A stretch of 64,000 nt of DNA from Planctomyces sp. SH-PL14 (lineage in GTDB: Bacteria; Planctomycetota; Planctomycetia; Planctomycetales; Planctomycetaceae). Shown piece after piece: positions 1-64,000 of this stretch (its first letter is position 1; each line of letters opens with the position of its first letter). A program made the position numbers and the translations under genes. The notes under the pieces are model-generated. The model ran no database searches. It was not told the origin of the DNA and worked only from the letters and a program-made list of their open reading frames with translations. The stretch is from positions 3,490,001-3,554,000 of the forward strand of contig NZ_CP011270.1 of the NCBI RefSeq assembly GCF_001610835.1, written 5' to 3'.

Positions 1-467
1 ACGTGAAGGAAGGCTACATCGGCCGGGTGACGCAGGGCTCGCCGGCGGAAGTCGCGGTCGACGCCGTCCCGGATCGCCGCTACACGGGGCGGGTCCGCAA
101 GGTGATCCCGATGGGAGACCGGGCCCGGGCCACGATCAAGGTCAAAGTCGAGATCACGAACGCCGACGAGCGTCTCTTCCCCGAGATGAGCGCCACCGTC
201 TACTTCCTTCCCGAGCCGGGCGAGAAGCCGGTGGAAGCCCACACTCGCCGCGTCTTCTGCGATTCGACCGCCCTGGTGACCGTCGGGAAGGACGAGTTCG
301 TCTGGAGTTTCGACGCGGAGGGCCGGGTCAAGCGGATCGACGTCGTGACCGGGGCCGCGAAAGACGGCCGAACCGAGATCATCGACGGCCTGTCCGGCGG
401 GGAGCGCGTCATCCTCAGCCCGTCGTCCGAACTGCAGGCCGGTCAGCAGGTCAAGCTGCGGGAGTGA
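1..467 (+). CDS. HlyD-family periplasmic adaptor, C-terminal part (5' end outside window)
   Basis: This is the last 154 or so residues of a membrane-fusion adaptor that would link an inner-membrane ABC transporter to an outer-membrane channel. The visible part has the beta-barrel segment (GSPAEVAVDAVPDRRYTGRV, then a VKVEITNADERLFPEMSATV-type stretch) followed by a membrane-proximal domain ending DGLSGGERVILSPSSEL, the usual ending of MacA/RND-type adaptors. The reading frame is open to the left edge, so the GTG at base 3 need not be the start. The ATPase and two permeases that follow on the same strand support an efflux or export operon. The substrate cannot be told from sequence. Confidence 0.8.
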   Translation, partial: VKEGYIGRVTQGSPAEVAVDAVPDRRYTGRVRKVIPMGDRARATIKVKVEITNADERLFPEMSATVYFLPEPGEKPVEAHTRRVFCDSTALVTVGKDEFVWSFDAEGRVKRIDVVTGAAKDGRTEIIDGLSGGERVILSPSSELQAGQQVKLRE

Positions 468-634
468 GTCCCGGGGCCGCCGCTGCGGTGGCCGCCCGCC
501 GCTCGCCCCGCAGACAAGACAGGGGCCGACGGGCCGAGCCGGGGCCAACCGGCTCTTTGCCAGAGAAAACTTAACCGGTTGCGAACACGCCCGGTTCAAA
601 ATCGCGATCCGATTGTCCCTACCAGGAGTCGAGA

Positions 635-1351
635 GTGGCCGAGCCGATCGTCGTCATCAAGGATCTCTACAAGGAGTTTCGACGTGAGCAGATCAAGATC
701 CCGGTCCTGATGGGAATCAACCTCGAGATGCAGCGGGGAGAGTTCCTCTCCCTGATGGGTCCCTCGGGCTCCGGCAAGTCGACCCTCCTCAATCTGATCG
801 CCGGCCTCGACAAGCCGACGTCGGGAACGATCTCGGTCGTCGGCGAAGACCTCGGCCGTCTCTCGGAAGGGGATCTCGCCGGCTGGCGGTCGCGGCACAT
901 CGGCTTCATCTTCCAGCTCTACAACCTGATCCCGGTCCTGACGGCGTACGAGAACGTCGAGCTCCCGCTGACGCTGACCAACCTGAGCCGCCGGGAGCGG
1001 GACGAGCAGGTCAAGACGGCCCTCGGCGTCGTCGGCCTCGGCGAGCGGATGGACCACTACCCGCGGCAGCTCTCCGGCGGACAGGAGCAGCGGGTCTCGA
1101 TCGCCCGCGCCATCGCGACCGACCCGACGCTCCTCGTCGCCGACGAACCGACCGGGGACCTCGACGCCAAGTCGGCGGGTGAGATCCTCGACCTCCTGGG
1201 CCGGCTCAATTCCGAGTTCGAGAAAACGATCATCATGGTGACCCACGACCCCCACGCCGCCGAGCGCGCCTCGCGGCAGCTCCACCTGGAGAAGGGGATC
1301 CTGGTCAGCGACATCGCCCAGGACCGGAAGGGAGCGGGAGCAGCCGTATGA
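635..1351 (+). CDS. ABC transporter ATP-binding protein (LolD/MacB type)
   Basis: A 238-residue nucleotide-binding subunit that powers the two FtsX-type permeases downstream. Walker A GPSGSGKST is at residues 42-50, the Q-loop in FIFQLYN near 91-97, the signature LSGGQ at 146-150, Walker B LLVADE at 166-171 and the switch histidine in MVTHD at 204. The length and the EQRVSIARA stretch after the signature fit the LolD/MacB/DevA group. The GTG start at 635 is preceded by AGGAG at about 8 bases. The stop overlaps the next gene's start (ATGA at 1348-1351), which implies translational coupling. The role is inferred to be extraction or export of a lipoprotein, peptide or small molecule rather than import. 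Confidence 0.93.
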   Translation: MAEPIVVIKDLYKEFRREQIKIPVLMGINLEMQRGEFLSLMGPSGSGKSTLLNLIAGLDKPTSGTISVVGEDLGRLSEGDLAGWRSRHIGFIFQLYNLIPVLTAYENVELPLTLTNLSRRERDEQVKTALGVVGLGERMDHYPRQLSGGQEQRVSIARAIATDPTLLVADEPTGDLDAKSAGEILDLLGRLNSEFEKTIIMVTHDPHAAERASRQLHLEKGILVSDIAQDRKGAGAAV

Positions 1352-2502
1352 AGTCCTTGAAATACATCTGGCGGAACGTCACCCGCAACAAGCTCCGGAC
1401 CAGCCTGACGATCCTCTCGATCGGCTTCAGCCTGGCGCTCATGACCGTGCTGCACGGCTACATGGCGATGCAGAGCGCCTGGGGGGACGAGGCCAAAAAA
1501 CATAACCGGATCGTCGTCCTCAACATCCAGGGGTTCTCCGGAAAGCTCCCGATCGCCAACGTCGACAAGGTGCGGGAGATCGAAGGGGTCAAGGCCGCGG
1601 TTCCCTATGCCTGGTACGGCGGGAACTACAAGGAAGAGCAGATGCCGTTCGCGCAGTTCGCGACGGACGCGAACTACGTCATGAAGGTCTGGGACGAGTT
1701 CAAGATCGCCCCGGAAGAGCTCAAGGCGTGGCAGGAGGACCGGCAGGGGTGCGTCGTCGACCGCAAGCTCGCCGAGAAGCGGGGCTGGAAAATCGGCGAC
1801 CGCATTCCGGTCCAGGGGACCTTCTACCAGTACGACCTCGACCTCACGCTCCGCGGCATGTTCGACGCGCCGCAGTACACCGACACCCTCTGGTTCCACT
1901 GGAAGTATCTCGACGAGGGGCTGAAGTCCAACAACGCCCGCGGCTCGGGGAACGCCGGAACGATCTTCGCCAAGATCGCGAGCGCCGGCACGATCCCGGA
2001 CGTCATCAAGACGATCGACAGCCAGTTCGCCAGCTCCGACAACCCGACCCGGACGCAGACCGAGGCGGCCTTCGCCCAGATGTTCACCGACATGATGGGG
2101 AACATTCAGGCCTACATTCAGAACATCGGCCTGGCGGTCGTGTTCTCGCTGTCGCTGGTCGCCGCCAACGCGATGGCGATGTCGATGCGGGAGCGGACCA
2201 CCGAGATCGCCGTCCTTAAGGCGATCGGCTTTCCCCGGTCGCGGGTCCTGGGAATGATCCTCGGGGAATCGATCCTGATCGCCTTCCTCGGCGGCGTCTT
2301 CGGCGTGACCCTCGGCTGCGGGGCCATCGAAGGCCTGCACAACATCAGCGCCCAGTTCTTCCCGTTCGGCATCGCCGACATGGCCGGTCCGTGGATCCTG
2401 GTCCTGCTGGGAGTCGGCGCGGGCATCGGTCTCGTCAGCGGGATCGTCCCCGGAGTCCGGGCCGCCCAGCTCTCGGTCGTCGACGGCCTGCGGCGCGTGT
2501 GA
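1348..2502 (+). CDS. ABC transporter permease, FtsX/MacB type (first)
   Basis: A 384-residue membrane protein with the FtsX/MacB layout: one transmembrane helix near residues 18-38, a large extracytoplasmic domain (about 40-245), then three helices near 255-280, 305-335 and 348-378. The stretch SMRERTTEIAVLKAIGF just after the second helix is the conserved coupling segment of this family. It overlaps the ATPase gene by 4 bp. It probably forms a heterodimer with the product of 2626-3789, because two different permeases follow a single ATPase. It acts in the inner membrane. Confidence 0.92.
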   Translation: MKSLKYIWRNVTRNKLRTSLTILSIGFSLALMTVLHGYMAMQSAWGDEAKKHNRIVVLNIQGFSGKLPIANVDKVREIEGVKAAVPYAWYGGNYKEEQMPFAQFATDANYVMKVWDEFKIAPEELKAWQEDRQGCVVDRKLAEKRGWKIGDRIPVQGTFYQYDLDLTLRGMFDAPQYTDTLWFHWKYLDEGLKSNNARGSGNAGTIFAKIASAGTIPDVIKTIDSQFASSDNPTRTQTEAAFAQMFTDMMGNIQAYIQNIGLAVVFSLSLVAANAMAMSMRERTTEIAVLKAIGFPRSRVLGMILGESILIAFLGGVFGVTLGCGAIEGLHNISAQFFPFGIADMAGPWILVLLGVGAGIGLVSGIVPGVRAAQLSVVDGLRRV

Positions 2503-2625
2503 GCGAGGGACGCGAGGAACGAGGAGCCTGTCGGAATCCGCGTCTCCGGACGCGATCCACCGCGACAGACTCCCGCCTCTCCCTTCCCTGATCCTGAATC
2601 CCAGATCCTTACTCCTCCCCTCCCC

Positions 2626-3789
2626 ATGATCCCCGTCAAATACAACATCCGAAACCTCCGCGTTCGCTGGATGACGACCCTGATGACGGTCATCGGAACC
2701 GGAATGGTCGTCTGGGCGATGGTGCTGACGTTCGGCCTCACCGAGGGGCTGGAGCACGCGCTGCGGATCAGCGGTCACCCGCTGGAGCTGATCGTCCTCC
2801 GCAAGGGGGCGAACGACGAGACGAGCAGCACGCTCACGCAGCAGCAGGCGCTGCAGCTGGCGGCTCTCGACGGCATCGCCCGCGACGACGCCGGCAAGGT
2901 CCTGTGCGCCAACGAGTTCGTCACGATCCTGACGAAGCCCCGCCGCAACAACGGCGGAACGACGAACCTCATCGTCCGCGGGGTTCAGGACGTCAGCCGG
3001 GAGCTCCGTCCGGACTTCCGCATCGTGCAGGGGCGGGACATCAAGCCGGGGGTCAACGAAGCGATCACGAGCGAGAACATGGCCCGCCGGTTCGAGAACC
3101 TCGGCCTCGGCGAGAAGCTGGAGATCAACAAGGTCGACTTCCAGATCGTCGGCTATTTCGAAGCGGGGGGGAGTTCGGCCGAGTCCGAGGTCTGGACCGA
3201 CGTCCGGGACATCGCCGGCGCCCGCCGCTCGGACGAAGGGATCTCCTCGGTGACACTCCGGGCGACGGACGCGAAGACGCTCGACGCGCTTCAGAAACTG
3301 ATCGAGACCGACGACCAGTTCAAGCTCAAGGCGGTGACGGAGACGAAGTACTTCGAGGACCAGATGAGCGCCGCCATCGCGATCAAGTTCGTCGGGTTCT
3401 TCATCGCCTTCTTCCTGACGTTCGGGGCGATGTTCGCCGCCGCCAACACGATGTTCGCCGCGGTCGCCAGCCGCGCCCGCGAGATCGGCACGCTGCGGGC
3501 CATCGGCTTCCGCCGGGCCAGCATCCTGATCTCGTTCCTCTTTGAGTCGATCCTGCTCTGCCTGATGGGGGGACTGCTCGGCTGCCTGGCGACGCTCCCG
3601 TTCAACGGCCTGTCGACCGGCACGGCGAACTGGGCCACCTTCAGCGAGATCACGTTCGCCTTCCGTTTCGGCCCCAAGGTCATCCTGCAGGGGATGCTGA
3701 TGGCCGCCGCGATGGGCCTCGTCGGCGGCCTCTTCCCCGCGATCCGCGCCGTGCGGATGAACATCGTGACCGCCCTCCGTGAGCAGTAG
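2626..3789 (+). CDS. ABC transporter permease, FtsX/MacB type (second)
   Basis: A 387-residue paralogue of the preceding permease with the same one-plus-three helix topology and extracytoplasmic domain. The coupling segment ASRAREIGTLRAIGF follows the second helix, and VRMNIVTALRE closes the protein as in other FtsX-type permeases. The ATG at 2626 is 123 bp after the previous stop and has no clear Shine-Dalgarno sequence; the preceding bases are pyrimidine-rich. With the adaptor, ATPase and first permease it completes a tripartite-type exporter. No outer-membrane channel gene is seen here. Confidence 0.9.
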   Translation: MIPVKYNIRNLRVRWMTTLMTVIGTGMVVWAMVLTFGLTEGLEHALRISGHPLELIVLRKGANDETSSTLTQQQALQLAALDGIARDDAGKVLCANEFVTILTKPRRNNGGTTNLIVRGVQDVSRELRPDFRIVQGRDIKPGVNEAITSENMARRFENLGLGEKLEINKVDFQIVGYFEAGGSSAESEVWTDVRDIAGARRSDEGISSVTLRATDAKTLDALQKLIETDDQFKLKAVTETKYFEDQMSAAIAIKFVGFFIAFFLTFGAMFAAANTMFAAVASRAREIGTLRAIGFRRASILISFLFESILLCLMGGLLGCLATLPFNGLSTGTANWATFSEITFAFRFGPKVILQGMLMAAAMGLVGGLFPAIRAVRMNIVTALREQ

Positions 3790-3832
3790 GCGAGGTGCGC
3801 GCGTCTGGAGATTCGATAGGTCGTCCGGACAC

Positions 3833-3860
3833 GGGAGGGCGAAGCTCCTGCTGAGCCGCG
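3833..3860 (+). repeat. Short dispersed repeat (GGGAGGGCGAAGCTCC type), copy 1
   Basis: A 28-bp sequence reading GGGAGGGCGAAGCTCCTGCT then GAGCCGCG. Near-identical copies are at 9732-9759 and 54207-54234, with an inverted copy at 3988-4015. All four are intergenic. The inner part is weakly palindromic (GGCGAAGCTCC). From memory, similar strings are common between genes in planctomycete genomes; I cannot verify this here. Confidence 0.75.
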
Positions 3861-3987
3861 CAGGTTCCTGACCGCATCCAATCCGTCCTCCTCCCTCGCG
3901 CCGGTGACGTTCTTAAGAAGCCGCGCGATCCACGACGGGCGTTTACCGCGCCGTGCCGAGATGGCCATCGGACGCTTCCGCCACCGC

Positions 3988-4015
3988 CGCGGCTCGGCCG
4001 GAGCCTCGCCCTCCC
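3988..4015 (-). repeat. Short dispersed repeat (GGGAGGGCGAAGCTCC type), copy 2, inverted
   Basis: Reverse-complement copy of the 3833 repeat, reading CGCGGCTCGGCCGGAGCCTC then GCCCTCCC on the plus strand. Together with copy 1 it makes an inverted pair around 127 bp of unremarkable sequence. Confidence 0.72.
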
Positions 4016-4189
4016 GAGCGTTCCGTTCCGAGAACGGGACGCGGCCCTCGCTTCCCCCTCCGGGCCCGCTGTGCTCAACTCCGAGTCTGCGTTGTTGGCT
4101 TCCCAGTTGGGGGCGGTGGCTCCTGACCGCGGCGGAGCCCGATCGAGGCCGTGGCGGTTTCCGTTCTCTGTTCCAGCGGCAGTTCTCCG

Positions 4190-5650
4190 ATGAATGACTC
4201 ATCGCGGAGTGAAGCGACCGTGGCGGTCGATCACGGGTGTCTTCCGGCGTGGCGGACCGCCGATCTGCCGGAGCCGCTCCCCTTCTCGCTCGGGAACATC
4301 TTCCGGACGATTGGTCCGGGGGCGATCCTGCTGGCGGGGGCGATCGGCGGCGGCGAGTGGATCGTCGGGCCGATGATGGCGGTGAAGTACGGGACAAGCA
4401 TCCTGTGGATCGCGACGGTCTCGATCTTCCTGCAGTCCCTCTTCAACATGGAGGCGATCCGTTACACGCTCTTCACCGGCGAGCCGATCCTGACGGGGGT
4501 GATGCGGCTGAAACCCGGCCCGCGAATGTGGGCCCCGTTCTATATCGCGATCGGCGCCGCGCAGCTCGCGACCCCGGCGATCGCCGCCGCCTGCGCGACG
4601 GTCCTGTTCGCCGCCTTTGCCGGGCGGATGCCCGAGGCTGCCGACACCCCGTGGCTCCGCGGGATCGGGATCGTTGTGATTCTCGTGAGCGCCCTGATTC
4701 TGGTGAGCGGCAAGTCGATCGAGCACGTCCTTGAAAAAGCCTCCTGGGCGATGCTCGTGTTCATCTTCGTGTTCCTGCTCGCCGTCAACGTGTGGTGCGT
4801 GCCGGGGCCGGTGTGGGCCAACACGATGCGGGGCTTTCTCACCCCCGCTCCGTTGCCTAAGGGAATCGATTTCGCCCTGCTGGGGCTCTTCGCCGCGACG
4901 GCCGGGTCAGGCGGACTCGGAAACCTCGCGATCTCGAACTGGTTCCGCGACAAGGGATTCGGCATGGGCTCCCGCGTCGGCGGGATCAGCGGGGCGCTCT
5001 CGGAGGAGCAGTCCTCCCTGTCGCCGGTCGGCTATGTCTGCGAGCCGACGCCGGAGAACAGCCGCCGCTGGCGGACCTGGTGGGCTTATGCCCGGCTCGA
5101 TCAGCAGCTCCTGTGGGGGCTGGGCTGCTTCTTCGGGATGTTCTTCAATGTGAACCTGGCGAAGGCGATCGTTCCGGTCGATGCGGAGGTTTCCGGCTAT
5201 GCCGTGGGGGCGTTCCAGGCGCACTATCTGGCGCAGCAGTTCTGGTCGGGGCTATGGCTGCTGACGCTGCTGAACGGGTTCTGGATCCTGTTCTCGACGC
5301 ACCTTGGAAACACTGACTGTCTCGTCCGGACGGCAACCGATGTGCTGTGGGCCGGGTCGCCGCGGATGCAGCGGTATTCGGCGAGCCGGGTTTATGCGGT
5401 GCTGCTGGCGATCCTGACCGCTTGGGCGCTGTTCGCGATCCATCTGGGGAGTGTGCTGGACCTGTTCAAGATCCTGGGGATTCTGGCGAGTCCGATCATG
5501 GCGATCGCGGCGATTCAGATTTTGCGGGTCAACACGCGGTTTCTTCCGCCGGAGATGCGTCCCGCGTGGTGGAGGAGGATCGCGCTGGTGTTGTGCACGG
5601 TCGCTTATGGCGGAATCTCGATCGCGCTGATGATCGACATGTTCGGTTGA
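4190..5650 (+). CDS. Nramp-like divalent metal transporter family protein
   Basis: A 486-residue polytopic membrane protein. The N-terminal TIGPGAILLAGAIGGGEWIV (about residues 34-53) resembles the first helix of the Nramp family, which there carries a DPGN metal-binding motif; here the position reads AIGGGEW, so classical Mn/Fe ligands are not conserved. About eleven hydrophobic segments follow. I place the start at ATG 4190 (MNDSSRSEATV) because upstream in-frame residues look non-coding. The gene stands alone, and repeat R1 copy A begins 2 bp after its stop. Family membership is fairly secure; the substrate is uncertain and may not be a metal ion. Confidence 0.8.
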   Translation: MNDSSRSEATVAVDHGCLPAWRTADLPEPLPFSLGNIFRTIGPGAILLAGAIGGGEWIVGPMMAVKYGTSILWIATVSIFLQSLFNMEAIRYTLFTGEPILTGVMRLKPGPRMWAPFYIAIGAAQLATPAIAAACATVLFAAFAGRMPEAADTPWLRGIGIVVILVSALILVSGKSIEHVLEKASWAMLVFIFVFLLAVNVWCVPGPVWANTMRGFLTPAPLPKGIDFALLGLFAATAGSGGLGNLAISNWFRDKGFGMGSRVGGISGALSEEQSSLSPVGYVCEPTPENSRRWRTWWAYARLDQQLLWGLGCFFGMFFNVNLAKAIVPVDAEVSGYAVGAFQAHYLAQQFWSGLWLLTLLNGFWILFSTHLGNTDCLVRTATDVLWAGSPRMQRYSASRVYAVLLAILTAWALFAIHLGSVLDLFKILGILASPIMAIAAIQILRVNTRFLPPEMRPAWWRRIALVLCTVAYGGISIALMIDMFG

Positions 5651-5651
5651 T

Positions 5652-5978
5652 CCGGGTCCAGGGGCACCCTGGTCAGGGAGTGCAGAGGGGCCTGTGTTGT
5701 TTTTTCGGCCCTTTGCCCGCCGGAGGCCCGTCTCGTCTCGATCTTTCTGAAGGAGCGAGTGCCCAACCGCGGACGACGCGCCGGATGCCCCCTCACCAAC
5801 CCGCTGGGACTGCAAAGCGAGCAGTGGAGTCCTCAACGCCGGGGCCACAAAGGGGATGTCCGTTGTGTCCCACGGTTCCTCAACGAAAATGCCTCCGGCG
5901 GCAAGGGGGCGTGGCCCCCTTGACCCCGGCTGCCGTCGCACGTTGGGCTTGAGGTAGCAACGCCGTGCCGGCAAGGAC
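5652..5978 (+). repeat. R1 dispersed structured repeat, copy A
   Basis: A full-length copy of the roughly 300-bp R1 family, here in the orientation starting CCGGGTCCAGGGGCACC and ending GCCGGCAAGGAC. It has hairpin 1 (CCAGGGGCACCCTGG), hairpin 2 with the long T-rich loop, the long-range arms TTGCCCGCCGGAGGC and GCCTCCGGCGGCAA, and hairpin 3 with the unusual loop CAAGGGGGCGTGGCCCCCTT. It begins one base after the preceding stop codon. Confidence 0.92.
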
Positions 5979-6217
5979 ACGGTCCGCGCATTCCACAAAT
6001 GACGCCTTCGCAGTTTCTCCCACCCGACGGTATCCTCCCCACCAACGATCCGCCGTCCGGGCGGCAGATCGCGCCTGCGCCGCGCGTCCGCAACTCCCTC
6101 AAATCAGCGAACTTTCGTCCCAAATGAAGGTTCCGCGAAACCTTTCCCCGCCGGGACGGTTTCACCGGGACGCCGCGGCGACCGGCCCGCAGCGATACAC
6201 ACTGGTTCAGGTCATTC
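5979..6217. other. Non-coding stretch before the flavoprotein gene
   Basis: There are 239 bases between R1 copy A and the ATG at 6218. I find no gene and no clear promoter. The stretch is C-rich, without the codon bias of neighbouring genes. Confidence 0.5.
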
Positions 6218-7576
6218 ATGCGCGCGTGGCGGGTGGCAGTCGTCGGAGGAGGCCCGGGCGGCCTCTTCACCTCCTACTTCCTGCAAAACGCGGCCGACAC
6301 CCCCGTCCGAATCACCCTCTTCGAGGCCAGCTCCCGCCTCGGCGGCAAAATCCTCACCCCCGAGTTCACGTCCGCCCGCGTCCGCTACGAGGCCGGCGCC
6401 GCCGAGTTCTACGACTACTCGATGTTCGAGGACGACCCCCTCAAAGACCTCATCGAGGAACTCGGCCTCCCCATCGCCCCCATGGGAGGCGCGGCGGTGA
6501 TCATGAACAATCACCTCCTCGCCAACCTCGACGACATCCGCGACCGCTTCGGCGCCGACGCCTGCCGCGAACTCGTCGCCTTCGACAAGGCCGCCAAAGA
6601 CCGCATCACCCCCCGCGAGTTCTACCACTCCGACTACCCCGACGGCGTCTCCGGCACCACCGACCTCCGCCGCTTCGACACCCTCCTCGACACCGTCCGG
6701 GCCCCCGACGCCCGGCACTACGTCGAAACCGCCATCCACAGCGACCTCGCGACCGAGCCGCGGCACACGAGCCTCAGCTACGGCCTCCAGAACTACCTCA
6801 TGAACGACCCCGCCTACATGCTGCTCTACGGCATCGAAGGCGGAAACGAACGCCTCCCCCGCGAAATCGCCGCCCGCATCCAGGCGGACTTCCGCATGGA
6901 ACACCGCGTCTCGCACATCGAACGCGTCGAAGGCGGACAACTCCGCGTCCGCTCCGTCACCGCCACCACCACGCACGAGGACGACTTCGATTTCGTCGTC
7001 GTCGCCCTCCCGCACAGCGCCCTCGAGTCGGTCACCTTCACCGGCGACCGCCTCCGCACCGCCATCGAGTCCCACCGCAACGACTACGACTTCCCCGCCC
7101 ACTACCTGCGGATCACGATCCTGTTCCGCACCCCGTTCTGGCGGACCGTCCTCAACGACTCCTTCTGGATGCTCGACCGCTTCGGCGGCTGCTGCCTCTA
7201 CGACGAATCCTCCCGCGAGCCCGGCGCCCGCTACGGCGTCCTCGGCTGGCTCCTCGGCGGACAGGCCGCCGTCGACCACAGCTCCCTCAGCGATGAGCAG
7301 CTCATTCGCGAAGCCCTGGATTCCCTCCCCGAGTTCCTCACCGGCGGCCGCGAAGAGTTCCTCGAAGGCCGCGTCCACCGCTGGACCGGCGCCGTCAACG
7401 CCATCCCGGGAGGGATCCGCCCGGTCTGCCTCGACCGCCGGCACCAGCCCGACCCCGTGGAACATCCGAACCTGTTCCTCGTCGGCGACTACCTGTACGA
7501 CTCGACCCTCAATGGGGTCCTCGACTCCGCCGAGTACGTCTCCGACTGGATCGCCGCCCTGACCGCCTCCTCCTGA
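6218..7576 (+). CDS. FAD-dependent amine-oxidase-like flavoprotein
   Basis: A 452-residue oxidoreductase. The N-terminal dinucleotide-binding fold has GGGPGG at residues 10-15, an acidic residue closing the second strand (TLFEASSRLGGKI, about 34-46) and a second FAD contact region. The C-terminal NLFLVGDYLYDSTLNGVLDS has the GD motif that binds the FAD pyrophosphate in the amine-oxidase/protoporphyrinogen-oxidase clan, and the tail runs into a helix that ends most family members. The substrate is unknown; NAD(P)H-independent oxidation or desaturation is typical of the clan. No signal peptide is seen. The ATG at 6218 starts directly at the Rossmann fold, supporting this choice. Confidence 0.85.
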   Translation: MRAWRVAVVGGGPGGLFTSYFLQNAADTPVRITLFEASSRLGGKILTPEFTSARVRYEAGAAEFYDYSMFEDDPLKDLIEELGLPIAPMGGAAVIMNNHLLANLDDIRDRFGADACRELVAFDKAAKDRITPREFYHSDYPDGVSGTTDLRRFDTLLDTVRAPDARHYVETAIHSDLATEPRHTSLSYGLQNYLMNDPAYMLLYGIEGGNERLPREIAARIQADFRMEHRVSHIERVEGGQLRVRSVTATTTHEDDFDFVVVALPHSALESVTFTGDRLRTAIESHRNDYDFPAHYLRITILFRTPFWRTVLNDSFWMLDRFGGCCLYDESSREPGARYGVLGWLLGGQAAVDHSSLSDEQLIREALDSLPEFLTGGREEFLEGRVHRWTGAVNAIPGGIRPVCLDRRHQPDPVEHPNLFLVGDYLYDSTLNGVLDSAEYVSDWIAALTASS

Positions 7577-7629
7577 CTCACCCGTCTCGCGTCGAGTCTT
7601 CCCTTCACCTCTGAGCAACAACCCGTTCC

Positions 7630-8523
7630 GTGTCTCCCACGTCCTCTTCTCCCGTCGCCGGCCTTCCTCCCGGCTCCGAAGTCCAGCGCGTCGCCTTCCT
7701 GACGGCCCCCCCGTCCGGACAACGCGTCCTGTTCGAGCTTCCCGCTCCCTTCCGCCGCCACGCGGTGCTGGAGACCGGATCGAGCAGCCCCTCCGCCGAC
7801 ATCCGGACCGTCCTCCTCGTCCCGTCGGACACGCCCGACGACGAAGGGCTCCTCGCGGCGATGCAGACCTGGGTCCGCGCGGACGCGGTCACGATCGCCT
7901 CGACCGGCCACTTCCTCACCCTCCAGGGCTCCCGAATCTTCTGGCACCACGACCGCTTCGCGATCCTGGCCCCCGCCGACCGCCTGGAGACGCTCCGAAA
8001 CGCCCTCCTCGAAACCGCCTGGTACGACGGCGAACTGCAGACGATCGAGCGGGCCCTCGGCGACGCCTGGCCGGAGATGGAAGCCGACCTCCCGCTCAGC
8101 TTCGAGTTCGACCACGAAGCGGTCGCCCGCCGGCCGGAGCTCCGCGAGCGCTACCGCAAGACGCTCGTCCTGCGGGCCCGCCTCGCGCGCGTCGCCCCGC
8201 AGGTCCACTCCCCGCACGTCCATCCCGCCACGCTGGCCAGCCAAGTCGCCGAGCGCTACCGCGAGCGGACCCGCATGCTGCCGCGGCACGAGTTCCTCTC
8301 CGAGCAGATCGAGGTCTTCGAGCGGGTCTACGAGAACTGCAGCCAGCGGGCGAGCGACTTCATGCTGACCCGCTCCAGCAACACGCTGGAGTGGATCATC
8401 ATCATTCTTCTGCTCATCCAGACGCTCCTGACGGTCGTCGACCTGCTCCCGGCAACCCCGGCGGCGGACACTGCCGCCCCGACGGTCCCGGCCGCCGCGA
8501 CCGCGTCCGCCTCAGGACAGTGA
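7630..8523 (+). CDS. RMD1/DUF155-like protein with C-terminal membrane anchor
   Basis: A 297-residue protein starting at GTG 7630. The middle part (about 75-150: VRADAVTIASTGHFLTLQGS, then HDRFAILAPADRLETLRNAL) and the C-terminal pattern of an amphipathic helix region followed by SSNTLEWIIIILLLIQTLLT (about 250-269) resemble the RMD1/DUF155 layout, where a hydrophobic LEWIIIxLI segment anchors the protein. The final 25 residues are Ala/Pro/Thr-rich. The assignment rests on this pattern by eye, so it is tentative. It lies 3 bp before the next gene, so the two are probably co-transcribed. Function is unknown. Confidence 0.6.
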   Translation: MSPTSSSPVAGLPPGSEVQRVAFLTAPPSGQRVLFELPAPFRRHAVLETGSSSPSADIRTVLLVPSDTPDDEGLLAAMQTWVRADAVTIASTGHFLTLQGSRIFWHHDRFAILAPADRLETLRNALLETAWYDGELQTIERALGDAWPEMEADLPLSFEFDHEAVARRPELRERYRKTLVLRARLARVAPQVHSPHVHPATLASQVAERYRERTRMLPRHEFLSEQIEVFERVYENCSQRASDFMLTRSSNTLEWIIIILLLIQTLLTVVDLLPATPAADTAAPTVPAAATASASGQ

Positions 8524-8526
8524 CCG

Positions 8527-9603
8527 ATGCGCTATCCGTCGATCGATGTCCTGCGGACGCTCGCCATCTTCGTGATGGTCTTCGTCCACTTTTCGGAGAA
8601 CCTCTCCGGCACGCTCCTGCCGATCGCGGGGCTCGGGGCGCCGCTGTTCGTCTTTCTCTCCGGCGTCAGCTACCGGCTATGGGTGGCGGGCCAGGTCGCC
8701 CGCGGCAAGAGCGACCTTGAGATCTCGAAGACCACGATCCGCCGCGGCCTGTTCGTGATCGGGACCGGCTTCGTCTTCAACATCCTGGTCTGGTTGCCCG
8801 AGGACACGTTCATCTGGGACGTCCTGACCTTCATCGGGACGGCGCTCCTGATCCTGAACGTCGCCCGCCGCCTCCCGCCGATCATCCCGGTCCTGATCGC
8901 GGCTGTCGCGATCGGAATCAGCCCCATCCTGCAACAACTCGTCGACTACCCGTCGTACTGGGTGAGCAAGTACTACGAGTACGACTTCACGCTCTCCGAT
9001 CTCCTGACCGGCTTCCTCGTCGCCGGCTATTTTCCACTGTTCCCCTGGATCGCTTACTCGCTGATCGGCTACGTGACCGCCGCCGGCGTCTTCTCGGGCT
9101 CGGTCGCCTCGAAGGAACGCTCACTCCCCGTCGCACTGGCCGGCGGCGGACTGATGGCTCTCTCGGCAGCGGTCCTGGCCGTGCGGGCGTTCGTCCCGGC
9201 CACCACAACGCTCCTGGCGGGCTGGCGGATGTATCCCCCCTCGCTGGAGTACGTCGTCATGACGATCGGGATGGCGCTCCTGCTCCTGGCGGTGACACAT
9301 CTCATGCTCGACCGGGGTGAAGAAACCTCGCAACGATCGAGCTTCCTGACGATCGCCAAAACCTTCAGCCGCTACTCACTGACGATCTACGTCCTGCACC
9401 ACCTGGTCCACTTGTGGCCGCTGTGGATCTACGGCGCGACAGTGAGTGACGACCCGACCGAGTACTGGATGAAGGCGATGTCGTTCCCCGCCTCCATGGC
9501 CCTGGCGGTGCTGTTCCTGGGACTCTGCTACGCCCTCCTCCGCTGGCTCGGCCCGGACGAGCGGATCGGCATCGAATCCGCGATGCGCTGGCTCTGCGAC
9601 TGA
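8527..9603 (+). CDS. HGSNAT-like membrane acyltransferase (DUF1624/heparan-N-acetyltransferase type)
   Basis: A 358-residue protein with about ten membrane helices. The start MRYPSIDVLRTLAIFVMVFV followed by HFSEN is the conserved first-helix motif of heparan-alpha-glucosaminide N-acetyltransferase-like and acyltransferase-3-like proteins: R/D around the DxxR motif, then a histidine thought to be the acetyl acceptor. A second conserved region near SRYSLTIYVLHHLVHLW (about 280-296) gives the paired histidines of the YxxHH type. It would move an acyl group from cytoplasmic acyl-CoA to an extracytoplasmic sugar or amine. It is 3 bp downstream of the RMD1-like gene. Confidence 0.78.
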   Translation: MRYPSIDVLRTLAIFVMVFVHFSENLSGTLLPIAGLGAPLFVFLSGVSYRLWVAGQVARGKSDLEISKTTIRRGLFVIGTGFVFNILVWLPEDTFIWDVLTFIGTALLILNVARRLPPIIPVLIAAVAIGISPILQQLVDYPSYWVSKYYEYDFTLSDLLTGFLVAGYFPLFPWIAYSLIGYVTAAGVFSGSVASKERSLPVALAGGGLMALSAAVLAVRAFVPATTTLLAGWRMYPPSLEYVVMTIGMALLLLAVTHLMLDRGEETSQRSSFLTIAKTFSRYSLTIYVLHHLVHLWPLWIYGATVSDDPTEYWMKAMSFPASMALAVLFLGLCYALLRWLGPDERIGIESAMRWLCD

Positions 9604-9649
9604 TCCCCCCACGAGCCATCATCCGCCAGCCGCTTCTCTTCTCTGCGTC

Positions 9650-9714
9650 CTCTGTGCCTCTGTGTTTCAAACTCCTCCGGCTCTTTCGGAGGAAGGAAAC
9701 ACAGAGGCACAGAG
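9650..9714. terminator. Large two-part hairpin after the acyltransferase gene
   Basis: A perfect 19-bp inverted repeat (CTCTGTGCCTCTGTGTTTC at 9650-9668 and its complement at 9696-9714) encloses a second perfect 7-bp stem (TCCTCCG 9673-9679 with CGGAGGA 9687-9693). It lies 47 bp after the stop at 9603. There is no T-run after it, so a Rho-independent terminator is possible but not typical. CACAGAGGCACAGAG-type words recur between genes in many genomes, so it may instead be a mobile palindrome. Confidence 0.6.
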
Positions 9715-9731
9715 AACACGGAGAGGACCCC

Positions 9732-9759
9732 GGGAGGGCGAGGCTCCAGCCGAGCCGCG
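9732..9759 (+). repeat. Short dispersed repeat (GGGAGGGCGAAGCTCC type), copy 3
   Basis: Reads GGGAGGGCGAGGCTCCAGCC then GAGCCGCG; differs from the 3833 copy at three positions. It lies 18 bp after the large hairpin at 9650-9714. Confidence 0.72.
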
Positions 9760-9900
9760 GCGGTGGATGTCGCAACCGGTCCCGTCAGCTGAGCGCAAAG
9801 AAAGGCGTCTGGACCCACCGGCTCGGTAGATAGTGAGCCCGACGGCCACGCTACACTGCCGTCACCGTCTCGCTCGCCGTCCGACGTCCGCTCTCCCAAG

Positions 9901-10731
9901 GTGTCGCGCATGAGGCCAGTCGATCGCGTCTTCCCGTTGGCGTTTCTCCTATGCCTCACCGGCGCCGCCGCTGCGGACCCGCCAATGGCACTCATTCTGG
10001 ACGAGCAGCCGCAGGAGATCACGGCCACCTTCTCGATCATCGCCGTCGATCCGGAGGCGGGGATCTGCGGCGCGGCGGTGGCGAGCAAGTACCCCGCCGT
10101 CGGCAAGGTTGTCCCGTATGTCCGGCCCGGTGTCGGCGTCTTCTGCACGCAGCACTATCACGTTCCCAAGTGGGGCGAGCCCGCGCTCGACCTGCTGGCC
10201 GAGGGACGGAAGCCGGAGAACGTCCTGACGGAACTGCTGAAGGACGATCCCGACGCCGAGCTCCGGCAGCTCGCGATCATGGACATGCAGGGCCGGGCCG
10301 CGGTCCATAACCCCACCGCAGCACCCGAGTCGAGCCGCTACTGGGCGGCGATGACCGGCCGGTACTACTGCTGCCAGGGGAACACGCTCACCGGCAGGAA
10401 GGTCGTCGTCGCGATGGCGGCCGCCTACGAGGAGACGCAGGGGAGCCTCGCCGACCGGCTGATGGCGGCGCTGATTGCCGCCGACTGTGCCGGAGGGGAC
10501 CACCGCGGCCGTCTCGCGGCGGGCATCCGCGTCGCGAAGACTGGAGCCGCGGGGCCCGACGGTGCCGACTGGTTTTCCCTGCACGTCGATAAGAGTGACG
10601 ACGCCGTGATCGAGCTGGCCGAGGAGTATGCCAAGCTCAATCACGAGGCGAAGGGGGAGTGGCGCGGCGGCAAGCCGCCGTTCCAGCATCCCTGCGCTGA
10701 CCGCCCCATGCCGAAGCCGCCGCAGGACTGA
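9901..10731 (+). CDS. Secreted DUF1028 family protein
   Basis: A 276-residue protein. After a signal-peptide-like N-terminus (VFPLAFLLCLTGAAAADPP), the DUF1028 pattern is clear: TFSIIAVDPEAGICGAAVAS (about 42-61), then GVGVFCTQ, a leucine-rich WGEPALDLLAEG segment, LRQLAIMDMQGRAAVHN, YYCCQGNTLTGRKVVVAMA and the closing GGDHRGRLAAGIRV. DUF1028 proteins adopt an Ntn-hydrolase-like fold; the reaction is not established. Starts at GTG 9901 or ATG 9910 are both possible and differ by three residues. The gene is monocistronic; R1 copy B begins 1-2 bp after its stop. Confidence 0.88.
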   Translation: MSRMRPVDRVFPLAFLLCLTGAAAADPPMALILDEQPQEITATFSIIAVDPEAGICGAAVASKYPAVGKVVPYVRPGVGVFCTQHYHVPKWGEPALDLLAEGRKPENVLTELLKDDPDAELRQLAIMDMQGRAAVHNPTAAPESSRYWAAMTGRYYCCQGNTLTGRKVVVAMAAAYEETQGSLADRLMAALIAADCAGGDHRGRLAAGIRVAKTGAAGPDGADWFSLHVDKSDDAVIELAEEYAKLNHEAKGEWRGGKPPFQHPCADRPMPKPPQD

Positions 10732-10732
10732 T

Positions 10733-11054
10733 CCTCCCGCCGGCACAGCTCCCATAGCTCAAACCCAATGTGCCACGGCAGCCGGGGTCAAGGGGGCAAC
10801 CCCTTGCCGCCGGAGGCACTTCCATGAGGAACCGTGGGGCACAACGGACGTCCGCTTTGTGGGACCAGCGTTGAAGACTCCCTCACATCAGACAGCTTGC
10901 GTTGCAATCCCCGCGGGTTGGTGAGGGGGGCATACGGCACGGCGTCCGCGCTTGGACACGCTCTCCTTCAGACATCTCTCGACAGGCCAGGCCTCCGGCG
11001 GGCAAAGGGGATTCTCCCCTCTGCACTCCCTGACCAGGGTGCCCCTGGACCCGG
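10733..11054 (-). repeat. R1 dispersed structured repeat, copy B
   Basis: A copy of R1 in reverse orientation between convergent genes. Read on the minus strand, hairpin 2 is GAGGGGAGAATCCCCTTTG and hairpin 3 is CAAGGGGTTGCCCCCTTG: both loops differ from copy J while the stems remain paired. Both long-range arms (GCCTCCGGCGG / CCGCCGGAGGC) are present. The middle region has a short extra segment near 10880-10905. Confidence 0.9.
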
Positions 11055-11128
11055 TTCTTGTCAGTCGACTTCGGACCCGCCGCCGACAGCCGAGAGACGC
11101 ACTGCGCCCCGTGCTCAGAGTATTGCGA

Positions 11129-11731
11129 TCAATCGTCCAACGACGCCGAAGGCTTCGGAAGCAACGACGGATCATACTTCGACCCCGCCGACACCTGGAT
11201 CATCGTGATCCGCACCTTCGTCGGAAAGAACTTCTCATGGTCCGCCCGCTTGTGAGCATGACCCGCCCCACCACTGTTGTCCTTGATCACCAGGTCCATC
11301 TGCTTGATCCCCTGATCCCAAAGGATCGAGTCGTTCTCCCAGAACGCCTTCATCGAGATGTCCTGCTCGTAAACCCCCTTCTCCTTGTAAACCACTGTCC
11401 CCGTGCACCCGTACCCGTTCTTCTGACCTTTGTTGGGGATGTAGCACAGCGACCACGTCGTCGGCTCCCCCCCAGCCGGCTTCTCAAGCACTTCCGTCCG
11501 GATATGCACCGTCCCATTCCGGTAGTCGACCGGCGAGACCCAGTTCTTCGGCCGATCCGGATTGAGCATCCCCTCTTTCACGTAGTAGTGCGACTTGCTC
11601 GGCTTCGAGTTGTCGGCATCTTCCTTCGTGTAGGTGAACGTCGTGTCGAAGAGCACGAACTGCTCAGCCCGGGCGGTACCGGCCAGGGTCAGCAAAGCGA
11701 CAACACACGAAGCCATCCGGCGACCAATCAT
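11129..11731 (-). CDS. Secreted protein of unknown function
   Basis: A 200-residue protein with a signal peptide (MIGRRMASCVVALLTLAGTA, cleavage near TARA-EQF). The mature part is hydrophilic and aromatic-rich (FVLFDTTFTYTKEDADNS, NGTVHIRTEVLEKP, NNSGGAGHAHKRADHEKFFP-like segments) and suggests a beta-sandwich, as in many extracellular carbohydrate-active or binding proteins. I do not recognise a family. GGAG sits 8 bases before the ATG. The next gene upstream on this strand is msrC, about 100 bp away. Confidence 0.75.
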   Translation of the reverse strand: MIGRRMASCVVALLTLAGTARAEQFVLFDTTFTYTKEDADNSKPSKSHYYVKEGMLNPDRPKNWVSPVDYRNGTVHIRTEVLEKPAGGEPTTWSLCYIPNKGQKNGYGCTGTVVYKEKGVYEQDISMKAFWENDSILWDQGIKQMDLVIKDNSGGAGHAHKRADHEKFFPTKVRITMIQVSAGSKYDPSLLPKPSASLDD

Positions 11732-11832
11732 CGCGAAGTCTCCAGTTCCATAGAGGGGGCCTCCGGTCCGACTGCGTCGCAGACACCGGAGCGAGACGCC
11801 TCCGACTCTCGCCGAGCGTCTCGCCGCACAGC

Positions 11833-12351
11833 TTACCGCAACGCGTCGAGATTGCTCGCCGCCAGCAGGATCGCCCCCAGCCGCTCCAGCCCCGCGGCAT
11901 CCTCCTGATCAAACCGCCCCAGCCGCGGGCTGTCGATATCCAGAACGCCGATCAACCGCCCCTCGTGGATCAGCGGGACCACGATCTCCGAATTCGAAGC
12001 CGAGTCACAGGCAATGTGTCCCGGAAAGGCATGAACGTCCGGCACCACCAGCGTCTCACGACGCGAAGCCGCCGCCCCGCACACCCCTCGATCAAGCGCA
12101 ATCCGGACGCAAGCCGGCTTCCCCTGAAACGGCCCCAGAACCAGCTCGCCATCCTGCTGAAGACCGCCGCGGAGAAAATAGACCCCCGCCCAATTGATAT
12201 CGGACAGCGAATGAAACAGCAGCGCCGCCGCATTGGCGCTATTGGCGATCGGATCCCGCTCCGAAGCCACGAGCACCGTCAGACTCTCGGCAAGGTGCCG
12301 GTACAGCTCAGGCTTGGTCAGACGGGAAAGAGTGTCGCTCAGTTCGAACAT
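11833..12351 (-). CDS. msrC: Free methionine-(R)-sulfoxide reductase (GAF domain)
   Basis: A 172-residue GAF-domain enzyme that reduces free L-methionine-(R)-sulfoxide, using thioredoxin as reductant in the family. The family signature is complete: NWAGVYFL (53-60), LVLGPFQGKPACVRI (70-84), GVCGAA (89-94), VVPDVHAFPGHIACDSASNS (102-121), SEIVVPL and GVLDIDSP. The three redox cysteines of the E. coli enzyme (84, 94, 118) match C81, C91 and C115 here with identical spacing. The length equals the family norm. It is cytoplasmic, since no signal peptide is present. Confidence 0.96.
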   Translation of the reverse strand: MFELSDTLSRLTKPELYRHLAESLTVLVASERDPIANSANAAALLFHSLSDINWAGVYFLRGGLQQDGELVLGPFQGKPACVRIALDRGVCGAAASRRETLVVPDVHAFPGHIACDSASNSEIVVPLIHEGRLIGVLDIDSPRLGRFDQEDAAGLERLGAILLAASNLDALR

Positions 12352-12367
12352 CGGACGTCACAGACAT

Positions 12368-12529
12368 GGCGAGCGGGGGGCGTCAGCCCCCTGATCACGA
12401 CGCTTCACTGCAAAGCGCCGCGTCCGGTCCACATTGACGCTGTCAGGGCGCCCAAGCAAGGACTCCCCGGTCCGCGGAAGAAGAACATACTCCGCGCGAG
12501 GATCAGGGGGCTGACGCCCCCCGCTCGCC
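12368..12529. mobile_element. 162-bp element with perfect 29-bp terminal inverted repeats
   Basis: The left end (12368-12396, starting GGCGAGCGGGGGGCGTCAGC) and right end (12501-12529) are exact reverse complements over 29 bp, separated by 104 bp with no open frame. Each end is itself partly palindromic (GGGGGCGTCAGCCCCC). It sits between msrC and phoB and ends 15 bp from the phoB stop. The shape fits a MITE or a REP doublet (BIME). No target-site duplication is obvious. It could also fold into a hairpin acting as a transcription barrier after phoB. Confidence 0.75.
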
Positions 12530-12543
12530 GGAGCGCCAATAAG

Positions 12544-13233
12544 TCACGCCCGCGTCGGTTTGCACCGATACCCGATCCCGCGAACCGTCTCGATCAGATC
12601 CGCCTGACCTTCCAGCTTCTTCCGCAGCGCCCGGATGTGAACGTCGATCGTCCGCTCCATCGAGTTCGCGTCTTCACCCCGGCAGCAGTCCAGGAGTTCA
12701 TTCCGGTTGAACGTCCGCCCCGGCTGACGGGCCAGCGTCCACAAGAGCCGGAACTCCGTCGGCGTCAGCATCAGTTCGTTGCCGCTGATCCGGACCACGT
12801 GGTTCGTCTTGTCGATTTCGACGTTGTCGACCACAAGCACTTCGGCCGGCTCATCCGACCCCTTGCGGCGAAGAAGAGCCTTCACCCGCTCGATCAGCGG
12901 CTTCACCCGGAAGGGTTTTGCCACGTAGTCGTCCGCCCCCATGTTGAAGCCGACGATCTCGTCGGTCTCGTCGCCTTTGGCGGTGAGCATCATCACCCGG
13001 ACTTCCTTCGTCCGGGGATCGCTGCGGAGCCGGCGGCAGACCTGCAGGCCATCGAGGCCGGGAAGCATCAGGTCGAGAATGACCAGGTCGGGGATGGCGG
13101 TCTGGCACTTCTGGACGGCTTCGCGGCCGTCGGAAGCGGTGGTGACGTCAAAGTTTTCCTTGAGCAGGTTGTAGACGAGGACATCCACAATGGCCGGCTC
13201 GTCATCAACAACCAGGATGCGGGGTTTGGTCAT
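12544..13233 (-). CDS. phoB: Phosphate regulon response regulator PhoB
   Basis: A 229-residue OmpR/PhoB-family regulator. The receiver domain (1-120) has the acidic pocket DDE at 10-12, phosphoacceptor D54 (VILDLMLPG), T84 and K106 (AKPF). The C-terminal winged helix (about 130-226) has LTPTEFRLLWTLARQPGRTF and ERTIDVHIRALRKKLEG before TVRGIGYRC, the DNA-binding signature of PhoB. When phosphorylated by a histidine kinase it would activate pst and other Pho genes. Its start overlaps the phoU stop by 4 bp. No phoR kinase follows; msrC does, so the kinase must be encoded elsewhere. Confidence 0.96.
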   Translation of the reverse strand: MTKPRILVVDDEPAIVDVLVYNLLKENFDVTTASDGREAVQKCQTAIPDLVILDLMLPGLDGLQVCRRLRSDPRTKEVRVMMLTAKGDETDEIVGFNMGADDYVAKPFRVKPLIERVKALLRRKGSDEPAEVLVVDNVEIDKTNHVVRISGNELMLTPTEFRLLWTLARQPGRTFNRNELLDCCRGEDANSMERTIDVHIRALRKKLEGQADLIETVRGIGYRCKPTRA

Positions 13234-13913
13234 GGTCCCGACGATTCGATTCGCTCGAGCTTCTTCCAGTGACGGATGATCTTCCCCTCGACAAGGTAGA
13301 CCACGTCCTCGGCGATGTTTGTGGCGTGGTCCGCCACGCGTTCCACCTGCCGCACCGCCGAGAACAGGTGCAACAGGGCGTCGAGCCGATCCGGATGCCG
13401 GTGCATCTGGCCGATCAGGTCCGCCAGGAGCTGGGCGTTCATCTCATCGACCAGATCGTCTTCGTTACACACCTGGCGGGCGTTCACGCTGTCCAGCTCG
13501 ACGTAACAGTCGATGCTCCGGTGCAGCATGTCGACCGCCTGTCCGGCCATCGTCATCAGGGCGTCCGGGACGACGACTTCGGGGGCGTCGAGAAGTCCGA
13601 TCGCCCGTTCCGCGATGTTGACCGCCAGGTCCGCCACGCGTTCGAGCTCACCCGAAATCTTGAGCACCGCCGCAATCCGCCGGAGGTCGATCGCCACCGG
13701 CTGGTGCAGGGCGAGCAGCTTCAGGCAGTTGTCTTCGATCCGAACGTCCCACCGATCGATGTCCGTATCCTGAGCCGTCAGCTCGCGGGCTTCTTCGACC
13801 GCCGGCTTGGACAGCTGAGCCACCGCCCGGTGGATCATGTCCTCCACCCTCGCGCACATCGACAACAGGTCTTTGTGGAGGGCTTCGAGGTCGGTTTGCA
13901 GGTGGGCAGACAT
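13230..13913 (-). CDS. phoU: Phosphate signalling protein PhoU
   Basis: A 227-residue protein of two three-helix PhoU repeats (about 10-100 and 115-210). Each has the E/DxxxD metal-binding pattern (AQDTDIDRWDVRIEDNCLKL in the first and CNEDDLVDEMNAQL in the second). LALHQPVAIDLRRIAAVLKI is the canonical linker. PhoU connects the Pst transporter with the PhoR kinase and represses signalling when phosphate is plentiful. An AGGAG box lies before ATG 13913. Its stop overlaps the phoB start. Candidate Pho-box hexamers are at 13989-14016, 76-103 bp upstream. Confidence 0.95.
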   Translation of the reverse strand: MSAHLQTDLEALHKDLLSMCARVEDMIHRAVAQLSKPAVEEARELTAQDTDIDRWDVRIEDNCLKLLALHQPVAIDLRRIAAVLKISGELERVADLAVNIAERAIGLLDAPEVVVPDALMTMAGQAVDMLHRSIDCYVELDSVNARQVCNEDDLVDEMNAQLLADLIGQMHRHPDRLDALLHLFSAVRQVERVADHATNIAEDVVYLVEGKIIRHWKKLERIESSGP

Positions 13914-13988
13914 TCGGGAACTCCTGTCAACCGGCAGTCATCCAAACGTGACTTCAGCCGGCGTTGGTCCCCGAGTGCGGGGAGACCT

Positions 13989-14016
13989 TAACAATCCATT
14001 GTGAACACTCAGTTAA
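13989..14016 (-). promoter_or_regulatory. Candidate Pho box upstream of phoU
   Basis: Read on the minus strand, the hexamers TTAACT, TTCACA and TTGTTA occur at exactly 11-bp intervals (plus-strand starts 14011, 14000, 13989). PhoB/PhoP-type regulators bind direct repeats with one-turn (11-bp) spacing, and TTAACA-type half-sites are known for the Bacillus PhoP and cyanobacterial SphR groups. The word CTTAACAAT at 13987-13995 recurs upstream of pstS. Function is inferred. Confidence 0.5.
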
Positions 14017-14056
14017 TGGGCCGCAAAGACCACCGGCAGGAATCCTGCGGCCCTTC

Positions 14057-14075
14057 CGCGTCCGTCCCGGACGCG
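14057..14075 (-). terminator. GC hairpin between pstB and phoU
   Basis: CGCGTCCG (14057-14064) and CGGACGCG (14068-14075) form a perfect 8-bp stem with a 3-base loop, 8 bp after the pstB stop. No U-run follows, so it may act as an attenuator or RNA-stability stem instead of a strong terminator. Confidence 0.5.
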
Positions 14076-14083
14076 GCGCCGAA

Positions 14084-14899
14084 TCATCCAAATCGGCCCG
14101 TGATATAGTCTTCCGTCTGCTTGTCGGAGGGATTCGTGAACATCTGCTGCGTGTCCCCCATCTCGACGAGCTTCCCCTGGTAGAAGAAGGCGGTCATGTC
14201 GCTGACCCGGGCCGCCTGCTGCATGTTGTGCGTCACGATCACGATCGTGTAGTTCTTCTTGAGGTCGAAGATCAGGTCCTCGATCCGCGACGTCGAGGCG
14301 GGGTCGAGGGCCGACGCCGGCTCGTCCATCAGCAGGACGTCGGGACTCGTGGCGAGCGCCCGGGCGATGCACAGCCGCTGCTGCTGTCCCCCCGAGAGGG
14401 CCATCGCGGAGTGGTTGAGACGGTTGCTGACTTCGTTCCAGAGGGCGGCCCGCTTGAGGCTCGACTCGACGATCTCGGCCAGCTTGCGGCGGTCCTTCTC
14501 GCCGGCGATCCGCGGCCCGTAGGCGACGTTGTCGAAGATCGACTTCGGGAACGGCGTCGACTTCTGGAAGACCATCCCGACCCGCTTGCGGAGCGACACC
14601 ACGTCGATCTCCGGAGCGTAGATGTTGACCCCTTCGAGGATGATCTCGCCGGTGTGGCGGGTCCCTTCGATGATGTCGTTCATCCGGTTCAGCGTCCGGA
14701 GGAACGTGCTCTTCCCGCAGCCCGACGGCCCGATGAGCGCCGTGACGGACCGCTCGGGGACCTGCACGGAAATGTTGAACAGCGCCTGGCTGGCCCCGTA
14801 GTAGAAGTTGAGGTCCCGGGCCTCGAACTTGATGCCGCGATGCGTCCCGTCCCGTTCGTCGGAACGATTCTTGAGGACGCTCTGGAAGGAATTGGCCAT
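14084..14899 (-). CDS. pstB: Phosphate ABC transporter ATPase PstB
   Basis: A 271-residue ATPase that energises phosphate import by PstSCA. Walker [10 protein letters not shown] is at 57-65, LSGGQ at 168-172, Walker [13 protein letters not shown] at 189-200 and the switch histidine in [20 protein letters not shown] and [20 protein letters not shown] are PstB-specific segments. An extra 22-residue hydrophilic N-terminus precedes the usual start. It follows pstA by about 96 bp. The family is essentially certain. Confidence 0.97.
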
Positions 14900-14995
14900 G
14901 TCTTACGTCAAGGCGAAGGGGACGCGGGGGGTGCGGCTCAGGGTGTTCAGGTTGGAAGGTCGCCGGCGATGGACGTTCGCACGGGAGGGAACCGA

Positions 14996-16102
14996 TTACC
15001 AGCGGGTGTGGCGCTGGAAGCGGTACCGGATGAAAATCGCCACTCCGTTCAGGACGACCAGCATCAGCAGCAGGACGATGATCGCCGCGGCCGCCACGTT
15101 GCCGAACTCCGGCTTGGACTGGCGGACCCAGTTGAAAATCTGGATCGGCAGGACGGTGTACTTGTCGAACGGCGCCTTGAGCAGCCCGGCCGGATTGTCC
15201 CGGATCGCCGCAAAGCCGTCGATATTCCCGGGCGAGAAGCGGACGAACGTCGCCGCCCCGATCAGGATCAGGGGAGCGGTTTCGCCGATCGCCCGGGACA
15301 TCGCCAGGATCACCCCGGTCAGGATGCCGGGGAGTCCGGCCGGAAGGATCTGATGCCGGATCGTCTGCCACTTCGTCGCGCCGAGGGCCAGCGACGACTC
15401 CCGGAGCGACTTCGGGACCGCCCGCAGCGCTTCCTGCGTGGCGACGATGATCACGGGCAGGACCAGGAGCGCCATCGTCAGCGAGCCGGTCAGGACGCAG
15501 CGGCCGAACGGCAGCGGGATCTCGATCCCGATGAGCTTCACGCCCGTGACATGGTGTCCCGTCCAGCGGTCGATGAGACCTCCCTGTTCGAAGACCCCGA
15601 ACATCCGGGCGAAGACCGAGAGTCCCAGAATGCCGAACACGACCGACGGCACCCCCGCCAGGTTGGCGATGTTGATCTGGATCAGCCGGGCCAGCCGGGA
15701 GTTCGACCCGTACTCTTCCAGGTAGACCCCTGCCCCGATCCCCATCGGGATGGCAAACAGGAAGGTCAGGAGGATCGTCCAGCCGGTCCCCCACAGCCCC
15801 GCGATGATGCCCGCCTTCTTGGGATCGAGCGCGGAGTCGTAGCTCGTCAGGAGCTGCCAGTCGAGCCAGCCCCACGCCATGTGGACGATGGCCCCGACGA
15901 TCACGATCAGGAACGCGAAGCTCGACCAGGTGGCGATGACGCACGCCACGGTGAACATCCGCTCGATCGGCCGGACCTGGCGACGGACGCGCGCCCACTC
16001 AGGCACGGCAGCCGACGGCACCGCGGTCGTCATCACAGGCGGCAAAGCCGCCCGCGAGGGGGAGGAGGAGGGAGTCGGCGAAGAAGGAGAGGCCGCGTTC
16101 AA
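14996..16102 (-). CDS. pstA: Phosphate ABC transporter permease PstA
   Basis: A 368-residue inner-membrane permease. After a Ser/Pro-rich cytoplasmic N-terminus (about 1-45) there are six membrane helices, starting with [20 protein letters not shown]. The cytoplasmic EAA loop is [25 protein letters not shown], as expected for the PstA/PstC family, and [15 protein letters not shown]-like and [14 protein letters not shown] segments are PstA hallmarks. The start is TTG at 16102, whose bases overlap the pstC stop (TTGA), implying coupled translation. Confidence 0.95.
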
Positions 16103-17121
16103 TGGTAGACCTCCCGGTACTTCCGCATGACCCGCTGCGAGATGAGGTTCATCGTCAGCGTGATGCAGAACAGCGTCAGGGCCACGGCGAACAGGCTCTT
16201 GTATTCCACCGTCCCGGACGACGCCTCGCCGAGGCTCAGGTTGACCACGAAGGCGGTCATCGTCTGCATGCTCTTGAGGGGGTTGAGCCCCATCTCGGTC
16301 CCGTTCCCGCAGGCGATCGCCACGGCCATCGTCTCGCCAATGGCCCGCGAGATCGCCAAGAGGAAGGCGGCTACGATCCCGGAGAAGGCGGCCGGAACGA
16401 CGACCTTCGTCGAGACGTCATATTTCGTCGCTCCCAGCGCGTAGCCCGCCTCGCGGAGGCTCTTGGGGACGGCGCGGAGGGCGTCTTCGGTCAGGGAGCA
16501 GACCATCGGCATGATCATGATGCCGACCACGATCCCGCCGCTCATGGCGTTGAACTGCTCCACATCCATCCCCAGGAGGCCCCCGAAGAACGGCTTGAGC
16601 AGGACCGGCGTCACGAACTTGAGGGCAAAGTACCCGTAGACCACCGTCGGAATGCCGGCCAGCATCTCGAGGATCGGCTTGACAATGTCCCGCATCCGCG
16701 GCGTGGAGTACTCGCTGAGATAGACCGCGCTCAGGATCCCGAAGGGGAGCCCGAACATCGCCGCGATCCCCGCCACCATGAAGGTCGCCCGGATGAGCGG
16801 CAGCACGCCGAAGTGCTTGTCGGCGAACTGCGGCGTCCAGCGGGTCTCGGTGAAGAACTCCTTCGGCGAGACGATCTGGAAGAACGACTTGCGGGTGAAG
16901 TGCCCGCCGTTCTCCTGGCCGAAGTACGGGATGACGGTCTCGTTCAGGAGGACCGCCACGATCCCCACCGTGACGGCGATGCTGATCGACGCACAGAGGA
17001 TCAGGCCGATCTCGATCACCCGCTCCTTGAACCGCTCGAGGCGCGTCGCAAACGGGGCATCCTGCCGGAGGATCGACCGGGAGGGAGGCGCGGACGCGGG
17101 AGGAGAGGACGAATCGGCCAT
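16099..17121 (-). CDS. pstC: Phosphate ABC transporter permease PstC
   Basis: A 340-residue permease with six helices. It includes [40 protein letters not shown] and the EAA loop [21 protein letters not shown], all characteristic of PstC. A large extracytoplasmic loop between helices 1 and 2 (about 65-120, [20 protein letters not shown]) is longer than in E. coli. I start at ATG 17121 ([13 protein letters not shown]) because the in-frame sequence further upstream is arginine/proline-rich and non-coding in character. It pairs with PstA, overlapping its start by 4 bp. Confidence 0.95.
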
Positions 17122-17303
17122 GCGAACGCGGATGCCGGCAACTCGGGGGAAGGGAGGGGGGAAACAGATCCAGTGAGTCGACGCGACTCGGTGGAACTCC
17201 AGGAACGGCCGTCCCGATCGACCGGGGGATCTCCCTCCCCCGCACACCTTCGGTCAGGGCCGCTCACTCGCCCAGGAGGAGAGTCCGCTCCTCGCCAGCA
17301 CGC

Positions 17304-17325
17304 GGAGGGACCGCCCGGTCCCTCC
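17304..17325 (-). terminator. Perfect 9-bp hairpin between pstS and pstC
   Basis: GGAGGGACC (17304-17312), loop GCCC, GGTCCCTCC (17317-17325), 19 bp after the pstS stop. In Pst operons a stem here often lowers read-through or protects the pstS message so the binding protein exceeds the permeases. No U-run is present, so attenuation or stabilisation is an inference. Confidence 0.55.
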
Positions 17326-17344
17326 CATGCCATTCCCACACAAC

Positions 17345-18391
17345 TCAGTTCCCGGCCGCCTTGAGGGCCTCTTCGAGCGTCTTCACGACGCCGTCGAGTT
17401 CGGCCTTCGGCAACCGGACGTAACCGACTTCCGAGACGAGCTTCTGGCCCGCTTCGGAGAAGTAGTACCGCAGGAAGGCGGCGACTTCCTTCTTGGCCAG
17501 CGCCTTCTTGTTGATGCACAGGAAGAGCGAGCGGGAGAGCGGGCTGTACTTGCCGCTCTCGATGTTGGCGTCGGTCGGCTCGACCGCGGCCGCCGCGTCG
17601 CTTCCCTTGGCAACCGCGACCGCCTTGACCTTGTCCTTGTTCTCGACGAAGTAGGCGTAGCCGAAGTAGCCGAGGGCGTTCTTGTCGCCGGCGACTCCCT
17701 GGACCAGGAAGTTGTCGTCTTCGCTCGGCTGGTAGTCGGTCCGGCTGTTGCCGACCTTGCCGCAGATCACTTCCGTGAAGGTGTCGAACGTACCGGAGTC
17801 GGTCCCGGGTCCGAAGAGCTTGATTTCAGCGTCCGGCCACGCGGGATCGAGTTCGTTCCACTTCTTGACGGTGCTGCCGGTCTCCCACAGCTTCTTGAGC
17901 TGTTCAGTCGTGATCGCCTTGCACCAGTCGTTGGCCGGGTTGACGACGACCGACAGGCCATCGATCCCCACCTTGATCTCGAGGTACTCGATCCCCTTTT
18001 CCTTGCACTGAGCCTTTTCGGACTCGGAGATCGGCCGGGAGGCGTCGTTGATCTCCGTCGCCCCTTCGATGAACTTCTTGTAACCGCCGCCGGTGCCGGC
18101 GGTTCCGACCGGGACGCGGACGCCCGGCTGGATCTCGCTGAACTTTTCGGCGACCGCGGTCGTGATCGGGGCGACGGTGGAGGAGCCGTCGATGACGATT
18201 TCGCCCGTCAGCTTCTCATTGGAAGGGGCGGGGGCTCCGGCGGCCGGAGCGGCGGGGGTCATCGGCGAGGCGGCGGAGGGCTCCGAACCCGCCGGCTTGG
18301 GGGCGGGGGCGGTCTGTGTCTCGCAGCCGACGAGGAAGCCGCACAGCGAGAGCGCGAAGAGGCGGCGGAACAAGGAATTGCGAATCATCAA
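17345..18391 (-). CDS. pstS: Phosphate-binding lipoprotein PstS
   Basis: A 348-residue periplasmic phosphate receptor. It begins with a lipoprotein signal ([12 protein letters not shown], lipidated C23), then an Ala/Pro-rich linker to about residue 60. The binding fold follows, with [33 protein letters not shown] (the phosphate-contacting loops), INDASRPIS, and [19 protein letters not shown] in the second lobe. The length matches the lipoprotein subtype of PstS. Starts at 18391 or 18388 (MM) are equivalent. It is the first gene of pstSCAB-phoU-phoB; two TTAACA sites lie 53-81 bp upstream. Confidence 0.96.
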
Positions 18392-18443
18392 TCTCTCCAG
18401 CAGGCGTCTCGGGAATGAAGTCGCGAGGACGCTATGGGCGTAA

Positions 18444-18472
18444 TGTTAAGGAGTAGACCGGCCGATTGTTAA
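18444..18472 (-). promoter_or_regulatory. Candidate Pho box upstream of pstS
   Basis: Two TTAACA hexamers on the minus strand, at plus-strand 18467-18472 and 18444-18449, are 23 bp apart (about two helical turns) in contexts CTTAACAAT and CTTAACATT. The 9-mer CTTAACAAT also occurs at 13987 upstream of phoU. The position 53 bp before the pstS start fits an activator site. This matches the pattern of TTAACA-type PhoP/SphR sites better than the enterobacterial CTGTCAT box. Confidence 0.55.
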
Positions 18473-18569
18473 GAAATCGCGAACGGCTTTCTCGGTGACC
18501 GGAACCTGAGGATTTCCATGGAGATGCTGCTTGCCAGGCAGGCGGCGGGCTCACGGAAGCGGGAATCGC

Positions 18570-18889
18570 TTCCTGGCCGGCGCGGCTCGATAGCTCAAAT
18601 CCATTGTGCGACGGCAGCCGGGGTCAAGGGGTTTCGACCCCTTGCCGCCGGAGGCACTCCTGTGAGGAACCGTGGTGAACAACGGACGTCCCCTTTGTGG
18701 AACCGGCGTTGAGAACTCCCCACTCGCCCTGCAATCCCCGCGGGTTGGTGAGGGGCATCCGGCACCGTGTCCGCGCCTGGACACTCACTCCTTCAGACGT
18801 CTCTCGACGGCCAGGCCTCCGGCGGGCAAAGGGCCAGAAAAACAACACAGGCCCCTCTGCACTCCCCACCAGGGTGCCCCTGGACCCGG
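18570..18889 (-). repeat. R1 dispersed structured repeat, copy C
   Basis: A full-length R1 copy in reverse orientation between the divergent pstS and TPR genes. On the minus strand, hairpin 2 has the long T-rich loop (GGGGCCTGTGTTGTTTTTCT then GGCCC), as in copies A and J. Hairpin 3 is CAAGGGGTCGAAACCCCTTG: the stem is kept while the loop has become CGAA. Both long-range arms are intact. Confidence 0.92.
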
Positions 18890-18961
18890 TGAAAGAGTCA
18901 CGTCGGCCAAGTGCCACTCCCCTTCGTTTAAACACCACCCTCGCCGGACGGGTACTGCTCC

Positions 18962-19009
18962 CTCAAACCCATCGTGCCACGGCCACCCGGTCCAGCAGGA
19001 CGCTGGACC
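18962..19009 (-). repeat. R2 short repeat, copy 1 (relative of the R1 end)
   Basis: On the minus strand this reads GGTCCAGCGTCCTGCTGGAC, then CGGGTGGCCGTGGCACGATG and GGTTTGAG. About 40 of 46 bases match 54119-54159. The CCAGC-GTCCT-GCTGG part is a hairpin, and GCCGT-GCACG-TGGGTTTGAG matches the 3' end of R1, so R2 looks like a short relative of R1. Confidence 0.65.
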
Positions 19010-19102
19010 TGCACAACTTCGCCCCCGACTGATACCCTTGAACCCCCGGCCTCCGCTCGGACGCGGACCGGCGCAGACGCCGTAAGGCATAAGAGGTGTT
19101 GG

Positions 19103-21370
19103 ATGACTTGTCCGCGACGCTTCGGGTTCACGCTCTCCCTCTCCCTCCTGACGGCGACGTCGCTCGCCGCGGCCGCACTCAAGCCGGGAGACGCCCCCCC
19201 GCCCATGCAGGTCGACGACCTCGCCCCCGCCCCCAAGGGATTCCGGCTCCAGGTCACTGACGACATCGCCGAGCCGTTCCAGCCCGCCACCCCGCCCACC
19301 TCGGAAGACGCCACCCGCCGGACCGCCCGCACCTGGTACATGGCGGGAGAAGTCCACTCCCACCGCCGCGAAATCGCCAAAGCGATCGAGTGCTATAAGA
19401 AGGCGGTCGCCCTCGACCCCAGCGCCATCCTGGTCTACGGCCCCCTCATCGGCCACCTGCACGACGAAGGCGAACCCGAAGAAGCCAAGAAGTACGCCTT
19501 CGAAGCGGCCGAGCGCGACCCCCGCGGCCTGCGCTTCGTCTGGATCCTCGCCGGCGCCAACCTCCGCCAGCCGGAAGTCGCCATCGAGCTGCTGGAAAAG
19601 GGCCTGACCCTCAAGACCGTCCAGCCCGGCACCGCTGACTACCTCACGATGCAGCGGGACCTGGGGACCCTCTACCGCAGCAAGCAGAACTTCGAGGAAT
19701 CGGCCAAGCGGTTCGAAGTCGTCTTCCAGGCCTACAAGGCCCCGGACAAGCTCTCCGCCACCGAAAAGGAGCGGGTCTTCAAAGAGCCGGGGAAGATGCT
19801 CGAGGAGTTCGGCGAAGTCTTCCTCGCCGCCAAGAAGCCCGACCTCGCGGTCGAGGCCTTCACCGCCGCCTCCAACCTCGTCCAGGGCTCCAAGGCGGTC
19901 CACAGCTACAACCTCGCCCTCGTCTTCCGCGAAACCGGCAAACCCGAAGAGGCGCTGAAGCAGCTCGACGAGTACTTCAACGCCCAGCTCCAGAACAAAG
20001 GCCGCGCCGCCTACGACCTCCTCAAGGAACTCCTCAAGGAGCTGAAGCGGAGCGACGAGTTCCTCAGCCGCCTGGAAGACCTCCGCAAGAAGGATCCCCA
20101 GAACCCCGGCCTGCGGTACTACGTCGCCGAGCAGTACGCCGAGCTCAAGGAGTTCGCCAAGGCCGAAGCGCTGTTCACCGAAGGCCAGACCGACGTCCGC
20201 GACCCGCGGGCCCTCGTCGGCCTGATCCCGGTCTACGCCGGGATGAAGAACACCGAGAAGCTGCTGGAAACGGTCAGCAAGGCCTACGCCGTCGTCCCGC
20301 AGTCCGATTCCGAAGAGCTGCTGAACCAGCTCGAGCCGGAAATGAAGAGCCTCGCCATGCGGCTCAAGTCGGAGATCGAGGACCTCGGCAAAAACGTCGA
20401 GGCGATGGACAGCCTCGTCGCCCTCGGCCGCAAGCTGTCGGAAGGCGAAGACCCCAAGATCGACTTCGTCCAGGCCTACCTCCTGGGCCGGATCACCGCC
20501 GGCGCGAAGCGGACGCCGGACGCCATCTTCTTCTATGAGCTCGCGATCTCGATGCGGAACGACCCGCCGGGCGCCCTCTACCGCGAGCTCGCCCAGCACC
20601 TGATGGACGAGGAGAACTACAAGGAAGCGATCCGCGTCCTGAACGGCGCCCTCAAGCACGAGTCGGACGCCCTCAAGGACGAGCGCTGGACCTTCCAGTA
20701 CTTCCTCTCCTTCGCCTACGAGTTCAGCGGCGAGACCCAGGAAGCCCTCCGGGTCATCCGCGACGCCCAGGCGAACGAGCCCCGCAACCCGCAGGTCCGG
20801 CTCCAGGAAGGGTGGGTCTTCTCCCACTCGGAGCAATGGGACGAGGCGATCAAGATCTACACCGCCGTCCTCAAGGACTTCGCCCGGGACAAGCGGACCA
20901 AGGACTCCGCCCGGTTCAGCCTCTCCAACGCCTACACCCAGAAGGGGGACAAGGCCAAGGGAGAAGAGGTCCTGGAAGAGGTCCTCAAGGAAGACCCGGA
21001 CAACACGCAGGCCAACAACGACCTCGCCTACCTCTGGTCCGAGCAGGGGAAGAACCTTGAGAAGTCCCGCGCGATGGTCGAGAAGGCCCTCAAGGCGGAG
21101 CCGGAAAACCCGGCCTACCTCGACACGCTCGGCTGGGTCCTCTATCAGATCGGCGACTACGAAGCGGCCCTCAAGCCGCTGCTCACCGCCTCGGAGATGC
21201 CCCGCGGCCAGGATCCCACGATCTACGACCACCTCGGCGACATCTACGACAAGCTCAACAAGAAAGAAGAAGCCACGAAGGCCTGGTCCAAGGGCCTCGA
21301 GCTCGAAGAGAAGAAAGTCCGCCAGGACAAGAAGATGCTCGACAAACTCCGCAAGAAGCTGGGGAAGTGA
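19103..21370 (+). CDS. Secreted tetratricopeptide-repeat protein
   Basis: A 755-residue protein with a signal peptide (RRFGFTLSLSLLTATSLAAA) followed by TPR-like helix pairs through most of its length; clear examples are IAKAIECYKKAVALDPSAI near 92-110 and the final repeats NPAYLDTLGWVLYQIGDYEA and YDHLGDIYDKLNKKEEATKA. It ends in a Lys/Glu-rich tail. It probably acts as a protein-binding scaffold in the periplasm or envelope. I start at ATG 19103 because this places the signal peptide at the N-terminus; in-frame sequence upstream overlaps repeat R2. The partner is unknown. Confidence 0.85.
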   Translation: MTCPRRFGFTLSLSLLTATSLAAAALKPGDAPPPMQVDDLAPAPKGFRLQVTDDIAEPFQPATPPTSEDATRRTARTWYMAGEVHSHRREIAKAIECYKKAVALDPSAILVYGPLIGHLHDEGEPEEAKKYAFEAAERDPRGLRFVWILAGANLRQPEVAIELLEKGLTLKTVQPGTADYLTMQRDLGTLYRSKQNFEESAKRFEVVFQAYKAPDKLSATEKERVFKEPGKMLEEFGEVFLAAKKPDLAVEAFTAASNLVQGSKAVHSYNLALVFRETGKPEEALKQLDEYFNAQLQNKGRAAYDLLKELLKELKRSDEFLSRLEDLRKKDPQNPGLRYYVAEQYAELKEFAKAEALFTEGQTDVRDPRALVGLIPVYAGMKNTEKLLETVSKAYAVVPQSDSEELLNQLEPEMKSLAMRLKSEIEDLGKNVEAMDSLVALGRKLSEGEDPKIDFVQAYLLGRITAGAKRTPDAIFFYELAISMRNDPPGALYRELAQHLMDEENYKEAIRVLNGALKHESDALKDERWTFQYFLSFAYEFSGETQEALRVIRDAQANEPRNPQVRLQEGWVFSHSEQWDEAIKIYTAVLKDFARDKRTKDSARFSLSNAYTQKGDKAKGEEVLEEVLKEDPDNTQANNDLAYLWSEQGKNLEKSRAMVEKALKAEPENPAYLDTLGWVLYQIGDYEAALKPLLTASEMPRGQDPTIYDHLGDIYDKLNKKEEATKAWSKGLELEEKKVRQDKKMLDKLRKKLGK

Positions 21371-21449
21371 GCGGGCGGACGAGGGACGGGAGACAAGGGT
21401 CCAGGGACCAGGAACGAGCGAGCCCCCCCTCGCTCGCGCCGCCCCACAC

Positions 21450-21488
21450 TAGCCCGAAGCGCCAGCGAGGGATTTTTCCCTTGACGCT
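21450..21488. repeat. Palindromic intergenic motif TAGCCCGAAGCGCCAGCGAG
   Basis: TAGCCCGAAGCGCCAGCGAG is followed by GGATTTTTCCCT, giving a stem AGGGA-TTTT-TCCCT extended by AGCG/CGCT. It lies 80 bp after the TPR gene stop and could end transcription. From memory, motifs beginning TAGCCCGAAGCG are common between genes in planctomycetes. Confidence 0.5.
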
Positions 21489-21603
21489 CCGCCCTCAACT
21501 CGACCGGGGCCAGTGGACGCCCCTCGCGGAACAACAATCGAAGGGCCGCATTCCGTCCCTTCTGACTGACACTTGATACCTGCCACCTGATACTTCCCCA
21601 CCG

Positions 21604-22206
21604 ATGCTCTTCGTTCTCGATAACTACGACTCCTTCACCTACAACCTCGTGCAGCGGTTTGGTGAGATCGATCCGTCGCTGGAGATCCGGGTCGCCCGCA
21701 ACGACCAGATCACCATCGACGAAATCGCCGCCCTCAACCCCGAGCGGATCGTGATCTCCCCCGGCCCCTGCTCGCCGTCGGAAGCGGGCCTCTCCAAGCA
21801 GGTCATCGAGCACTTCGGCCGCCTCGGCGTCCCGGTCCTGGGTGTCTGTCTCGGCCACCAGTGCATGGGGGAGGTCTACGGCGCCCAGGTCCTGCGGGCC
21901 AAGCGGCTGATGCACGGCAAAACGTCGATGATCCACCACGACGGCCAAGGCGTCTTCGCCGGCCTCCCCAACCCCTTCGAGGCGACCCGCTACCACAGCC
22001 TCGTCATCCCCGAAGAAACGCTCCAACCCGAGCTCATCGCCTGCGCCTGGACCCGCGACGCCGACCACCCCACGGAGATCATGGGCGTCCGCCACCGCGA
22101 CTACCCGGTCCACGGAGTCCAGTTCCACCCCGAGAGTTTTCTCTCGCCGTCGGGCGTCGATCTGCTCCGCAACTTTTTGAAGATCGCCCCGATGGTCCCC
22201 GCGTGA
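21604..22206 (+). CDS. pabA/trpG: Aminodeoxychorismate/anthranilate synthase component II (glutamine amidotransferase)
   Basis: A 200-residue class I glutamine amidotransferase that frees ammonia from glutamine for the chorismate-using partner (PabB or TrpE). The catalytic triad is C82 (GVCLGHQ), H175 and E177 (FHPES). MLFVLDNYDSFTYNLVQ and VISPGPCSPSEAG are family signatures. The length matches stand-alone PabA/TrpG. No component I gene lies beside it, so tryptophan and folate roles cannot be separated; one subunit may serve both, as in Bacillus. It is cytoplasmic. Confidence 0.93.
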   Translation: MLFVLDNYDSFTYNLVQRFGEIDPSLEIRVARNDQITIDEIAALNPERIVISPGPCSPSEAGLSKQVIEHFGRLGVPVLGVCLGHQCMGEVYGAQVLRAKRLMHGKTSMIHHDGQGVFAGLPNPFEATRYHSLVIPEETLQPELIACAWTRDADHPTEIMGVRHRDYPVHGVQFHPESFLSPSGVDLLRNFLKIAPMVPA

Positions 22207-22660
22207 GCTTCGGTGACGACGGGGCCACGTCTTACTCTTTGCTCAAACACCGCGCCCGGCGGACGGGCGTTCTGAGCGCAATCCAACATCAATCGCCCGC
22301 TGGGGGGGGCAGGGGTGTGTCGTGGGTCATAGGTCCCTGCCCGCCGGAGGCGCTCCGATGAGGAGCTGTGCAGACAGCCAGTGTCCGGACGCGGACCGGT
22401 ACGCGAGTACTCCCCCCTCCCCATCGTCGCGAGCGGGGCAATGAGAACCGAGCCCGGTCCGCTCACAGAGATGGTGCAAGCTGGATCGGGCGGCTTCATA
22501 CGCAATCCGCCCCTTCTCGCCACGCCTTCCGTACAGTCCTCGGGGTGTGCCGCACGCCCGAAAAATTGCGCTTTTCGCTCTGAAGACTGAGATCTGAACA
22601 AGTTCGAGCCCCGTTTAGGCAGACGACCGTGTGCTGCCTCCTCACTGTGGATCCGGAAGC
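22207..22660. other. 454-bp gap with a degenerate R1 relic
   Basis: No gene is evident. Bases about 22270-22375 resemble a decayed reverse-orientation R1: GCAATCCAACATC near the start, then CCCGCCGGAGGCGCTCCGAT followed by GAGGAGCTGTG, comparable with GCCGGAGGCGCTTCTATGCG in copy F. The hairpin region is scrambled. The rest shows no recognisable feature. GC content starts to fall towards 22600. Confidence 0.5.
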
Positions 22661-23329
22661 ATGGACATTACCACTACTGCCTTGATCACCGTCGTCGCAC
22701 CCGTGGCAAGGGACCTGTTACCCAAGCTCTTGGGGAAGCCGTGTGAGGTGGCCGGAGAATTGCTCGCGGATGAGATTTACTATTGGAAGTGGGTCCACAG
22801 GCTCCAGATCATCGAACGTGCGCAACGACGCTTGAAAGCGAGCGGAGTTGCCCCGAAGGCGTTGCCCAAGGGCTTCATGTTGCCGTTTCTAGAAGATGCC
22901 GGGAACGTAGAAGAAGAAAGCTTGCAGGAGCTATGGGCAGGACTGCTTGAGTCCGCCGTCAAGGACACGAATGTGCCCATTCCGCGATATGAGCAAACCT
23001 TGCGATCGTTGAGTCGAGATGAGGCCGCAATTCTCCTAGATGTTGCGAGCAAGGGGCCACTCCAGCTTTGGCCCAAGGGCGCGGGGCACAACCCGTGGCG
23101 AAAGCCTCACCCGATCTGGATTCAAGTCGATTGGAATAATGGTCGTAAGAGTTTCTGCGAGCGAACTGGCGTCACTCCCGAACTGGTCGAGGACTATTTG
23201 GATCACCTCGAAACCCTCGATTTGCTTGATATTACTGATAATTTTCACCTCGTGCTAAGCCCTTGGGGGTACGAGTTTGTCAAGAAATGCAGCCCAGATC
23301 TGGCTGTCAGCTATCCGTTTGGATTCTGA
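22661..23329 (+). CDS. Abi-alpha (DUF4393) family protein
   Basis: A 222-residue protein resembling the Abi-alpha/DUF4393 family, named from a phage abortive-infection gene. Visible signs are an N-terminal short hydrophobic segment (TTALITVVAPVARDLLPKLL), an amphipathic region before IIERAQRRLKASG, then the family core LPKGFMLPFLEDAGNVEEES followed by LQELWAGLLESAVKD (about 67-101) and a YEQTLRSLSRDEAAILLDVA segment. The C-terminal part (130-222) looks like a winged-helix-type domain. Codon use is less G+C-rich than in any neighbour, suggesting recent acquisition. It stands alone between relics. A defence role is inferred from family name only. Confidence 0.72.
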   Translation: MDITTTALITVVAPVARDLLPKLLGKPCEVAGELLADEIYYWKWVHRLQIIERAQRRLKASGVAPKALPKGFMLPFLEDAGNVEEESLQELWAGLLESAVKDTNVPIPRYEQTLRSLSRDEAAILLDVASKGPLQLWPKGAGHNPWRKPHPIWIQVDWNNGRKSFCERTGVTPELVEDYLDHLETLDLLDITDNFHLVLSPWGYEFVKKCSPDLAVSYPFGF

Positions 23330-23832
23330 CGTCAATTGCGGCAGGGTGGCCGGGGCGCCGTTGGACGTGTAACAACATCGAGATGGCCACGCAGAATGGG
23401 CTGTGCGGAAATTCCATCGCCACTCGCCCCGGCGAGCGTTGCCGAGCTTCTTGTGTCGTCAGGGTGGCACAGTCTTGTGTGGCCATGTGGGAGGTCAAGC
23501 TGCACGCCCCTGGGGGCTTTGCGAAAGAGCGTGGCCGCGGCGGGAGCTGTGGTCGTAGCGATGCGAAGTCCCACAACCGAACGTTGCCGGTCGGGTGGCA
23601 CGTCCCTGGAGGCTTTGCGCAAGGGCGTGGCCGCAAACGAATGAGTCCCCCGCTTGTGAGGTCTCCTGTCGGCCTACGACGCCAGTCGTGGCTTGAACCG
23701 TTCCTCATCGAAGCGCCTCCGGCGGCCAGGGCTGCCCGCCCTGGACCCGGTGCTCTGTCCCAATGTTCCCTCGCGACCGCCCTCCGGATCCGCCCGCGGC
23801 CCCACCTGGATCATGTTCCCCACGCCGTCCCC
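23330..23832. other. Gene-poor stretch with a duplicated 37-bp word and an R1 relic
   Basis: No gene is convincing over 500 bases. A roughly 37-bp sequence ending GCGTGGCCGC occurs twice (23502-23538 and 23598-23634), with the shared core GGCTTTGCG. Bases about 23695-23755 (CGTTCCTCATCGAAGCGCCT, then CCGGCGGC and CCGCCCTGGACCCGG) look like two fused end pieces of R1. The stretch ends in C-rich sequence before the 3' end of the minus-strand gene. Confidence 0.5.
23502..23634. repeat. Duplicated 37-bp sequence
   Basis: Two direct copies, 23502-23538 and 23598-23634, are 96 bp apart and about 80-85% identical (GGGGGCTTTGCGAAAGAGCG against GGAGGCTTTGCGCAAGGGCG, each followed by TGGCCGC). They follow the Abi-alpha gene and may be remnants of its incoming flank. 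Confidence 0.5.
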
Positions 23833-24882
23833 TCACGGGCGACCCGATTCAACCTCCGGCACAGGAAGAGTTGTCTCGGACTCCTCTGCTCCGCGAGCTT
23901 TGTTCTGCAAATCAGCCTCGCGCAGACCTGCTCCCCCCGGCGTCTCCAGATCCCGAAAGAGGCTGATGGGACACATGGGATGCCGATCGGCCATGGTCAC
24001 TCGGCCGGTCGTGCGGTTGGACAGGATCGTCTCACCCTCCGCGGTCCGCTGGTTGACCCGGATCTCGTAGGCCTTCGGGCACCAGATCCCCGGTTCGACC
24101 TCGGTCAACTCGCGGGCCTCGGCCTCCTCCACCAGAAACGCCCCCCTGTCGCTCAAGGCATAACTTGCGACCTTGACCGGCAGGAAATTGCGATCGGTCG
24201 CCAGCCACACAAGCCGATAGCTCTCTGGCCGCCCTCTCCGGGCCATGTCGCATCGCAGCCGTACGCAGGCGAGATCGCCGATCGCTTCCGTGCCATCGAC
24301 GATGACCTTCAGGTCGCTGCCACGTTGCGTCTTCGCCTGGACGAGCTGTTTGGAGAGGCGGAAGTTTCCGATCCCCGATCGTCCGAACAAAACGGTATGT
24401 GGGAGAACTTGCCCGAAAAAAGGCTGATAACCGGCGCGCGTGCTCGACCGACCGTCGGAAACGGTGCGGGTGTCGGTCCCATCGAACCCGCCAAGCTGGA
24501 CGTGCCGGACTGGCGTACCGTCCACCGTGACCCCGGTGGTGTGAGCGGACGCGAAGATCAGCCCCTCCTGATAGACGCAGCGGACAGTCGTCTGCTGCGA
24601 GCGGACGAGACTTCCCCGAAGCGTCGGGTCTTGCTTCACGAGGTCGTACTGCCGGTCGACGCGCAGATCGAGGTCGCTGAACAAAGCCTCGTTGGCCGCA
24701 ATCTTCGAGATGACCTCAGCCAGTTTTGGCAGGTCCGCCCCCCGCGCGATCTTGGTCGAGAAAAAGACCGTGCACAGGCAGAAGATCAGGGCCGGCGACA
24801 TTCGCGCCGAAGCGGCACCGCTTGACCTCGATCGACCGAGCATGACTTGCCCCTGCTGACGCCGGAACACCGATCCCGACAT
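23833..24882 (-). CDS. Secreted protein of unknown function, possibly LolA-like fold
   Basis: A 349-residue protein with a hydrophobic export segment (MSPALIFCLCTVFFSTKIAR, residues 28-47), then LPKLAEVISKIAANEALFSD. The body has alternating strands (CVYQEGLIFASAHTTGVTVD, GTEAIGDLACVRLRCDMARR, NFLPVKVASYALSDRG), reminiscent of LolA/LppX-like beta-sheets, but I do not recognise a firm family. AAGGAGG sits just before ATG 24882; GTG 24870 has better spacing (12 bases), and ATG 24843 or 24801 would put the signal peptide nearer the start. Confidence 0.68.
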   Translation of the reverse strand: MSGSVFRRQQGQVMLGRSRSSGAASARMSPALIFCLCTVFFSTKIARGADLPKLAEVISKIAANEALFSDLDLRVDRQYDLVKQDPTLRGSLVRSQQTTVRCVYQEGLIFASAHTTGVTVDGTPVRHVQLGGFDGTDTRTVSDGRSSTRAGYQPFFGQVLPHTVLFGRSGIGNFRLSKQLVQAKTQRGSDLKVIVDGTEAIGDLACVRLRCDMARRGRPESYRLVWLATDRNFLPVKVASYALSDRGAFLVEEAEARELTEVEPGIWCPKAYEIRVNQRTAEGETILSNRTTGRVTMADRHPMCPISLFRDLETPGGAGLREADLQNKARGAEESETTLPVPEVESGRP

Positions 24883-24940
24883 CCTCCTTCACCGTGCCCA
24901 CCAGATCCAGGCACCCGCCCTACAGAGCCCGCGCCCGGAC

Positions 24941-25423
24941 TCACCCCACAGCGTCCGGCACATACTCCCACCGCCAGACCAGCCCATCCTCAGGATCGAT
25001 CACGTCCCCGGTCTTCCGAAACCCGCACTTCGTCAAAACCCGCGTCGAAGCGTTCGGCTCCGGCAGCGTGTGAGCGAACACAGTCGTCACTCGCCCGCTC
25101 GCGAGGGCAAAGCGGGTCAACCCTGCGGCCGTCTCGGTCGCGTACCCCTGCCCCCGGTACTCGGCATCAATCCCGTAAGCGATCTCGACACTCCCATCGG
25201 TGGGGGGCGTCCGGAACCCTCCGGTGCCAACGGCCACGCCGGTCTCCCGCAGGACCGCCTGAAACCCAAAGACCCAGGGATCGGGAACCTCCGTCGCCTG
25301 GACCCGCGCCAGCCAGTCGGGAGAAACCTGGGCCCGATCCGCCGGATCCATCGCGGCGACCATCGCCAGAAGCCCCTCACGAGTGTGGGGAACGAGCTGG
25401 ATTGATCCGGTTCCATCATCCAT
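24941..25423 (-). CDS. GNAT-family N-acetyltransferase
   Basis: A 160-residue acetyltransferase of the RimJ/RimL-like GNAT group. AYGIDAEYRGQGYATETAAG (about 89-108) holds the acetyl-CoA pyrophosphate loop (R/Q-G-x-G/A), and TTVFAHTLPEPNASTRVLTK then CGFRKTG is the usual N-x-x-S-x-x-x-L-x-x-x-G-F ending. The start is taken at ATG 25423 (MDDGTGSIQLVPHT); residues further upstream in frame are arginine-rich and non-coding in character. The substrate, a protein or small amine, is unknown. Confidence 0.85.
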   Translation of the reverse strand: MDDGTGSIQLVPHTREGLLAMVAAMDPADRAQVSPDWLARVQATEVPDPWVFGFQAVLRETGVAVGTGGFRTPPTDGSVEIAYGIDAEYRGQGYATETAAGLTRFALASGRVTTVFAHTLPEPNASTRVLTKCGFRKTGDVIDPEDGLVWRWEYVPDAVG

Positions 25424-25736
25424 ACGCGGGGTCTCTCTCGATCGGTCCAGGGACCGGCGCGCAAGGAAGCCTCCGCTCCCCGATCGCCGCAGCAGCCTCC
25501 TGGACCCCAATCTAAAGCAACGGTTCGCGAATCCGAAAAGAGTTCCGCTCAGAACGCGGCCGGAAACAAGGCGGGCCAACCCAGCGAGACTCCCGCCGGG
25601 GCATCAACCCCCAACCCGCCCCTCTACCTTCCGCCTTCCGCCTCAAGTCTTCCCCCTCCCCCGCACGCGTGAGACTTCCCCGCCCGCCCCCTATCCTTCA
25701 CCCGCGCCCGCGAAGTCGTCTCCCGGAGTGACCTCA
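25424..25736. other. 313-bp non-coding stretch before the S15 hydrolase
   Basis: Between divergent genes. It is C-rich throughout; I see no gene, repeat or strong palindrome. It should hold promoters for both directions, but no clear -35/-10 pair can be picked by eye. Confidence 0.4.
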
Positions 25737-27437
25737 ATGAACCAACGCTGGTGGTGTGGGCTGGCCTGCCTCGTCCTCTCTCTCTTCGTCGCGACCGCCC
25801 CTGCTCCCGCCCCGGCGGCCGACGAACCGCTCGACCTCGGCGGCGTCCGCGAGGAACACGCCCTCCTCCCGATGCGGGACGGCACCCGCCTCTCCGCCTA
25901 CCTCTACTTTCCCGCCGGCGAAGGCCCCTGGCCCGTCCTCTACGAACAGCGCTACGCCGACCTCCGCGGCAAAGGGACACGAGAAGCCTACGCCCGCCTC
26001 GCCCGGGCCGGCTTGGTCGTCTGTGCCGAGAACTTTCGAGGGGCCGGCCAGTCCGAAGGGACCTGGGTCGGCTATCGGGCCCTCGGCTGGGGCGAACTCC
26101 AGGACGGCTACGACTCCGTCGAGTGGCTCGCCAAACAGCCCTGGTCCACGGGCAAGATCGGAACCTTCGGCAGCTCCCAGGCGGGCTTCGCCCAGAACTT
26201 TCTCGCCGTGACGCGGCCGCCGCACCTCGTGGCGCAGTACATGATCGACACCGGCCTCAGCCTGTTTCACGAAGGCTACCGCATTGGCGGCGCCTGGCGT
26301 CCCGAGCGGTTCAAGCTCATGGGTTCCGTCTGCCGCGAACCGGCCCACAACCTCGCCGTCCTCGACGAATGGCTCCGCCACCCGACCTACGACGACTACT
26401 GGCAGCAGGAGGACTGCGCCCGCCACATCGACAAGATGGACGTCCCCTGCTTCACGATCGGCAGCTGGTTCGACTTCATGAACATCGGCTCGATCGAGAG
26501 CTACCGCGGCCGCCAGCACCGCGCCGGCCCGGGCTCCCGCGGCCGCCAGCAGCTCCTCATCGGCCCCTGGCTCCACGGCGGCTACCTGGGGAAGAACACC
26601 GGCAAAGTCAGCGAGCTCCAGTTTCCGGACAACGCGAAGTTCGATGCCGAGCAGCACCTGATCCGCTGGTTCGACTACTGGCTGAAAGGCCGCGACAACC
26701 AGGTCGAGCGCGACCCCGCGGTCCGCTACTACGTCATGGGAGCGGTCGGCGAGCCGGGCGCCCCGGGGAACGTCTGGCGGGAAACGAGCGACTGGCCCGT
26801 GAGCGCGACGGCCACCCCCTACTACCTGCACGCCGACAAGACCCTCACGACCCGTTCCCCGGAATCGGCGGACGCCGCGGTGACCTTCAAAGCCGACCCG
26901 CTCCACCCCGCGGAGATCCCCAACAAGCGGGGCTTTCCGGGAGCGGCCGACGCGCGAACCTTTGAAGAGCAGGGCGAAGTCCGGACCTTCACGACCGAAG
27001 TCCTCACGCAGCCGGTCGAGTGGACGGGCCTTGTTAAGGCCGAGCTGTTCGTGACGACCACGGCCCGCGACACGGACTTCATCGTCCGGGTCTCGGACGT
27101 CTACCCCGACGGCCGGTCGATCCTCCTCGTCGACTACATCCGCCGGGGCCGCTACCGCGACGGCTACGAGCAGGAGGTCTTCTTCGAACCGGGGAAGGTG
27201 GCCAAGGTTGCCTTCGACGTCGGCTGGCTGAGCCAGGTCTTCGCGGCGGGCCATCGGATCCGGGTGACGGTCGCCAGCACCGGCGCCCCGTTCTACGAGC
27301 CGAATCCGAACACCGGAAAGCCGATGACGCTCGACATGCCGGCCGACGCCGTCACGGCGACGAACACGGTGCTGGTGAACGGGCAGCACGCCTCCCGGGT
27401 GATCGCTCCGCTGCGGACCGCCGGAGACCGGCCGTAG
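25737..27437 (+). CDS. Secreted CocE/NonD (S15) family hydrolase
   Basis: A 566-residue alpha/beta-hydrolase. The signal peptide is CGLACLVLSLFVATAPAPAP. The catalytic domain contains the oxyanion-side YLYFPAGEGPWPVLYEQRYA, ENFRGAGQSEG and the nucleophile elbow GSSQAG (S147). A cap insertion follows, then GPWLHGG with the likely catalytic histidine region. The C-terminal jelly-roll domain (about 360-560; FIVRVSDVYPDGRSILLVDY, HRIRVTVASTGAPFYEPNPN) is the X-Pro dipeptidyl-peptidase C-terminal domain. Known members are ester or amide hydrolases such as glutaryl-7-ACA acylases and cocaine esterase. ATG 25737 has GGAG 8 bases upstream. Confidence 0.9.
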   Translation: MNQRWWCGLACLVLSLFVATAPAPAPAADEPLDLGGVREEHALLPMRDGTRLSAYLYFPAGEGPWPVLYEQRYADLRGKGTREAYARLARAGLVVCAENFRGAGQSEGTWVGYRALGWGELQDGYDSVEWLAKQPWSTGKIGTFGSSQAGFAQNFLAVTRPPHLVAQYMIDTGLSLFHEGYRIGGAWRPERFKLMGSVCREPAHNLAVLDEWLRHPTYDDYWQQEDCARHIDKMDVPCFTIGSWFDFMNIGSIESYRGRQHRAGPGSRGRQQLLIGPWLHGGYLGKNTGKVSELQFPDNAKFDAEQHLIRWFDYWLKGRDNQVERDPAVRYYVMGAVGEPGAPGNVWRETSDWPVSATATPYYLHADKTLTTRSPESADAAVTFKADPLHPAEIPNKRGFPGAADARTFEEQGEVRTFTTEVLTQPVEWTGLVKAELFVTTTARDTDFIVRVSDVYPDGRSILLVDYIRRGRYRDGYEQEVFFEPGKVAKVAFDVGWLSQVFAAGHRIRVTVASTGAPFYEPNPNTGKPMTLDMPADAVTATNTVLVNGQHASRVIAPLRTAGDRP

Positions 27438-27550
27438 TCCGCGCGCTGCCGCGTCCAAACGTGCCGGCGGAAGAACGCGCCCGTCCCGTTGACGCTCCGT
27501 CCCCGCCGCGGACAATCTCCCTGAGGAGATCTCCGCACGGAGCCGGCCCC

Positions 27551-28474
27551 ATGTCGCTGTCACGGAATCAGACCGGCTTCACGCTGATCGAGCTGCTCGT
27601 CTCGATCGCCATCATCGCCATCCTGGTGGCGCTACTGCTCCCCGCCGTCCAGCAGGCCCGCGAGGCCGCCCGGCAGTCGCAGTGCCGCAACAACCTCAAG
27701 CAGCACGGCATCGCCCTGCACAACTACCTGGGAACCCACCAGGTCTTCCCCCCCTCGAGCACGAGCGACGTCGAGCAGGGGGGCTGGATCATGAACCCGC
27801 TGAGCCGCCACCTCCACAGCTGGGTGGCGTTCACGCTCCCCTACCAGGACGCCGGCGGCGTCTACAACGGCATGGATTTCAACGTCTCCGCCCTGCACCC
27901 GAGCAACCTCAAGTCCGCCGCCGCCCAGCTCCCGGTCTTCCGCTGCCCCTCCTACTCCGGCTCCAAGGTGAGCCGCGACGACGACTACACCCGGTTCGGC
28001 CCGGACTACGCGATCACCAATTACCTCGCCATGGGGTCGACGACCGCCGGCATCATCTACGGAGGGAACACGGGCCTCTACGTCCCGGACGGGATCCTCT
28101 ACCCGCTCTCCTCGACCTCGGCCAGGGACGTCACGGACGGGATGTCGAACACGCTGATCGTGGTCGAGTCGCGGGAGGAGGCCCACGCCGTGTGGGCCGA
28201 CGGCGGAGTGATGTCGGTCGTGGCGATGCGGTACGACGACGCGGCCTCCCCTCTCTACGCCGGTCCGGAACTGGCCCTCAACTACACGCCGTACTTCGAG
28301 TACATCGATCCGCTGGTCCTGTGGGGCCCCTCCAGCCAGCACGCGGGGGGCGGCATGCACCTCTTCGCCGACGGCAGCGTCCGGTTCATCTCGCAGTACA
28401 TCGGCGTCCCGGTCTATCTGGCGATCACGACCAAGGGGGGCGCCGAAAAGATCGGCGCGGAGGCGGTCCCATGA
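27551..28474 (+). CDS. DUF1559 protein with prepilin-type N-terminus
   Basis: A 307-residue planctomycete-type pseudopilin. The prepilin signal and helix TGFTLIELLVSIAIIAILVA begins near residue 8, with E at +5 after the G|F cleavage site. LLPAVQQAREAARQSQCRNN followed by LKQHGIALHNYLGTHQVFPP is the hallmark of DUF1559, and HAGGGMHLFADGSVRFIS is its H-x-G-G-x-x-x-x-x-x-DGSVRF ending. Such proteins occur in large numbers in this phylum; their role is unproven and is thought to be an envelope or pilus-like assembly. The ATG at 27551 starts just before the signal. It overlaps the next gene by 4 bp. Confidence 0.93.
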   Translation: MSLSRNQTGFTLIELLVSIAIIAILVALLLPAVQQAREAARQSQCRNNLKQHGIALHNYLGTHQVFPPSSTSDVEQGGWIMNPLSRHLHSWVAFTLPYQDAGGVYNGMDFNVSALHPSNLKSAAAQLPVFRCPSYSGSKVSRDDDYTRFGPDYAITNYLAMGSTTAGIIYGGNTGLYVPDGILYPLSSTSARDVTDGMSNTLIVVESREEAHAVWADGGVMSVVAMRYDDAASPLYAGPELALNYTPYFEYIDPLVLWGPSSQHAGGGMHLFADGSVRFISQYIGVPVYLAITTKGGAEKIGAEAVP

Positions 28475-29127
28475 CCCGCCGCATCCTGCGATCGATGCCG
28501 GTCCGATGCGGCGTGCTCGGCCTCGCGCTGCTCCTTCTCACCGGCTGCGGCGAGGGGACGACGGACCGCCTGCTCCGCGAGCTCCAGTCAACGGACGCCG
28601 CCGTCCGACAGAAAGCGGCCCAGGCGGTCGCCGAGCGAAAGCTCACCGATCCACGCCTGACCGCCGCTCTGCATCGGTCGACCGAAGACCCTGCCGCGGA
28701 AGTCCGCCGCTGGAGCTGCCGCGCGCTGGGTGCGATCGGCGACTCCACCGCCATCCCGGTCCTGGAAGCGGGAACGAAGGACAAGGAGACCCCGGTCCGC
28801 CGCGCGGCCGCCCTCGCCCTGCTGACGCTCGCTCCCGACAACGGCCCCGCCCGGCAGGAACTGACCGAAGCGATCCGATCGGGAGACGGCGGCGTGATCG
28901 TGCTGCTGACCACGTGGCAGCCCCCTCCCGCCTGGGCGGTCCCGACGCTCCTCGACCTCCTGCGGGATCGCCGGCCGGGAATCCGCCGCCTCGCGGTCGA
29001 AGCTTTGGCGGCACTCGGCGGCGGCCAGCCGGAGGTCGTGGCGGCGCTGCGGAAGCTGGAGAAAGACCCGGACGACCGGGTCCGGGAGTCGGTGGCCCGG
29101 GCCCTCCTGCCCGCTGCCTCTCGATGA
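28471..29127 (+). CDS. HEAT-repeat lipoprotein
   Basis: A 218-residue lipoprotein (lipobox LLTGC at about residue 25) with HEAT/PBS-lyase-like helical repeats: VRQKAAQAVAERKLTDPRLT, AEVRRWSCRALGAIGDSTAI, TPVRRAAALALLTLAPDNGP, PGIRRLAVEALAALGGGQPE and DRVRESVARALLPAA. It probably forms a curved scaffold attached to the membrane. Its start overlaps the stop of the DUF1559 gene (ATGA), indicating joint translation, so it may be that protein's partner. Confidence 0.87.
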   Translation: MTRRILRSMPVRCGVLGLALLLLTGCGEGTTDRLLRELQSTDAAVRQKAAQAVAERKLTDPRLTAALHRSTEDPAAEVRRWSCRALGAIGDSTAIPVLEAGTKDKETPVRRAAALALLTLAPDNGPARQELTEAIRSGDGGVIVLLTTWQPPPAWAVPTLLDLLRDRRPGIRRLAVEALAALGGGQPEVVAALRKLEKDPDDRVRESVARALLPAASR

Positions 29128-29242
29128 GGATCGGCCGCCGCTCCCGTCGCGACTCCGACAGCCGCGCGGCCCGGCGGGACGCTGGTCCTCCCCAACCGAT
29201 CTCATCACACTCGCCCCATCAGGATCCGGGACAGGAGAGCTT

Positions 29243-30220
29243 ATGAGCCGCGCGTGCTGCATCGGAATGGTCTGGCTGCTGGGGGTCCTGGGAGCCATCG
29301 CCCTCCCGGACACGGCTCAAGCGGTCGTCATCCCTCTCACGGAAGCGAAGGTCGTCAGCACCGTCGACCAGACGCCCCAGCCGATCCGCTACTACGCCCC
29401 CGGACAGACCACAACGACCGTCCCGCTCCTCGTCTCCCTCCACAGCTGGAGCGGCGACTACCACCAGGACCACTCGAAGTACGTCGAGGAGGCCGGTACC
29501 CGCGGCTGGGCGTTCGTCGAACCGAACTTCCGCGGGAAGAACGATCACCCCGAAGCGTGCGGCTCCCCGATCGCCCGGCAGGACATCCTCGACGCCATCG
29601 ACTGGATGATCCAGAACCACCGCGTGAACCCCAAGCAGGTCTATGTCGTCGGCGAGTCGGGCGGGGGAATGATGACCCTCCTGATGGCGGGCTATCACCC
29701 GGAACGGTTCGCCGCCGCGAGCGCCTGGGTCCCGATCTCCGACCTCGCCGAGTGGGAGCGGTTCCACTTCAAGAACGGCCAGCCGGACAACTACGCCAAG
29801 CAAACCGTCCAGTGCTGCGGCGGCCGCCCGGGGGCGAGCGAGGCGGTCGATGCCGAGTACAAACAGCGGTCGGCCCTCACGGTCCTGCACCGCGTCGGCG
29901 CGCTGCCGCTGGACATCAATGCCGGCGTGACCGACGGCAAGACCGGGTCGGTCCCGTTCCAGCATTCGCTGCGGGCCTTCAACGTCGTGGCTAAGGCCCA
30001 TGGCACGAACGAGATCCCCGAAGGCGAAATGGACGAACTCTGGAAGGACGGCTGCCTGGCAAAGCCGGGACCGCAGGACGAAGCGGAGGACGCCACGTAC
30101 GGCCGCAAGATCTTCCTCCGCCGGAGCTCAAACGCCGCCCGCGTCACGATCTTCGACGGCGGACACGAAGGACTCCCGAAGGCAGCCTGCGCCTGGCTGG
30201 CGAAACAGCCCGCCCGCTGA
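29243..30220 (+). CDS. Secreted alpha/beta-hydrolase esterase (PHB-depolymerase/feruloyl-esterase like)
   Basis: A 325-residue enzyme with a signal peptide (GMVWLLGVLGAIALPDTAQA). The nucleophile elbow is GESGGG (S139) and the acid is likely within NAGVTDGKTGSVPFQ; the catalytic histidine is in FDGGHEG near 309. PLLVSLHSWSGDYHQDHSKY and VNPKQVYVVGESGGG match esterase/PHB-depolymerase-like proteins. Cysteines (CGSPIARQ, QCCGG, DGCL) may form disulfides, consistent with an extracytoplasmic location. The ester substrate is unknown; plant-derived or polymer esters are guesses. Confidence 0.82.
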   Translation: MSRACCIGMVWLLGVLGAIALPDTAQAVVIPLTEAKVVSTVDQTPQPIRYYAPGQTTTTVPLLVSLHSWSGDYHQDHSKYVEEAGTRGWAFVEPNFRGKNDHPEACGSPIARQDILDAIDWMIQNHRVNPKQVYVVGESGGGMMTLLMAGYHPERFAAASAWVPISDLAEWERFHFKNGQPDNYAKQTVQCCGGRPGASEAVDAEYKQRSALTVLHRVGALPLDINAGVTDGKTGSVPFQHSLRAFNVVAKAHGTNEIPEGEMDELWKDGCLAKPGPQDEAEDATYGRKIFLRRSSNAARVTIFDGGHEGLPKAACAWLAKQPAR

Positions 30221-30285
30221 GTGAAGACTCCGTAGAGCCGAGTCCCCCGCGCTCCTTGCTGGACCTCCGTCCCACGGCTGACACC

Positions 30286-32229
30286 ATGCCGACCTTCCGC
30301 GCCTTGACCCGCCGCCTGTTCCTCCAGGCGGCCGCTCTGTGGGCCGCCTTCCGCGGCACAAATCGCGGCGCGGCGGCCGTGGAGACCAGGACTAACCCGG
30401 CCCGGCCGTTCTCGGACGAGTTCCCGAACCTCGACTCGCTGGCGGTCGGGGACTGGTGGAAGAAGCCCGCCCCCCGCGGCCCGAATCCGCCCCCCGCGAT
30501 GGACGTCCCGCGGAACGAAGTCGTCGCGTTCGCTCTCTACACGCACGACCGCGACGTCCTCAAGCTGACCGTCCAGCTCTTTCCCCTGAAGCCTGACGAG
30601 TCCCGTGAGGTCCGGCTGGAGCTGGAACAGGACAGTCAGTGGCGCGAGGCGGCCCGGGCGGAGGTCCTGTTCCCCGGATGGAGCGCCCACTTCCGCCTGG
30701 CGAAGTGGGACAACACGCAGGAGGTCCGCTACCGCGTCCGCCACGGCGAGACGGCCCTGTTCGAAGGGACGATCCGCCGCGACCCGGTCGACAAGGACGA
30801 GATCGTCGTCGCCAACATGTCGTGCAACTCGAGCCGCACCGGAGGGGGCCGGGCCGAGATCGTCGACCACCTCCGCGCCCAGGACCCGGATCTCCTGTTC
30901 TTCGCCGGGGACCAGACCTATCGCCACACCGAGCACACCGCGGGGTGGATCGAGTTTGGCCTTCAGTTCCGGGACGTCCTGCGGGACCGGCCGACGGTCA
31001 CGATCCCGGACGATCACGATGTGGGCCATCCGAACCTGTGGGGGGAGAACGGCAAGCGGTCGGTCGAGAAGGCGAACGCCGACGGCGGCTACTTCTATCC
31101 GGTGGAGTACGTAAACCTCGTCCAGCGGCAGCAGACGTGGCACCTTCCCGATCCGGTCGACCCCGCACCGGTCGAGCGGGGGATCACGGTCTATTTCACG
31201 CGGCTGCGGGTCGCCGGGATCGATTTCGCGATCCTGGAGGACCGGAAGTTCAAGACCGGACCGCAGGGAAAGATCCCGCAGCAGGGACCGCGGCCGGACC
31301 ACATCAACGACCCGACTTACGATCCGAAGTCGATCGACCTGCCGGGACTCGAGCTGCTGGGCGATCGCCAGCTGAAGTTTCTCCGGAACTGGGGCGAAGA
31401 CTGGTCCGGGGTGGAGATGAAATGCGTCCTCTCGCAGACGGCGTTCTGTGGCGCGGTCCACATGCACGGGAAGCGGACCGATCGGCTCCTGGCGGACCTC
31501 GACTGCAACGGCTGGCCGCAGACGGGGCGGGACAAGGCGCTCGAAGAATTGCGGCGAGCCCAGGCGGTCCATCTGTGCGGCGACCAGCATCTGGCGGTTG
31601 TGGTGAAGCACGGGATCGGCGAGTTCGGCGACGGGCCGTACGGGTTCACGAGTCCGGCACTCGTCAACACGATCTACGGACGGTGGTGGCATCCGGAGAA
31701 CGAGCAGGCGGGGCCGAATCCGGTCGCCGGTTCGCCGCTGCCGTGGACCGGGGATTTCCGGGACGGATTGGGGAACCGGATCTCGATGCTGGCCTATGCG
31801 AACCCGGAGGAGATCGCCGACGAGAAGCGCCGTGCGGACGGGTATGGTCTCGTGCGGTTCCGGAAGTCGACGCGGGAGATCGTGTTCGAGTGCTGGCCGC
31901 GGTTTGCGGGGGCGGAGGGAGGGCCCGCGCAGTTCCCCGGGTGGCCGATCACGGTGAAGGCGAGCGACAACGATGGCCGCCGTCCGACGCACTGGTTGCC
32001 GGAGCTCGTCTTCAACGGGTCAGTAAACCCGGTGGTGCAGGTGCGGGACGTGGCGACGGACGTTCCCCTCTATACGGTTCGGATCAGCGGATCGCGGTTT
32101 CAGCCGGGGGTGTTTGGGGCGGGGACGTATGTTGTCCGGGTGGGTGGCGAGGGGCCGGAGAAGGAAGTGCATCGGGGAGCGGCGGTGGCCGATCGGGAGC
32201 AGGCCGGGCGGCAGTCGGTTTCGTTCTGA
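30286..32229 (+). CDS. PhoD-like metallophosphatase
   Basis: A 647-residue protein. The N-terminus has a twin-arginine-like export signal (TRRLFLQAAALWAAF). A PhoD-like N-terminal beta-domain (about 60-170) is followed by the metallophosphoesterase core: VANMSCNSSRTGGGR, LLFFAGDQTYRHTEHT, TIPDDHDVGHPNLWGE and VHLCGDQHLAVVVKHG, which carry metal ligands D, N, H and H of the PhoD/calcineurin-like group. Known relatives are alkaline phosphatases or phosphodiesterases. The ATG at 30286 precedes the signal. Its product could release phosphate for the Pst system encoded at 12544-18391, but I see no Pho box at this gene. Confidence 0.85.
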   Translation: MPTFRALTRRLFLQAAALWAAFRGTNRGAAAVETRTNPARPFSDEFPNLDSLAVGDWWKKPAPRGPNPPPAMDVPRNEVVAFALYTHDRDVLKLTVQLFPLKPDESREVRLELEQDSQWREAARAEVLFPGWSAHFRLAKWDNTQEVRYRVRHGETALFEGTIRRDPVDKDEIVVANMSCNSSRTGGGRAEIVDHLRAQDPDLLFFAGDQTYRHTEHTAGWIEFGLQFRDVLRDRPTVTIPDDHDVGHPNLWGENGKRSVEKANADGGYFYPVEYVNLVQRQQTWHLPDPVDPAPVERGITVYFTRLRVAGIDFAILEDRKFKTGPQGKIPQQGPRPDHINDPTYDPKSIDLPGLELLGDRQLKFLRNWGEDWSGVEMKCVLSQTAFCGAVHMHGKRTDRLLADLDCNGWPQTGRDKALEELRRAQAVHLCGDQHLAVVVKHGIGEFGDGPYGFTSPALVNTIYGRWWHPENEQAGPNPVAGSPLPWTGDFRDGLGNRISMLAYANPEEIADEKRRADGYGLVRFRKSTREIVFECWPRFAGAEGGPAQFPGWPITVKASDNDGRRPTHWLPELVFNGSVNPVVQVRDVATDVPLYTVRISGSRFQPGVFGAGTYVVRVGGEGPEKEVHRGAAVADREQAGRQSVSF

Positions 32230-32252
32230 AGAGCGGTCGTTCAAACAGCGCG

Positions 32253-32541
32253 CTGGCCGGCACGGCACTGCTACCTCAAACCCAACGTGCGACGGCAGCC
32301 GGGGTCAAGGGGGCAACCCCTTGCCGCCGGAGGCACTCCTGTGAGGAACCGTGGGACACAACGGACGTTCCCTTTGTGGAACCGGTGTTGAAGACTCCCC
32401 GCGGGTTGGTGAGGGGGGCATACGACACCTCGCCCGCGCTTGGACACTCACTCCTTCAGACATCTCTCGACGAGAGGGCCTCCGGCGGGCAAAGGGGCGT
32501 TGCCCCTCTGCACTCCCCACCAGGGGTCCCCCCTGGACCCT
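32253..32541 (-). repeat. R1 dispersed structured repeat, copy E
   Basis: A reverse-orientation R1 starting 24 bp after the PhoD-like gene's stop. On the minus strand hairpin 1 is CCAGGGGGGACCCCTGG, hairpin 2 is GAGGGGCAACGCCCCTTTG and hairpin 3 is CAAGGGGTTGCCCCCTTG. It has lost about 20 bp of the middle region, near the CCCCGCGGGTTGG word, relative to copy C, while both long-range arms remain. Confidence 0.9.
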
Positions 32542-32691
32542 GGTATGTATCTGCTCATTTGAACACGCACCCCAAACACGCGAATTGACGCTCCTGAAAT
32601 CGCAAACTATGTTCATCAGATGCGGCTTATGCGTTTGCCCCCTCCCCATTCCCACCTTGGGCGGCAAACACCTCCTTCGGAGAACCCCACC

Positions 32692-35574
32692 TTGGCGCCC
32701 ATCCGCCACGTTTTCCGCCGTCGCCTGCCCGCCCTGACCATCGCCCTGGCTCTCCTCAGCCTCGCCGCGCCGGTCTTCGCCCAGGCCACCCTCCACGAAC
32801 AGATCGACACGGCCCTCGCCGGAACCGCCACCGGCCCCGCGTCCCCGCTGGTCAGCGACCACGAGTACGTCCGCCGGATCTACCTCGACCTCACCGGCGT
32901 CCCCCCCACGCTCGACCAGACCAAGACCTTCGTCGCCGACCCCAACCCCGCCAAACGCACGGCGATCGTCGACCAGCTCCTCGCCGGCCCCGCCTTTCCC
33001 CGGCACATGGCCCAGGTTTTCGACGTCCTGCTCATGGAGCGGCGGGGCAACACCCACATCCCGCAGGACGACTGGCACGCCTACCTCTTCGAGTCTTTCA
33101 AGACCAACAAGCCGCTCCACCTCCTGGCCCGCGAAATCCTCTCGGCCGACGGAGCCACTCCCGCCCTCCGGGCCGCCGCACGGTTCTACCTCGACCGCAA
33201 AGGAGAACCGAACCTCCTGACACGCGACGTGAGCCGCATCTTCTTCGGCCGCGACCTCCAGTGCGCCCAGTGCCACGACCACCCGCTGATCGACGACTAC
33301 CACCAGCTCGACTACCAGAGCCTCCTGGCCTGCCTCAACCCCGGCGTCCTCGTGACGATCAAAGAGGGTGACAAATCGGTCGCCTACTACGGCGAACAGG
33401 CGGGACAGGAGTTCCAGTACGAGTCCGTCTTCATCAAGGGGACCAAGCACCTCGCCCGCCCCCGGCTCGTCCTCGGGCCGGCGATCGCCGACCCCGTCTT
33501 CCCGGTCGGCGAGGAGTACACGGTCCGCCCCGCCGACAACGTCCGGCCGGTCCCCAAGTTCAGCCTCCGGCAGCAGCTCGCGAACCTCGCCACCGACGGA
33601 ACCTACCGCCCCTTCAACGAGAACATGGCGAACCGCCTGTGGGCCCACATGATGGGACGGGGGCTCGTCCAGCCGGTCGACCTGCACCACTCGGACAACC
33701 CGCCGCTCCACCCGGAGCTGATGAAGCAGCTCGGCGAACGGCTGGCGGCGATGAACTTCGACACCCGGGCCTTCCTGCGGGAGCTCGCCCTGACCCAGGT
33801 CTACCAGCGCTCGCTCGACGTGACGGCGGACCTCCTGGCCGCCTCGACCGCGATGGCGCCGAAGGTCGCAGAGCTCGAAAGCACCGTCCAGGCCGCGAAA
33901 GCCGCGGAGTCCGCGGCGGACGCCGCCTATGAGAAAGCCCTCACGGAGCGGGACGCCGCCGAAGCGGCGCTCCTCCCGGTCGCGAACGAGCGGGAACAGG
34001 CGAAGGCCAAAGCCAAAGAGAGCCTCAAGAAGTTCGACGCCGCCCAGAAGGCGATGCAGGACGCCGAGGCCCAGGTCGCCGCCAAGCAGGGGGTGATCCA
34101 GTCGATCACCGATGCCGTGGTGAAGACCAAGGAGGTCGTCGCCAAGCTGCCGCAGGACCAGGAGCTGATCGCGGCCAATCAGAAGTTCATCGACCGGCTG
34201 ACCCAGGTCACGGCGGAGCTCCCGCCGCTCCAGAAGTCGGTCGAAGAGAAGACCGCCGCCATGCAGGCCCCGGCGGCGGAACTGACCACCGAGCGGACCG
34301 CGGTTGCCGCCGTCGACACCCGCCTCGCCCCGTCGCTGCAGGACCTCTCGGCCAAGGAGGTCACCCTCTACGCCGCCCGGCAGCAGCAGATCGCCGCCGC
34401 CACTTCGGCCGCGGCGCTGGAGCGGCAGCTCGGGACGGTGAAGTCGCTCGCCGGAATGAAACCCAAGGCCGACCAGGCAGTCGTTCTCGCCCAGTCGATC
34501 CCGCAGAAGGAAGCCGAGGTCCTCACGGCTCAGAAGACGGCCGACGAGTACGCCCCGACCGTCACGCAGCGGCAGGCGGAGGTCCAGGGGGCGGACCTGG
34601 TCGTCACGACGACCGGACAGGCCCTCGCCGTCTTGCAGGCGGAGCAGCAGAAGCAGACCGAGATCGCCTCGGCCGTTGCGCTGGCGGCAACGCAGGCGGA
34701 GGCGGCCCGGGTCAAGCTCTCGCAGGACCCCGTCCTGACCGAGGCGGCCCAGAAGCTCAAGGCCCGCTCCGACGAGCTCCAGCAGGGGCTTGCCGCGATC
34801 CAGACGCAGGTGCAGACAGCCCAGACGGCGCTCGCCAAAGCCCAGGAACAGAAGACGGCGGCCGAAGCGACTCTCAAGGGGGCCAACGATGAGATGGCCA
34901 AGCGTCAGCAGGCAACCGCCACCGCCCAGGGGGCCGTTACCGCCGCCAAGGCGGAAGCGGACCAGGCGCAGGCTGGACTCGCCGCACTTCGCACCGAGCT
35001 CGTCGACCGCTGGTCGAGCGACCTCACCGCCGCGCCGCTGAAGCCGCTCTCGCCGGAGCAGCTCTGCTGGAGCATCCTGCAGGTGACCGGCGTTTACGAC
35101 CGCTACTGGAAGACCGAGGAAGCGGAGCTGGCCAAGACCGCTCCCATGACCCCCGAAGCCCAGCAGGACCCGGCCCAGGTCCAGGCGCGGCAGATCGCGA
35201 TCGAGCAGCGGACGTGGGACAAGCTCAAGGGGACGGTCGGCTCGTTCGTCGCCGTCTACGGCGCCGCGGCGGGTCAGCCGCAGGGAGACTTCTTCGCCAC
35301 CGTCGACCAGGCCCTCTTCGCCGCCAACGCGGGCGTCGTCACGAGCTGGGTCTCGCCCGCGGGAGGCAACGTTACCGAGCGGATGATGAACCAGGCCGAT
35401 CCGGCGCAGGCCGCCAGCGACCTGTACCTGACGCTGCTCACCCGCGACCCGACTCCCGAAGAGATCCAGGACGTCACGAACTACCTCGCCCCCCGCGCGG
35501 CCGACAAAGCGGTCGCGGTTCAGGAACTCGCGTGGGCGATCCTCACGTCCGCCGAGTTCCGGTTCGGGCATTGA
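32692..35574 (+). CDS. DUF1549/DUF1553 protein with a long coiled-coil insertion
   Basis: A 960-residue secreted protein. TTG 32692 gives a clean signal peptide (RRRLPALTIALALLSLAAPV) with GGAG about 10 bases upstream; ATG 32620 would add 24 unlikely residues. DUF1549 follows (about 35-260: VRRIYLDLTGVPPT, KRTAIVDQLLAGPAFPRHMA, CAQCHDHPLIDDYHQLDY), then the start of DUF1553 (NRLWAHMMGRGLVQPVD, LTQVYQRS). Residues about 378-770 are Ala/Glu/Lys/Gln-rich coiled coil that splits DUF1553, which resumes at PLSPEQLCWSILQVTGVYDR and ends LYLTLLTRDPTPEEIQDVTN. Expected partner: the DUF1501 protein downstream. Confidence 0.88.
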   Translation: MAPIRHVFRRRLPALTIALALLSLAAPVFAQATLHEQIDTALAGTATGPASPLVSDHEYVRRIYLDLTGVPPTLDQTKTFVADPNPAKRTAIVDQLLAGPAFPRHMAQVFDVLLMERRGNTHIPQDDWHAYLFESFKTNKPLHLLAREILSADGATPALRAAARFYLDRKGEPNLLTRDVSRIFFGRDLQCAQCHDHPLIDDYHQLDYQSLLACLNPGVLVTIKEGDKSVAYYGEQAGQEFQYESVFIKGTKHLARPRLVLGPAIADPVFPVGEEYTVRPADNVRPVPKFSLRQQLANLATDGTYRPFNENMANRLWAHMMGRGLVQPVDLHHSDNPPLHPELMKQLGERLAAMNFDTRAFLRELALTQVYQRSLDVTADLLAASTAMAPKVAELESTVQAAKAAESAADAAYEKALTERDAAEAALLPVANEREQAKAKAKESLKKFDAAQKAMQDAEAQVAAKQGVIQSITDAVVKTKEVVAKLPQDQELIAANQKFIDRLTQVTAELPPLQKSVEEKTAAMQAPAAELTTERTAVAAVDTRLAPSLQDLSAKEVTLYAARQQQIAAATSAAALERQLGTVKSLAGMKPKADQAVVLAQSIPQKEAEVLTAQKTADEYAPTVTQRQAEVQGADLVVTTTGQALAVLQAEQQKQTEIASAVALAATQAEAARVKLSQDPVLTEAAQKLKARSDELQQGLAAIQTQVQTAQTALAKAQEQKTAAEATLKGANDEMAKRQQATATAQGAVTAAKAEADQAQAGLAALRTELVDRWSSDLTAAPLKPLSPEQLCWSILQVTGVYDRYWKTEEAELAKTAPMTPEAQQDPAQVQARQIAIEQRTWDKLKGTVGSFVAVYGAAAGQPQGDFFATVDQALFAANAGVVTSWVSPAGGNVTERMMNQADPAQAASDLYLTLLTRDPTPEEIQDVTNYLAPRAADKAVAVQELAWAILTSAEFRFGH

Positions 35575-35670
35575 GGGAAGTTGTTGTCAGTTGTCAGTCA
35601 TCCGTTGTTAGTGGTCAGTGATCAGGAACCATTCGTCGGTGCCGATTCGTTGTCAGCAGCGATTTGCCCC

Positions 35671-35899
35671 AGTCCCGACAGGGACGAAAGAAAATAGCCC
35701 ACCCTTTCAAGGGTGGGGATCAGAGCCCGAACTCAATCGAGTCCCGTCAGGGACGGCAGAACCTCCCGCGAAGTCCTTCAACGATTCAACACGAGACCGC
35801 CCGTCGGGTCTTTCGTCCCTGACGGGACTACCGAACGGAATCACGAAGCCCCGCCCCCGTTGAAACGGGGGGCGATTTTCGGTCGTCCCTGACGGGACT
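35671..35899. repeat. REP/BIME-like pair of inverted 85-bp units
   Basis: Four copies of the imperfect palindrome GTCCCGTCAGGGAC lie at 35671, 35740, 35814 and 35884. The first two face one way and enclose a hairpin CCACCCTTTCAAGGGTGG (35699-35716); the last two face the other way and enclose CCCCCGTTGAAACGGGGG (35854-35871). Each unit reads AGTCCCGNCAGGGACGANNG then AAAAT, followed by the hairpin with loop TTTCAA, so both stems differ in sequence yet stay paired. The cluster fills the gap between the DUF1549 and DUF1501 genes. Bases 35580-35625 before it are a GTCAG-rich low-complexity patch. Confidence 0.8.
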
Positions 35900-35935
35900 T
35901 CATACATCTCGCCCCATCCCTCCCCGAGACCTCCC

Positions 35936-37225
35936 ATGAAAGCTCACTACGCCTGCCAGTCCGATGAGCACCGTGTGGCGCGCCGCCAGTTCCTGGGGGA
36001 TCTCGTCGCCGGGACGTCGGCCGTCGTCGGGGGACTCGGTCTCCTGGCCCGTCCCGCCGCCGCGGAGCAGCTGGCGAAGGCCCAGAAGCGGATCCTCGTC
36101 GTCAACATGCACGGCGGGCTGAGCCAGCTCGAAAGCTGGGACCCCAAGCCGGGGGCCGACACCGGCGGGCCGTTCCGGGCCATCGCCACCTCGGTCCCAG
36201 GGATCCACATCAGCGAGCTGCTGCCGATGACCGCGCAGCAGATGCATCACATGTGTCTCATCCGCGGCGTCAACACCGCCGAGGACGACCACGGCAAGGG
36301 GGCCTACATGATGATGACGGGGCGACGTCAGTCCCCCGCCTCCGACTTCCCCCAGCTCGGCGCGGTCGCGGCCAAGGCCCTCTGCCCGGAAACGAGCTCG
36401 CTCCCCGGCCACATCGTGGTCACGCCGGGCGGCGGAGGAGGCCGCGGGAACGACTCCGCCTATCTCGGCCCCCGGTACTCAAGCATCGCGATGGGGAACG
36501 GCAACCCGCCGCAGAACACGACCCGCCCGGCCAACATTACCGACCAGATGGACGCGGCCCGCAACGACTTCCGCCGGAAGGTCAACGACCGGTTCCTGAA
36601 CCGCCGCCGCAGCGCCGTGACCGACGCCTACACCTACTCGTACGAGCAGGCCCAGCAGCTCATGGCGCAGCGGGAGGTGTTCGACGTCACGAAGGAGCCG
36701 GCCGAGGATGTCGAGCGGTACGGCAAGCACGACTTCGGCCGGCACTGCCTGCTCGCCCGCCGGCTCCTGGAGAAGGGGATCACCTTCGTCCAGGTCTCGC
36801 ACTCGAACTACGACTCGCACCACGAGAACTTCAACTTCCACATCGAGCAGCTCGGTGAATGGGACCGTTCCTTCGCCACGCTGATCGGGGACCTCGCCGC
36901 GCGGGGGATGCTCGACAGCACGCTCGTCGTCGTCCTCTCGGAGTTCGGCCGGACGCCGGGAATCAATCAGGCCTTCGGGCGGGACCACTGGTCAAAGGCG
37001 TGGTCGGTGGCTCTCGCCGGGACCGGGATCAAGCGGGGCTCGGTCTTCGGCAAGACGAACGCCAACGGCACGGAAGTCTCGGAGGGACAGGTCGATCACG
37101 GCCAGCTGTTCCACACCTACCTGCAGGCGTGCGGCGTCGACACGACCGGCTCCTTCGACATCAACGGCCGAGCGATGCCGATCGCCGATCCCGCCGTGCA
37201 GGTCATCAAGGACGTGCTGGCGTAA
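35936..37225 (+). CDS. DUF1501 family protein (Tat-exported)
   Basis: A 429-residue protein of the DUF1501 family, an alkaline-phosphatase-like/sulfatase-like fold. The twin-arginine signal is ARRQFLGDLVAGTSAVVGGL. Conserved segments are ILVVNMHGGLSQLESWDPKP, CLIRGVNTAEDDHGKGAYMM, LARRLLEKGITFVQVS, LIGDLAARGMLDSTLVVVLS followed by EFGRTPG, and GRDHWSKAWSVALAGTGIKR, which supply putative metal-binding D, E and H residues. DUF1501 genes normally pair with DUF1549/DUF1553 genes, as here. Their substrate is unproven. The WD40 gene follows after 65 bp. Confidence 0.92.
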   Translation: MKAHYACQSDEHRVARRQFLGDLVAGTSAVVGGLGLLARPAAAEQLAKAQKRILVVNMHGGLSQLESWDPKPGADTGGPFRAIATSVPGIHISELLPMTAQQMHHMCLIRGVNTAEDDHGKGAYMMMTGRRQSPASDFPQLGAVAAKALCPETSSLPGHIVVTPGGGGGRGNDSAYLGPRYSSIAMGNGNPPQNTTRPANITDQMDAARNDFRRKVNDRFLNRRRSAVTDAYTYSYEQAQQLMAQREVFDVTKEPAEDVERYGKHDFGRHCLLARRLLEKGITFVQVSHSNYDSHHENFNFHIEQLGEWDRSFATLIGDLAARGMLDSTLVVVLSEFGRTPGINQAFGRDHWSKAWSVALAGTGIKRGSVFGKTNANGTEVSEGQVDHGQLFHTYLQACGVDTTGSFDINGRAMPIADPAVQVIKDVLA

Positions 37226-37290
37226 AGCGATCCACCGGTCTCCAAACGGCCTTTCCCCACCTGGCCCCTGGCACCTAACCCCTCCCTCTC

Positions 37291-38310
37291 ATGCTCGACG
37301 TCAAACAAGCCCACGTCGCCACGCAGTTTGGACACGACCGGCCGATGATCGCGTGCCGGTTCGATCCGCTGGGGCGGTATGTCTTCGCCGGGGCGCAGGA
37401 TCACAACCTGATCCGGTTCACGCTCGGCGAGGCGGACGGCAAGAAGCAGCTCTTCGCCGGGGCTCACGAGTCGTGGGTCATGGCGATCGCCTTCTCCAAG
37501 GACGGCGGGCAGGTCATCTCCGGCGGCGGGGATGGCCGGATCGTGTGGTGGGAGACGGCGGCCACCGGGACGGAGGCCGCCGCGCCGAAGCCGCTCCGCA
37601 CGGTCGAGGCCCACAAGGGGTGGATCCGGGCGCTGGCGGTGAGTCCGGACGGGCAGTTCCTGGCGACGGGGGGGAACGACCTCGTCGTCCGGAGCTGGAA
37701 GATGGCGGACGGGACGCTGGTCCGTGAGCTGCCGGGGCATGAGAAGCACGTCTACTCGCTGGAGTTCCACCCGGGAGGGCAGTTCCTGCTGTCGGCGGAC
37801 CTGGCCTGTTATGTGAAGCAGTGGGATCTGGCGACGGGGCAGGCGGCGCGGACCTTTGATGGCAAGACGCTGCGGTATTACGACGCCGGGTTCCTGGCGG
37901 ATTACGGGGGGATTCGGGGGATGGCGGTCAGCGGGAACAGTGAGTTCCTGGTGGCGTGCGGACTGCATAAATGCACGAATGCGTTTGCCGGGGTGAATGA
38001 GCCGCACGCCATGCTGTTCCGCTGGGACAATCAGGAGGTGGTGCGGTCGTTCATTGCCGATGGGATTCCGAACGGTCTGCTGTGGCGGATCCGGTTCCTG
38101 TCAGACGGGACGGCGATGGCGGTGTCTGGCGGAGCGTCGGGGGGGCATCTGCTGTTCTGGAAGGCGGATGCGGACAAGGATTTTCATCGGTTGGGTCTGC
38201 CGGGTCTGGCGCGGGATCTGGACCTGCATCCGGATGGACTGCAGGTGGCGACGGCCCATTTCGACCATCAGATCCGCATCGTGAAGCTGATAGCCAAGGC
38301 GCCGGCATAA
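37291..38310 (+). CDS. WD40 repeat protein
   Basis: A 339-residue WD40 beta-propeller without a signal peptide. Blades are visible at HDRPMIACRFDPLGRYVFAG, AHESWVMAIAFSKDGGQVIS then GGGDGRIVWWE, AHKGWIRALAVSPDGQFLAT then GGNDLVVRSW, and HEKHVYSLEFHPGGQFLLSA then DLACYVKQWD, with two or three weaker ones to the C-terminus. It is probably a protein-interaction platform; the DUF1549-DUF1501-WD40 order suggests one functional group. R1 copy F begins 5 bp after its stop. Confidence 0.88.
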   Translation: MLDVKQAHVATQFGHDRPMIACRFDPLGRYVFAGAQDHNLIRFTLGEADGKKQLFAGAHESWVMAIAFSKDGGQVISGGGDGRIVWWETAATGTEAAAPKPLRTVEAHKGWIRALAVSPDGQFLATGGNDLVVRSWKMADGTLVRELPGHEKHVYSLEFHPGGQFLLSADLACYVKQWDLATGQAARTFDGKTLRYYDAGFLADYGGIRGMAVSGNSEFLVACGLHKCTNAFAGVNEPHAMLFRWDNQEVVRSFIADGIPNGLLWRIRFLSDGTAMAVSGGASGGHLLFWKADADKDFHRLGLPGLARDLDLHPDGLQVATAHFDHQIRIVKLIAKAPA

Positions 38311-38314
38311 GCCG

Positions 38315-38529
38315 TTCTTGCCGGCACAGCGTCGCCGGCTCAAACCCAATGTGCGACGGCCGCCGGGGTCAAGGGGGTCTCACCCCCTTGCCGCCGGAGG
38401 CGCTTCTATGCGGAACCGTGGTACACAACGGGCGTCCGCCTTGTGGGACGGTGCTCCACGGGCCAGGCCTCCGGCGGGCAAAGGGGCGTTGCCCCTCTGC
38501 ACTCCCCACCAGGGTGCCCCTGGACCCGG
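38315..38529 (-). repeat. R1 dispersed structured repeat, copy F (internal deletion)
   Basis: A short R1 copy, reverse orientation, between the convergent WD40 and glnE genes. It keeps hairpins 1, 2 and 3 and both long-range arms but lacks about 105 bp of the middle region (from the GGAACCGGCGTTGA word to the CATCTCTCGAC word of other copies). The loss leaves all paired parts intact. Confidence 0.9.
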
Positions 38530-38539
38530 TGAAAAGCAG

Positions 38540-41500
38540 TCAGGCTTGGCCTTTGCGACGGCTCGCCTTCTTGACAGCCTTCTTTGGCACGGCCTCCACC
38601 GGCGGCGGCGCCTCCACACTCACCACCGCACTCCGCGGCGTAATCCGATGAAACAACCGGTCCGCAATCTGCCGGACCGCCGCCGAATACTGCTCAATAT
38701 CCCGCCCCAGATCCTTCGTATCATTAAACAGCTTCATCCGCCGCACGAGGAACTCATACTCGTCCGACTCCGCCGACGGCACCGTCAGGTCCCGCGCATC
38801 CCCCCGCACAATCCGCAGCGCATCAATCAGCCGCCGAAGAAACCGATACGCATCGCGAAGCTCGATCCGCTCCGCCGTCGTCAAGATCCCCGCCTGCTCC
38901 AGCTCCTTCATCACCTCGCGGGTATTGGTCACCCGCAGGTTCGGAAACTCCGCGCCGTAAGTGATCTGCAGCCCCTGAACGAGATACTCGATATCCACCA
39001 GCCCCCCGGGACTGAGCTTGGCATTGAACGTCCCGGGAGTGACGTGCTGAGTAATCTGCTTCTGCCGCATGGCCCGCATCGCCGCCACATCGAACGGCGC
39101 ACCGGTGTAGATCAGCCGGTCGCGGACCGCCACAACCTGCTCCGCAAACTCCGGCGACCCGCCGATCGGCCGCAGCCGGACCAGCGCCTGCCGCTCGAAC
39201 GGCCACGCCGGCCCCGCCGGCCCAAAGTACCGCTCGAACGTCTCCACCGACACCGCCAGGCTCCCCGCGCGGCCATACGGACGCAGCCGCAGATCGATCT
39301 CGAAGATCCCCTGCCGACGCGCATCGATCGCCTTCCGGAACATGTCGATCAGCCGGTCAAAGAACTCCGTGTTGCCGGTCGGACTCGCTCCGTCGGTCTG
39401 CCCGTCGTGCTCATACAGGAACAGCAGCTCGATGTCGGAAGCGAACCCCAGCTCCCGCCCGCCACACTTCCCGAGCGCACAGACACAGAACCGGCACTCC
39501 TCCCCCCCCGCAGTCCGCGGCAGACCATGCGCGGCAGTCAGCTCCTCGAGCGAGATCCGGACCGCCGCGTTCACGACCGTTTCGGCGATGTCGGTCAGCT
39601 CGCGGGAGAACAGCGCAAAGTGCGGCTGGGCGTTCGTGATGTGCCGCAGGTCGACCCGCAGCATCTCGCGGTCCTTGAACAGATTCAGCGCCGCCCGCCG
39701 GGCCTCGAAGGTCTCCGCCGCCGCCAGCTGCGCGTCGAGCTCGCGAGTGAGGTCATCGAGCGTCTTCCGCTGCTTGAGAGCGGTCACGTCGGTGACGACC
39801 GGGAACAGGTTCCGGTGCTGGAGCTTGAGAAAGTCGGCCCAAAGGAACTCGCTCATCCCCATCAGCCGCGAGAGCGTCTCCAGCACCTCCGGCTGGTGGA
39901 GTGAAGCGAGCGAATCGAGCCAGTCGGGCTGTTCGAAGAGCTGCGCCAGGAACTCCCGGAAGTGCAGGAGGGCGGTCTCGGGATTGGGGCACTGCGGCAG
40001 CAGGTGCGTGAAGTGCTTGATGAGCACCACCGCCGCCCGCAGCTCGTTGATCCGCTTGAAGTCGAGGATCTTCTGCCCGTGGCGGTCCGTCACGTAGAGC
40101 GTGTCGTGGATCTGGTTCCGCTGCGACTGGATGATGACCTTCTGGATCGAGATCTCGGTCAGCGCCAGCGCGTTCGTCAGCTCGTAGAGGAAGCCCGGCG
40201 TATCCTCTGCCCGGATGTGGAGGACGGTCGCGTCGGGGGCGGCGTTGTTGTCGATCGTGATGCTGACCGGCAGCAGCGTCCGGCCGTCGACCCCCGCCGG
40301 ATCGATCGACTGCGCCACGCGGCGGGCCAGCCGCGCCGGGATGTCCTGGGCATGCTCCCCCCGCATCCGCTGCAGAAGATCCTGCAGCTCCTGCTCATAG
40401 CGTGTCCAGATCTCCGGCGGCGGGTTCGGGTTCGAGGGCCGGACCAGGAAGACGTTGATGAACTTCCGCCGCCGCCGGACGGTCGGAGGCATGCCGGGGC
40501 TGCTCATGAGCCGCTCGGGAATCTCGGCCCCGGTCAGGACGAAGCCCGACTGGATGTCGATCCCGTGGACCACCATCAGCCCGCACATGACCGACAGCTC
40601 CCCGAGCTGGTCGTACCCCACGAGCGTCAGCTCCCACAGCCCCTCGGTTCGGGGGGTGGCGCGGACCCGGACGATCCGGTCGTCCCTCAGCTCCTGGAGC
40701 ATCTCCAGGTGCCGCCGGGTCTGCTCCGGCGAATAGACGTCCTGATAGGAGGCGGCCGCGTCCCCCAGATGCAGGTTCACCGAAGCCGGCACGTTCCGGA
40801 CCGGCGAGGCCGTCGCCTCCTTCCGGTCGAGGATGTACTTCTCGAAGATCCCGCGGATCGCCCGGCAGTGCCCTTCGAAGTGCTGCAGGAACCCCGCCGC
40901 GCCGGCGAAGTCGAGCCGGCCCGCCAGATAGGCCAGCTCGCGGGGATTGTCCGGGAGTGCGTGCTCCGCCTGGTTGTGCAGGAGCTGCAGGGCATGCTCG
41001 ACCGTCCGCAGGAAGACGTACCCGCCGGAGAGCTGCCGGTATTCGTCGGCCTGGATGAAGTCGAACTCCGCCAGCCGGATCAGCCCGTCGAGCGTCCCCT
41101 TGCTGCGGAGGCGGCGTTCCCGGCCGCCGTAGGCGAGCTGCAGGTACTGGGTCAGGAACTCGACGTCGCGGATGCTCCCCTTCCCCCCTTTGACCTGCCC
41201 CCACAGCCGGCCGCTCCGTTCCAGCGCGGTCTCGATCCCCGCCTTCATGTCCCGGACGCTCTCGCGGACCTCGTCGGGCTCCACGTCGAAGATGATGTCG
41301 TCGATCTTGTTGAGGGCCTTGTAGCCCAGCATCAGGTTCCCGGCGATGGGCCGCGCCTTGAGCAGCGCCTGCTTCTCCCAGAGCTGCCCGTTCTTCTTGA
41401 GGTAGTCGAGGTACGACGCGACCGTGCAGACGAGCGGGCCGGACTTCCCCCACGGCCGCAGCCGCATGTCGACGCGGTACATGAACCCGAGGGCCGTCGC

Positions 41501-42331
41501 CTCGGTCATGGCCCGGATCAGCTTCTGCCCGATCCCCCAGTACCGCTCCGCCTCCTTCTCGCACAGGAAGACGAAGTCGAGGTCCGAGCTGTAGTTCAGC
41601 TCCTCGCCCCCGAGCTTGCCGAACGCCAGGACGACGAAGTCCTCCGCCGCGATCCCGGTCTCCTTGCGGATGAACCCCAGGCAGACCTGCGTCATCGCGT
41701 CCGCCAGCAGGGCAAGCTGCAGCGTGACCGCCTTGAGGTCCATCAGGCCGAAGGTGTCGCAGGCGGCCAGCCGCAGCGTCTCCCACTGCTGGAACCGCCG
41801 GACCGCCATCAGCCGCTCGTCGTAGGTCCCGCACGGCTCGGCCGCCTTCCTGGCCTCTTCGGCAAAGCGCTCGCGGCTCTTGATCTCCGGCAGCCGCTGG
41901 TGCTGCGTCAGCCGGTCGAGGTAGCCGGGGTTCCGCAGCAGGATCTCGGTCAGGAACTGGCTCCCGACGAACAGCTTCACCAGGATCTCGACCGACCGCG
42001 GCTGGTCCGCCAGCTTGCGGTAGAGCGCCAGCCGGTCCGGCTCCTGGAAGACGAACCGCTCGAAGTTGATGAGCGAACTGTCGGCCGAGGCGGCGTCGGT
42101 GAAGGCGTAGAGCAGCGGCAGGAGCAGGCGGACGAACTCCCCCCGCTCGTTCTCCCCGGCGGCGAGTTTGCGGAGCCGCCGCAGCGCCTGCGGAGGCTGC
42201 TCGAACCCGACCGGCGCCAGGAAGGCGAGCGCCTCCTCGTCGGACATCCCGTCGCCGCCCCCCCCGCCCCCGTCGGCGACGAACCGCTGCAGGGCGTCTT
42301 CGGCGAACAGCGGACGATCGGACGAAGGCAT
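38540..42331 (-). CDS. glnE: Glutamine synthetase adenylyltransferase/deadenylylase with ACT-like inserts
   Basis: A 1263-residue protein; typical GlnE has about 950. GlnE attaches and removes AMP on glutamine synthetase. The first nucleotidyltransferase half has AFGKLGGEELNYSSDLDFVF (236-255, aspartates 250 and 252) and RVDMRLRPWGKSGPL. The second has GKCGGRELGFASDIELLFLY (954-973) and EIDLRLRPYGRAG; here the second metal-ligand position is E968, not Asp. Between them two ACT-like segments occur: ELTLVGYDQLGELSVMCGLM (567-586) and VLHIRAEDTPGFLYELTNAL (703-722) with IHDTLYVTDRHGQKILD, like the C-terminus of GlnD. This suggests built-in glutamine sensing. Lys/Arg-rich tail. Convergent with the WD40 gene. 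Confidence 0.9.
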   Translation of the reverse strand: MPSSDRPLFAEDALQRFVADGGGGGGDGMSDEEALAFLAPVGFEQPPQALRRLRKLAAGENERGEFVRLLLPLLYAFTDAASADSSLINFERFVFQEPDRLALYRKLADQPRSVEILVKLFVGSQFLTEILLRNPGYLDRLTQHQRLPEIKSRERFAEEARKAAEPCGTYDERLMAVRRFQQWETLRLAACDTFGLMDLKAVTLQLALLADAMTQVCLGFIRKETGIAAEDFVVLAFGKLGGEELNYSSDLDFVFLCEKEAERYWGIGQKLIRAMTEATALGFMYRVDMRLRPWGKSGPLVCTVASYLDYLKKNGQLWEKQALLKARPIAGNLMLGYKALNKIDDIIFDVEPDEVRESVRDMKAGIETALERSGRLWGQVKGGKGSIRDVEFLTQYLQLAYGGRERRLRSKGTLDGLIRLAEFDFIQADEYRQLSGGYVFLRTVEHALQLLHNQAEHALPDNPRELAYLAGRLDFAGAAGFLQHFEGHCRAIRGIFEKYILDRKEATASPVRNVPASVNLHLGDAAASYQDVYSPEQTRRHLEMLQELRDDRIVRVRATPRTEGLWELTLVGYDQLGELSVMCGLMVVHGIDIQSGFVLTGAEIPERLMSSPGMPPTVRRRRKFINVFLVRPSNPNPPPEIWTRYEQELQDLLQRMRGEHAQDIPARLARRVAQSIDPAGVDGRTLLPVSITIDNNAAPDATVLHIRAEDTPGFLYELTNALALTEISIQKVIIQSQRNQIHDTLYVTDRHGQKILDFKRINELRAAVVLIKHFTHLLPQCPNPETALLHFREFLAQLFEQPDWLDSLASLHQPEVLETLSRLMGMSEFLWADFLKLQHRNLFPVVTDVTALKQRKTLDDLTRELDAQLAAAETFEARRAALNLFKDREMLRVDLRHITNAQPHFALFSRELTDIAETVVNAAVRISLEELTAAHGLPRTAGGEECRFCVCALGKCGGRELGFASDIELLFLYEHDGQTDGASPTGNTEFFDRLIDMFRKAIDARRQGIFEIDLRLRPYGRAGSLAVSVETFERYFGPAGPAWPFERQALVRLRPIGGSPEFAEQVVAVRDRLIYTGAPFDVAAMRAMRQKQITQHVTPGTFNAKLSPGGLVDIEYLVQGLQITYGAEFPNLRVTNTREVMKELEQAGILTTAERIELRDAYRFLRRLIDALRIVRGDARDLTVPSAESDEYEFLVRRMKLFNDTKDLGRDIEQYSAAVRQIADRLFHRITPRSAVVSVEAPPPVEAVPKKAVKKASRRKGQA

Positions 42332-42359
42332 TGGGAGAAGGACTGGGGACTAGGGTCGA

Positions 42360-42420
42360 ACAACTCGGGGCGGGAAACGGATGGCGGAGAACTGACGACT
42401 GACAACTGTGAACCAAGGAC
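42360..42420. repeat. Low-complexity GACGACTGACAACTG-type patch
   Basis: CTGACGACTGACAACTGTGA and neighbouring words belong to a GTCAG/CTGAC-rich class of intergenic filler also seen at 35580-35625, 43236-43342 and 44690-44760. It lies in the 256-bp gap upstream of glnE and the DUF1080 gene; no gene is seen there. Confidence 0.5.
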
Positions 42421-42587
42421 CCGGCCATCATTGAAAGTTGCCTCGCAATTGCAACTCCGGCGCGTCCCGGTCAAATTCTTGTGGAATCCACTGCGGCGGC
42501 GTGCTGGAGTGGATTCGGCGCGCGGCTTCGCCAGAAGGCCGCGGCCCGGTCTTTCGGTTGTCGATCTAGAGAGAAAGCAGGTGTCTC

Positions 42588-43232
42588 GTGTCGCGTAAGA
42601 CGTTGGCCGCGCTCGCGCTGGTCGCATTCGGATTCACTGCCCCCGTGACGGTCCCGGCGGCGGACAAGGTCGAAGAGGGCTTCAAGGTGATCTTCGACGG
42701 CAAGAGCCTCGACGGCTGGAAGATCAACGAGAAGAAGGAGACCTGGACCCTCAAGGACGGCATGCTGATCGCCAAGGGGGACCGAAGCCACATCTTCTAC
42801 GTCGGCGACGACAAGCCGTTCAAGAACTTCGAGCTCAAGGTCGACTGCAAGGCCGAGAACAACAGCAACGGCGGGATCTACTTCCACACGAAGTTCCAGG
42901 AAGAGGGCTGGCCGAAGTACGGCTTCGAGGCCCAGGTCAACAACTCCTACAACTCCGATCCGCGGAAGTCCGGAAGCCTCTACGCCGTCTCCGATGTCAA
43001 GGAGCAGCACATTCCGGACGGCGAGTGGTGGACCGAGACGATCACCGTCAAGGACAAGCACGTCACGATCAAGCTCAACGACAAGGTCGTGGTCGACTAC
43101 GAAGAGCCGGCCGACAAGGTCGCGGGGAACGACTTCACCCGCAAGATCGACAGCGGCACCTTCGCCCTCCAGGGGCACGATCCCGGCAGCACCGTGTACT
43201 ACAAGAACATCCGCGTGAAGCGGCTGGACTAG
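42588..43232 (+). CDS. DUF1080 (3-keto-disaccharide hydrolase-like) secreted protein
   Basis: A 214-residue protein with a signal peptide ([20 protein letters not shown]). [54 protein letters not shown] and a closing [13 protein letters not shown] are the DUF1080 signature, a concanavalin-like beta-sandwich. Members include 3-keto-disaccharide hydrolases, and the family is greatly expanded in this phylum. The GTG start at 42588 follows AGAAAGCAGGTGTCTC. It is the only gene of its kind in the window and appears monocistronic. Confidence 0.92.
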
Positions 43233-43235
43233 AGC

Positions 43236-43342
43236 TTTCAGCGGTCAGCCGTCCGCTTTCAGCGGGAGCCGGCGCGCCGTTCCGCGGCGTTGCCCCTTCT
43301 TGCTGATTGCTGCCGGCTGATAGCTGACCGCTCAGCGCACTC
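43236..43342. repeat. Low-complexity TTTCAGCGGTCAGC patch
   Basis: Tandem and inverted words such as TTTCAGCGGTCAGCC, TTTCAGCGGG and GCTGATAGCTGACCGCTCAG fill the gap before the TadG-like gene. The pairing of CAGCGGTCAGC with GCTGACCGCT can form a hairpin across about 90 bases. Confidence 0.5.
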
Positions 43343-43343
43343 G

Positions 43344-44681
43344 ATGCAAACCCGATCCCGCATTCATCGCTCGTCCTCCCTCCACGCTCGGCATCGGAGC
43401 CGCGGCGGCATCCTCTTCCTCGTCTCCCTCTTCGTGATGCTGGGGATGACGATGCTGCTGGTGGCGATCATCAACATCGCCCGGCAGATCGACGACAAGG
43501 TCCGCCGCCAGAACGCCGCCGACGCCGCGACCCGCTCCGGGGCCGGAATGCTGGCCCGCGGGATGAACCAGGTCGCCTTCGCCAACCACCTGGAGGGGGA
43601 CGTCTTCGCCCTCGCCGCGCTGACCTACGGCCTGGAGGGGATCGACGATCCCTACGCCCGGCAGTACGCGCCGCTGCGGCCGCTCTTCGAACAGATCCTC
43701 GCCGAGCGGGCGGTCGGCGAGTACCGCTTCGACGTCCTCCAGCAGACCCCGCTCCTCGCGCAGCAGACCGCGGGCGAGATCTCGCGGCGGCACGGCCTTC
43801 CGAACGGCGCCGGAGGAGGGGGCCCGACCGGGTCCACCTCGACGCTCAACGCCCTGCTGTGGACGAACCAGCTCGTCGTCATCGGAAACGACCCGAGCCT
43901 GGAGACCGGCTACGCCACCCGGACGCTGCCGGTCATCGACCTGGAACGGGATCTCCCTCCCCAGGACGCTGGCGTGCCGCTCGATCCGACGATCGCCGCG
44001 CTCCAGCAGGACGCGGTCGACGAGCGGAACCGGATGGCCCGCGGGGCGCTTTCGGCCTGGCTGGCCGAGATCCGGTACTACTACTACCGGATGGACCCGC
44101 TCAATCCTCCGCCGATGCCGCCGCAGATCCGCGACCGTTCCCGGGAGCGGCTGCGGCAACTGCTCGAAGACGAGTACCCGACGAACAACATCCCCGCCAT
44201 GTTCCGGCCGGACAACGGCAACCCGCTGACGAGCGGAAACGACCCGCGGTACTTCGAGTACGTCGGGATCGTCTATGGACAGCACCGGGCCGAGGAGGGG
44301 ACGGCGCTCTTCCAGAGTCCTCTCCGCCGCACGTCGAATCCCCTCGCCTACGCCCAGGCCCGGGTCTTCGTCCCCAAGAGACGCGAGCAGTTCCGGAATC
44401 TCTCCTACACCGGAACCAACGGAACGCTCGTGGAGGAGATCGGGTGGGAGGTCTACTACACGAGCCTGGGGGGGAGCCGCAGCGGCCCCTATCCCAACAC
44501 GGACGACTGGCCGCAGGACTGGAACACGTTCACGCAGAACTGGACGGTGCAGCTCGTCCCCGCCACCTCGCAGGCGGTCCCGGTCCTGCTGCAGACCCCT
44601 CCGCCGGGCGTCCAGGGATTCCAGATGCCGAACCTGACCGGCACCGACTGGCAGCAGTTCAACCTGCTCAATACGCACTGA
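43344..44681 (+). CDS. TadE/TadG-like membrane-anchored protein
   Basis: A 445-residue protein with an Arg/Ser-rich N-terminus, one hydrophobic helix (GGILFLVSLFVMLGMTMLLV then AIINIARQIDD, residues 25-55) and a large extracytoplasmic part. The helix-plus-QNAADAATRSGAGMLARGMN arrangement is the mark of TadG/TadE-like pilus-assembly proteins, where the AADAAA motif follows the membrane helix. The body is Pro/Arg/Tyr-rich (AEIRYYYYRMDPLNPPPMPP) and unlike known TadG C-termini. No other tad genes are near. The ATG at 43344 is preferred over 43290. Confidence 0.72.
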   Translation: MQTRSRIHRSSSLHARHRSRGGILFLVSLFVMLGMTMLLVAIINIARQIDDKVRRQNAADAATRSGAGMLARGMNQVAFANHLEGDVFALAALTYGLEGIDDPYARQYAPLRPLFEQILAERAVGEYRFDVLQQTPLLAQQTAGEISRRHGLPNGAGGGGPTGSTSTLNALLWTNQLVVIGNDPSLETGYATRTLPVIDLERDLPPQDAGVPLDPTIAALQQDAVDERNRMARGALSAWLAEIRYYYYRMDPLNPPPMPPQIRDRSRERLRQLLEDEYPTNNIPAMFRPDNGNPLTSGNDPRYFEYVGIVYGQHRAEEGTALFQSPLRRTSNPLAYAQARVFVPKRREQFRNLSYTGTNGTLVEEIGWEVYYTSLGGSRSGPYPNTDDWPQDWNTFTQNWTVQLVPATSQAVPVLLQTPPPGVQGFQMPNLTGTDWQQFNLLNTH

Positions 44682-44689
44682 GAGTTTTC

Positions 44690-44760
44690 AGTCTTCCGTT
44701 GTCAGTTTTCCGTCGCAACGCGTCCGGATTGACACTGACGACTGAAAACGGACAACTCAC
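44690..44760. repeat. Inverted TTTTCAGT/ACTGAAAA patch
   Basis: GTTTTCAGTCTTCCGTTGTC at 44693 and ACTGACGACTGAAAACGGAC near 44736 form an imperfect inverted repeat just after the TadG-like gene, so it may serve as a terminator-like hairpin. Same low-complexity class as 35580, 42360 and 43236. Confidence 0.5.
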
Positions 44761-44843
44761 CGCGACGGCTATTCGTCGAAGTTCCGAGGGCCATCCTGCC
44801 GATCCAAACAGCAAGGTCGATCGTTCAGGGAGGAATGACCCCG

Positions 44844-45080
44844 ATGCTGCGCAGGATGGGTAATCTGGGGGTCGCCGTCCTCACGGTCGCCACTCTGGCG
44901 GGCTGCCAGTGCTGCTTCGTCACGGAGCACTACAACGACCTCGTCGACCATGTGAACGACTGTCCCGTGCGGATGGACTGGGCCTACTTCTCCAAGCTCG
45001 ACCTGACACGGATCAACCGCCTCGACGGCATCCAGTGCCGCTGCGGGCGTCCCGCCTGCACGGACTGCCCGGTCTACTGA
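44844..45080 (+). CDS. Small cysteine-rich lipoprotein
   Basis: A 78-residue protein with a lipoprotein signal (GNLGVAVLTVATLAGC, lipobox LAGC at about residue 21). Nine further cysteines lie mostly in pairs (CQCCFV, CRCGRPACTDC), suggesting disulfides or metal binding. I do not recognise the family. AGGGAGGA ends 9 bases before the ATG at 44844; the ATG at 44835 is directly adjacent to that box, so it is less likely. The stop is 20 bp from the convergent gene's stop. Confidence 0.7.
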   Translation: MLRRMGNLGVAVLTVATLAGCQCCFVTEHYNDLVDHVNDCPVRMDWAYFSKLDLTRINRLDGIQCRCGRPACTDCPVY

Positions 45081-45100
45081 ACGGCCCTTCCGCTACGCCG

Positions 45101-45625
45101 TCAGATCCGGAGCGGCTGCTTGAGGGTGTAGCCCAGCCGGCGGTCCCAGCGGCGCTCTTTCTCTTCTTCCGGCGCCAGACGGAGCGCCATGTCGGCCCAC
45201 TCCACGGCCGCCTCGAAGTGACCGCAGTTGGCCAGTGCCGCGGCCATCACCGCGTACGCGGTCCAGTCGCCGCGGTCGCTCAGCGCAAACCCCTTGGAGG
45301 CGTAGTACAGCCCGAGCCTCCGGGACCGATACCACCAGTCGTCGCAGCAGGAGTAGAAGGTGCTGACCGTGAGCACTACGGACGCGGCGTCCGGCTCGCG
45401 CCGCAGCTCGTCCAGGAACCAGCGGCGGGCCCTCCGGTAGTCCCCGATCCGCCAGCGGGCCATCCCCAGGTACATCCGCGTCGCGCAGTGATCGTCCCCC
45501 TGGGCGATCCAGGACTCGGTGGTCTCGATCACCCGCCGGTAGTCGCCGCACTCCAGCATCTGGTGCAGCGCGGCCCAGACCTCGTCGTCCCCGGAATCCT
45601 CTTCTGATCCCGTGCCTGTCGTCAT
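45101..45625 (-). CDS. Small TPR-like protein
   Basis: A 174-residue cytoplasmic protein of TPR-like helix pairs: EVWAALHQMLECGDYRRVIE, HCATRMYLGMARWRIGDYRR then ARRWFLDELRREPD, and WTAYAVMAAALANCGHFEAA then VEWADMALRLAPEE. It probably binds protein partners. I start at ATG 45625 (MTTGTGSEEDSGDDE, an acidic N-terminus); in-frame residues upstream overlap the neighbouring VOC gene's stop. Convergent with the small lipoprotein gene. Confidence 0.72.
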   Translation of the reverse strand: MTTGTGSEEDSGDDEVWAALHQMLECGDYRRVIETTESWIAQGDDHCATRMYLGMARWRIGDYRRARRWFLDELRREPDAASVVLTVSTFYSCCDDWWYRSRRLGLYYASKGFALSDRGDWTAYAVMAAALANCGHFEAAVEWADMALRLAPEEEKERRWDRRLGYTLKQPLRI

Positions 45626-45665
45626 AAGTCTCCCGTCTCGCTCAGGCCGGGACGGGGCGAGGGCC

Positions 45666-46040
45666 TCATCCGCCGGACGGAGCAACGCGGAAATGCGGAT
45701 TGCGGATCACACCGAAGACGTTGCCGAACGGGTCGCGGACCGTGGCGACGATGATCCCCTCCCCCACGTCCATGGGGGCCGAGTGCTCCGTCGCCCCGAG
45801 CTGCTGGAGCCGCGCCACCGTCGCCGCGACGTCCTCAACCCCCCAGTAGGCCACGACATTCTCGACCGGCCCGGCCGCGGGGGCATTGGCCTGAAGCCCC
45901 AGCTCATAGCCTCCGACGTTGAAGCCGACATAGAACGGCTGATCGAAGTACGGGCCGAACCCGAGCGCCTGGGTGTACCACTCCGTCGCCCGCGTGAGGT
46001 CGCCCACCTGATAGATCGTCGTCCGCAGTCCCTGAAACAT
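45666..46040 (-). CDS. VOC-family (glyoxalase/bleomycin-resistance fold) protein
   Basis: A 124-residue protein of one VOC domain built from two beta-alpha-beta-beta-beta modules: FQGLRTTIYQVGDLTRATEW then YTQALGF, and GVEDVAATVARLQQLG then VATVRDPFGNVFGVI. DPFGN plus I/V is the conserved metal-side motif (E/H ligands are not all visible). Function could be lyase, isomerase or binding. The start ATG 46040 has GGAGAGGAGAG upstream. It lies 40 bp from the small TPR gene, possibly co-transcribed. Confidence 0.85.
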   Translation of the reverse strand: MFQGLRTTIYQVGDLTRATEWYTQALGFGPYFDQPFYVGFNVGGYELGLQANAPAAGPVENVVAYWGVEDVAATVARLQQLGATEHSAPMDVGEGIIVATVRDPFGNVFGVIRNPHFRVAPSGG

Positions 46041-46114
46041 CGCTCTCCTCTCCTGTGGCTCGTTGTCCCGGAACGTCGGCCCCGCGCCCCGGCGGGCCCG
46101 CGGCCCTCGCGTAT

Positions 46115-46606
46115 TCAAACCGCCGACTTGCGGATCGTCTGCAGCAGCGGATGACCGGCGGGGCAGTGCTGATCCACGCAGTCCCGCAGTCCGTCGGTGT
46201 CGTCCGTCGAAAGCGGGAGCCAGAGCGCCGGGGCTCCCGGGGCCAGCAGGCGGGCGTAGGGGAAGCCGAACAGGTGGATCGCCGACACGCCGGTGATCTC
46301 GTCCCACTTCATCCGCCGCCGCCGGCCCCAGCGGTCGAAGCCGACGACCCCCTCGGGGCCGACTTCGTAGCGGTACAGCCACCAGAACGGCAGCGCTATC
46401 GTCATGGCCAGGACGGTGACCATCAGCGGGAGCAGAACGAGCAGTTCGTAGAGCTGGGCCCCCAGGGAGATCGCCAGGACCTCCAGGATCACGAGCGCCG
46501 GGAACGCGATCGACTGCACGAAGTCCGGGTAGTTCATCCGGAACTCGACGCAGCGGAACGAGTAGCGGATGACGCCGTCGAGTTCTCGGATATGGGCGGT
46601 CGACAT
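46115..46606 (-). CDS. Small two-helix membrane protein of unknown function
   Basis: A 163-residue protein. After an N-terminal RYSFRCVEFRMNYPDFVQSI stretch are two membrane helices (about 33-50 and 53-75), then a cytoplasmic part YRYEVGPEGVVGFDRWGRRR followed by RMKWDEITGVSAIHLFGFPY, which resembles a bacterial PH-like (bPH) domain beginning. No family assignment is firm. ATG 46606 has AGGAGGG about 11 bases upstream. It precedes the VOC gene on the same strand. Confidence 0.68.
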   Translation of the reverse strand: MSTAHIRELDGVIRYSFRCVEFRMNYPDFVQSIAFPALVILEVLAISLGAQLYELLVLLPLMVTVLAMTIALPFWWLYRYEVGPEGVVGFDRWGRRRRMKWDEITGVSAIHLFGFPYARLLAPGAPALWLPLSTDDTDGLRDCVDQHCPAGHPLLQTIRKSAV

Positions 46607-46760
46607 GTCGCTAGACTCCCTCCTGTTCAGTCTATTTACGTCGGATCGGGGTCGCGGTGCAAATCCTTTGCCGACGGATTCGCGATGGAATCCGAGCGAA
46701 CCGGTCGTCACCGCGCCCGCGCGGAACAGACCGCCGCCGAGGCCCCCCGCCGGCGATCCC

Positions 46761-48227
46761 CTACTTCCCTGTTCCCGACTTCATGACGACGTCGAACTGA
46801 GGATTGGCCCCCTCGACGACGTCGAACGTGTTCTTCGATTCGCGGCCCCAGGCGGTCGGGACCTTGTTCTTCCCCTTTTCGTCCATCATCGGCTGGACCG
46901 AGACCCGGTTCGTCCCCAGGAACGTGCCGGACACGGTGTCGACGTAGGTCAGCGAATAACGCCCGTCGGCGTCCGTGAGCCCCGTCGCGGTCCGCAGGGG
47001 CAGCCCCCGGGAGACCTTATCCCGCTTGTACTCCCGCTTCTCCGGAGCAAAGTAGACCGTCGCCCCCGACACTGGCTTTCCATCCAGCGTCACAACGCCG
47101 CTCACCTGCCCCAGCGGCGGGACTTCGAGCTTCGGCTGGTTGAGGTACCAGTAAAGTCCTGTGCTGAACCCGAGGGACACTACGAGGAGCGACCACCGCC
47201 GCCAGCCGACGGCCCGGATCGCCTTGCGGATGTCGATCGGCTCGCGCTTCGCCTCCTGCGGCAGCTTGACCATCGTCGGCTGCGCGGAGGGCATGTCGGC
47301 CAGATTGGGATCGGCGACGACCGCCGGTGCGACGGCCGCCAGCGTGGCGCCAGCGGCGGCCGCGGCAGCCGACGCGGGAGGAGCGGTCGAGGCCCTGGTC
47401 CCCCACCGCCGCGGAGCCGGGGGAGCGCCGGGACCGGGAGGTCCCTTGGGAGCTTCCGGCGGGGGAGCCTCCGCCTTGGCCTTCTCGGCCATCAGGAAGT
47501 CCGCGGGATCGAAGTTGGGATCCCCCTCCGGAGCCGGTACGGCGGCCGCGGGGGCTTCCGCAACGGCCGCGACAGCAGGATCCGATTTCTTGGCGGCCGG
47601 GGCGCTCTTGGCCGGAGAGGGGGCGGGGACGGCGGCCTTCTTCGGCTTCCCCTCCATCAGGAAGTCGGCGGGGTCGAAGTCGGCCTTCTTCTCCGCCGCG
47701 GGGGCGGCCGCCGCAGTTCCGGCCGGTGCGGCTGCCGCTGCCGCAGGTTTGGCCGCGGGCTTCTTGGGGCCGTCTCCCATGAGGACGTCGGTCGGATCGA
47801 AGTCCTCGTTCTTCTTCTCCGGTGCCGCGGCCTTCGCCGGCGCCTTCTTGGGGCCGCCGGCCATCAGAACGTCCGTCGGATCGAACTCATCCGCCGGAGG
47901 CTTGGGGGGCGCCGCGGCAGCGGGAGCTGCGGCCGGAGCGCTCGCGACCGGAGTCGCCGTCGACGGAGCCGGCGGAGCTTCCGGCCCCTTGGCGGCCGCC
48001 GCGGCCGGAGCCGATGCCGCCGCAACAACCGGGACCGCGCCCGATGTCCCCACATCGTCCGGCCTGGAGATGATGTTCGGCTGAGAGTCGCTCGTCGACG
48101 CCGCCGTCGACGGGCTGGGGACGATGAACTTCGTCTTGCAGGTCGGGCACTTGTTCGGCGTCCCCGCCAGATCATCGTTGATCTTCAGGAGCTGACCGCA
48201 TTTGACGCAGTTGTATCGAATGGTCAT
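46761..48227 (-). CDS. Zinc-ribbon, FDPxD-repeat membrane protein with carboxypeptidase-regulatory-like domain
   Basis: A 488-residue mosaic protein. The N-terminal zinc ribbon uses C7, C10, C27 and C30 (NCVKCGQLL, NKCPTCKTKF). A long Ala/Pro/Lys region (about 45-290) carries four copies of FDP[TA]D[VF]LM, spaced irregularly with GPKKA or KPKKA following three of them. A membrane helix follows (WSLLVVSLGFSTGLYWYL, about 330-347), then an extracytoplasmic domain GQVSGVVTLDGKPVSGATVY and TGLTDADGRYSLTYVDTVSG, the carboxypeptidase-regulatory-like fold. This suggests a cytoplasmic zinc domain linked across the membrane to an outer binding domain. No enzyme domain is present. Confidence 0.8.
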   Translation of the reverse strand: MTIRYNCVKCGQLLKINDDLAGTPNKCPTCKTKFIVPSPSTAASTSDSQPNIISRPDDVGTSGAVPVVAAASAPAAAAAKGPEAPPAPSTATPVASAPAAAPAAAAPPKPPADEFDPTDVLMAGGPKKAPAKAAAPEKKNEDFDPTDVLMGDGPKKPAAKPAAAAAAPAGTAAAAPAAEKKADFDPADFLMEGKPKKAAVPAPSPAKSAPAAKKSDPAVAAVAEAPAAAVPAPEGDPNFDPADFLMAEKAKAEAPPPEAPKGPPGPGAPPAPRRWGTRASTAPPASAAAAAAGATLAAVAPAVVADPNLADMPSAQPTMVKLPQEAKREPIDIRKAIRAVGWRRWSLLVVSLGFSTGLYWYLNQPKLEVPPLGQVSGVVTLDGKPVSGATVYFAPEKREYKRDKVSRGLPLRTATGLTDADGRYSLTYVDTVSGTFLGTNRVSVQPMMDEKGKNKVPTAWGRESKNTFDVVEGANPQFDVVMKSGTGK

Positions 48228-48347
48228 GTCGAGCTCGTTGAGAGCGGGCCAAAGGTCTATGGACTCGAGACGAGAGACCAGGGAGAAGAGTGGAGAAACG
48301 TCGGCGTCTGATCCCTAGTCTCTAGACCCTGGTCCCTCGTCCCGCCT

Positions 48348-49376
48348 TCAATCCGGCAACCGGACCGGGACGCCGCCGTTGGCGGAGCCGAGCTCGCGCC
48401 ACGTGCTGAGGCTGATGTTGAAACTGACCGCCCGGGCGCTACCGTCCGCCAGGCAGACGTTGACGATGCCGGGATGGGAACTGTCCGCTTCGTCGAAGTG
48501 GCCCGGCTCTCCCCCGGTCGGAGGGGCGGGGACCAGGCCGCGGCTGAACACGACCCCGGTGTGCGGCAGGAGCCGGCAGCTCATCAGCGTCGCCGGACCG
48601 CCCCACGCCCAGCCGTCGCTGCTGATCTGACTCTCCGGGCCGGCTGAATCCGTCAGCCGCCGTTCGCAGATCAGCATCGTCTGCGAAGCTCCGTCGCCGA
48701 TGTCCTCCAGCCGGATCCGCGAGTTGACGCCGAAGATCCCGGCGTTGAGCGGGTCCTGATTATACGGCGACCAGCCGTCGCCGCCCGCCGTCGCCGCGAC
48801 CTGCTCGGGGCTCAGGACGTACGTGGCCCGGGTCTTGTCGTCGAACACGATCCCGGAACCCGCGCACCCGGCGTAGTCGTTCCCCCCGCCGGTCCAGTCC
48901 GCCGCGACCCGCTGGACGTTCCCGTAGACCGCCGGCGAAAGGTTCGTCCGCCGCGACGGGCAGTAGAGCCCGGCGATCTCGACGGAGGCCGCCTGGGCAT
49001 TCCCCAGGACGTTCTGCTTGAAGTTCCAGGACTTGTGCAGGGCCGCCTGCTCGATGTGCGGAAGGACCTGGACGATCCAGCTCGTCCCCTGTCCGCCGGG
49101 CGTCGGCTTGATCGCCTCGGCCGGGTCGGCGCAGAAGCCGGGAGCGACGTTCGTCAGGAACTTGCTGTTGAGCTGGCCGGGGGGAAAGACTTTGTGGGTG
49201 GTCTGGTAGGTGTGGACCCCCGCTCCCAGGCGGCGGAGATTGTCGAGGCAGGTGGTCTGCCGGGCTGCCTCGCGGGCCCGGTTGACGGCCGGGAGCGCGA
49301 TGGCGGCCACGATCGCCAGCACCGCGAGGGCGATGACGAATTCCACGAGCGAGAATCCTTCGCGCTGCACGTTCAT
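48348..49376 (-). CDS. DUF1559 protein with prepilin-type N-terminus
   Basis: A 342-residue pseudopilin: REGFSLVEFVIALAVLAIVA (G|F cleavage near residue 7, E at +5) then INRAREAARQTTCLDNLRRL-type sequence GAGVHTYQTTHKVFPPGQLN, WIVQVLPHIEQAALH and SSHPGIVNVCLADGSARAVS, the DUF1559 pattern. E/V variants in the helix (VEFVIAL) are slightly unusual. Start ATG 49376. It is one of three DUF1559 genes here, and the only one that stands alone in its own unit. Function in the envelope is unproven. Confidence 0.92.
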   Translation of the reverse strand: MNVQREGFSLVEFVIALAVLAIVAAIALPAVNRAREAARQTTCLDNLRRLGAGVHTYQTTHKVFPPGQLNSKFLTNVAPGFCADPAEAIKPTPGGQGTSWIVQVLPHIEQAALHKSWNFKQNVLGNAQAASVEIAGLYCPSRRTNLSPAVYGNVQRVAADWTGGGNDYAGCAGSGIVFDDKTRATYVLSPEQVAATAGGDGWSPYNQDPLNAGIFGVNSRIRLEDIGDGASQTMLICERRLTDSAGPESQISSDGWAWGGPATLMSCRLLPHTGVVFSRGLVPAPPTGGEPGHFDEADSSHPGIVNVCLADGSARAVSFNISLSTWRELGSANGGVPVRLPD

Positions 49377-49510
49377 CCGAACCTCGCCCGCGACTGCGGG
49401 CCTTCGTGTTTGCACCGACGCTCGACGGGACAGGATGCCAGAACTGGCGGGGTCGAGCGGCAAAGCCCGATCTTGCGGGGTGCAGGGAAGGAAAGTCAAC
49501 CGATGACCGC

Positions 49511-49800
49511 GTTCTCGCCGACACGACTCTGCTCGCTCAAACCCGACGTGCCATGGCAGCCGGGGGTCAAGGGGGCACTCCTGTGAGGAACCGCGGGACA
49601 CAACGGACGTCCGCTTTGTGGAACCGGCGTTGAGAATTCACTGCTCGCGTCGCAATCCCGCGGGTTGGTGAGGGGGCATACGGCACGGTGTCCACGCTTG
49701 GACACGATCCCCTTCAGACATCTCTCGACGGCCAGGCCTCCGGCGGGCAAAGGGGCGTTGCCCCTCTGCACTCCCCACCAGGGGTGACCCCCTGGACCCC
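49511..49800 (-). repeat. R1 dispersed structured repeat, copy G (hairpin 3 deleted)
   Basis: A reverse-orientation R1 copy in the 673-bp gap between the divergent DUF1559 and ftsK genes. On the minus strand hairpin 1 is CCAGGGGGTCACCCCTGG and hairpin 2 is intact. Hairpin 3 and its adjoining long-range arm are missing: GGGGTCAAGGGGGCACTCCT runs straight on (49564-49583). Confidence 0.88.
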
Positions 49801-50049
49801 GATCTTGAGGCCATCTGGCAGCCGCGTTTCAGAATCCACTGCCACCCGGCACACGATCGTCATTCACCGCCAGGTTTGCCGGACACTCACATCGCGTGCC
49901 GCCCGCTCGTCCCGCCCCCATTGGAAAACTCCCCGACGGAATCGCCCTCGATTCCCCGACTTCCCCAAGACAGCTTTCACCCGAGTGATACCCTTGCGCG
50001 GAGCGCGGAAGGCAGGGAGGCAAGCGCGCCCACCCCTGCGGACCGCGCC
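49801..50049. other. Non-coding 249 bp upstream of ftsK
   Basis: No gene is evident. GTGATACCCTTG at about 49986 precedes ftsK. The first part (49801-49870) adjoins R1 copy G. A promoter for ftsK should lie here, but I cannot identify one with confidence. Confidence 0.4.
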
Positions 50050-52467
50050 ATGTTGGACTTCAGCCGCGTCAAAACCGACCTCTTCGCCCTCGCGCTGTTT
50101 GCCGCGGTCTGCTTCTCCGCGCTCAGCCTCTACAGCTTCGACCCCGCCGACTTCCCCTCCACGCAGGTCTGGCCGCAAAACCCGCAGATCCAGAACCTCT
50201 GCGGAGAGAAGGGAGCCGCCGTCGCCCTCGGTCTCCTCACCGCCTTCGGCACCGGCGCCTGGGCCCTCGTCGCCGCCCTGTTCCTCTTCAACCTCCGCCT
50301 CTTCTGCCGCGAGAACGTCAGCGACCTCCTCCTCCGCGTCCTCGGCATCGTCATGATGGCGGCCGCCTGCTCCATCGCCTTCCAGCTCCTCATGCCGACC
50401 CTCGGCCGCGGACCGGTCGTCGGCAGCGGCGGCTACGTCGGAGCCTGGAGCCGCGCCTGGATGCTGGAGCATCTCTCGACCGCCGGCTCCCTCATCGTCG
50501 CCGTCACGATCTTCGCCGCCGGCCTCATGCTCGCCGCCGACCGGCTGTTCCTCCGCGTCGCCTACACGGTCACGATTGCCCCGCTCGTCCTCGTCCTCAG
50601 CCCGATCCTCACCCGCCGCGCCCGGACCGTCGAAGACGCTCCGCTCATCGAATCTCCCAAACCGGCCGCCGAAGCGGTCATCCCCGTCCCCGCCCCCGAA
50701 CCCGTCGCGCCCCCCGAGCCGGAACCGCTCGACGAGGAACCCGAAGAACCGGAACCGCTCCCGGTCTCCGTCGCGCCGCCGGTCGAGCCCGAACCCGCGG
50801 CCCCGTCGAGCCCCGGCCCGATCCGGTCGCTCCTCTCGCTCTTCGCGCCGGGCCTGGCCCCGGTCGCCGAGGCTGAGCCGGTCGAGGAAGCGGTCACGCT
50901 CCCGATCACGACGCCGTCCGGGTTCAAGATCAACCCGCCGGTCGCCTGCCCGGTCAGCGTTCCGCAGTCCGCCACGTCGCACGAACTCCCGCCGATCGAC
51001 CTCCTCGAAGAGGGGGAAGAGTTCCCATTTGAACTGCTCGCCGAGAAGGCCCAGCAGTCCGCCGCCGTCCTGGAGAAGACGTTCACGCAGTTCGGCCTGA
51101 ACGTGAAGGTCACCGAGATCAGCACCGGTCCCGTGGTCACGCTCTTCGAGCTCGACCTCGAGCCGGGCCTCCGTGTCGCCAAGGTCGTCGCCCTGCAGGA
51201 CGACCTCGCGATCGCGCTCCGCGTCCCGGCGGTCCGCGTCGTCTCGCCAATCCCCGGCAAGAACACGGTTGGCGTCGAAGTCCCGAACTCCAAGCGAGTC
51301 ATGGTCCGGATGCGGGACCTGATGGAGTCCGGCGGCGAAGCGCTCGAGAAGATCCGGATTCCGCTGTTCCTCGGTCAGGACGTCACCGGCCGCGCGCTCG
51401 TGGTCGACATGGCCAAGATGCCGCACCTGCTCATCGCCGGGCGGACGGGAACCGGGAAGAGCGTGTGTCTCAACACGCTCATCCTTTCGATGCTGCTGAC
51501 GCGCACGCCCGACGAAGTGCGGCTGCTGATGATCGACCCCAAGATGGTCGAGCTCAGCCCGTACACGCGGCTGCCGCACCTGATGCACCCCGTCATCACC
51601 GACATGAAGAAGGCCGAGGCGGTCCTCGCCTGGGCGGTCGACAAGATGGAGGAGCGGTACGACCTGCTGGCCCGCGTCGGGGTACGGCATATCGACAATT
51701 ACAACAAGATGGGCCGCGAGAAGGTCCTCGACCGGCTGGGAATCTCGCCCAACGATCCGGAAGCGGCCGACATCCCGGAGAAGATCCCGTTCATTGTGAT
51801 CATCGCCGACGAAATGGCGGACATGATCATGACCTCAGGCAAGGACGTCGAAGGGCACATCATCCGTCTCGCGCAGAAGTCGCGGGCGGTCGGGATCCAC
51901 CTCGTCCTGGCGACCCAGAAGCCGACGGTCGACGTCATCACCGGCCTGATCAAGTCGAACCTGCCGGCGCGGATCGCGTTCCAGGTGGCGAGCAAGAACG
52001 ACAGCCGCGTCGTGCTGGACGAGAACGGTGCCGAGCGGCTGCTCGGGCACGGGGACATGCTGTATCTCGCACCTGGGACCAGCGCGCTGACGCGGGCCCA
52101 GGGGACCTATGTCAGTGACGAGGAGGTGAACTCGGTCATCGAGTTCTTTGCCGATCAGCCGACGCAGTATTCTGCCGAGATTGAGCAGGCGACGTCCCGG
52201 GCCGAGGAATCGGATGAGGACGAGGAGGGACCGCGGGTCCGTGATCCGAAGTATGATCAGGCGGTCGAGATTGTGATTCGTGAGGGGCGTGGGAGCTGTT
52301 CGTTGTTGCAGCGGACGATGGGTCTGGGATACGGCCGGGCGTCGCGGATGATCGACCACATGGCGGCGGATGGGATTGTGGGGCATCACAATGGGTCGAA
52401 GCATCGGGATGTTGTGATGACGCTGGAGGAGTGGCATCAGAGGAAGAACGAGCTCGATGACGAATAG
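50050..52467 (+). CDS. ftsK: DNA translocase FtsK
   Basis: An 805-residue FtsK/SpoIIIE-type motor that pumps DNA at the septum during cell division. Four membrane helices occupy about residues 9-200 (DLFALALFAAVCFSALSL and others). A Pro/Glu-rich linker (about 200-300, PEPEPLDEEPEEPEPLP) is followed by the motor: NVKVTEISTGPVVTLFEL, Walker A GRTGTGKS (about 464-471), RLLMIDPKMVEL and FIVIIADEMADMIM (Walker B), then the C-terminal winged-helix gamma domain (RKPKYDQAVEIVI-like to YGRASRMIDHM). It is complete. ATG 50050 is used because the preceding in-frame residues are proline/arginine-rich. R1 copy H starts 18 bp after the stop. Confidence 0.95.
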   Translation: MLDFSRVKTDLFALALFAAVCFSALSLYSFDPADFPSTQVWPQNPQIQNLCGEKGAAVALGLLTAFGTGAWALVAALFLFNLRLFCRENVSDLLLRVLGIVMMAAACSIAFQLLMPTLGRGPVVGSGGYVGAWSRAWMLEHLSTAGSLIVAVTIFAAGLMLAADRLFLRVAYTVTIAPLVLVLSPILTRRARTVEDAPLIESPKPAAEAVIPVPAPEPVAPPEPEPLDEEPEEPEPLPVSVAPPVEPEPAAPSSPGPIRSLLSLFAPGLAPVAEAEPVEEAVTLPITTPSGFKINPPVACPVSVPQSATSHELPPIDLLEEGEEFPFELLAEKAQQSAAVLEKTFTQFGLNVKVTEISTGPVVTLFELDLEPGLRVAKVVALQDDLAIALRVPAVRVVSPIPGKNTVGVEVPNSKRVMVRMRDLMESGGEALEKIRIPLFLGQDVTGRALVVDMAKMPHLLIAGRTGTGKSVCLNTLILSMLLTRTPDEVRLLMIDPKMVELSPYTRLPHLMHPVITDMKKAEAVLAWAVDKMEERYDLLARVGVRHIDNYNKMGREKVLDRLGISPNDPEAADIPEKIPFIVIIADEMADMIMTSGKDVEGHIIRLAQKSRAVGIHLVLATQKPTVDVITGLIKSNLPARIAFQVASKNDSRVVLDENGAERLLGHGDMLYLAPGTSALTRAQGTYVSDEEVNSVIEFFADQPTQYSAEIEQATSRAEESDEDEEGPRVRDPKYDQAVEIVIREGRGSCSLLQRTMGLGYGRASRMIDHMAADGIVGHHNGSKHRDVVMTLEEWHQRKNELDDE

Positions 52468-52484
52468 GCCGGTTGCTGATTGAG

Positions 52485-52798
52485 CCGGGTCCAGGGGCAC
52501 CCTGGTGGGGGGATGCAAGGGGGGCGACGCCCCTCTTGCCCGCCGGAGGCCTGGCCGTCGAGAGATGTCTGAAGGAGTGAGTGTCCAAACGCGGACACCG
52601 TGTCGGATGCCCCCTCACCAACCCGCGGGGATTGCAGGGCGAGCGTGGAGTAATCAACGCCGGTACCACACAGGGGTCGTCCGTTGTGCCCCACGGTTCC
52701 TCGTGGAAGTGCCTCCGGCGGCAAGGGGGTGAGACCCCCTTGACCCCGGCTGCCGTCGCACGTTGGGTTTGAGCTATCAGCGCCGCGCCGGCAAGGAC
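52485..52798 (+). repeat. R1 dispersed structured repeat, copy H
   Basis: Forward-orientation R1 copy between the convergent ftsK and acyltransferase genes. Hairpin 2 is AAGGGGGGCGACGCCCCTCT, a stem with an altered apex; hairpin 1 and hairpin 3 (CAAGGGGGTGAGACCCCCTT) are as in copies I and J. It ends 17 bp before the minus-strand stop at 52815. Confidence 0.92.
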
Positions 52799-52814
52799 GC
52801 GGTTCGTCAGCCAT

Positions 52815-54119
52815 TCACGAACCGGCGCCGACCAACTCCCCCGTCAACATCCCCAGAAACCGCTCCGTCGCCGCATACGACAACCCGCGCCCATCCCCCC
52901 GCGACGACAACGTGAGCGTCCCCCCATAACCGATCGCCACCACAGTATTGTGCGTCAACGGCCGCCGCGGCGGCGCACAAGCCAGCGACGTCACCCGCAA
53001 CCCCGCCGTCTCCCACACACCATCGCGCGTCGGCAACCGATCTGAGAAGACGGACGCCACGTCCCCGATGTTCGAAAGCACCGCCGTCGCAAAGCACTTC
53101 GTCGGCGGCAGTAGCCACCGCGTCAGCCGCAGCCGCTGGAACCGGTTGATCATCTTCAGCACGTTGACAATCTGCAGCCGGTGCCGACGAAGAAAATCGA
53201 GCTCCTCGTGGACCTTCGCGTCCAGGTCCGGCCGGCGGATCGCCTCGGCCGTCCGCGCGAGGAACTTGTAGCTGATCTTGTTACAGGCTGGCAGATCCCG
53301 GTCCTCAGCAGTCCGACGGCTGATCGGAATGATGAGCCGGTAGAGATCCCGCGGATCGACCGGCCCATGCTCCTCCTGCCACCGCAGAACCGTCCGCAGC
53401 ATCGCACACGCCAGCCGGTCGTTGATCGTCATCCCGACGGCCCGCGACCGGGCCTGAAGCTCCTGAAACTCCTCCGCCGTCAGCGTCCGGATGCAGTGCC
53501 CCGGCGGCGTCACCGGCACCGGATTGCCCACCGCACCGGCCAGCGGCTTCGGCCGAGCCTTGTGAAGGATTTTCCGGACCTTCTCCATCCGCTCGGCAAA
53601 GGAGTGCGGAGACCGCACTCCCGCGAGGTCAGCCCGACTCCGCAGACGATCCAGGTCCGGCGGCGGCAACTCGGGAGGCACATCGCCGCCGCTCCCTTTC
53701 GCCCGTCCATAGGCATTCAGCCAGTCAACCACAAAGGCCACCATCCCGAGCGCATCCGCGCACGCGTGATGAACAAACAGCAGGATCCGCGACGTCTCTC
53801 CGCGGGTCTCAATCGCCGCCCGACACCCGGGCGAAGCAGTCAGGTCGAGGAACTCGTCGCCCTGCGGAACGAGATGCCGATTCGGATCGGTCACGACGGC
53901 CAGCGGCGGCAACGTCGCAACCGGCTCCCACAGCGGCGACCGCCCCCAGCGGGGAACGATCCGCGCCGCCATCAACGGATGCCGGGCATAAGCCGCCGGC
54001 AGCGCCGCGGCGAGACAATCGAGATCGACCGCCCCCGCCAGCCCGACCTCCAGATAGCTCACCATCGGATGCGACCGCGACTCATCGGTCAGCATGTAAT
54101 GCTCAAACCCACTCGCCAC
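52815..54119 (-). CDS. Condensation-domain-like acyltransferase
   Basis: A 434-residue protein of the condensation/wax-ester-synthase-like superfamily. The catalytic HHxxxD motif is HHACAD (residues 117-122 from this start). ASGFEHYMLTDESRSHPMVS is the typical N-terminus, LAAALPAAYARHPLMAARIV the following helix, and NDRLACAMLRTVL plus VLSNIGDVASVFSDRLPTRD gives the second lobe with an N/D-F-G-R-like equivalent. It may join an acyl group to an alcohol, amine or carrier; the substrate is unknown. I start at GTG 54119 because sequence further upstream (to ATG 54176) is repeat R2, not coding-like. Confidence 0.8.
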   Translation of the reverse strand: MASGFEHYMLTDESRSHPMVSYLEVGLAGAVDLDCLAAALPAAYARHPLMAARIVPRWGRSPLWEPVATLPPLAVVTDPNRHLVPQGDEFLDLTASPGCRAAIETRGETSRILLFVHHACADALGMVAFVVDWLNAYGRAKGSGGDVPPELPPPDLDRLRSRADLAGVRSPHSFAERMEKVRKILHKARPKPLAGAVGNPVPVTPPGHCIRTLTAEEFQELQARSRAVGMTINDRLACAMLRTVLRWQEEHGPVDPRDLYRLIIPISRRTAEDRDLPACNKISYKFLARTAEAIRRPDLDAKVHEELDFLRRHRLQIVNVLKMINRFQRLRLTRWLLPPTKCFATAVLSNIGDVASVFSDRLPTRDGVWETAGLRVTSLACAPPRRPLTHNTVVAIGYGGTLTLSSRGDGRGLSYAATERFLGMLTGELVGAGS

Positions 54120-54159
54120 CAGCGTCCCGCTGGACCGGGTGGCCGTCGCACGATGGGTT
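54119..54159 (+). repeat. R2 short repeat, copy 2, overlapping the 5' end of the acyltransferase gene
   Basis: CCAGCGTCCCGCTGGACCGG followed by GTGGCCGTCGCACGATGGGTT. It matches the complement of 18962-19009 and, in its second half, the 3' end of R1 (GCCGTCGCACG-TGGGTT). Its CCAGC/GCTGG arms form a hairpin. An ATG at 54176 would include this repeat in the acyltransferase coding sequence. Confidence 0.65.
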
Positions 54160-54206
54160 GCGCTAAGGGAGTCCATTCGGCGGGAACGGTGTCAGAGCGA
54201 AGGGAC

Positions 54207-54234
54207 GGGAGGGCGAAGCTCCTGCTGAGCCGCG
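54207..54234 (+). repeat. Short dispersed repeat (GGGAGGGCGAAGCTCC type), copy 4
   Basis: Identical to the 3833-3860 copy (GGGAGGGCGAAGCTCCTGCT then GAGCCGCG). It lies in the 172-bp gap (54177-54348) between the acyltransferase and DUF1559-variant genes, both on the minus strand, together with no recognisable gene. Confidence 0.75.
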
Positions 54235-54348
54235 AGCGGGTCAACGACGAGCGATGCGGAACGTGACTCCCCGTTGGAGTCCGCCAGGACACGCTAAAGC
54301 GCGAACTCCCGCTCGTCCACCCGCCGCGGCAGGAGAAGGTCACGGCGA

Positions 54349-55395
54349 TCACGGACCGGGAATGTCCACGGTCTCGCCCCCGGTGGCGGTCAGGAGGGCT
54401 TTGAGCACCGCGGGATCGGTGTTCGAGCCCAGGAAGCGGACCGCTCCGTCCCCCATCACGTATTGAGCGCCGCCGGAATGGTAGGAGGACATGACTCCGT
54501 TGGATCGCCCGGGCTCGTTCCCAGGGAGGTTGATTCCGATCGGCACCTCGTTGAGGTCCGCGTCGCGAGGTTCCGTCCAGACGATCTCCAGTCCACACCC
54601 CTCCATGACGGCGATCGTGTAGGACGTGCCGTCGAAGACTTCCTGCATGTGCCGGCCTCGACCGCGAATCAGGAACGTGTCCGGGCCATCGGGAGCAACG
54701 TAGGCCGAGTAGAACCGGCGTTCCGAGTCGGTCGGCTGCGGATTGGACGGGCAGGAGTAGACCCGCGCGGTCGTCTCCCGGGCGATCTCCGTGTTGGCCG
54801 GTGAGTTCCAGTCTTCGTCGTCCCGATAGCGACGGCGCAGCGGCTCGTGGTCGATGAAGGGAAGCAACTCGACGCGCCAGGAGCGCGGATGGGTCATCTC
54901 GTTTGAAGCGAGCGCCGGCAAGTGCCGGTATCGGAATTCGTAGTTGTGGAGCGCGAGTCCGATCTGTTTGAGATTGTTCTTGCAGACACTGCGGCGACTT
55001 GGTGTCGGGGCTTCCGAGACAACCGAATGAAAGGCCCATGTGAGGAAGGTGATGCACGAGATCATCATCAGTCCCCCGATGGTCTGAATCAAGGAGAGTG
55101 GGTGGTCCGCGCGAAGGCGACGCCAGGTCGTGCAGGCCACTCCGGTCAATCCCATCGCAATCAACAGGGGTTTGGCGAGTGAGTTTAGTTCGAGAATCCC
55201 GGCCCCCATGAGGATGACGGCGGTCCACAGAATGAACTGCGACGGTGTCACGGGACGGCGGTTCTGCCAGAGCAGCAGCGTGAGAAGCGCGACGAAGATG
55301 ACGACGAGGTGCCCGCCGGAGGCCGTGAACCAAGCGTAAAGTCGCTCGATGAGGTGGCCGAGCGACTCGGGTGGGGGAAACGGAAACTCGTTCAT
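54349..55395 (-). CDS. DUF1559 variant with an N-terminal multi-helix membrane bundle
   Basis: A 348-residue protein whose C-terminal two thirds are DUF1559: RRSVCKNNLKQIGLALHNYE, HPRSWRVELLPFIDHEPLRR and SSYHSGGAQYVMGDGAVRFL. In place of the prepilin signal and helix it has four hydrophobic segments (about 28-44, 55-75, 80-90, 104-124), starting MNEFPFPPPESLGHLIERLY. There is no G|F-x-x-x-E cleavage motif. So a membrane-embedded anchor carries the usual outer domain. Start ATG 55395; further upstream frames are repeat-like. The domain orientation relative to the membrane is inferred. Confidence 0.85.
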   Translation of the reverse strand: MNEFPFPPPESLGHLIERLYAWFTASGGHLVVIFVALLTLLLWQNRRPVTPSQFILWTAVILMGAGILELNSLAKPLLIAMGLTGVACTTWRRLRADHPLSLIQTIGGLMMISCITFLTWAFHSVVSEAPTPSRRSVCKNNLKQIGLALHNYEFRYRHLPALASNEMTHPRSWRVELLPFIDHEPLRRRYRDDEDWNSPANTEIARETTARVYSCPSNPQPTDSERRFYSAYVAPDGPDTFLIRGRGRHMQEVFDGTSYTIAVMEGCGLEIVWTEPRDADLNEVPIGINLPGNEPGRSNGVMSSYHSGGAQYVMGDGAVRFLGSNTDPAVLKALLTATGGETVDIPGP

Positions 55396-55515
55396 GTGTC
55401 GCTGGCCCTCAATCAACAGCCACGGTCCCTTCACGTCTTTATACGACAGAGGCAGCCGCACCGATAACGCTGTTTTCAGCACGTGCCCGAACGTCGTACA
55501 GAGCGTCCCCCTTAG

Positions 55516-55825
55516 CCGGGGTCCAGGGGCACCCTGGTGGGGAGTGCAGAGGGGCAACGCCCCTTTGCCCGCCGGAGGCCGTCTCGCCGGGAGATGTCTG
55601 AAGGAGAGCGTGTCCAAGCGCGGACAACGTGCCGGATGCCCCCTCACCAACCCGCGGGGATTCCAGAGCGAGCGGTGAGTCCTCAACGCCGGTGAGACAA
55701 AGGGGACATCCGCTGTGTCCCACGGTTCCTCACGGAAGCGCCTCCGGCGGCAAGGGGGTGAGACCCCCTTGACCCCGGCTGCCGTCGCACGTTGGGATTG
55801 CGCAGTCACGTCGTGCCAGCCAGAA
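55516..55825 (+). repeat. R1 dispersed structured repeat, copy I
   Basis: Forward-orientation R1 between the divergent DUF1559-variant and kdsA genes. Hairpin 2 is GAGGGGCAACGCCCCTTTG; hairpin 3 matches copies H and J. The 3' end is more diverged (GGGATTGCGCAGTCACGTCG and GCCAGCCAGAAC where others have GCCGGCAAGGAC). Confidence 0.9.
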
Positions 55826-55916
55826 CGCTGTTCCGGCCCACGAGATACGCGGCCCCACCCAATTCCACTATCATCCCCGCCGAAGGAGTTTCTCAAAACA
55901 CTCAGGAGGAGATCGC

Positions 55917-56756
55917 GTGTCCTACCGTACCGTTCCCGTCGGCCCCTATCGCTGCGGACCGCTCGAACCGCTGCTCTTCATCATCGGGCCGTGCGTGATC
56001 GAGAACGAAGAACTCATCACCCGCGTCAGCGGCGAACTCGCCGAGCTGAAACAGAAACGCAACCTCCAGCTCGTCTTCAAAGCCAGCTACGACAAAGCCA
56101 ACCGCACCAGCATCGACAGCTTCCGCGGCCCCGGCCTCGAAAAGGGCCTCGAAATCCTCGCCCGCGTCACCGAGCGGACCGGACTCCCCGTCACCTCCGA
56201 CATCCACGGCCCCGAACAGGCCGCCCCCGCCGCCCGCGTCCTCAAGATCCTCCAGATCCCCGCCTTCCTCGCCCGCCAGACCGACCTCGTCATCGCCTGC
56301 GCCGAAGCGGCCCGCGAACACGGCGCCGCGGTCAACGTCAAAAAACCGCAGTTCGTCGCCCCCGAAGACGTCGTCCACGCCGTCAAGAAGTGCGAGCAGG
56401 CCGGCAACCCGAACGTCATGCTCACCGAACGCGGCACCATGTTCGGCTACGGACGGCTCATCAACGACATGCAGTCGATCCCCGTCATGCAGTCCCTCGG
56501 TTGCCCGGTCATCTTCGATGCCACCCACAGCGTCCAGCGCCCCGGCGGCAGCACCACCGGCGGCAACCGCGCCATGGTCCCCATCCTCGCCCGCGCCGCG
56601 GTCGCGGGAGGCTGCGACGGCGTCTTCCTCGAAGCCCACCCCGATCCCGACAAAGCCCTCAGCGACGGCCCGAACCAGGTCCGCCTCACCGACGTCCCCA
56701 AACTCGTCGACCAGCTCGTCCGCCTGCGGGACCTGGCCCTGGAGTGGAAGGCCTGA
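55917..56756 (+). CDS. kdsA: 3-deoxy-8-phosphooctulonate synthase
   Basis: A 279-residue TIM-barrel enzyme that condenses phosphoenolpyruvate with arabinose 5-phosphate to form Kdo 8-phosphate for lipopolysaccharide. Family segments: [107 protein letters not shown] and [20 protein letters not shown]. The length is normal. A cysteine near the N-terminus (GPCV) could be a metal ligand in the metal-dependent KdsA class. GTG 55917 follows CTCAGGAGGAGATCGC. It implies Kdo-containing lipopolysaccharide. Confidence 0.97.
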
Positions 56757-56759
56757 CCC

Positions 56760-57239
56760 TCAGTCGCCGCGCAGCTGACTCTGAATCGACAGGGCGAGTG
56801 CCGGAGACACGTCGCACGGCCCCACCTCGGCGATCCGCTTCAGCGCGGCCTCAAAGGAGACCGAGCCGACTTCGGCGAGCGCCGCGGCACCGACGGCCAC
56901 CGATCGGCTCATTCCGGCGCTGCAGCACACAAGGCAACGTCGGTTGGCCTCCAGTCCCTGCACAACCGTCCTGACGGCAAGGTCCAGCCGCCAGGGAGGA
57001 TTGCCGGCATCATCCGAGAGCGGGATCCGACAGTAAACGAGGTCGCGCGGCAGCGATGGAATCGGCTCGTTATCCGCCAGATCGATGATGATCTCAACTT
57101 CCACCTCATAGAGGACATGCGGGGCCCGCAGGTCGCCCGCATTGCCGATCCATAAGCTGGTTTCCGGAATATGCCGCACGAGGTAGCTCCGTTCGGGAGT
57201 CGTCGGCTCATTGTGGCCGTACAGACCGACCCGCTCCAA
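56760..57239 (-). CDS. Dual-specificity protein phosphatase
   Basis: A 159-residue cysteine phosphatase. The active-site loop CSAGMSRS (C106 to R112) follows VCC, so the residue before the nucleophile is C105 instead of the usual His. The general acid is probably within IPLSDDAGNP (about 72-81). SSFEAALKRIAEV-type sequence after the loop matches dual-specificity phosphatases. Its start is not certain: TTG 57239 overlaps the SUKH stop by about 30 bp, and GTG 57179 is the next candidate. It shares a strand with the SUKH gene and may be coupled to it. Confidence 0.78.
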   Translation of the reverse strand: MERVGLYGHNEPTTPERSYLVRHIPETSLWIGNAGDLRAPHVLYEVEVEIIIDLADNEPIPSLPRDLVYCRIPLSDDAGNPPWRLDLAVRTVVQGLEANRRCLVCCSAGMSRSVAVGAAALAEVGSVSFEAALKRIAEVGPCDVSPALALSIQSQLRGD

Positions 57240-57672
57240 GCTGCAGCCGGTCGGCGAACTCGTCGAAGGTCGCCGCCATCTCCACCCACTCATTCGGTCC
57301 GTCGTGTGCCGACCACTTGAGCCGCAGCATGCGCGGCGCGGTCGGGTTCCGGCTGTAGTCGAGTAGGATGGGAGAGTCGGACCCCAATCCGAAGTCCCCG
57401 ATCCCAATGCAGGCCGCGGGTTGGATCTGCTCGAGCGCGCCGTATTTGCGGTAGAAGGTCTCCCCCGGATCGGCCACGACCTTCGCGATCGTCGAGAACG
57501 GTGGAGGCCAGAAAAAGATCGTCGATTCCACGGGAACCAGCCGCTGGACAAGATCCGGCGACGCAAGAGGATGGCTGTTCTGCCAGTTCGTTTCGTCCAG
57601 CGTCCGTGGCCAGACCCCGGCCTCGATCAACGCCACCAGACGCACCGGAAGAGTCAGGTTCCCGACACGCAT
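57208..57672 (-). CDS. SMI1/KNR4 (SUKH)-family protein
   Basis: A 154-residue protein of the SUKH superfamily: LPVRLVALIEAGVWPRTLDE then a proline region (RLVPVESTIFFWPPPFSTIA), ACIGIGDFGLGSDSPILLDY, EWVEMAATFDEFADRLQLG. The pattern G-D-x-x-G-S-D-S-P/I-x-L-D near the middle and W-x-x-M/V-A-x-x-F-x-E-F near the end is typical. SUKH proteins commonly neutralise secreted nuclease toxins, but some act as regulators. No toxin gene is recognised beside it. Start ATG 57672. It is coupled by overlap to the phosphatase gene. Confidence 0.72.
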   Translation of the reverse strand: MRVGNLTLPVRLVALIEAGVWPRTLDETNWQNSHPLASPDLVQRLVPVESTIFFWPPPFSTIAKVVADPGETFYRKYGALEQIQPAACIGIGDFGLGSDSPILLDYSRNPTAPRMLRLKWSAHDGPNEWVEMAATFDEFADRLQLGAGRSVRPQ

Positions 57673-57739
57673 GCGATCCCTCTTCCCCCCGGACCGGTCG
57701 ACCGGTCCGGCGCGGCGATGCGGCGCGAACCGGCCGGAC

Positions 57740-58291
57740 TCACCGTACGGAATCGGTCTGTGAGCCGCGAGAGGCCCGCGCCGCCGCGAACTCGCGGTCC
57801 ATCGCCAGGGTCCGTTCGACCACCGGGTTCCACGGAGCGGGCCACTTCGACCACCACTGCAGACGCCACTCCGAGGAGAGATCCCCGTAGACCGCAAGCT
57901 GGTACCGCGTTCCATCAAGTCCCCCTCCGCCGCTGAGATCCGGCGCCAGCGGGAGGCTTGTGGAGATGAGATCCCCGAACAATCCGGCCAGTCGCTCGGA
58001 GGAGAAGGAGACCCGGTCGTAGCCGATCAGCTGCGGCTCCCACTCCTCTGAGACCACGGCAGACGCGTACAGCGCCCAGTCACCGCTCTGGCGGACTTCC
58101 CAGGCGCGTCCCGGCTCGAAGGAGGGACAGACCACGATCTGAAGCCGCCGCATCCCGAGCCCGACGGCAAACAGCGAATGATCAATTCGCCGCGGTTCAG
58201 AACAGGCTCGACTCCACTCGGCCGCGTCCGTCTGCGATCGCCAGCGCGCCTCTTCGAGACGCTTCCGTTCTTTGCTGCTGCAATTGCCCAT
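57740..58291 (-). CDS. Protein of unknown function, cytoplasmic
   Basis: A 183-residue protein starting MGNCSSKERKRLEEARWRSQ. No signal peptide or membrane helix is apparent. WEVRQSGDWALYASAVVSEE, YQLAVYGDLSSEWRLQWWSK and VERTLAMDREFAAARA are seen; repeated Trp residues and alternating strand/helix periodicity suggest a small globular fold. Not recognised. It lies between the SUKH gene and the secreted unknown, same strand, so may belong to one unit with them. Confidence 0.6.
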   Translation of the reverse strand: MGNCSSKERKRLEEARWRSQTDAAEWSRACSEPRRIDHSLFAVGLGMRRLQIVVCPSFEPGRAWEVRQSGDWALYASAVVSEEWEPQLIGYDRVSFSSERLAGLFGDLISTSLPLAPDLSGGGGLDGTRYQLAVYGDLSSEWRLQWWSKWPAPWNPVVERTLAMDREFAAARASRGSQTDSVR

Positions 58292-58404
58292 GACATCTGA
58301 CGTCGAACAACGGGAGGAGAAAAGGGGGAAGGGGAGCGGCGGGGTGGCGGGAGAGTCCTGCTCGCGAGACTCCCGCACTCGCGAACAGCGGTCCGATGGG
58401 AGAC

Positions 58405-59301
58405 TCACGGTCGATCGGCCGGCTTCTCGTCCGGAAGCTCGTCGATCGTCCGGGCGCGGTAACAGGTGTAGGTCTTGTCCGGCGTCTGAAGCAGCGTGTA
58501 GTTGTTTTTGATCTCCACCTTCCGCTGCGGGTCATCGAGTGACGACCAGAGCGGCTTGTCGTTGTACCGGACAATGAGGTCCCGGTCGGAGAACCGCAGC
58601 GCCGCCGCCTGCCAGGGGGACCCGCCGCCGACATCCGGCATCGTCCTCAGCTCGATCAGGAGAATCGCCTCCGGGTCCGTTCCGGCCGAGCTCACCATCG
58701 CAAAGAGGGCTCCCTGACGGATCGGGCCCTTCTCCGGCTGGTACTGAAAGAGGGGCGTCGGCAGCAGCCGCAGCTCCCACACCTGCCCTTCGCCGTTCCG
58801 GCTCTCCGCAGAGAAACGCCGCGCCAGCTGCCGCATCTGCGTCAATCGCGCGGAAGCAGTCTCGGCCGGAGCAGGAGCCTCTTCACATGAACTGAGGACG
58901 ATTCCTGCCTCGGGAGCCCACTTGTACTGACTGTTCGTCGGCGTCACCGGATAGAGCCGACGGGGCGAGAGCGTGTGAAACTCGTGGATCAGGGCCCGCC
59001 GCCCCGGCTGATCGGCGGCAATCGAGAAGATCGTGCCGATGGCCTCGGGCCGGCCCTCGGCGGTCCAGACGAACAGATGCCCGTGCTGCTGCTTCTGACT
59101 CGCCTGGTTCGTCCAACTGAAGATCGGCTTCGTCCGCAGCTCAAGCGGCCGGGTCTGTTCCTTGTCGAGGAACATGCGGTACGACTCCGCCTCCCGGGTA
59201 TGCAGATGCAGGAGCGCCCCCGCGGCCGGTTCCGCCGCCGCGGAGCGGATCAGGATCCCGCCGATCAGCACTGCCATCGCCCACTCGATCCGGCTCATCA
59301 T
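58405..59301 (-). CDS. Secreted protein of unknown function
   Basis: A 298-residue protein with a signal peptide (MAVLIGGILIRSAAAEPAAG). The mature part contains LHLHTREAESYRMFLDKEQT, PIFSWTNQASQKQQHGHLFV then WTAEGRPEAIGTIF, and LFQYQPEKGPIRQGALFAMV then SSAGTDPEAILLIELR. The linked motifs (PIFSWTN..Q.GH.F.WT..GRP.A) recall a family I associate with planctomycetes, but I cannot name a function. Start at ATG 59301 or 59298. Confidence 0.72.
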   Translation of the reverse strand: MMSRIEWAMAVLIGGILIRSAAAEPAAGALLHLHTREAESYRMFLDKEQTRPLELRTKPIFSWTNQASQKQQHGHLFVWTAEGRPEAIGTIFSIAADQPGRRALIHEFHTLSPRRLYPVTPTNSQYKWAPEAGIVLSSCEEAPAPAETASARLTQMRQLARRFSAESRNGEGQVWELRLLPTPLFQYQPEKGPIRQGALFAMVSSAGTDPEAILLIELRTMPDVGGGSPWQAAALRFSDRDLIVRYNDKPLWSSLDDPQRKVEIKNNYTLLQTPDKTYTCYRARTIDELPDEKPADRP

Positions 59302-59423
59302 GTCGGAGCTCCCTGGAAACTACAGACAGTGTGTCTATTTTTGACGCGGGCGGCAAGGGGGATCCGCAAAAGAGGACTTCCACCCCTTCGAAACGTGTTC
59401 AATGTGCCGACGGGGAGTCGGAC

Positions 59424-60065
59424 TCAGGTCGATAGGAAGGAGTGCCTGCCGAGGAGCGTCCGAAGGGAGTCGACGGAGACCCCGTGCTGCCTGGAAATCG
59501 CGACCGCGTTCTGACTCACCGCCGCGAGACCGGTGACGTCCATATCGGGGACGAGACCTCCGATCATCTTCTGCTCGACGGCGGCGTAGGACTCCGGGAA
59601 CGGAATGCTCATCCACTCGCTCTGGTGCTCGAGCGGAGACCGCACGATGAAGGTCGGCCAGCCCGGAAACCGGAGGCCGTCGACGTCGCAGCCGTAGAAC
59701 TCGCACCATCCGAGCTTCGCCTGGGAGAAGTCGCACCGCTCCACGGCACCGGGCGCGCCGCGGGAGGCGGGAAGGCCGCGGGGACCGAACTGGCAGTTGT
59801 CGATCTCCCCCACGAAGCGGCATCCGCGGAGGACGGTGTGGCTCCACGAGAAGCCTTTGAACGGCTTTCGAAAGACGAACTCGCAGTCGATGAACGTCCC
59901 TTCGTGAAAGACCACGCCGCGGGCCGGTCCGTGGAGAACGAGACGGCACCGCGTCAGCGTGGAACCGTGCGAGACGTAGTCGACAAAGCGTCCCCGGACG
60001 AGGTCGATCGTCTCACCGTCGAGATGCTGCCCGAGGATCCTGGTGTTGGCGGACGGATCGGTCAT
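59424..60065 (-). CDS. Pentapeptide-like repeat protein of unknown function
   Basis: A 213-residue protein with irregular repeat-like sequence of polar and aromatic residues: LVRGRFVDYVSHGSTLTRCR, FHEGTFIDCEFVFRKPFKGF, VLRGCRFVGEIDNCQF and AVERCDFSQAKLGWCEFYGC. Repeated C-x-F/x-C-D-F units hint at a small right-handed beta-helix related to pentapeptide repeats, but the periodicity is not strict. Start ATG 60065; upstream in-frame sequence looks non-coding. No signal peptide is seen. Confidence 0.65.
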   Translation of the reverse strand: MTDPSANTRILGQHLDGETIDLVRGRFVDYVSHGSTLTRCRLVLHGPARGVVFHEGTFIDCEFVFRKPFKGFSWSHTVLRGCRFVGEIDNCQFGPRGLPASRGAPGAVERCDFSQAKLGWCEFYGCDVDGLRFPGWPTFIVRSPLEHQSEWMSIPFPESYAAVEQKMIGGLVPDMDVTGLAAVSQNAVAISRQHGVSVDSLRTLLGRHSFLST

Positions 60066-60124
60066 GGCGTCGGCTCCCACAAGGCGCCGAGTTCCGCGGA
60101 GCCATCGGGCGGCGCGGAGGAGCC

Positions 60125-60364
60125 CTATTGGCCGGGGAGCGAGACGTACCGGACGACGAGCCATGCGGCGAGCCCGATTGTGTAAGCGGAGCAGAGGAGC
60201 GCACCGGCGACCGCCAGCGTCCGGGGCGTCCCCTTCGTCTCGCGGGTCTGCGAGACCGCGGCCATCGAAAGAAGCGGAGAGAACGGAAGAACCCAGAAGG
60301 CCGCGAGACTCAGCAGCGGCAACAGCGCGGGATGACAGCGAAGCGGGCGGAGAGGCGCGTTCAC
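60125..60364 (-). CDS. Small two-helix membrane protein
   Basis: A 79-residue hydrophobic protein with two predicted membrane helices (LLPLLSLAAFWVLPFSPLLS and LAVAGALLCSAYTIGLAAWL). GTG start, no clear Shine-Dalgarno sequence, and no recognised family. The hydrophobic, helical composition favours a genuine gene, but the call is tentative. Confidence 0.45.
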   Translation of the reverse strand: MNAPLRPLRCHPALLPLLSLAAFWVLPFSPLLSMAAVSQTRETKGTPRTLAVAGALLCSAYTIGLAAWLVVRYVSLPGQ

Positions 60365-60483
60365 GAGATCAGGTTCCGGAGAGGGAGAAGACCTGGGCCG
60401 ACGATCCGTGGATTCATCTTACTGCCGCCCCCACGGCGTCACGAAGCGAAATCTCTTTCGGAGCGGCCGAACAGCACGATGCA

Positions 60484-60963
60484 TCAGCTCGAGGCGGGAG
60501 CGTTTCCTCCGCGTTCGACGAACGCCGCCAGCTTTCCGAGAGATTCCCGCCAGCCCAGTTCGTTGTCGGCGGGGGAGACTCCCGTCGGAACGTTGTCGTG
60601 GACCGCGAAGAGTTCCGTACCGCCGTCGACATCGGAGAGCGTCATCGTGACGGTCATCGCTCCCTGCATCGCCGGGTTGTCCGTCTCGAACTCCGTGACT
60701 TCGACGACCTGCTCATTCGGGACCAGCTTCGCGAACCGGCCATGGTAGGTATCGGTGTGCGATGTCGTCTTGCCGGTGCCGGTCGGAGCGTCGTAGGTCA
60801 GGGAGATCCGGTACGCACCTCCCTCCCACGGCTCAAACACGTGGACGTGGCAGGTCATTCCAAGCGGCACTTTCCATCGGGCGATCGCCTCGCGATCGAT
60901 CAGGGCCCGATAGACGGCGGCGCGGGGAGCATGGATGTGGCGGCGGATCTGCGTGGACGGCAT
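60484..60963 (-). CDS. SRPBCC (AHSA1-like) domain protein
   Basis: A 159-residue protein of the START/SRPBCC superfamily: RRHIHAPRAAVYRALIDREA then IARWKVPLGMTCHVHVFEPW is the AHSA1-type start, GGAYRISLTYDAPTGTG follows, and GGTELFAVHDNVPTGVSPAD then NELGWRESLGKLAAFVE is the closing strand and long helix. Such proteins bind hydrophobic ligands or chaperone clients. ATG 60963. Neighbours on the strand give no functional clue. Confidence 0.88.
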   Translation of the reverse strand: MPSTQIRRHIHAPRAAVYRALIDREAIARWKVPLGMTCHVHVFEPWEGGAYRISLTYDAPTGTGKTTSHTDTYHGRFAKLVPNEQVVEVTEFETDNPAMQGAMTVTMTLSDVDGGTELFAVHDNVPTGVSPADNELGWRESLGKLAAFVERGGNAPASS

Positions 60964-60986
60964 GTCGGGGGTTCTCGCGTGACGTT

Positions 60987-61787
60987 TCAGGCGGGCCGCA
61001 GAAGGGCAGTCGGCGCATAGAGAGCTTCGGCATCGAGATCAGACGGATCGAGTTCGCCAAGCTGGATCGCCAGGCTCGCCAGTCCCAGGGCCGGCAGGCA
61101 CAGGTACGTGCTGCAGTCGGTCCAGCGGTCGCGGGCCCTGGCCATCCTGGTGTGGAAGGCGAGCAGCGTCTCGATCTCTCCCGCGGCATCCCCGCCGGTG
61201 GCGATTGTCACGATCGTCGCGGCGGTCTGCTTGTCCAGCTGCGATCCCTTGCGGACCTCGAGCTTGCGGGCCTCTCCGGCGGCCCGCTTGCGATCCTCCT
61301 GTACAAGGGCATTCAGCGCTTCCGAGATCGTCTGCTCATTGGTCGTGCAGACTTCCGACTGGGGAGCGACGAGCGAGGCTCCCGGCTTCGATCCCGCCAG
61401 GGTGACGAGCGCCCGAGTCTCGGGCAGGCCTTGAACGACCAGGCTCGTCAGGACCGCCTGAAAGCTGTCGCGGGAGGTGTAGCCATCCTCAACGACCGTC
61501 TCTTCCGGGAGCGGCTTGCCGTCCTTGTACGGCGTGCGGAAGTAGTGCGACGTACCGCGACGGGAGAAGACTTCGCGATAGGCGGGCACCGACTTCTCGA
61601 GGGCGCTGCGGCATTCCGTCAGCGGGGAGGCGAGTGCATAGGCCAGGCCCGCCAGTCGGCCGAGATCGTGGGCGTGAAAGAGCCACTCGCTCTGCCTCGC
61701 GGTCTCGCTCGCGAACGCGGCGATGCGCGACGCGACGTCGTCGTAGTGCGTCCGGCAATCGCCTTCGAGAAGATAGGAGAGCCGCAT
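60987..61787 (-). CDS. Protein of unknown function, mostly helical
   Basis: A 266-residue protein without a signal peptide; ATG 61832 would add 15 residues. Long helix-rich segments (YDDVASRIAAFASETARQSE, CTTNEQTISEALNALVQEDR, GEIETLLAFHTRMARARDRW) suggest an alpha-solenoid-like fold. I do not recognise a family. A role as an immunity or adaptor protein would fit the SUKH-containing cluster but is not supported by motif. It lies next to the SRPBCC gene (24 bp). Confidence 0.6.
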   Translation of the reverse strand: MRLSYLLEGDCRTHYDDVASRIAAFASETARQSEWLFHAHDLGRLAGLAYALASPLTECRSALEKSVPAYREVFSRRGTSHYFRTPYKDGKPLPEETVVEDGYTSRDSFQAVLTSLVVQGLPETRALVTLAGSKPGASLVAPQSEVCTTNEQTISEALNALVQEDRKRAAGEARKLEVRKGSQLDKQTAATIVTIATGGDAAGEIETLLAFHTRMARARDRWTDCSTYLCLPALGLASLAIQLGELDPSDLDAEALYAPTALLRPA

Positions 61788-61875
61788 GACGTTCACCGGT
61801 TCCGGTGGCGCTGCCGACGCCGCATTGGCCATCACTCTGCGGCCGGGGCAGCGGAGAATCAACCCGGCCCCCGGG

Positions 61876-63318
61876 TCAGGGAACGCTGCCGAACGCCCCG
61901 GGGAACAGGACCGTCTCCGCCGGACGCCGCTGTGCCGGGCGAGTCGGCGTGGGCGGTTCGATCGTCAGGACGTGCGGCGAGGGAAGGCCGGTCGCCGGGC
62001 GCGGCTGGCGGGCCGCGGCGTTGGCACGAAGGCGGAAGTCGAGTCCCGCGAGGTTGACGAAGCCGGGATCGGTTGCGGCCTCCGTCCCCTTCTTGCCGAT
62101 CAGCGTGTCGTTGTCGGTCACACTCCCCTGAATATCGCCGTGGCACTTCTTCCAGCCCTCCTTGAACCAGTTCCCCTGGAGGTGGGCGTCCCCGGTCTCA
62201 TCGAGGATCGAGAGCATCCGTCCTTCGGCCTCGACGTAGACGATGTTGTTCTGAGCCTCGACCCGCTGGCGGTTCGTCGAGAGCCGGAACAGGCAGGTCT
62301 TCTCCTTGCGGAAGGAGACGACGGTGTTGTTGCAGAACCAGAGCGGTCCTTGGCGGTTGTTGGCCGGGATCCCGCTGTCGCCGCCAAAGTGGACGATCTG
62401 GTTGTTGTCCTTCCCCTCGTACTCGACGAGGACGTTCCCGTAGACAAACGCCGAGTCGTACTCCGCCTTGCCGCGGAGGTGTTCCCCTTCCTGGGCATCG
62501 ACGAGGTCGAGCTGCCGGTTCCCCCCTTCGATCCAGTTGTAGCGGACGACGAGTCCGGCGGAGCGGTCCTTGAGTGCGGTCCCGCCCGCCCCTTTGACGA
62601 GCGGGCCGAAGCGGCAGGTCTGGAACGTGATCCCTTCGGTTTCGGTGTAGGAGTTGTGTTCGAGGATGCTGCCGGCGACGCCGTTGTCGTGGATGTGGCA
62701 GCCTTCGACGAGGATCGACTTGGTGTCGTGGCTGGAGAGGAAGCCGTTGCCGCAGTGGTGGAAGCGGCAGTTGCGGAAGACGAGGTTCTCCCCTTTCTCG
62801 ACGTAGATCGCGGAGGCGTTGCCGGCGTACTCCGTGAGCCCGTCGCGGCCGAGGAAGAAGACGTCGTGGCGGGCGTTCGTGATTTCCAGGTTTTCGATGG
62901 TGATCCAGGCGGGCATCGTGTCGTCGGGGTGGTTGGCGCCGCCGATCTTGATGACGCCGCGTTTTTCGCTCCAGAAGTTGAGTCCCGGGGGTGTGACGGC
63001 GTTCTCGCCGTCGAGGATCGGGCGTTCGCCGTTGGGTCCGAGGATGCCGCGGATGATGATGGGCTCCGCCTGGGTTCCACGGCGGCAGAGGACGAATTTG
63101 TTCCGGTACGGTTCGGGGCGGGCGACGATTTCGACGATGTCGCCTGGGAGGAGGCGGTCCCAGGGGACTTGGGCGAGTGAGGTCCGGGTCTCGGCGGGGC
63201 CGATGCGGTAGGTCTCGGCGCGGGCTGAGGGAAGGGGGCTGGCGAGGAGGGCGGCCAGTCCGGCGAGGAGTGTCCACAGGCGGGCTGGGGCTTGTTGGCG
63301 GGGGGGCGACCCGTTCAT
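61876..63318 (-). CDS. Secreted right-handed beta-helix protein
   Basis: A 480-residue protein with a signal peptide (LWTLLAGLAALLASPLPSAR). It opens with LLPGDIVEIVARPEPYRNKF, the pectate-lyase-like start, and continues with beta-helix turns such as AWITIENLEITNARHDVFFL, NLVFRNCRFHHCGNGFLSSH, SILVEGCHIHDNGVAGSILE and RQGPLWFCNNTVVSF. The C-terminus is Pro/Arg-rich. Family members include polysaccharide lyases and parallel beta-helix repeat proteins; whether this one is catalytic is not clear. GGAG is 7 bases before ATG 63318. Confidence 0.85.
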   Translation of the reverse strand: MNGSPPRQQAPARLWTLLAGLAALLASPLPSARAETYRIGPAETRTSLAQVPWDRLLPGDIVEIVARPEPYRNKFVLCRRGTQAEPIIIRGILGPNGERPILDGENAVTPPGLNFWSEKRGVIKIGGANHPDDTMPAWITIENLEITNARHDVFFLGRDGLTEYAGNASAIYVEKGENLVFRNCRFHHCGNGFLSSHDTKSILVEGCHIHDNGVAGSILEHNSYTETEGITFQTCRFGPLVKGAGGTALKDRSAGLVVRYNWIEGGNRQLDLVDAQEGEHLRGKAEYDSAFVYGNVLVEYEGKDNNQIVHFGGDSGIPANNRQGPLWFCNNTVVSFRKEKTCLFRLSTNRQRVEAQNNIVYVEAEGRMLSILDETGDAHLQGNWFKEGWKKCHGDIQGSVTDNDTLIGKKGTEAATDPGFVNLAGLDFRLRANAAARQPRPATGLPSPHVLTIEPPTPTRPAQRRPAETVLFPGAFGSVP

Positions 63319-63449
63319 GGCTGGCTCCGGCGCGAAGGAGGGGGTGTGCGGGAACTCAGATGGGCCCGAAGCGTTGGCGACGGGGTGAGGAGAAGGTTAG
63401 GGAGTCATCCACCGCAGGTCTGCGCTCAGCCTCAGCCTCCCCCTCTTCA

Positions 63450-63774
63450 CCGGGTCCAGGGGCACCCTGGTGGGGAGTGCAGAGGGGCCTGTGTTGTTTT
63501 TCTGGCCCTTTGCCCGCCGGAGGCCGTCTCGTCGAGAGATGTCAGAAGGAGTGCGTGTCCAAGCGCGAACACCGTGTCGGATGCCCCCTCACCAACCCGC
63601 GGGGAGTGCGGAGCGAGCGTGGAATCTTCAACGCCGATACCACAAAGCGGACGCCCGTTGTGTCCCACGGTTACGCTACGAAAATGCCTCCGGCGGCAAG
63701 GGGGTGAGACCCCCTTGACCCCAGGCTGCCGTCGCACGTTGGGTTTGAGCTATCAGCGCTCTGCCGGCAAGGAC
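63450..63774 (+). repeat. R1 dispersed structured repeat, copy J (reference copy)
   Basis: The clearest full-length R1. Hairpin 1 is CCAGGGGCACCCTGG (63456-63470). Hairpin 2 (63483-63510) has AGGGGCC pairing with GGCCCTT around a T-rich loop. Long-range arms: TTGCCCGCCGGAGGC (63510-63524) pairs with GCCTCCGGCGGCAA (63686-63699). Hairpin 3 is CAAGGGGGTGAGACCCCCTT plus G (63697-63717). The 3' end is GCCGTCGCACGTTGGGTTTG ... GCCGGCAAGGAC. It ends 12 bp before the ROK gene's stop. Named R1 here only for reference. Confidence 0.93.
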
Positions 63775-63785
63775 GGTGTTCGCGC

Positions 63786-64000
63786 CTACGAGAACGCCTT
63801 CATCGCACACGCCGCGGCCCCAATGAACCCCGCATCCCCCCCCAGAACGGCGTAATCAATGATCGTCCGCTCCGCCGGAATCGGGAACGCCCGCGCCTTC
63901 ACCTCTTCCTTCACCTTCGCCAGGAACCGCCGACCCAACTCGCTCCCATGCTGGTCAAACGTCATCGCCCCGCCAAACAACACCATCGCCGGGTTGAGAA
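63786..64000 (-). CDS. ROK-family protein, C-terminal part (runs off the window)
   Basis: The last 71 residues of a ROK (repressor/ORF/kinase) protein: LNPAMVLFGGAMTFDQHGSE, ELGRRFLAKVKEEVKARAFP, and AVLGGDAGFIGAAACAMKAF match the ROK C-terminus, in particular the [AV]-x-LG-x-[DE]-AG-x-x-G-A-A ending. Probably a sugar kinase (glucokinase type), but the kinase motifs lie outside the window. R1 copy J ends 12 bp beyond its stop. Confidence 0.8.
   Translation of the reverse strand, partial: LNPAMVLFGGAMTFDQHGSELGRRFLAKVKEEVKARAFPIPAERTIIDYAVLGGDAGFIGAAACAMKAFS

Follow-up and report, generated by a model that had tools for sequence, protein, structure and literature searches.

The GlnE protein of Planctomyces sp. 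SH-PL14 is probably (at roughly 65% in our estimate) a glutamine synthetase (GS) adenylyltransferase/deadenylylase with a built-in glutamine sensor, a GlnD-type tandem ACT region that lies between the two catalytic halves, at about residues 515-780, and before the adenylylating half. Within the window (the whole stretch of 64,000 nucleotides that was analysed), its ORF occupies the minus strand at 38540-42331 and encodes 1263 aa, where the initial annotation had placed a GlnE gene. Homologues align only from about residue 29-36, and thus the true start may be M29, not M1. The features of this ACT-GlnE are as follows.

38540 to 42331, minus strand: ACT-containing GlnE, whole ORF of 1263 aa with stop codon (M29 may be the real start).
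40832 to 42226, minus strand: N-terminal half, deadenylylase-type nucleotidyltransferase, residues 36-500 (PF03710/PF08335, tree of halves, match to 1v4a).
41576 to 41584, minus strand: catalytic D250-x-D252 of the N-half, with D288 as the third acidic residue (unchanged in all 68 full-length sequences).
40364 to 40636, minus strand: ACT domain 1, residues 566-656, preceded by helices from about residue 516 (hhalign to GlnD, predicted model, GlnD HMMs).
39992 to 40228, minus strand: ACT domain 2, residues 702-780 (PF24931/PF01842, hhalign, predicted model).
38654 to 39979, minus strand: C-terminal half, adenylylase-type, of a separate lineage, residues 785-1226 (PF03710/PF08335, tree of halves, 3k7d among the matches of the full-length model).
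39428 to 39436, minus strand: catalytic D966-x-E968 of the C-half, with D1013 as the third acidic residue (unchanged in all 68 full-length sequences).

The protein shares with E. coli GlnE (b3053; PF03710 twice; 1v4a and 3k7d) its two homologous nucleotidyltransferase halves, their order and the acidic residues at all three catalytic positions of each half. Pfam GlnE (PF03710) and GlnD_UR_UTase (PF08335) both match twice, each nucleotidyltransferase domain being followed by a helical GlnD_UR_UTase domain, and the full-length model finds its best fold matches in 1v4a and 3k7d. NCBIfam names the protein as an ordinary GlnE, an annotation that gives no sign of the putative sensor. Unlike E. coli GlnE (946 aa), it has an ACT pair between the halves, a D-x-E C-half that falls in its own clade, and 317 more residues. 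The earlier figure of about 300 residues beyond the usual GlnE therefore holds against E. coli but is too high against ordinary planctomycete GlnE, which spans 1046-1136 aa from stop to stop (14 uncut ORFs; that of L130, cut by a contig end, was left out) and which the SH-PL14 protein exceeds by about 130-220 residues.

Two ACT-like segments had been proposed within residues 510-800, and HMMs, profile-profile comparison and the predicted fold agree on them. ACT_ACR9_3rd (PF24931) matches residues 690-766 at 28.0 bits (cut-off 27), and Pfam ACT (PF01842) matches residues 703-751 at 21.7 bits, under its cut-off of 27. No Pfam ACT model matches ACT1 of this protein, which is supported by GlnD profiles, by hhalign and by a predicted b-a-b-b-a fold at residues 566-656. 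Positions 628-844 of the GlnD model TIGR01693 align to residues 526-767, with a score (98.6 bits; cut-off 519.4) below that of a full-length GlnD. The hhalign alignment to the C-terminal end of GlnD is collinear over 224 columns (99.6% probability, E 9.5e-24), and the predicted structure of the segment consists of two ACT domains (pLDDT 91.6); the pTM of the predicted model is 0.57, so that domain placement is unsure.

The segment is also recognized across the family. Of 80 loci, 13 lack a single ORF longer than 1150 aa (12 of these lie at a contig end), and the full-length set comprises 68 sequences. Set A4 holds 64 of these (without L054, L076, L082 and L113), and set A3 holds 62 (also without L099 and L106). 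In the isolated segments of 64 of the 68 (four were omitted for long insertions), GlnD models match all 64 (E <= 0.001), ACT_ACR9_3rd matches 62 and Pfam ACT matches 50 (both E <= 0.01). Ordinary GlnE of neighbouring families lacks the segment, which is thus not the normal linker of relatives, and ACT and GlnD models do match in the region of residues 560-780; the two outcomes that the initial annotation had named as fatal did not occur. That the segment is a long linker without meaning in an otherwise ordinary GlnE, resembling ACT domains by chance, could be argued from the single Pfam ACT model over cut-off in the SH-PL14 protein, by 1 bit, but the hhalign match, the confident ACT topology of the predicted model, the GlnD-model matches in all 64 members and the retention of the segment across phyla rule this out for practical purposes.

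We conclude from these alignments that the ACT pair is homologous to that of GlnD. The tandem ACT region and the helices before it are shared with GlnD (TIGR01693), whereas the nucleotidyltransferase halves are those of GlnE, HD (uridylyl-removing) domain models have no match in the SH-PL14 protein, and the pair sits in mid-protein and not at the C-terminus as in GlnD. In a tree of the ACT region, a branch with support 99 splits ACT-GlnE and its standalone forms from all 14 GlnD sequences. A recent local fusion with the host's own GlnD is accordingly not favoured by this tree, although the tree contains long branches and two of these join each other.

Paired amino-acid-sensing ACT domains normally sit in a separate protein, and ACT domains bind many different amino acids, while some bind none. 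We infer that the pair in ACT-GlnE binds glutamine. The b-a-b-b-a ACT fold with conserved loop Asp and Gly residues is present in the full-length members. Among these, G577 of ACT1 and D710 and G713 of ACT2 do not vary, and D574 of ACT1 is kept in at least 90%, at what we take to be the ligand loop positions of ACT domains. The tandem ACT topology is backed by fold matches of the segment to paired-ACT proteins (aspartate kinase, threonine deaminase, CASTOR1 and the 180-kDa glutamate dehydrogenase). The pair could instead sense another amino acid, or mainly hold subunits, PII or GS together, in which case the enzyme would respond to glutamine no more directly than an ordinary GlnE; E. coli GlnE, which has no ACT domain, also responds to glutamine. 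The wide range of ACT ligands fits this alternative, as do the fold matches to aspartate kinase, threonine deaminase and the arginine sensor CASTOR1 and the replacement of the ACT2 loop glycine by Ala or Met in five of eight standalone or swapped forms (L121, L215, L217, L218 and L219). Against it, the full-length members keep the loop residues, and the NCBIfam models closest to the segment are all GlnD, with a strong GlnD profile match. The 180-kDa glutamate dehydrogenase and ACT-regulated enzymes such as threonine deaminase and aspartate kinase likewise carry ACT folds within a single chain, but their catalytic partners are others and identity is about 10-15%. The VIA-align and Foldseek lists also include non-ACT folds at middling scores, among them BirA and the carboxysome shell protein CsoS1D.

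Genome context bears on the same alternative and strengthens the reading of ACT-GlnE as a probable direct glutamine sensor. A search for glnD and glnB, suggested at the outset, recovered a separate GlnD in the SH-PL14 genome and two PII genes beside a gene read as an ammonium transporter, both PII proteins having the T-loop tyrosine. This retention of PII and GlnD, general in the family of SH-PL14, would suit a pair with another ligand. Outside the Planctomycetota, none of 36 carrier genomes has GlnD over cut-off and 17 have PII over cut-off; these absences are soft, as most carriers are metagenome assemblies of no given completeness. GlnD is rare across the Chloroflexota as a whole (over cut-off in 1 of 151, with one more below cut-off), so its absence there is a trait of the phylum and does not reflect a loss that accompanied ACT-GlnE. 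Carrier genomes in which GlnD has no match, and about half of which also lack PII, retain the enzyme, often near glnA. One carrier is Anaerolinea thermolimosa (L091), with no GlnD over cut-off, only two PII matches (26-30 bits) and its glnE close to amt and glnA. We consider it unlikely that the pair serves another ligand or a structural role.

The GlnD-PII-GlnE double cascade acting on GS is a classic case of covalent enzyme regulation. In the proposed scheme, glutamine would bind the ACT pair; high glutamine would favour the C-half, which would transfer AMP onto the GS tyrosine and lower GS activity, and low glutamine would favour removal of AMP from GS by the N-half. In SH-PL14, with GlnD and two PII genes, the pair could provide a second, direct glutamine input beside that from PII. 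Carriers from the Chloroflexota, KSB1, Calditrichota and Acidobacteriota gave no GlnD and often no PII, and there the pair could be the main or only input. If this is true, a GlnE with a GlnD-type sensor shortens the double cascade to one protein and explains how GS is modified in bacteria without detected GlnD and often without detected PII. The pair also offers a located and mutable candidate glutamine site in a GlnE. In the open-access literature we found no paper on this architecture by title or abstract and none in which "GlnE" and "ACT domain" occur together; papers behind subscription may have escaped the search.

In a tree of halves (L139 rows and the partial L123 row left out), the N-half groups with canonical N-halves, and the C-half that follows the ACT pair forms a clade apart from both canonical N- and C-halves, as a separate lineage. 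The G-x11-D-x-D motif of GlnE occurs in the N-half (D250, D252 and D288 in 68 of 68). The C-half has D-x-E instead (D966 and E968 in 68 of 68), as do the six standalone forms and the swapped form aligned, whereas the C-halves of E. coli and of two ordinary planctomycete GlnE in the alignment have D-x-D. The Glu may still serve at this position, and its presence does not exclude function.

Such divergence could mean that the ACT-ACT-C unit transfers a different nucleotide or acts on a different target, PII or some further enzyme for instance, and became fused to a deadenylylase half. Some ORFs encode the unit without any N-half, and one genome with a standalone form (G039) also has an ordinary GlnE elsewhere. 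We think this improbable, since the fold matches of the full-length model include the adenylylation domain of E. coli GlnE (3k7d), and PII, for which 14 of 42 carrier genomes gave no match, cannot be a general target. GS is also at hand: glnA lies within the fetched stretch at 21 of 49 non-planctomycete loci (at none of 30 planctomycete loci) and adjoins the standalone form L215. As read from the alignment, a type-I GS with the equivalent of E. coli Tyr397 is retained in all 22 genomes examined (SH-PL14 and 21 of the 42 carriers), as E. coli GlnE likewise has a GS with the target tyrosine in its genome. Some extra GS paralogues in the genomes examined have Phe or Gly at the target site.

ACT-GlnE had been thought possibly common in the phylum. 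This applies to the family of SH-PL14, where all 37 genomes sampled encode it; across the phylum sample only 35 of 392 genomes match. That family contributes 28 of the 35, and among the remaining seven a single genome is covered in the N-half alone. Among the matches listed, it also occurs in many Chloroflexota and in some KSB1, Calditrichota and Acidobacteriota genomes. A contig scan with a single-protein query returned no match, whereas a scan with an alignment query did. A viral origin was considered, and a scan of viral contigs gave no relative.

ACT-ACT-C units are also found alone or in swapped order relative to the N-half, and Pfam ACT matches one of the six such forms scanned. Residues 1-400 of L218, an N-terminal extension with no Pfam match, appear to be open frame lying ahead of the actual start codon. 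A broader reading, to which we give slightly under even odds, is that a separate lineage of GS modifiers is built on an ACT-ACT-adenylylase module and unites glutamine sensor and effector in one protein, independent of GlnD and, in many bacteria, of PII; such a module would exist as a standalone adenylylator and would have been joined to a deadenylylase half at least two times and in opposite orders.

The GlnE (glutamine synthetase adenylyltransferase/deadenylylase) of the window is encoded by a single open reading frame:

38540-42331, - strand: ACT-GlnE, 1263 aa

The Pfam models GlnE and GlnD_UR_UTase each match this protein twice, and the NCBIfam model of ordinary GlnE, PRK11072, scores 496.8 bits (cut-off 487). 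The initial annotation placed two ACT segments between the catalytic halves, and domain models, profile comparison and structure prediction all bear this out. ACT_ACR9_3rd (Pfam) matches residues 690-766 with 28.0 bits (cut-off 27), the GlnD model TIGR01693 (NCBIfam) aligns to residues 526-767, and the Pfam ACT model matches residues 703-751 with 21.7 bits, under its cut-off. Across the family, the segment (residues 500-800 and equivalents) matches GlnD models in 64/64 members and ACT_ACR9_3rd in 62/64. Profile-profile alignment of the segment with 13 GlnD C-termini (12 planctomycete and one from a Chloroflexota genome) gave 99.6% probability (E 9.5e-24, 224 columns) and is collinear, including both ACT domains and the helices preceding them.

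In the AlphaFold2 model of the segment (mean pLDDT 91.6), residues 566-656 and residues 702-780 are each predicted to form a b-a-b-b-a unit. The model's top Foldseek match is the 180-kDa glutamate dehydrogenase (E 6.7e-6). In VIA-align, Z is 10.0 for aspartate kinase and 7.6-8.6 for threonine deaminase, and reaches 7.8 for the same glutamate dehydrogenase and 7.0 for CASTOR1; non-ACT folds such as BirA rank under these ACT proteins. Because most Z scores are middling and non-ACT folds lie below, the ACT assignment rests mainly on sequence profiles and predicted topology. For the whole protein, the model (pLDDT 84.9, pTM 0.57; domain orientation unreliable) matches the known structures of the two halves of E. 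coli GlnE, 1v4a and 3k7d.

Could the segment be a normal GlnE linker? No ORF at loci L125-L139 (GlnE of other planctomycete families) aligns to it, which rules out this explanation. Ordinary GlnE at those loci measures 1046-1136 aa stop to stop (14 uncut ORFs), and E. coli GlnE has 946 aa. Within Planctomycetaceae, all 37 genomes sampled, including that of the window, have a match covering the ACT segment (split over two contigs in G012), and in the 30 loci fetched the match lies within one open frame of 1202-1336 aa. Among the matches listed for 22 genomes from other families of the class, 18 have canonical-kind matches (14 seen as ORFs), three (G039, G041, G052) have the ACT pair with the C-terminal, adenylylase-type half (C-half) only, and one has no match; G039 also has an ordinary GlnE. 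In a phylum sample of 392 genomes, a threshold of E 1e-70 yields 35 with a match, of which 28 belong to Planctomycetaceae and seven to six other families. One of these seven (G413) is matched only in the N-terminal, deadenylylase-type half (N-half) and may have a canonical GlnE.

A scan of GTDB species genomes found at least 250 stretches encoding segment relatives (E 1e-3 or better), which may include GlnD. The best 80 of these comprise 30 Planctomycetota, 43 Chloroflexota, two Calditrichota, two KSB1, one Acidobacteriota and two loci without a phylum name, and 67 of the 80 have a single ORF >1150 aa. Among 151 Chloroflexota genomes, five match at E 1e-25 or better, a threshold under which canonical GlnE could score; all five cover the ACT segment, and two are half forms, one at a contig end.

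Full-length members conserve ACT loop residues as well as the catalytic ones, of which D250, D252 and D288 of the N-half, and D966, E968 and D1013 of the C-half, occur in 68/68 sequences. The second acid of the C-half motif is thus Glu in ACT-GlnE, whereas it is Asp in E. coli GlnE and two aligned ordinary planctomycete GlnEs. In an unrooted tree of the halves, built from 72 rows by a quick method with SH-aLRT as the sole support measure, a branch with support 100 separates ACT-linked C-halves, together with six standalone forms (ACT pair and C-half without N-half), from canonical C-halves and from all N-halves, canonical or ACT-linked. The N-half grouping has support 92, the canonical C-half grouping only 68. 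By this phylogeny the ACT-GlnE C-half is a lineage of its own. It could be more ancient than canonical C-halves, or their sister group that evolved fast; the unrooted tree fits both.

The uncut standalone ORFs (770-882 aa) and one swapped form are as follows:

5077-7389 of L121: ACT-ACT-adenylylase, without deadenylylase half
5309-7618 of L122: ACT-ACT-adenylylase, without deadenylylase half
2215-4620 of L215: ACT-ACT-adenylylase, without deadenylylase half
3484-6129 of L217: ACT-ACT-adenylylase, without deadenylylase half
294-4136 of L219 (genome G380), - strand: ACT-ACT-C-half then N-half, one 1281-aa ORF

L218 is probably another standalone ORF, and L123 and L216 hold further standalone forms that are cut by contig ends. 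Among the matches listed, the genome of L122 (G052) has no further GlnE. C-halves of ACT-GlnE in the window's order form one clade (support 99). The L219 C-half groups with the standalone forms (support 100), so joining to an N-half may have occurred twice; a single fused ancestor that later underwent rearrangement and loss would be consistent as well. L219 and the six aligned standalone forms keep D-x-E. An ACT pair is assigned to the standalone and swapped forms by their alignment to the segment of the window protein. That it is a uniform sensor is counted against by the Pfam ACT model matching only 1/6 scanned standalone or swapped proteins (L215) and by replacement of the ACT2 loop glycine with Ala or Met in 5/8.

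In E. coli GlnE, AMP is added by the C-terminal and removed by the N-terminal domain, with the balance set by PII and PII-UMP, according to a recent review (PMC12409994). By homology, the C-half of the window protein would add AMP to its own glutamine synthetase (GS) and the N-half would remove it. Since the ACT pair lies directly before the adenylylating half, and has the same partner in standalone forms, it most likely controls adenylylation. The ACT pair of GlnD responds to glutamine, and its relative in ACT-GlnE most likely does likewise. We infer the ligand, the direction of response and independence from PII.

The target tyrosine is conserved: 22/22 genomes examined (21 of 42 carriers and that of the window) have a type-I GS in which the residue equivalent to E. 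coli Tyr397 is tyrosine. In the best 80 of at least 250 loci (fetched stretches averaging 11-15 kb), glnA lies close by in 21/49 outside Planctomycetota (Chloroflexota 18/43, KSB1 2/2, Acidobacteriota 1/1, Calditrichota 0/2, without phylum name 0/1) and in 0/30 planctomycete loci; these counts leave out L083, which lacks a phylum name and groups with Planctomycetota in the halves tree. An ammonium transporter occurs in 6/43 of the Chloroflexota loci.

GlnD and PII were searched in the genomes of 42 of these 80 loci. GlnD is over the cut-off in five, all Planctomycetota; it was not found in one planctomycete (G061) or over the cut-off in any of the 36 non-planctomycete carriers. Other GlnD-model matches in the latter are ACT-GlnE itself or, mostly, shorter frames matching the middle of the model, taken for HD-domain proteins. 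GlnD is rare in Chloroflexota at large (1/151 genomes over the cut-off and one more below). PII is over the cut-off in 23/42 carriers: 6/6 planctomycetes (in one of them the match scores 42 bits and lies in a 674-aa frame) and 17/36 others, ten of them at 60 bits or more. Fourteen of the 42, none planctomycete, have no PII match whatsoever. In the Chloroflexota carriers L146-L151, whose genomes have no GlnD over the cut-off, PII keeps the tyrosine at T-loop position 51.

The window's own genome has one ACT-GlnE among the matches listed, and the glnD and glnB check suggested by the initial annotation found a separate full GlnD and two PII genes, both with the T-loop tyrosine and adjoining a putative ammonium transporter. 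A third, weaker PII match lies in a longer frame. The genome also has three GS-family genes. One encodes a type I enzyme that carries the adenylylation tyrosine motif, another is divergent and the third is short; they are located at:

G000:C1:822639
G000:C1:2347824
G000:C1:4961237

We found no paper on a GlnE with an ACT domain among 5.39 million open-access papers; nor did we find there its meaning, spread or presence in genomes without a GlnD match described. Domain databases may well already show the arrangement itself.

Around the GlnE gene of the window we identified:

32620-38310, + strand: DUF1549/DUF1553, DUF1501 and WD40 genes, lying 3' of the GlnE gene and on the opposite strand
42588-43232, + strand: gene of the 3-keto-disaccharide hydrolase family, oriented divergently to that of GlnE
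46764-48227, - strand: protein with an FDP(T/A)D(V/F)LM-like motif

No nitrogen gene is among those scanned at 32620-38310. The 46764-48227 protein, without a Pfam match over cut-off, carries four spaced copies of its motif in an Ala/Pro-rich stretch.
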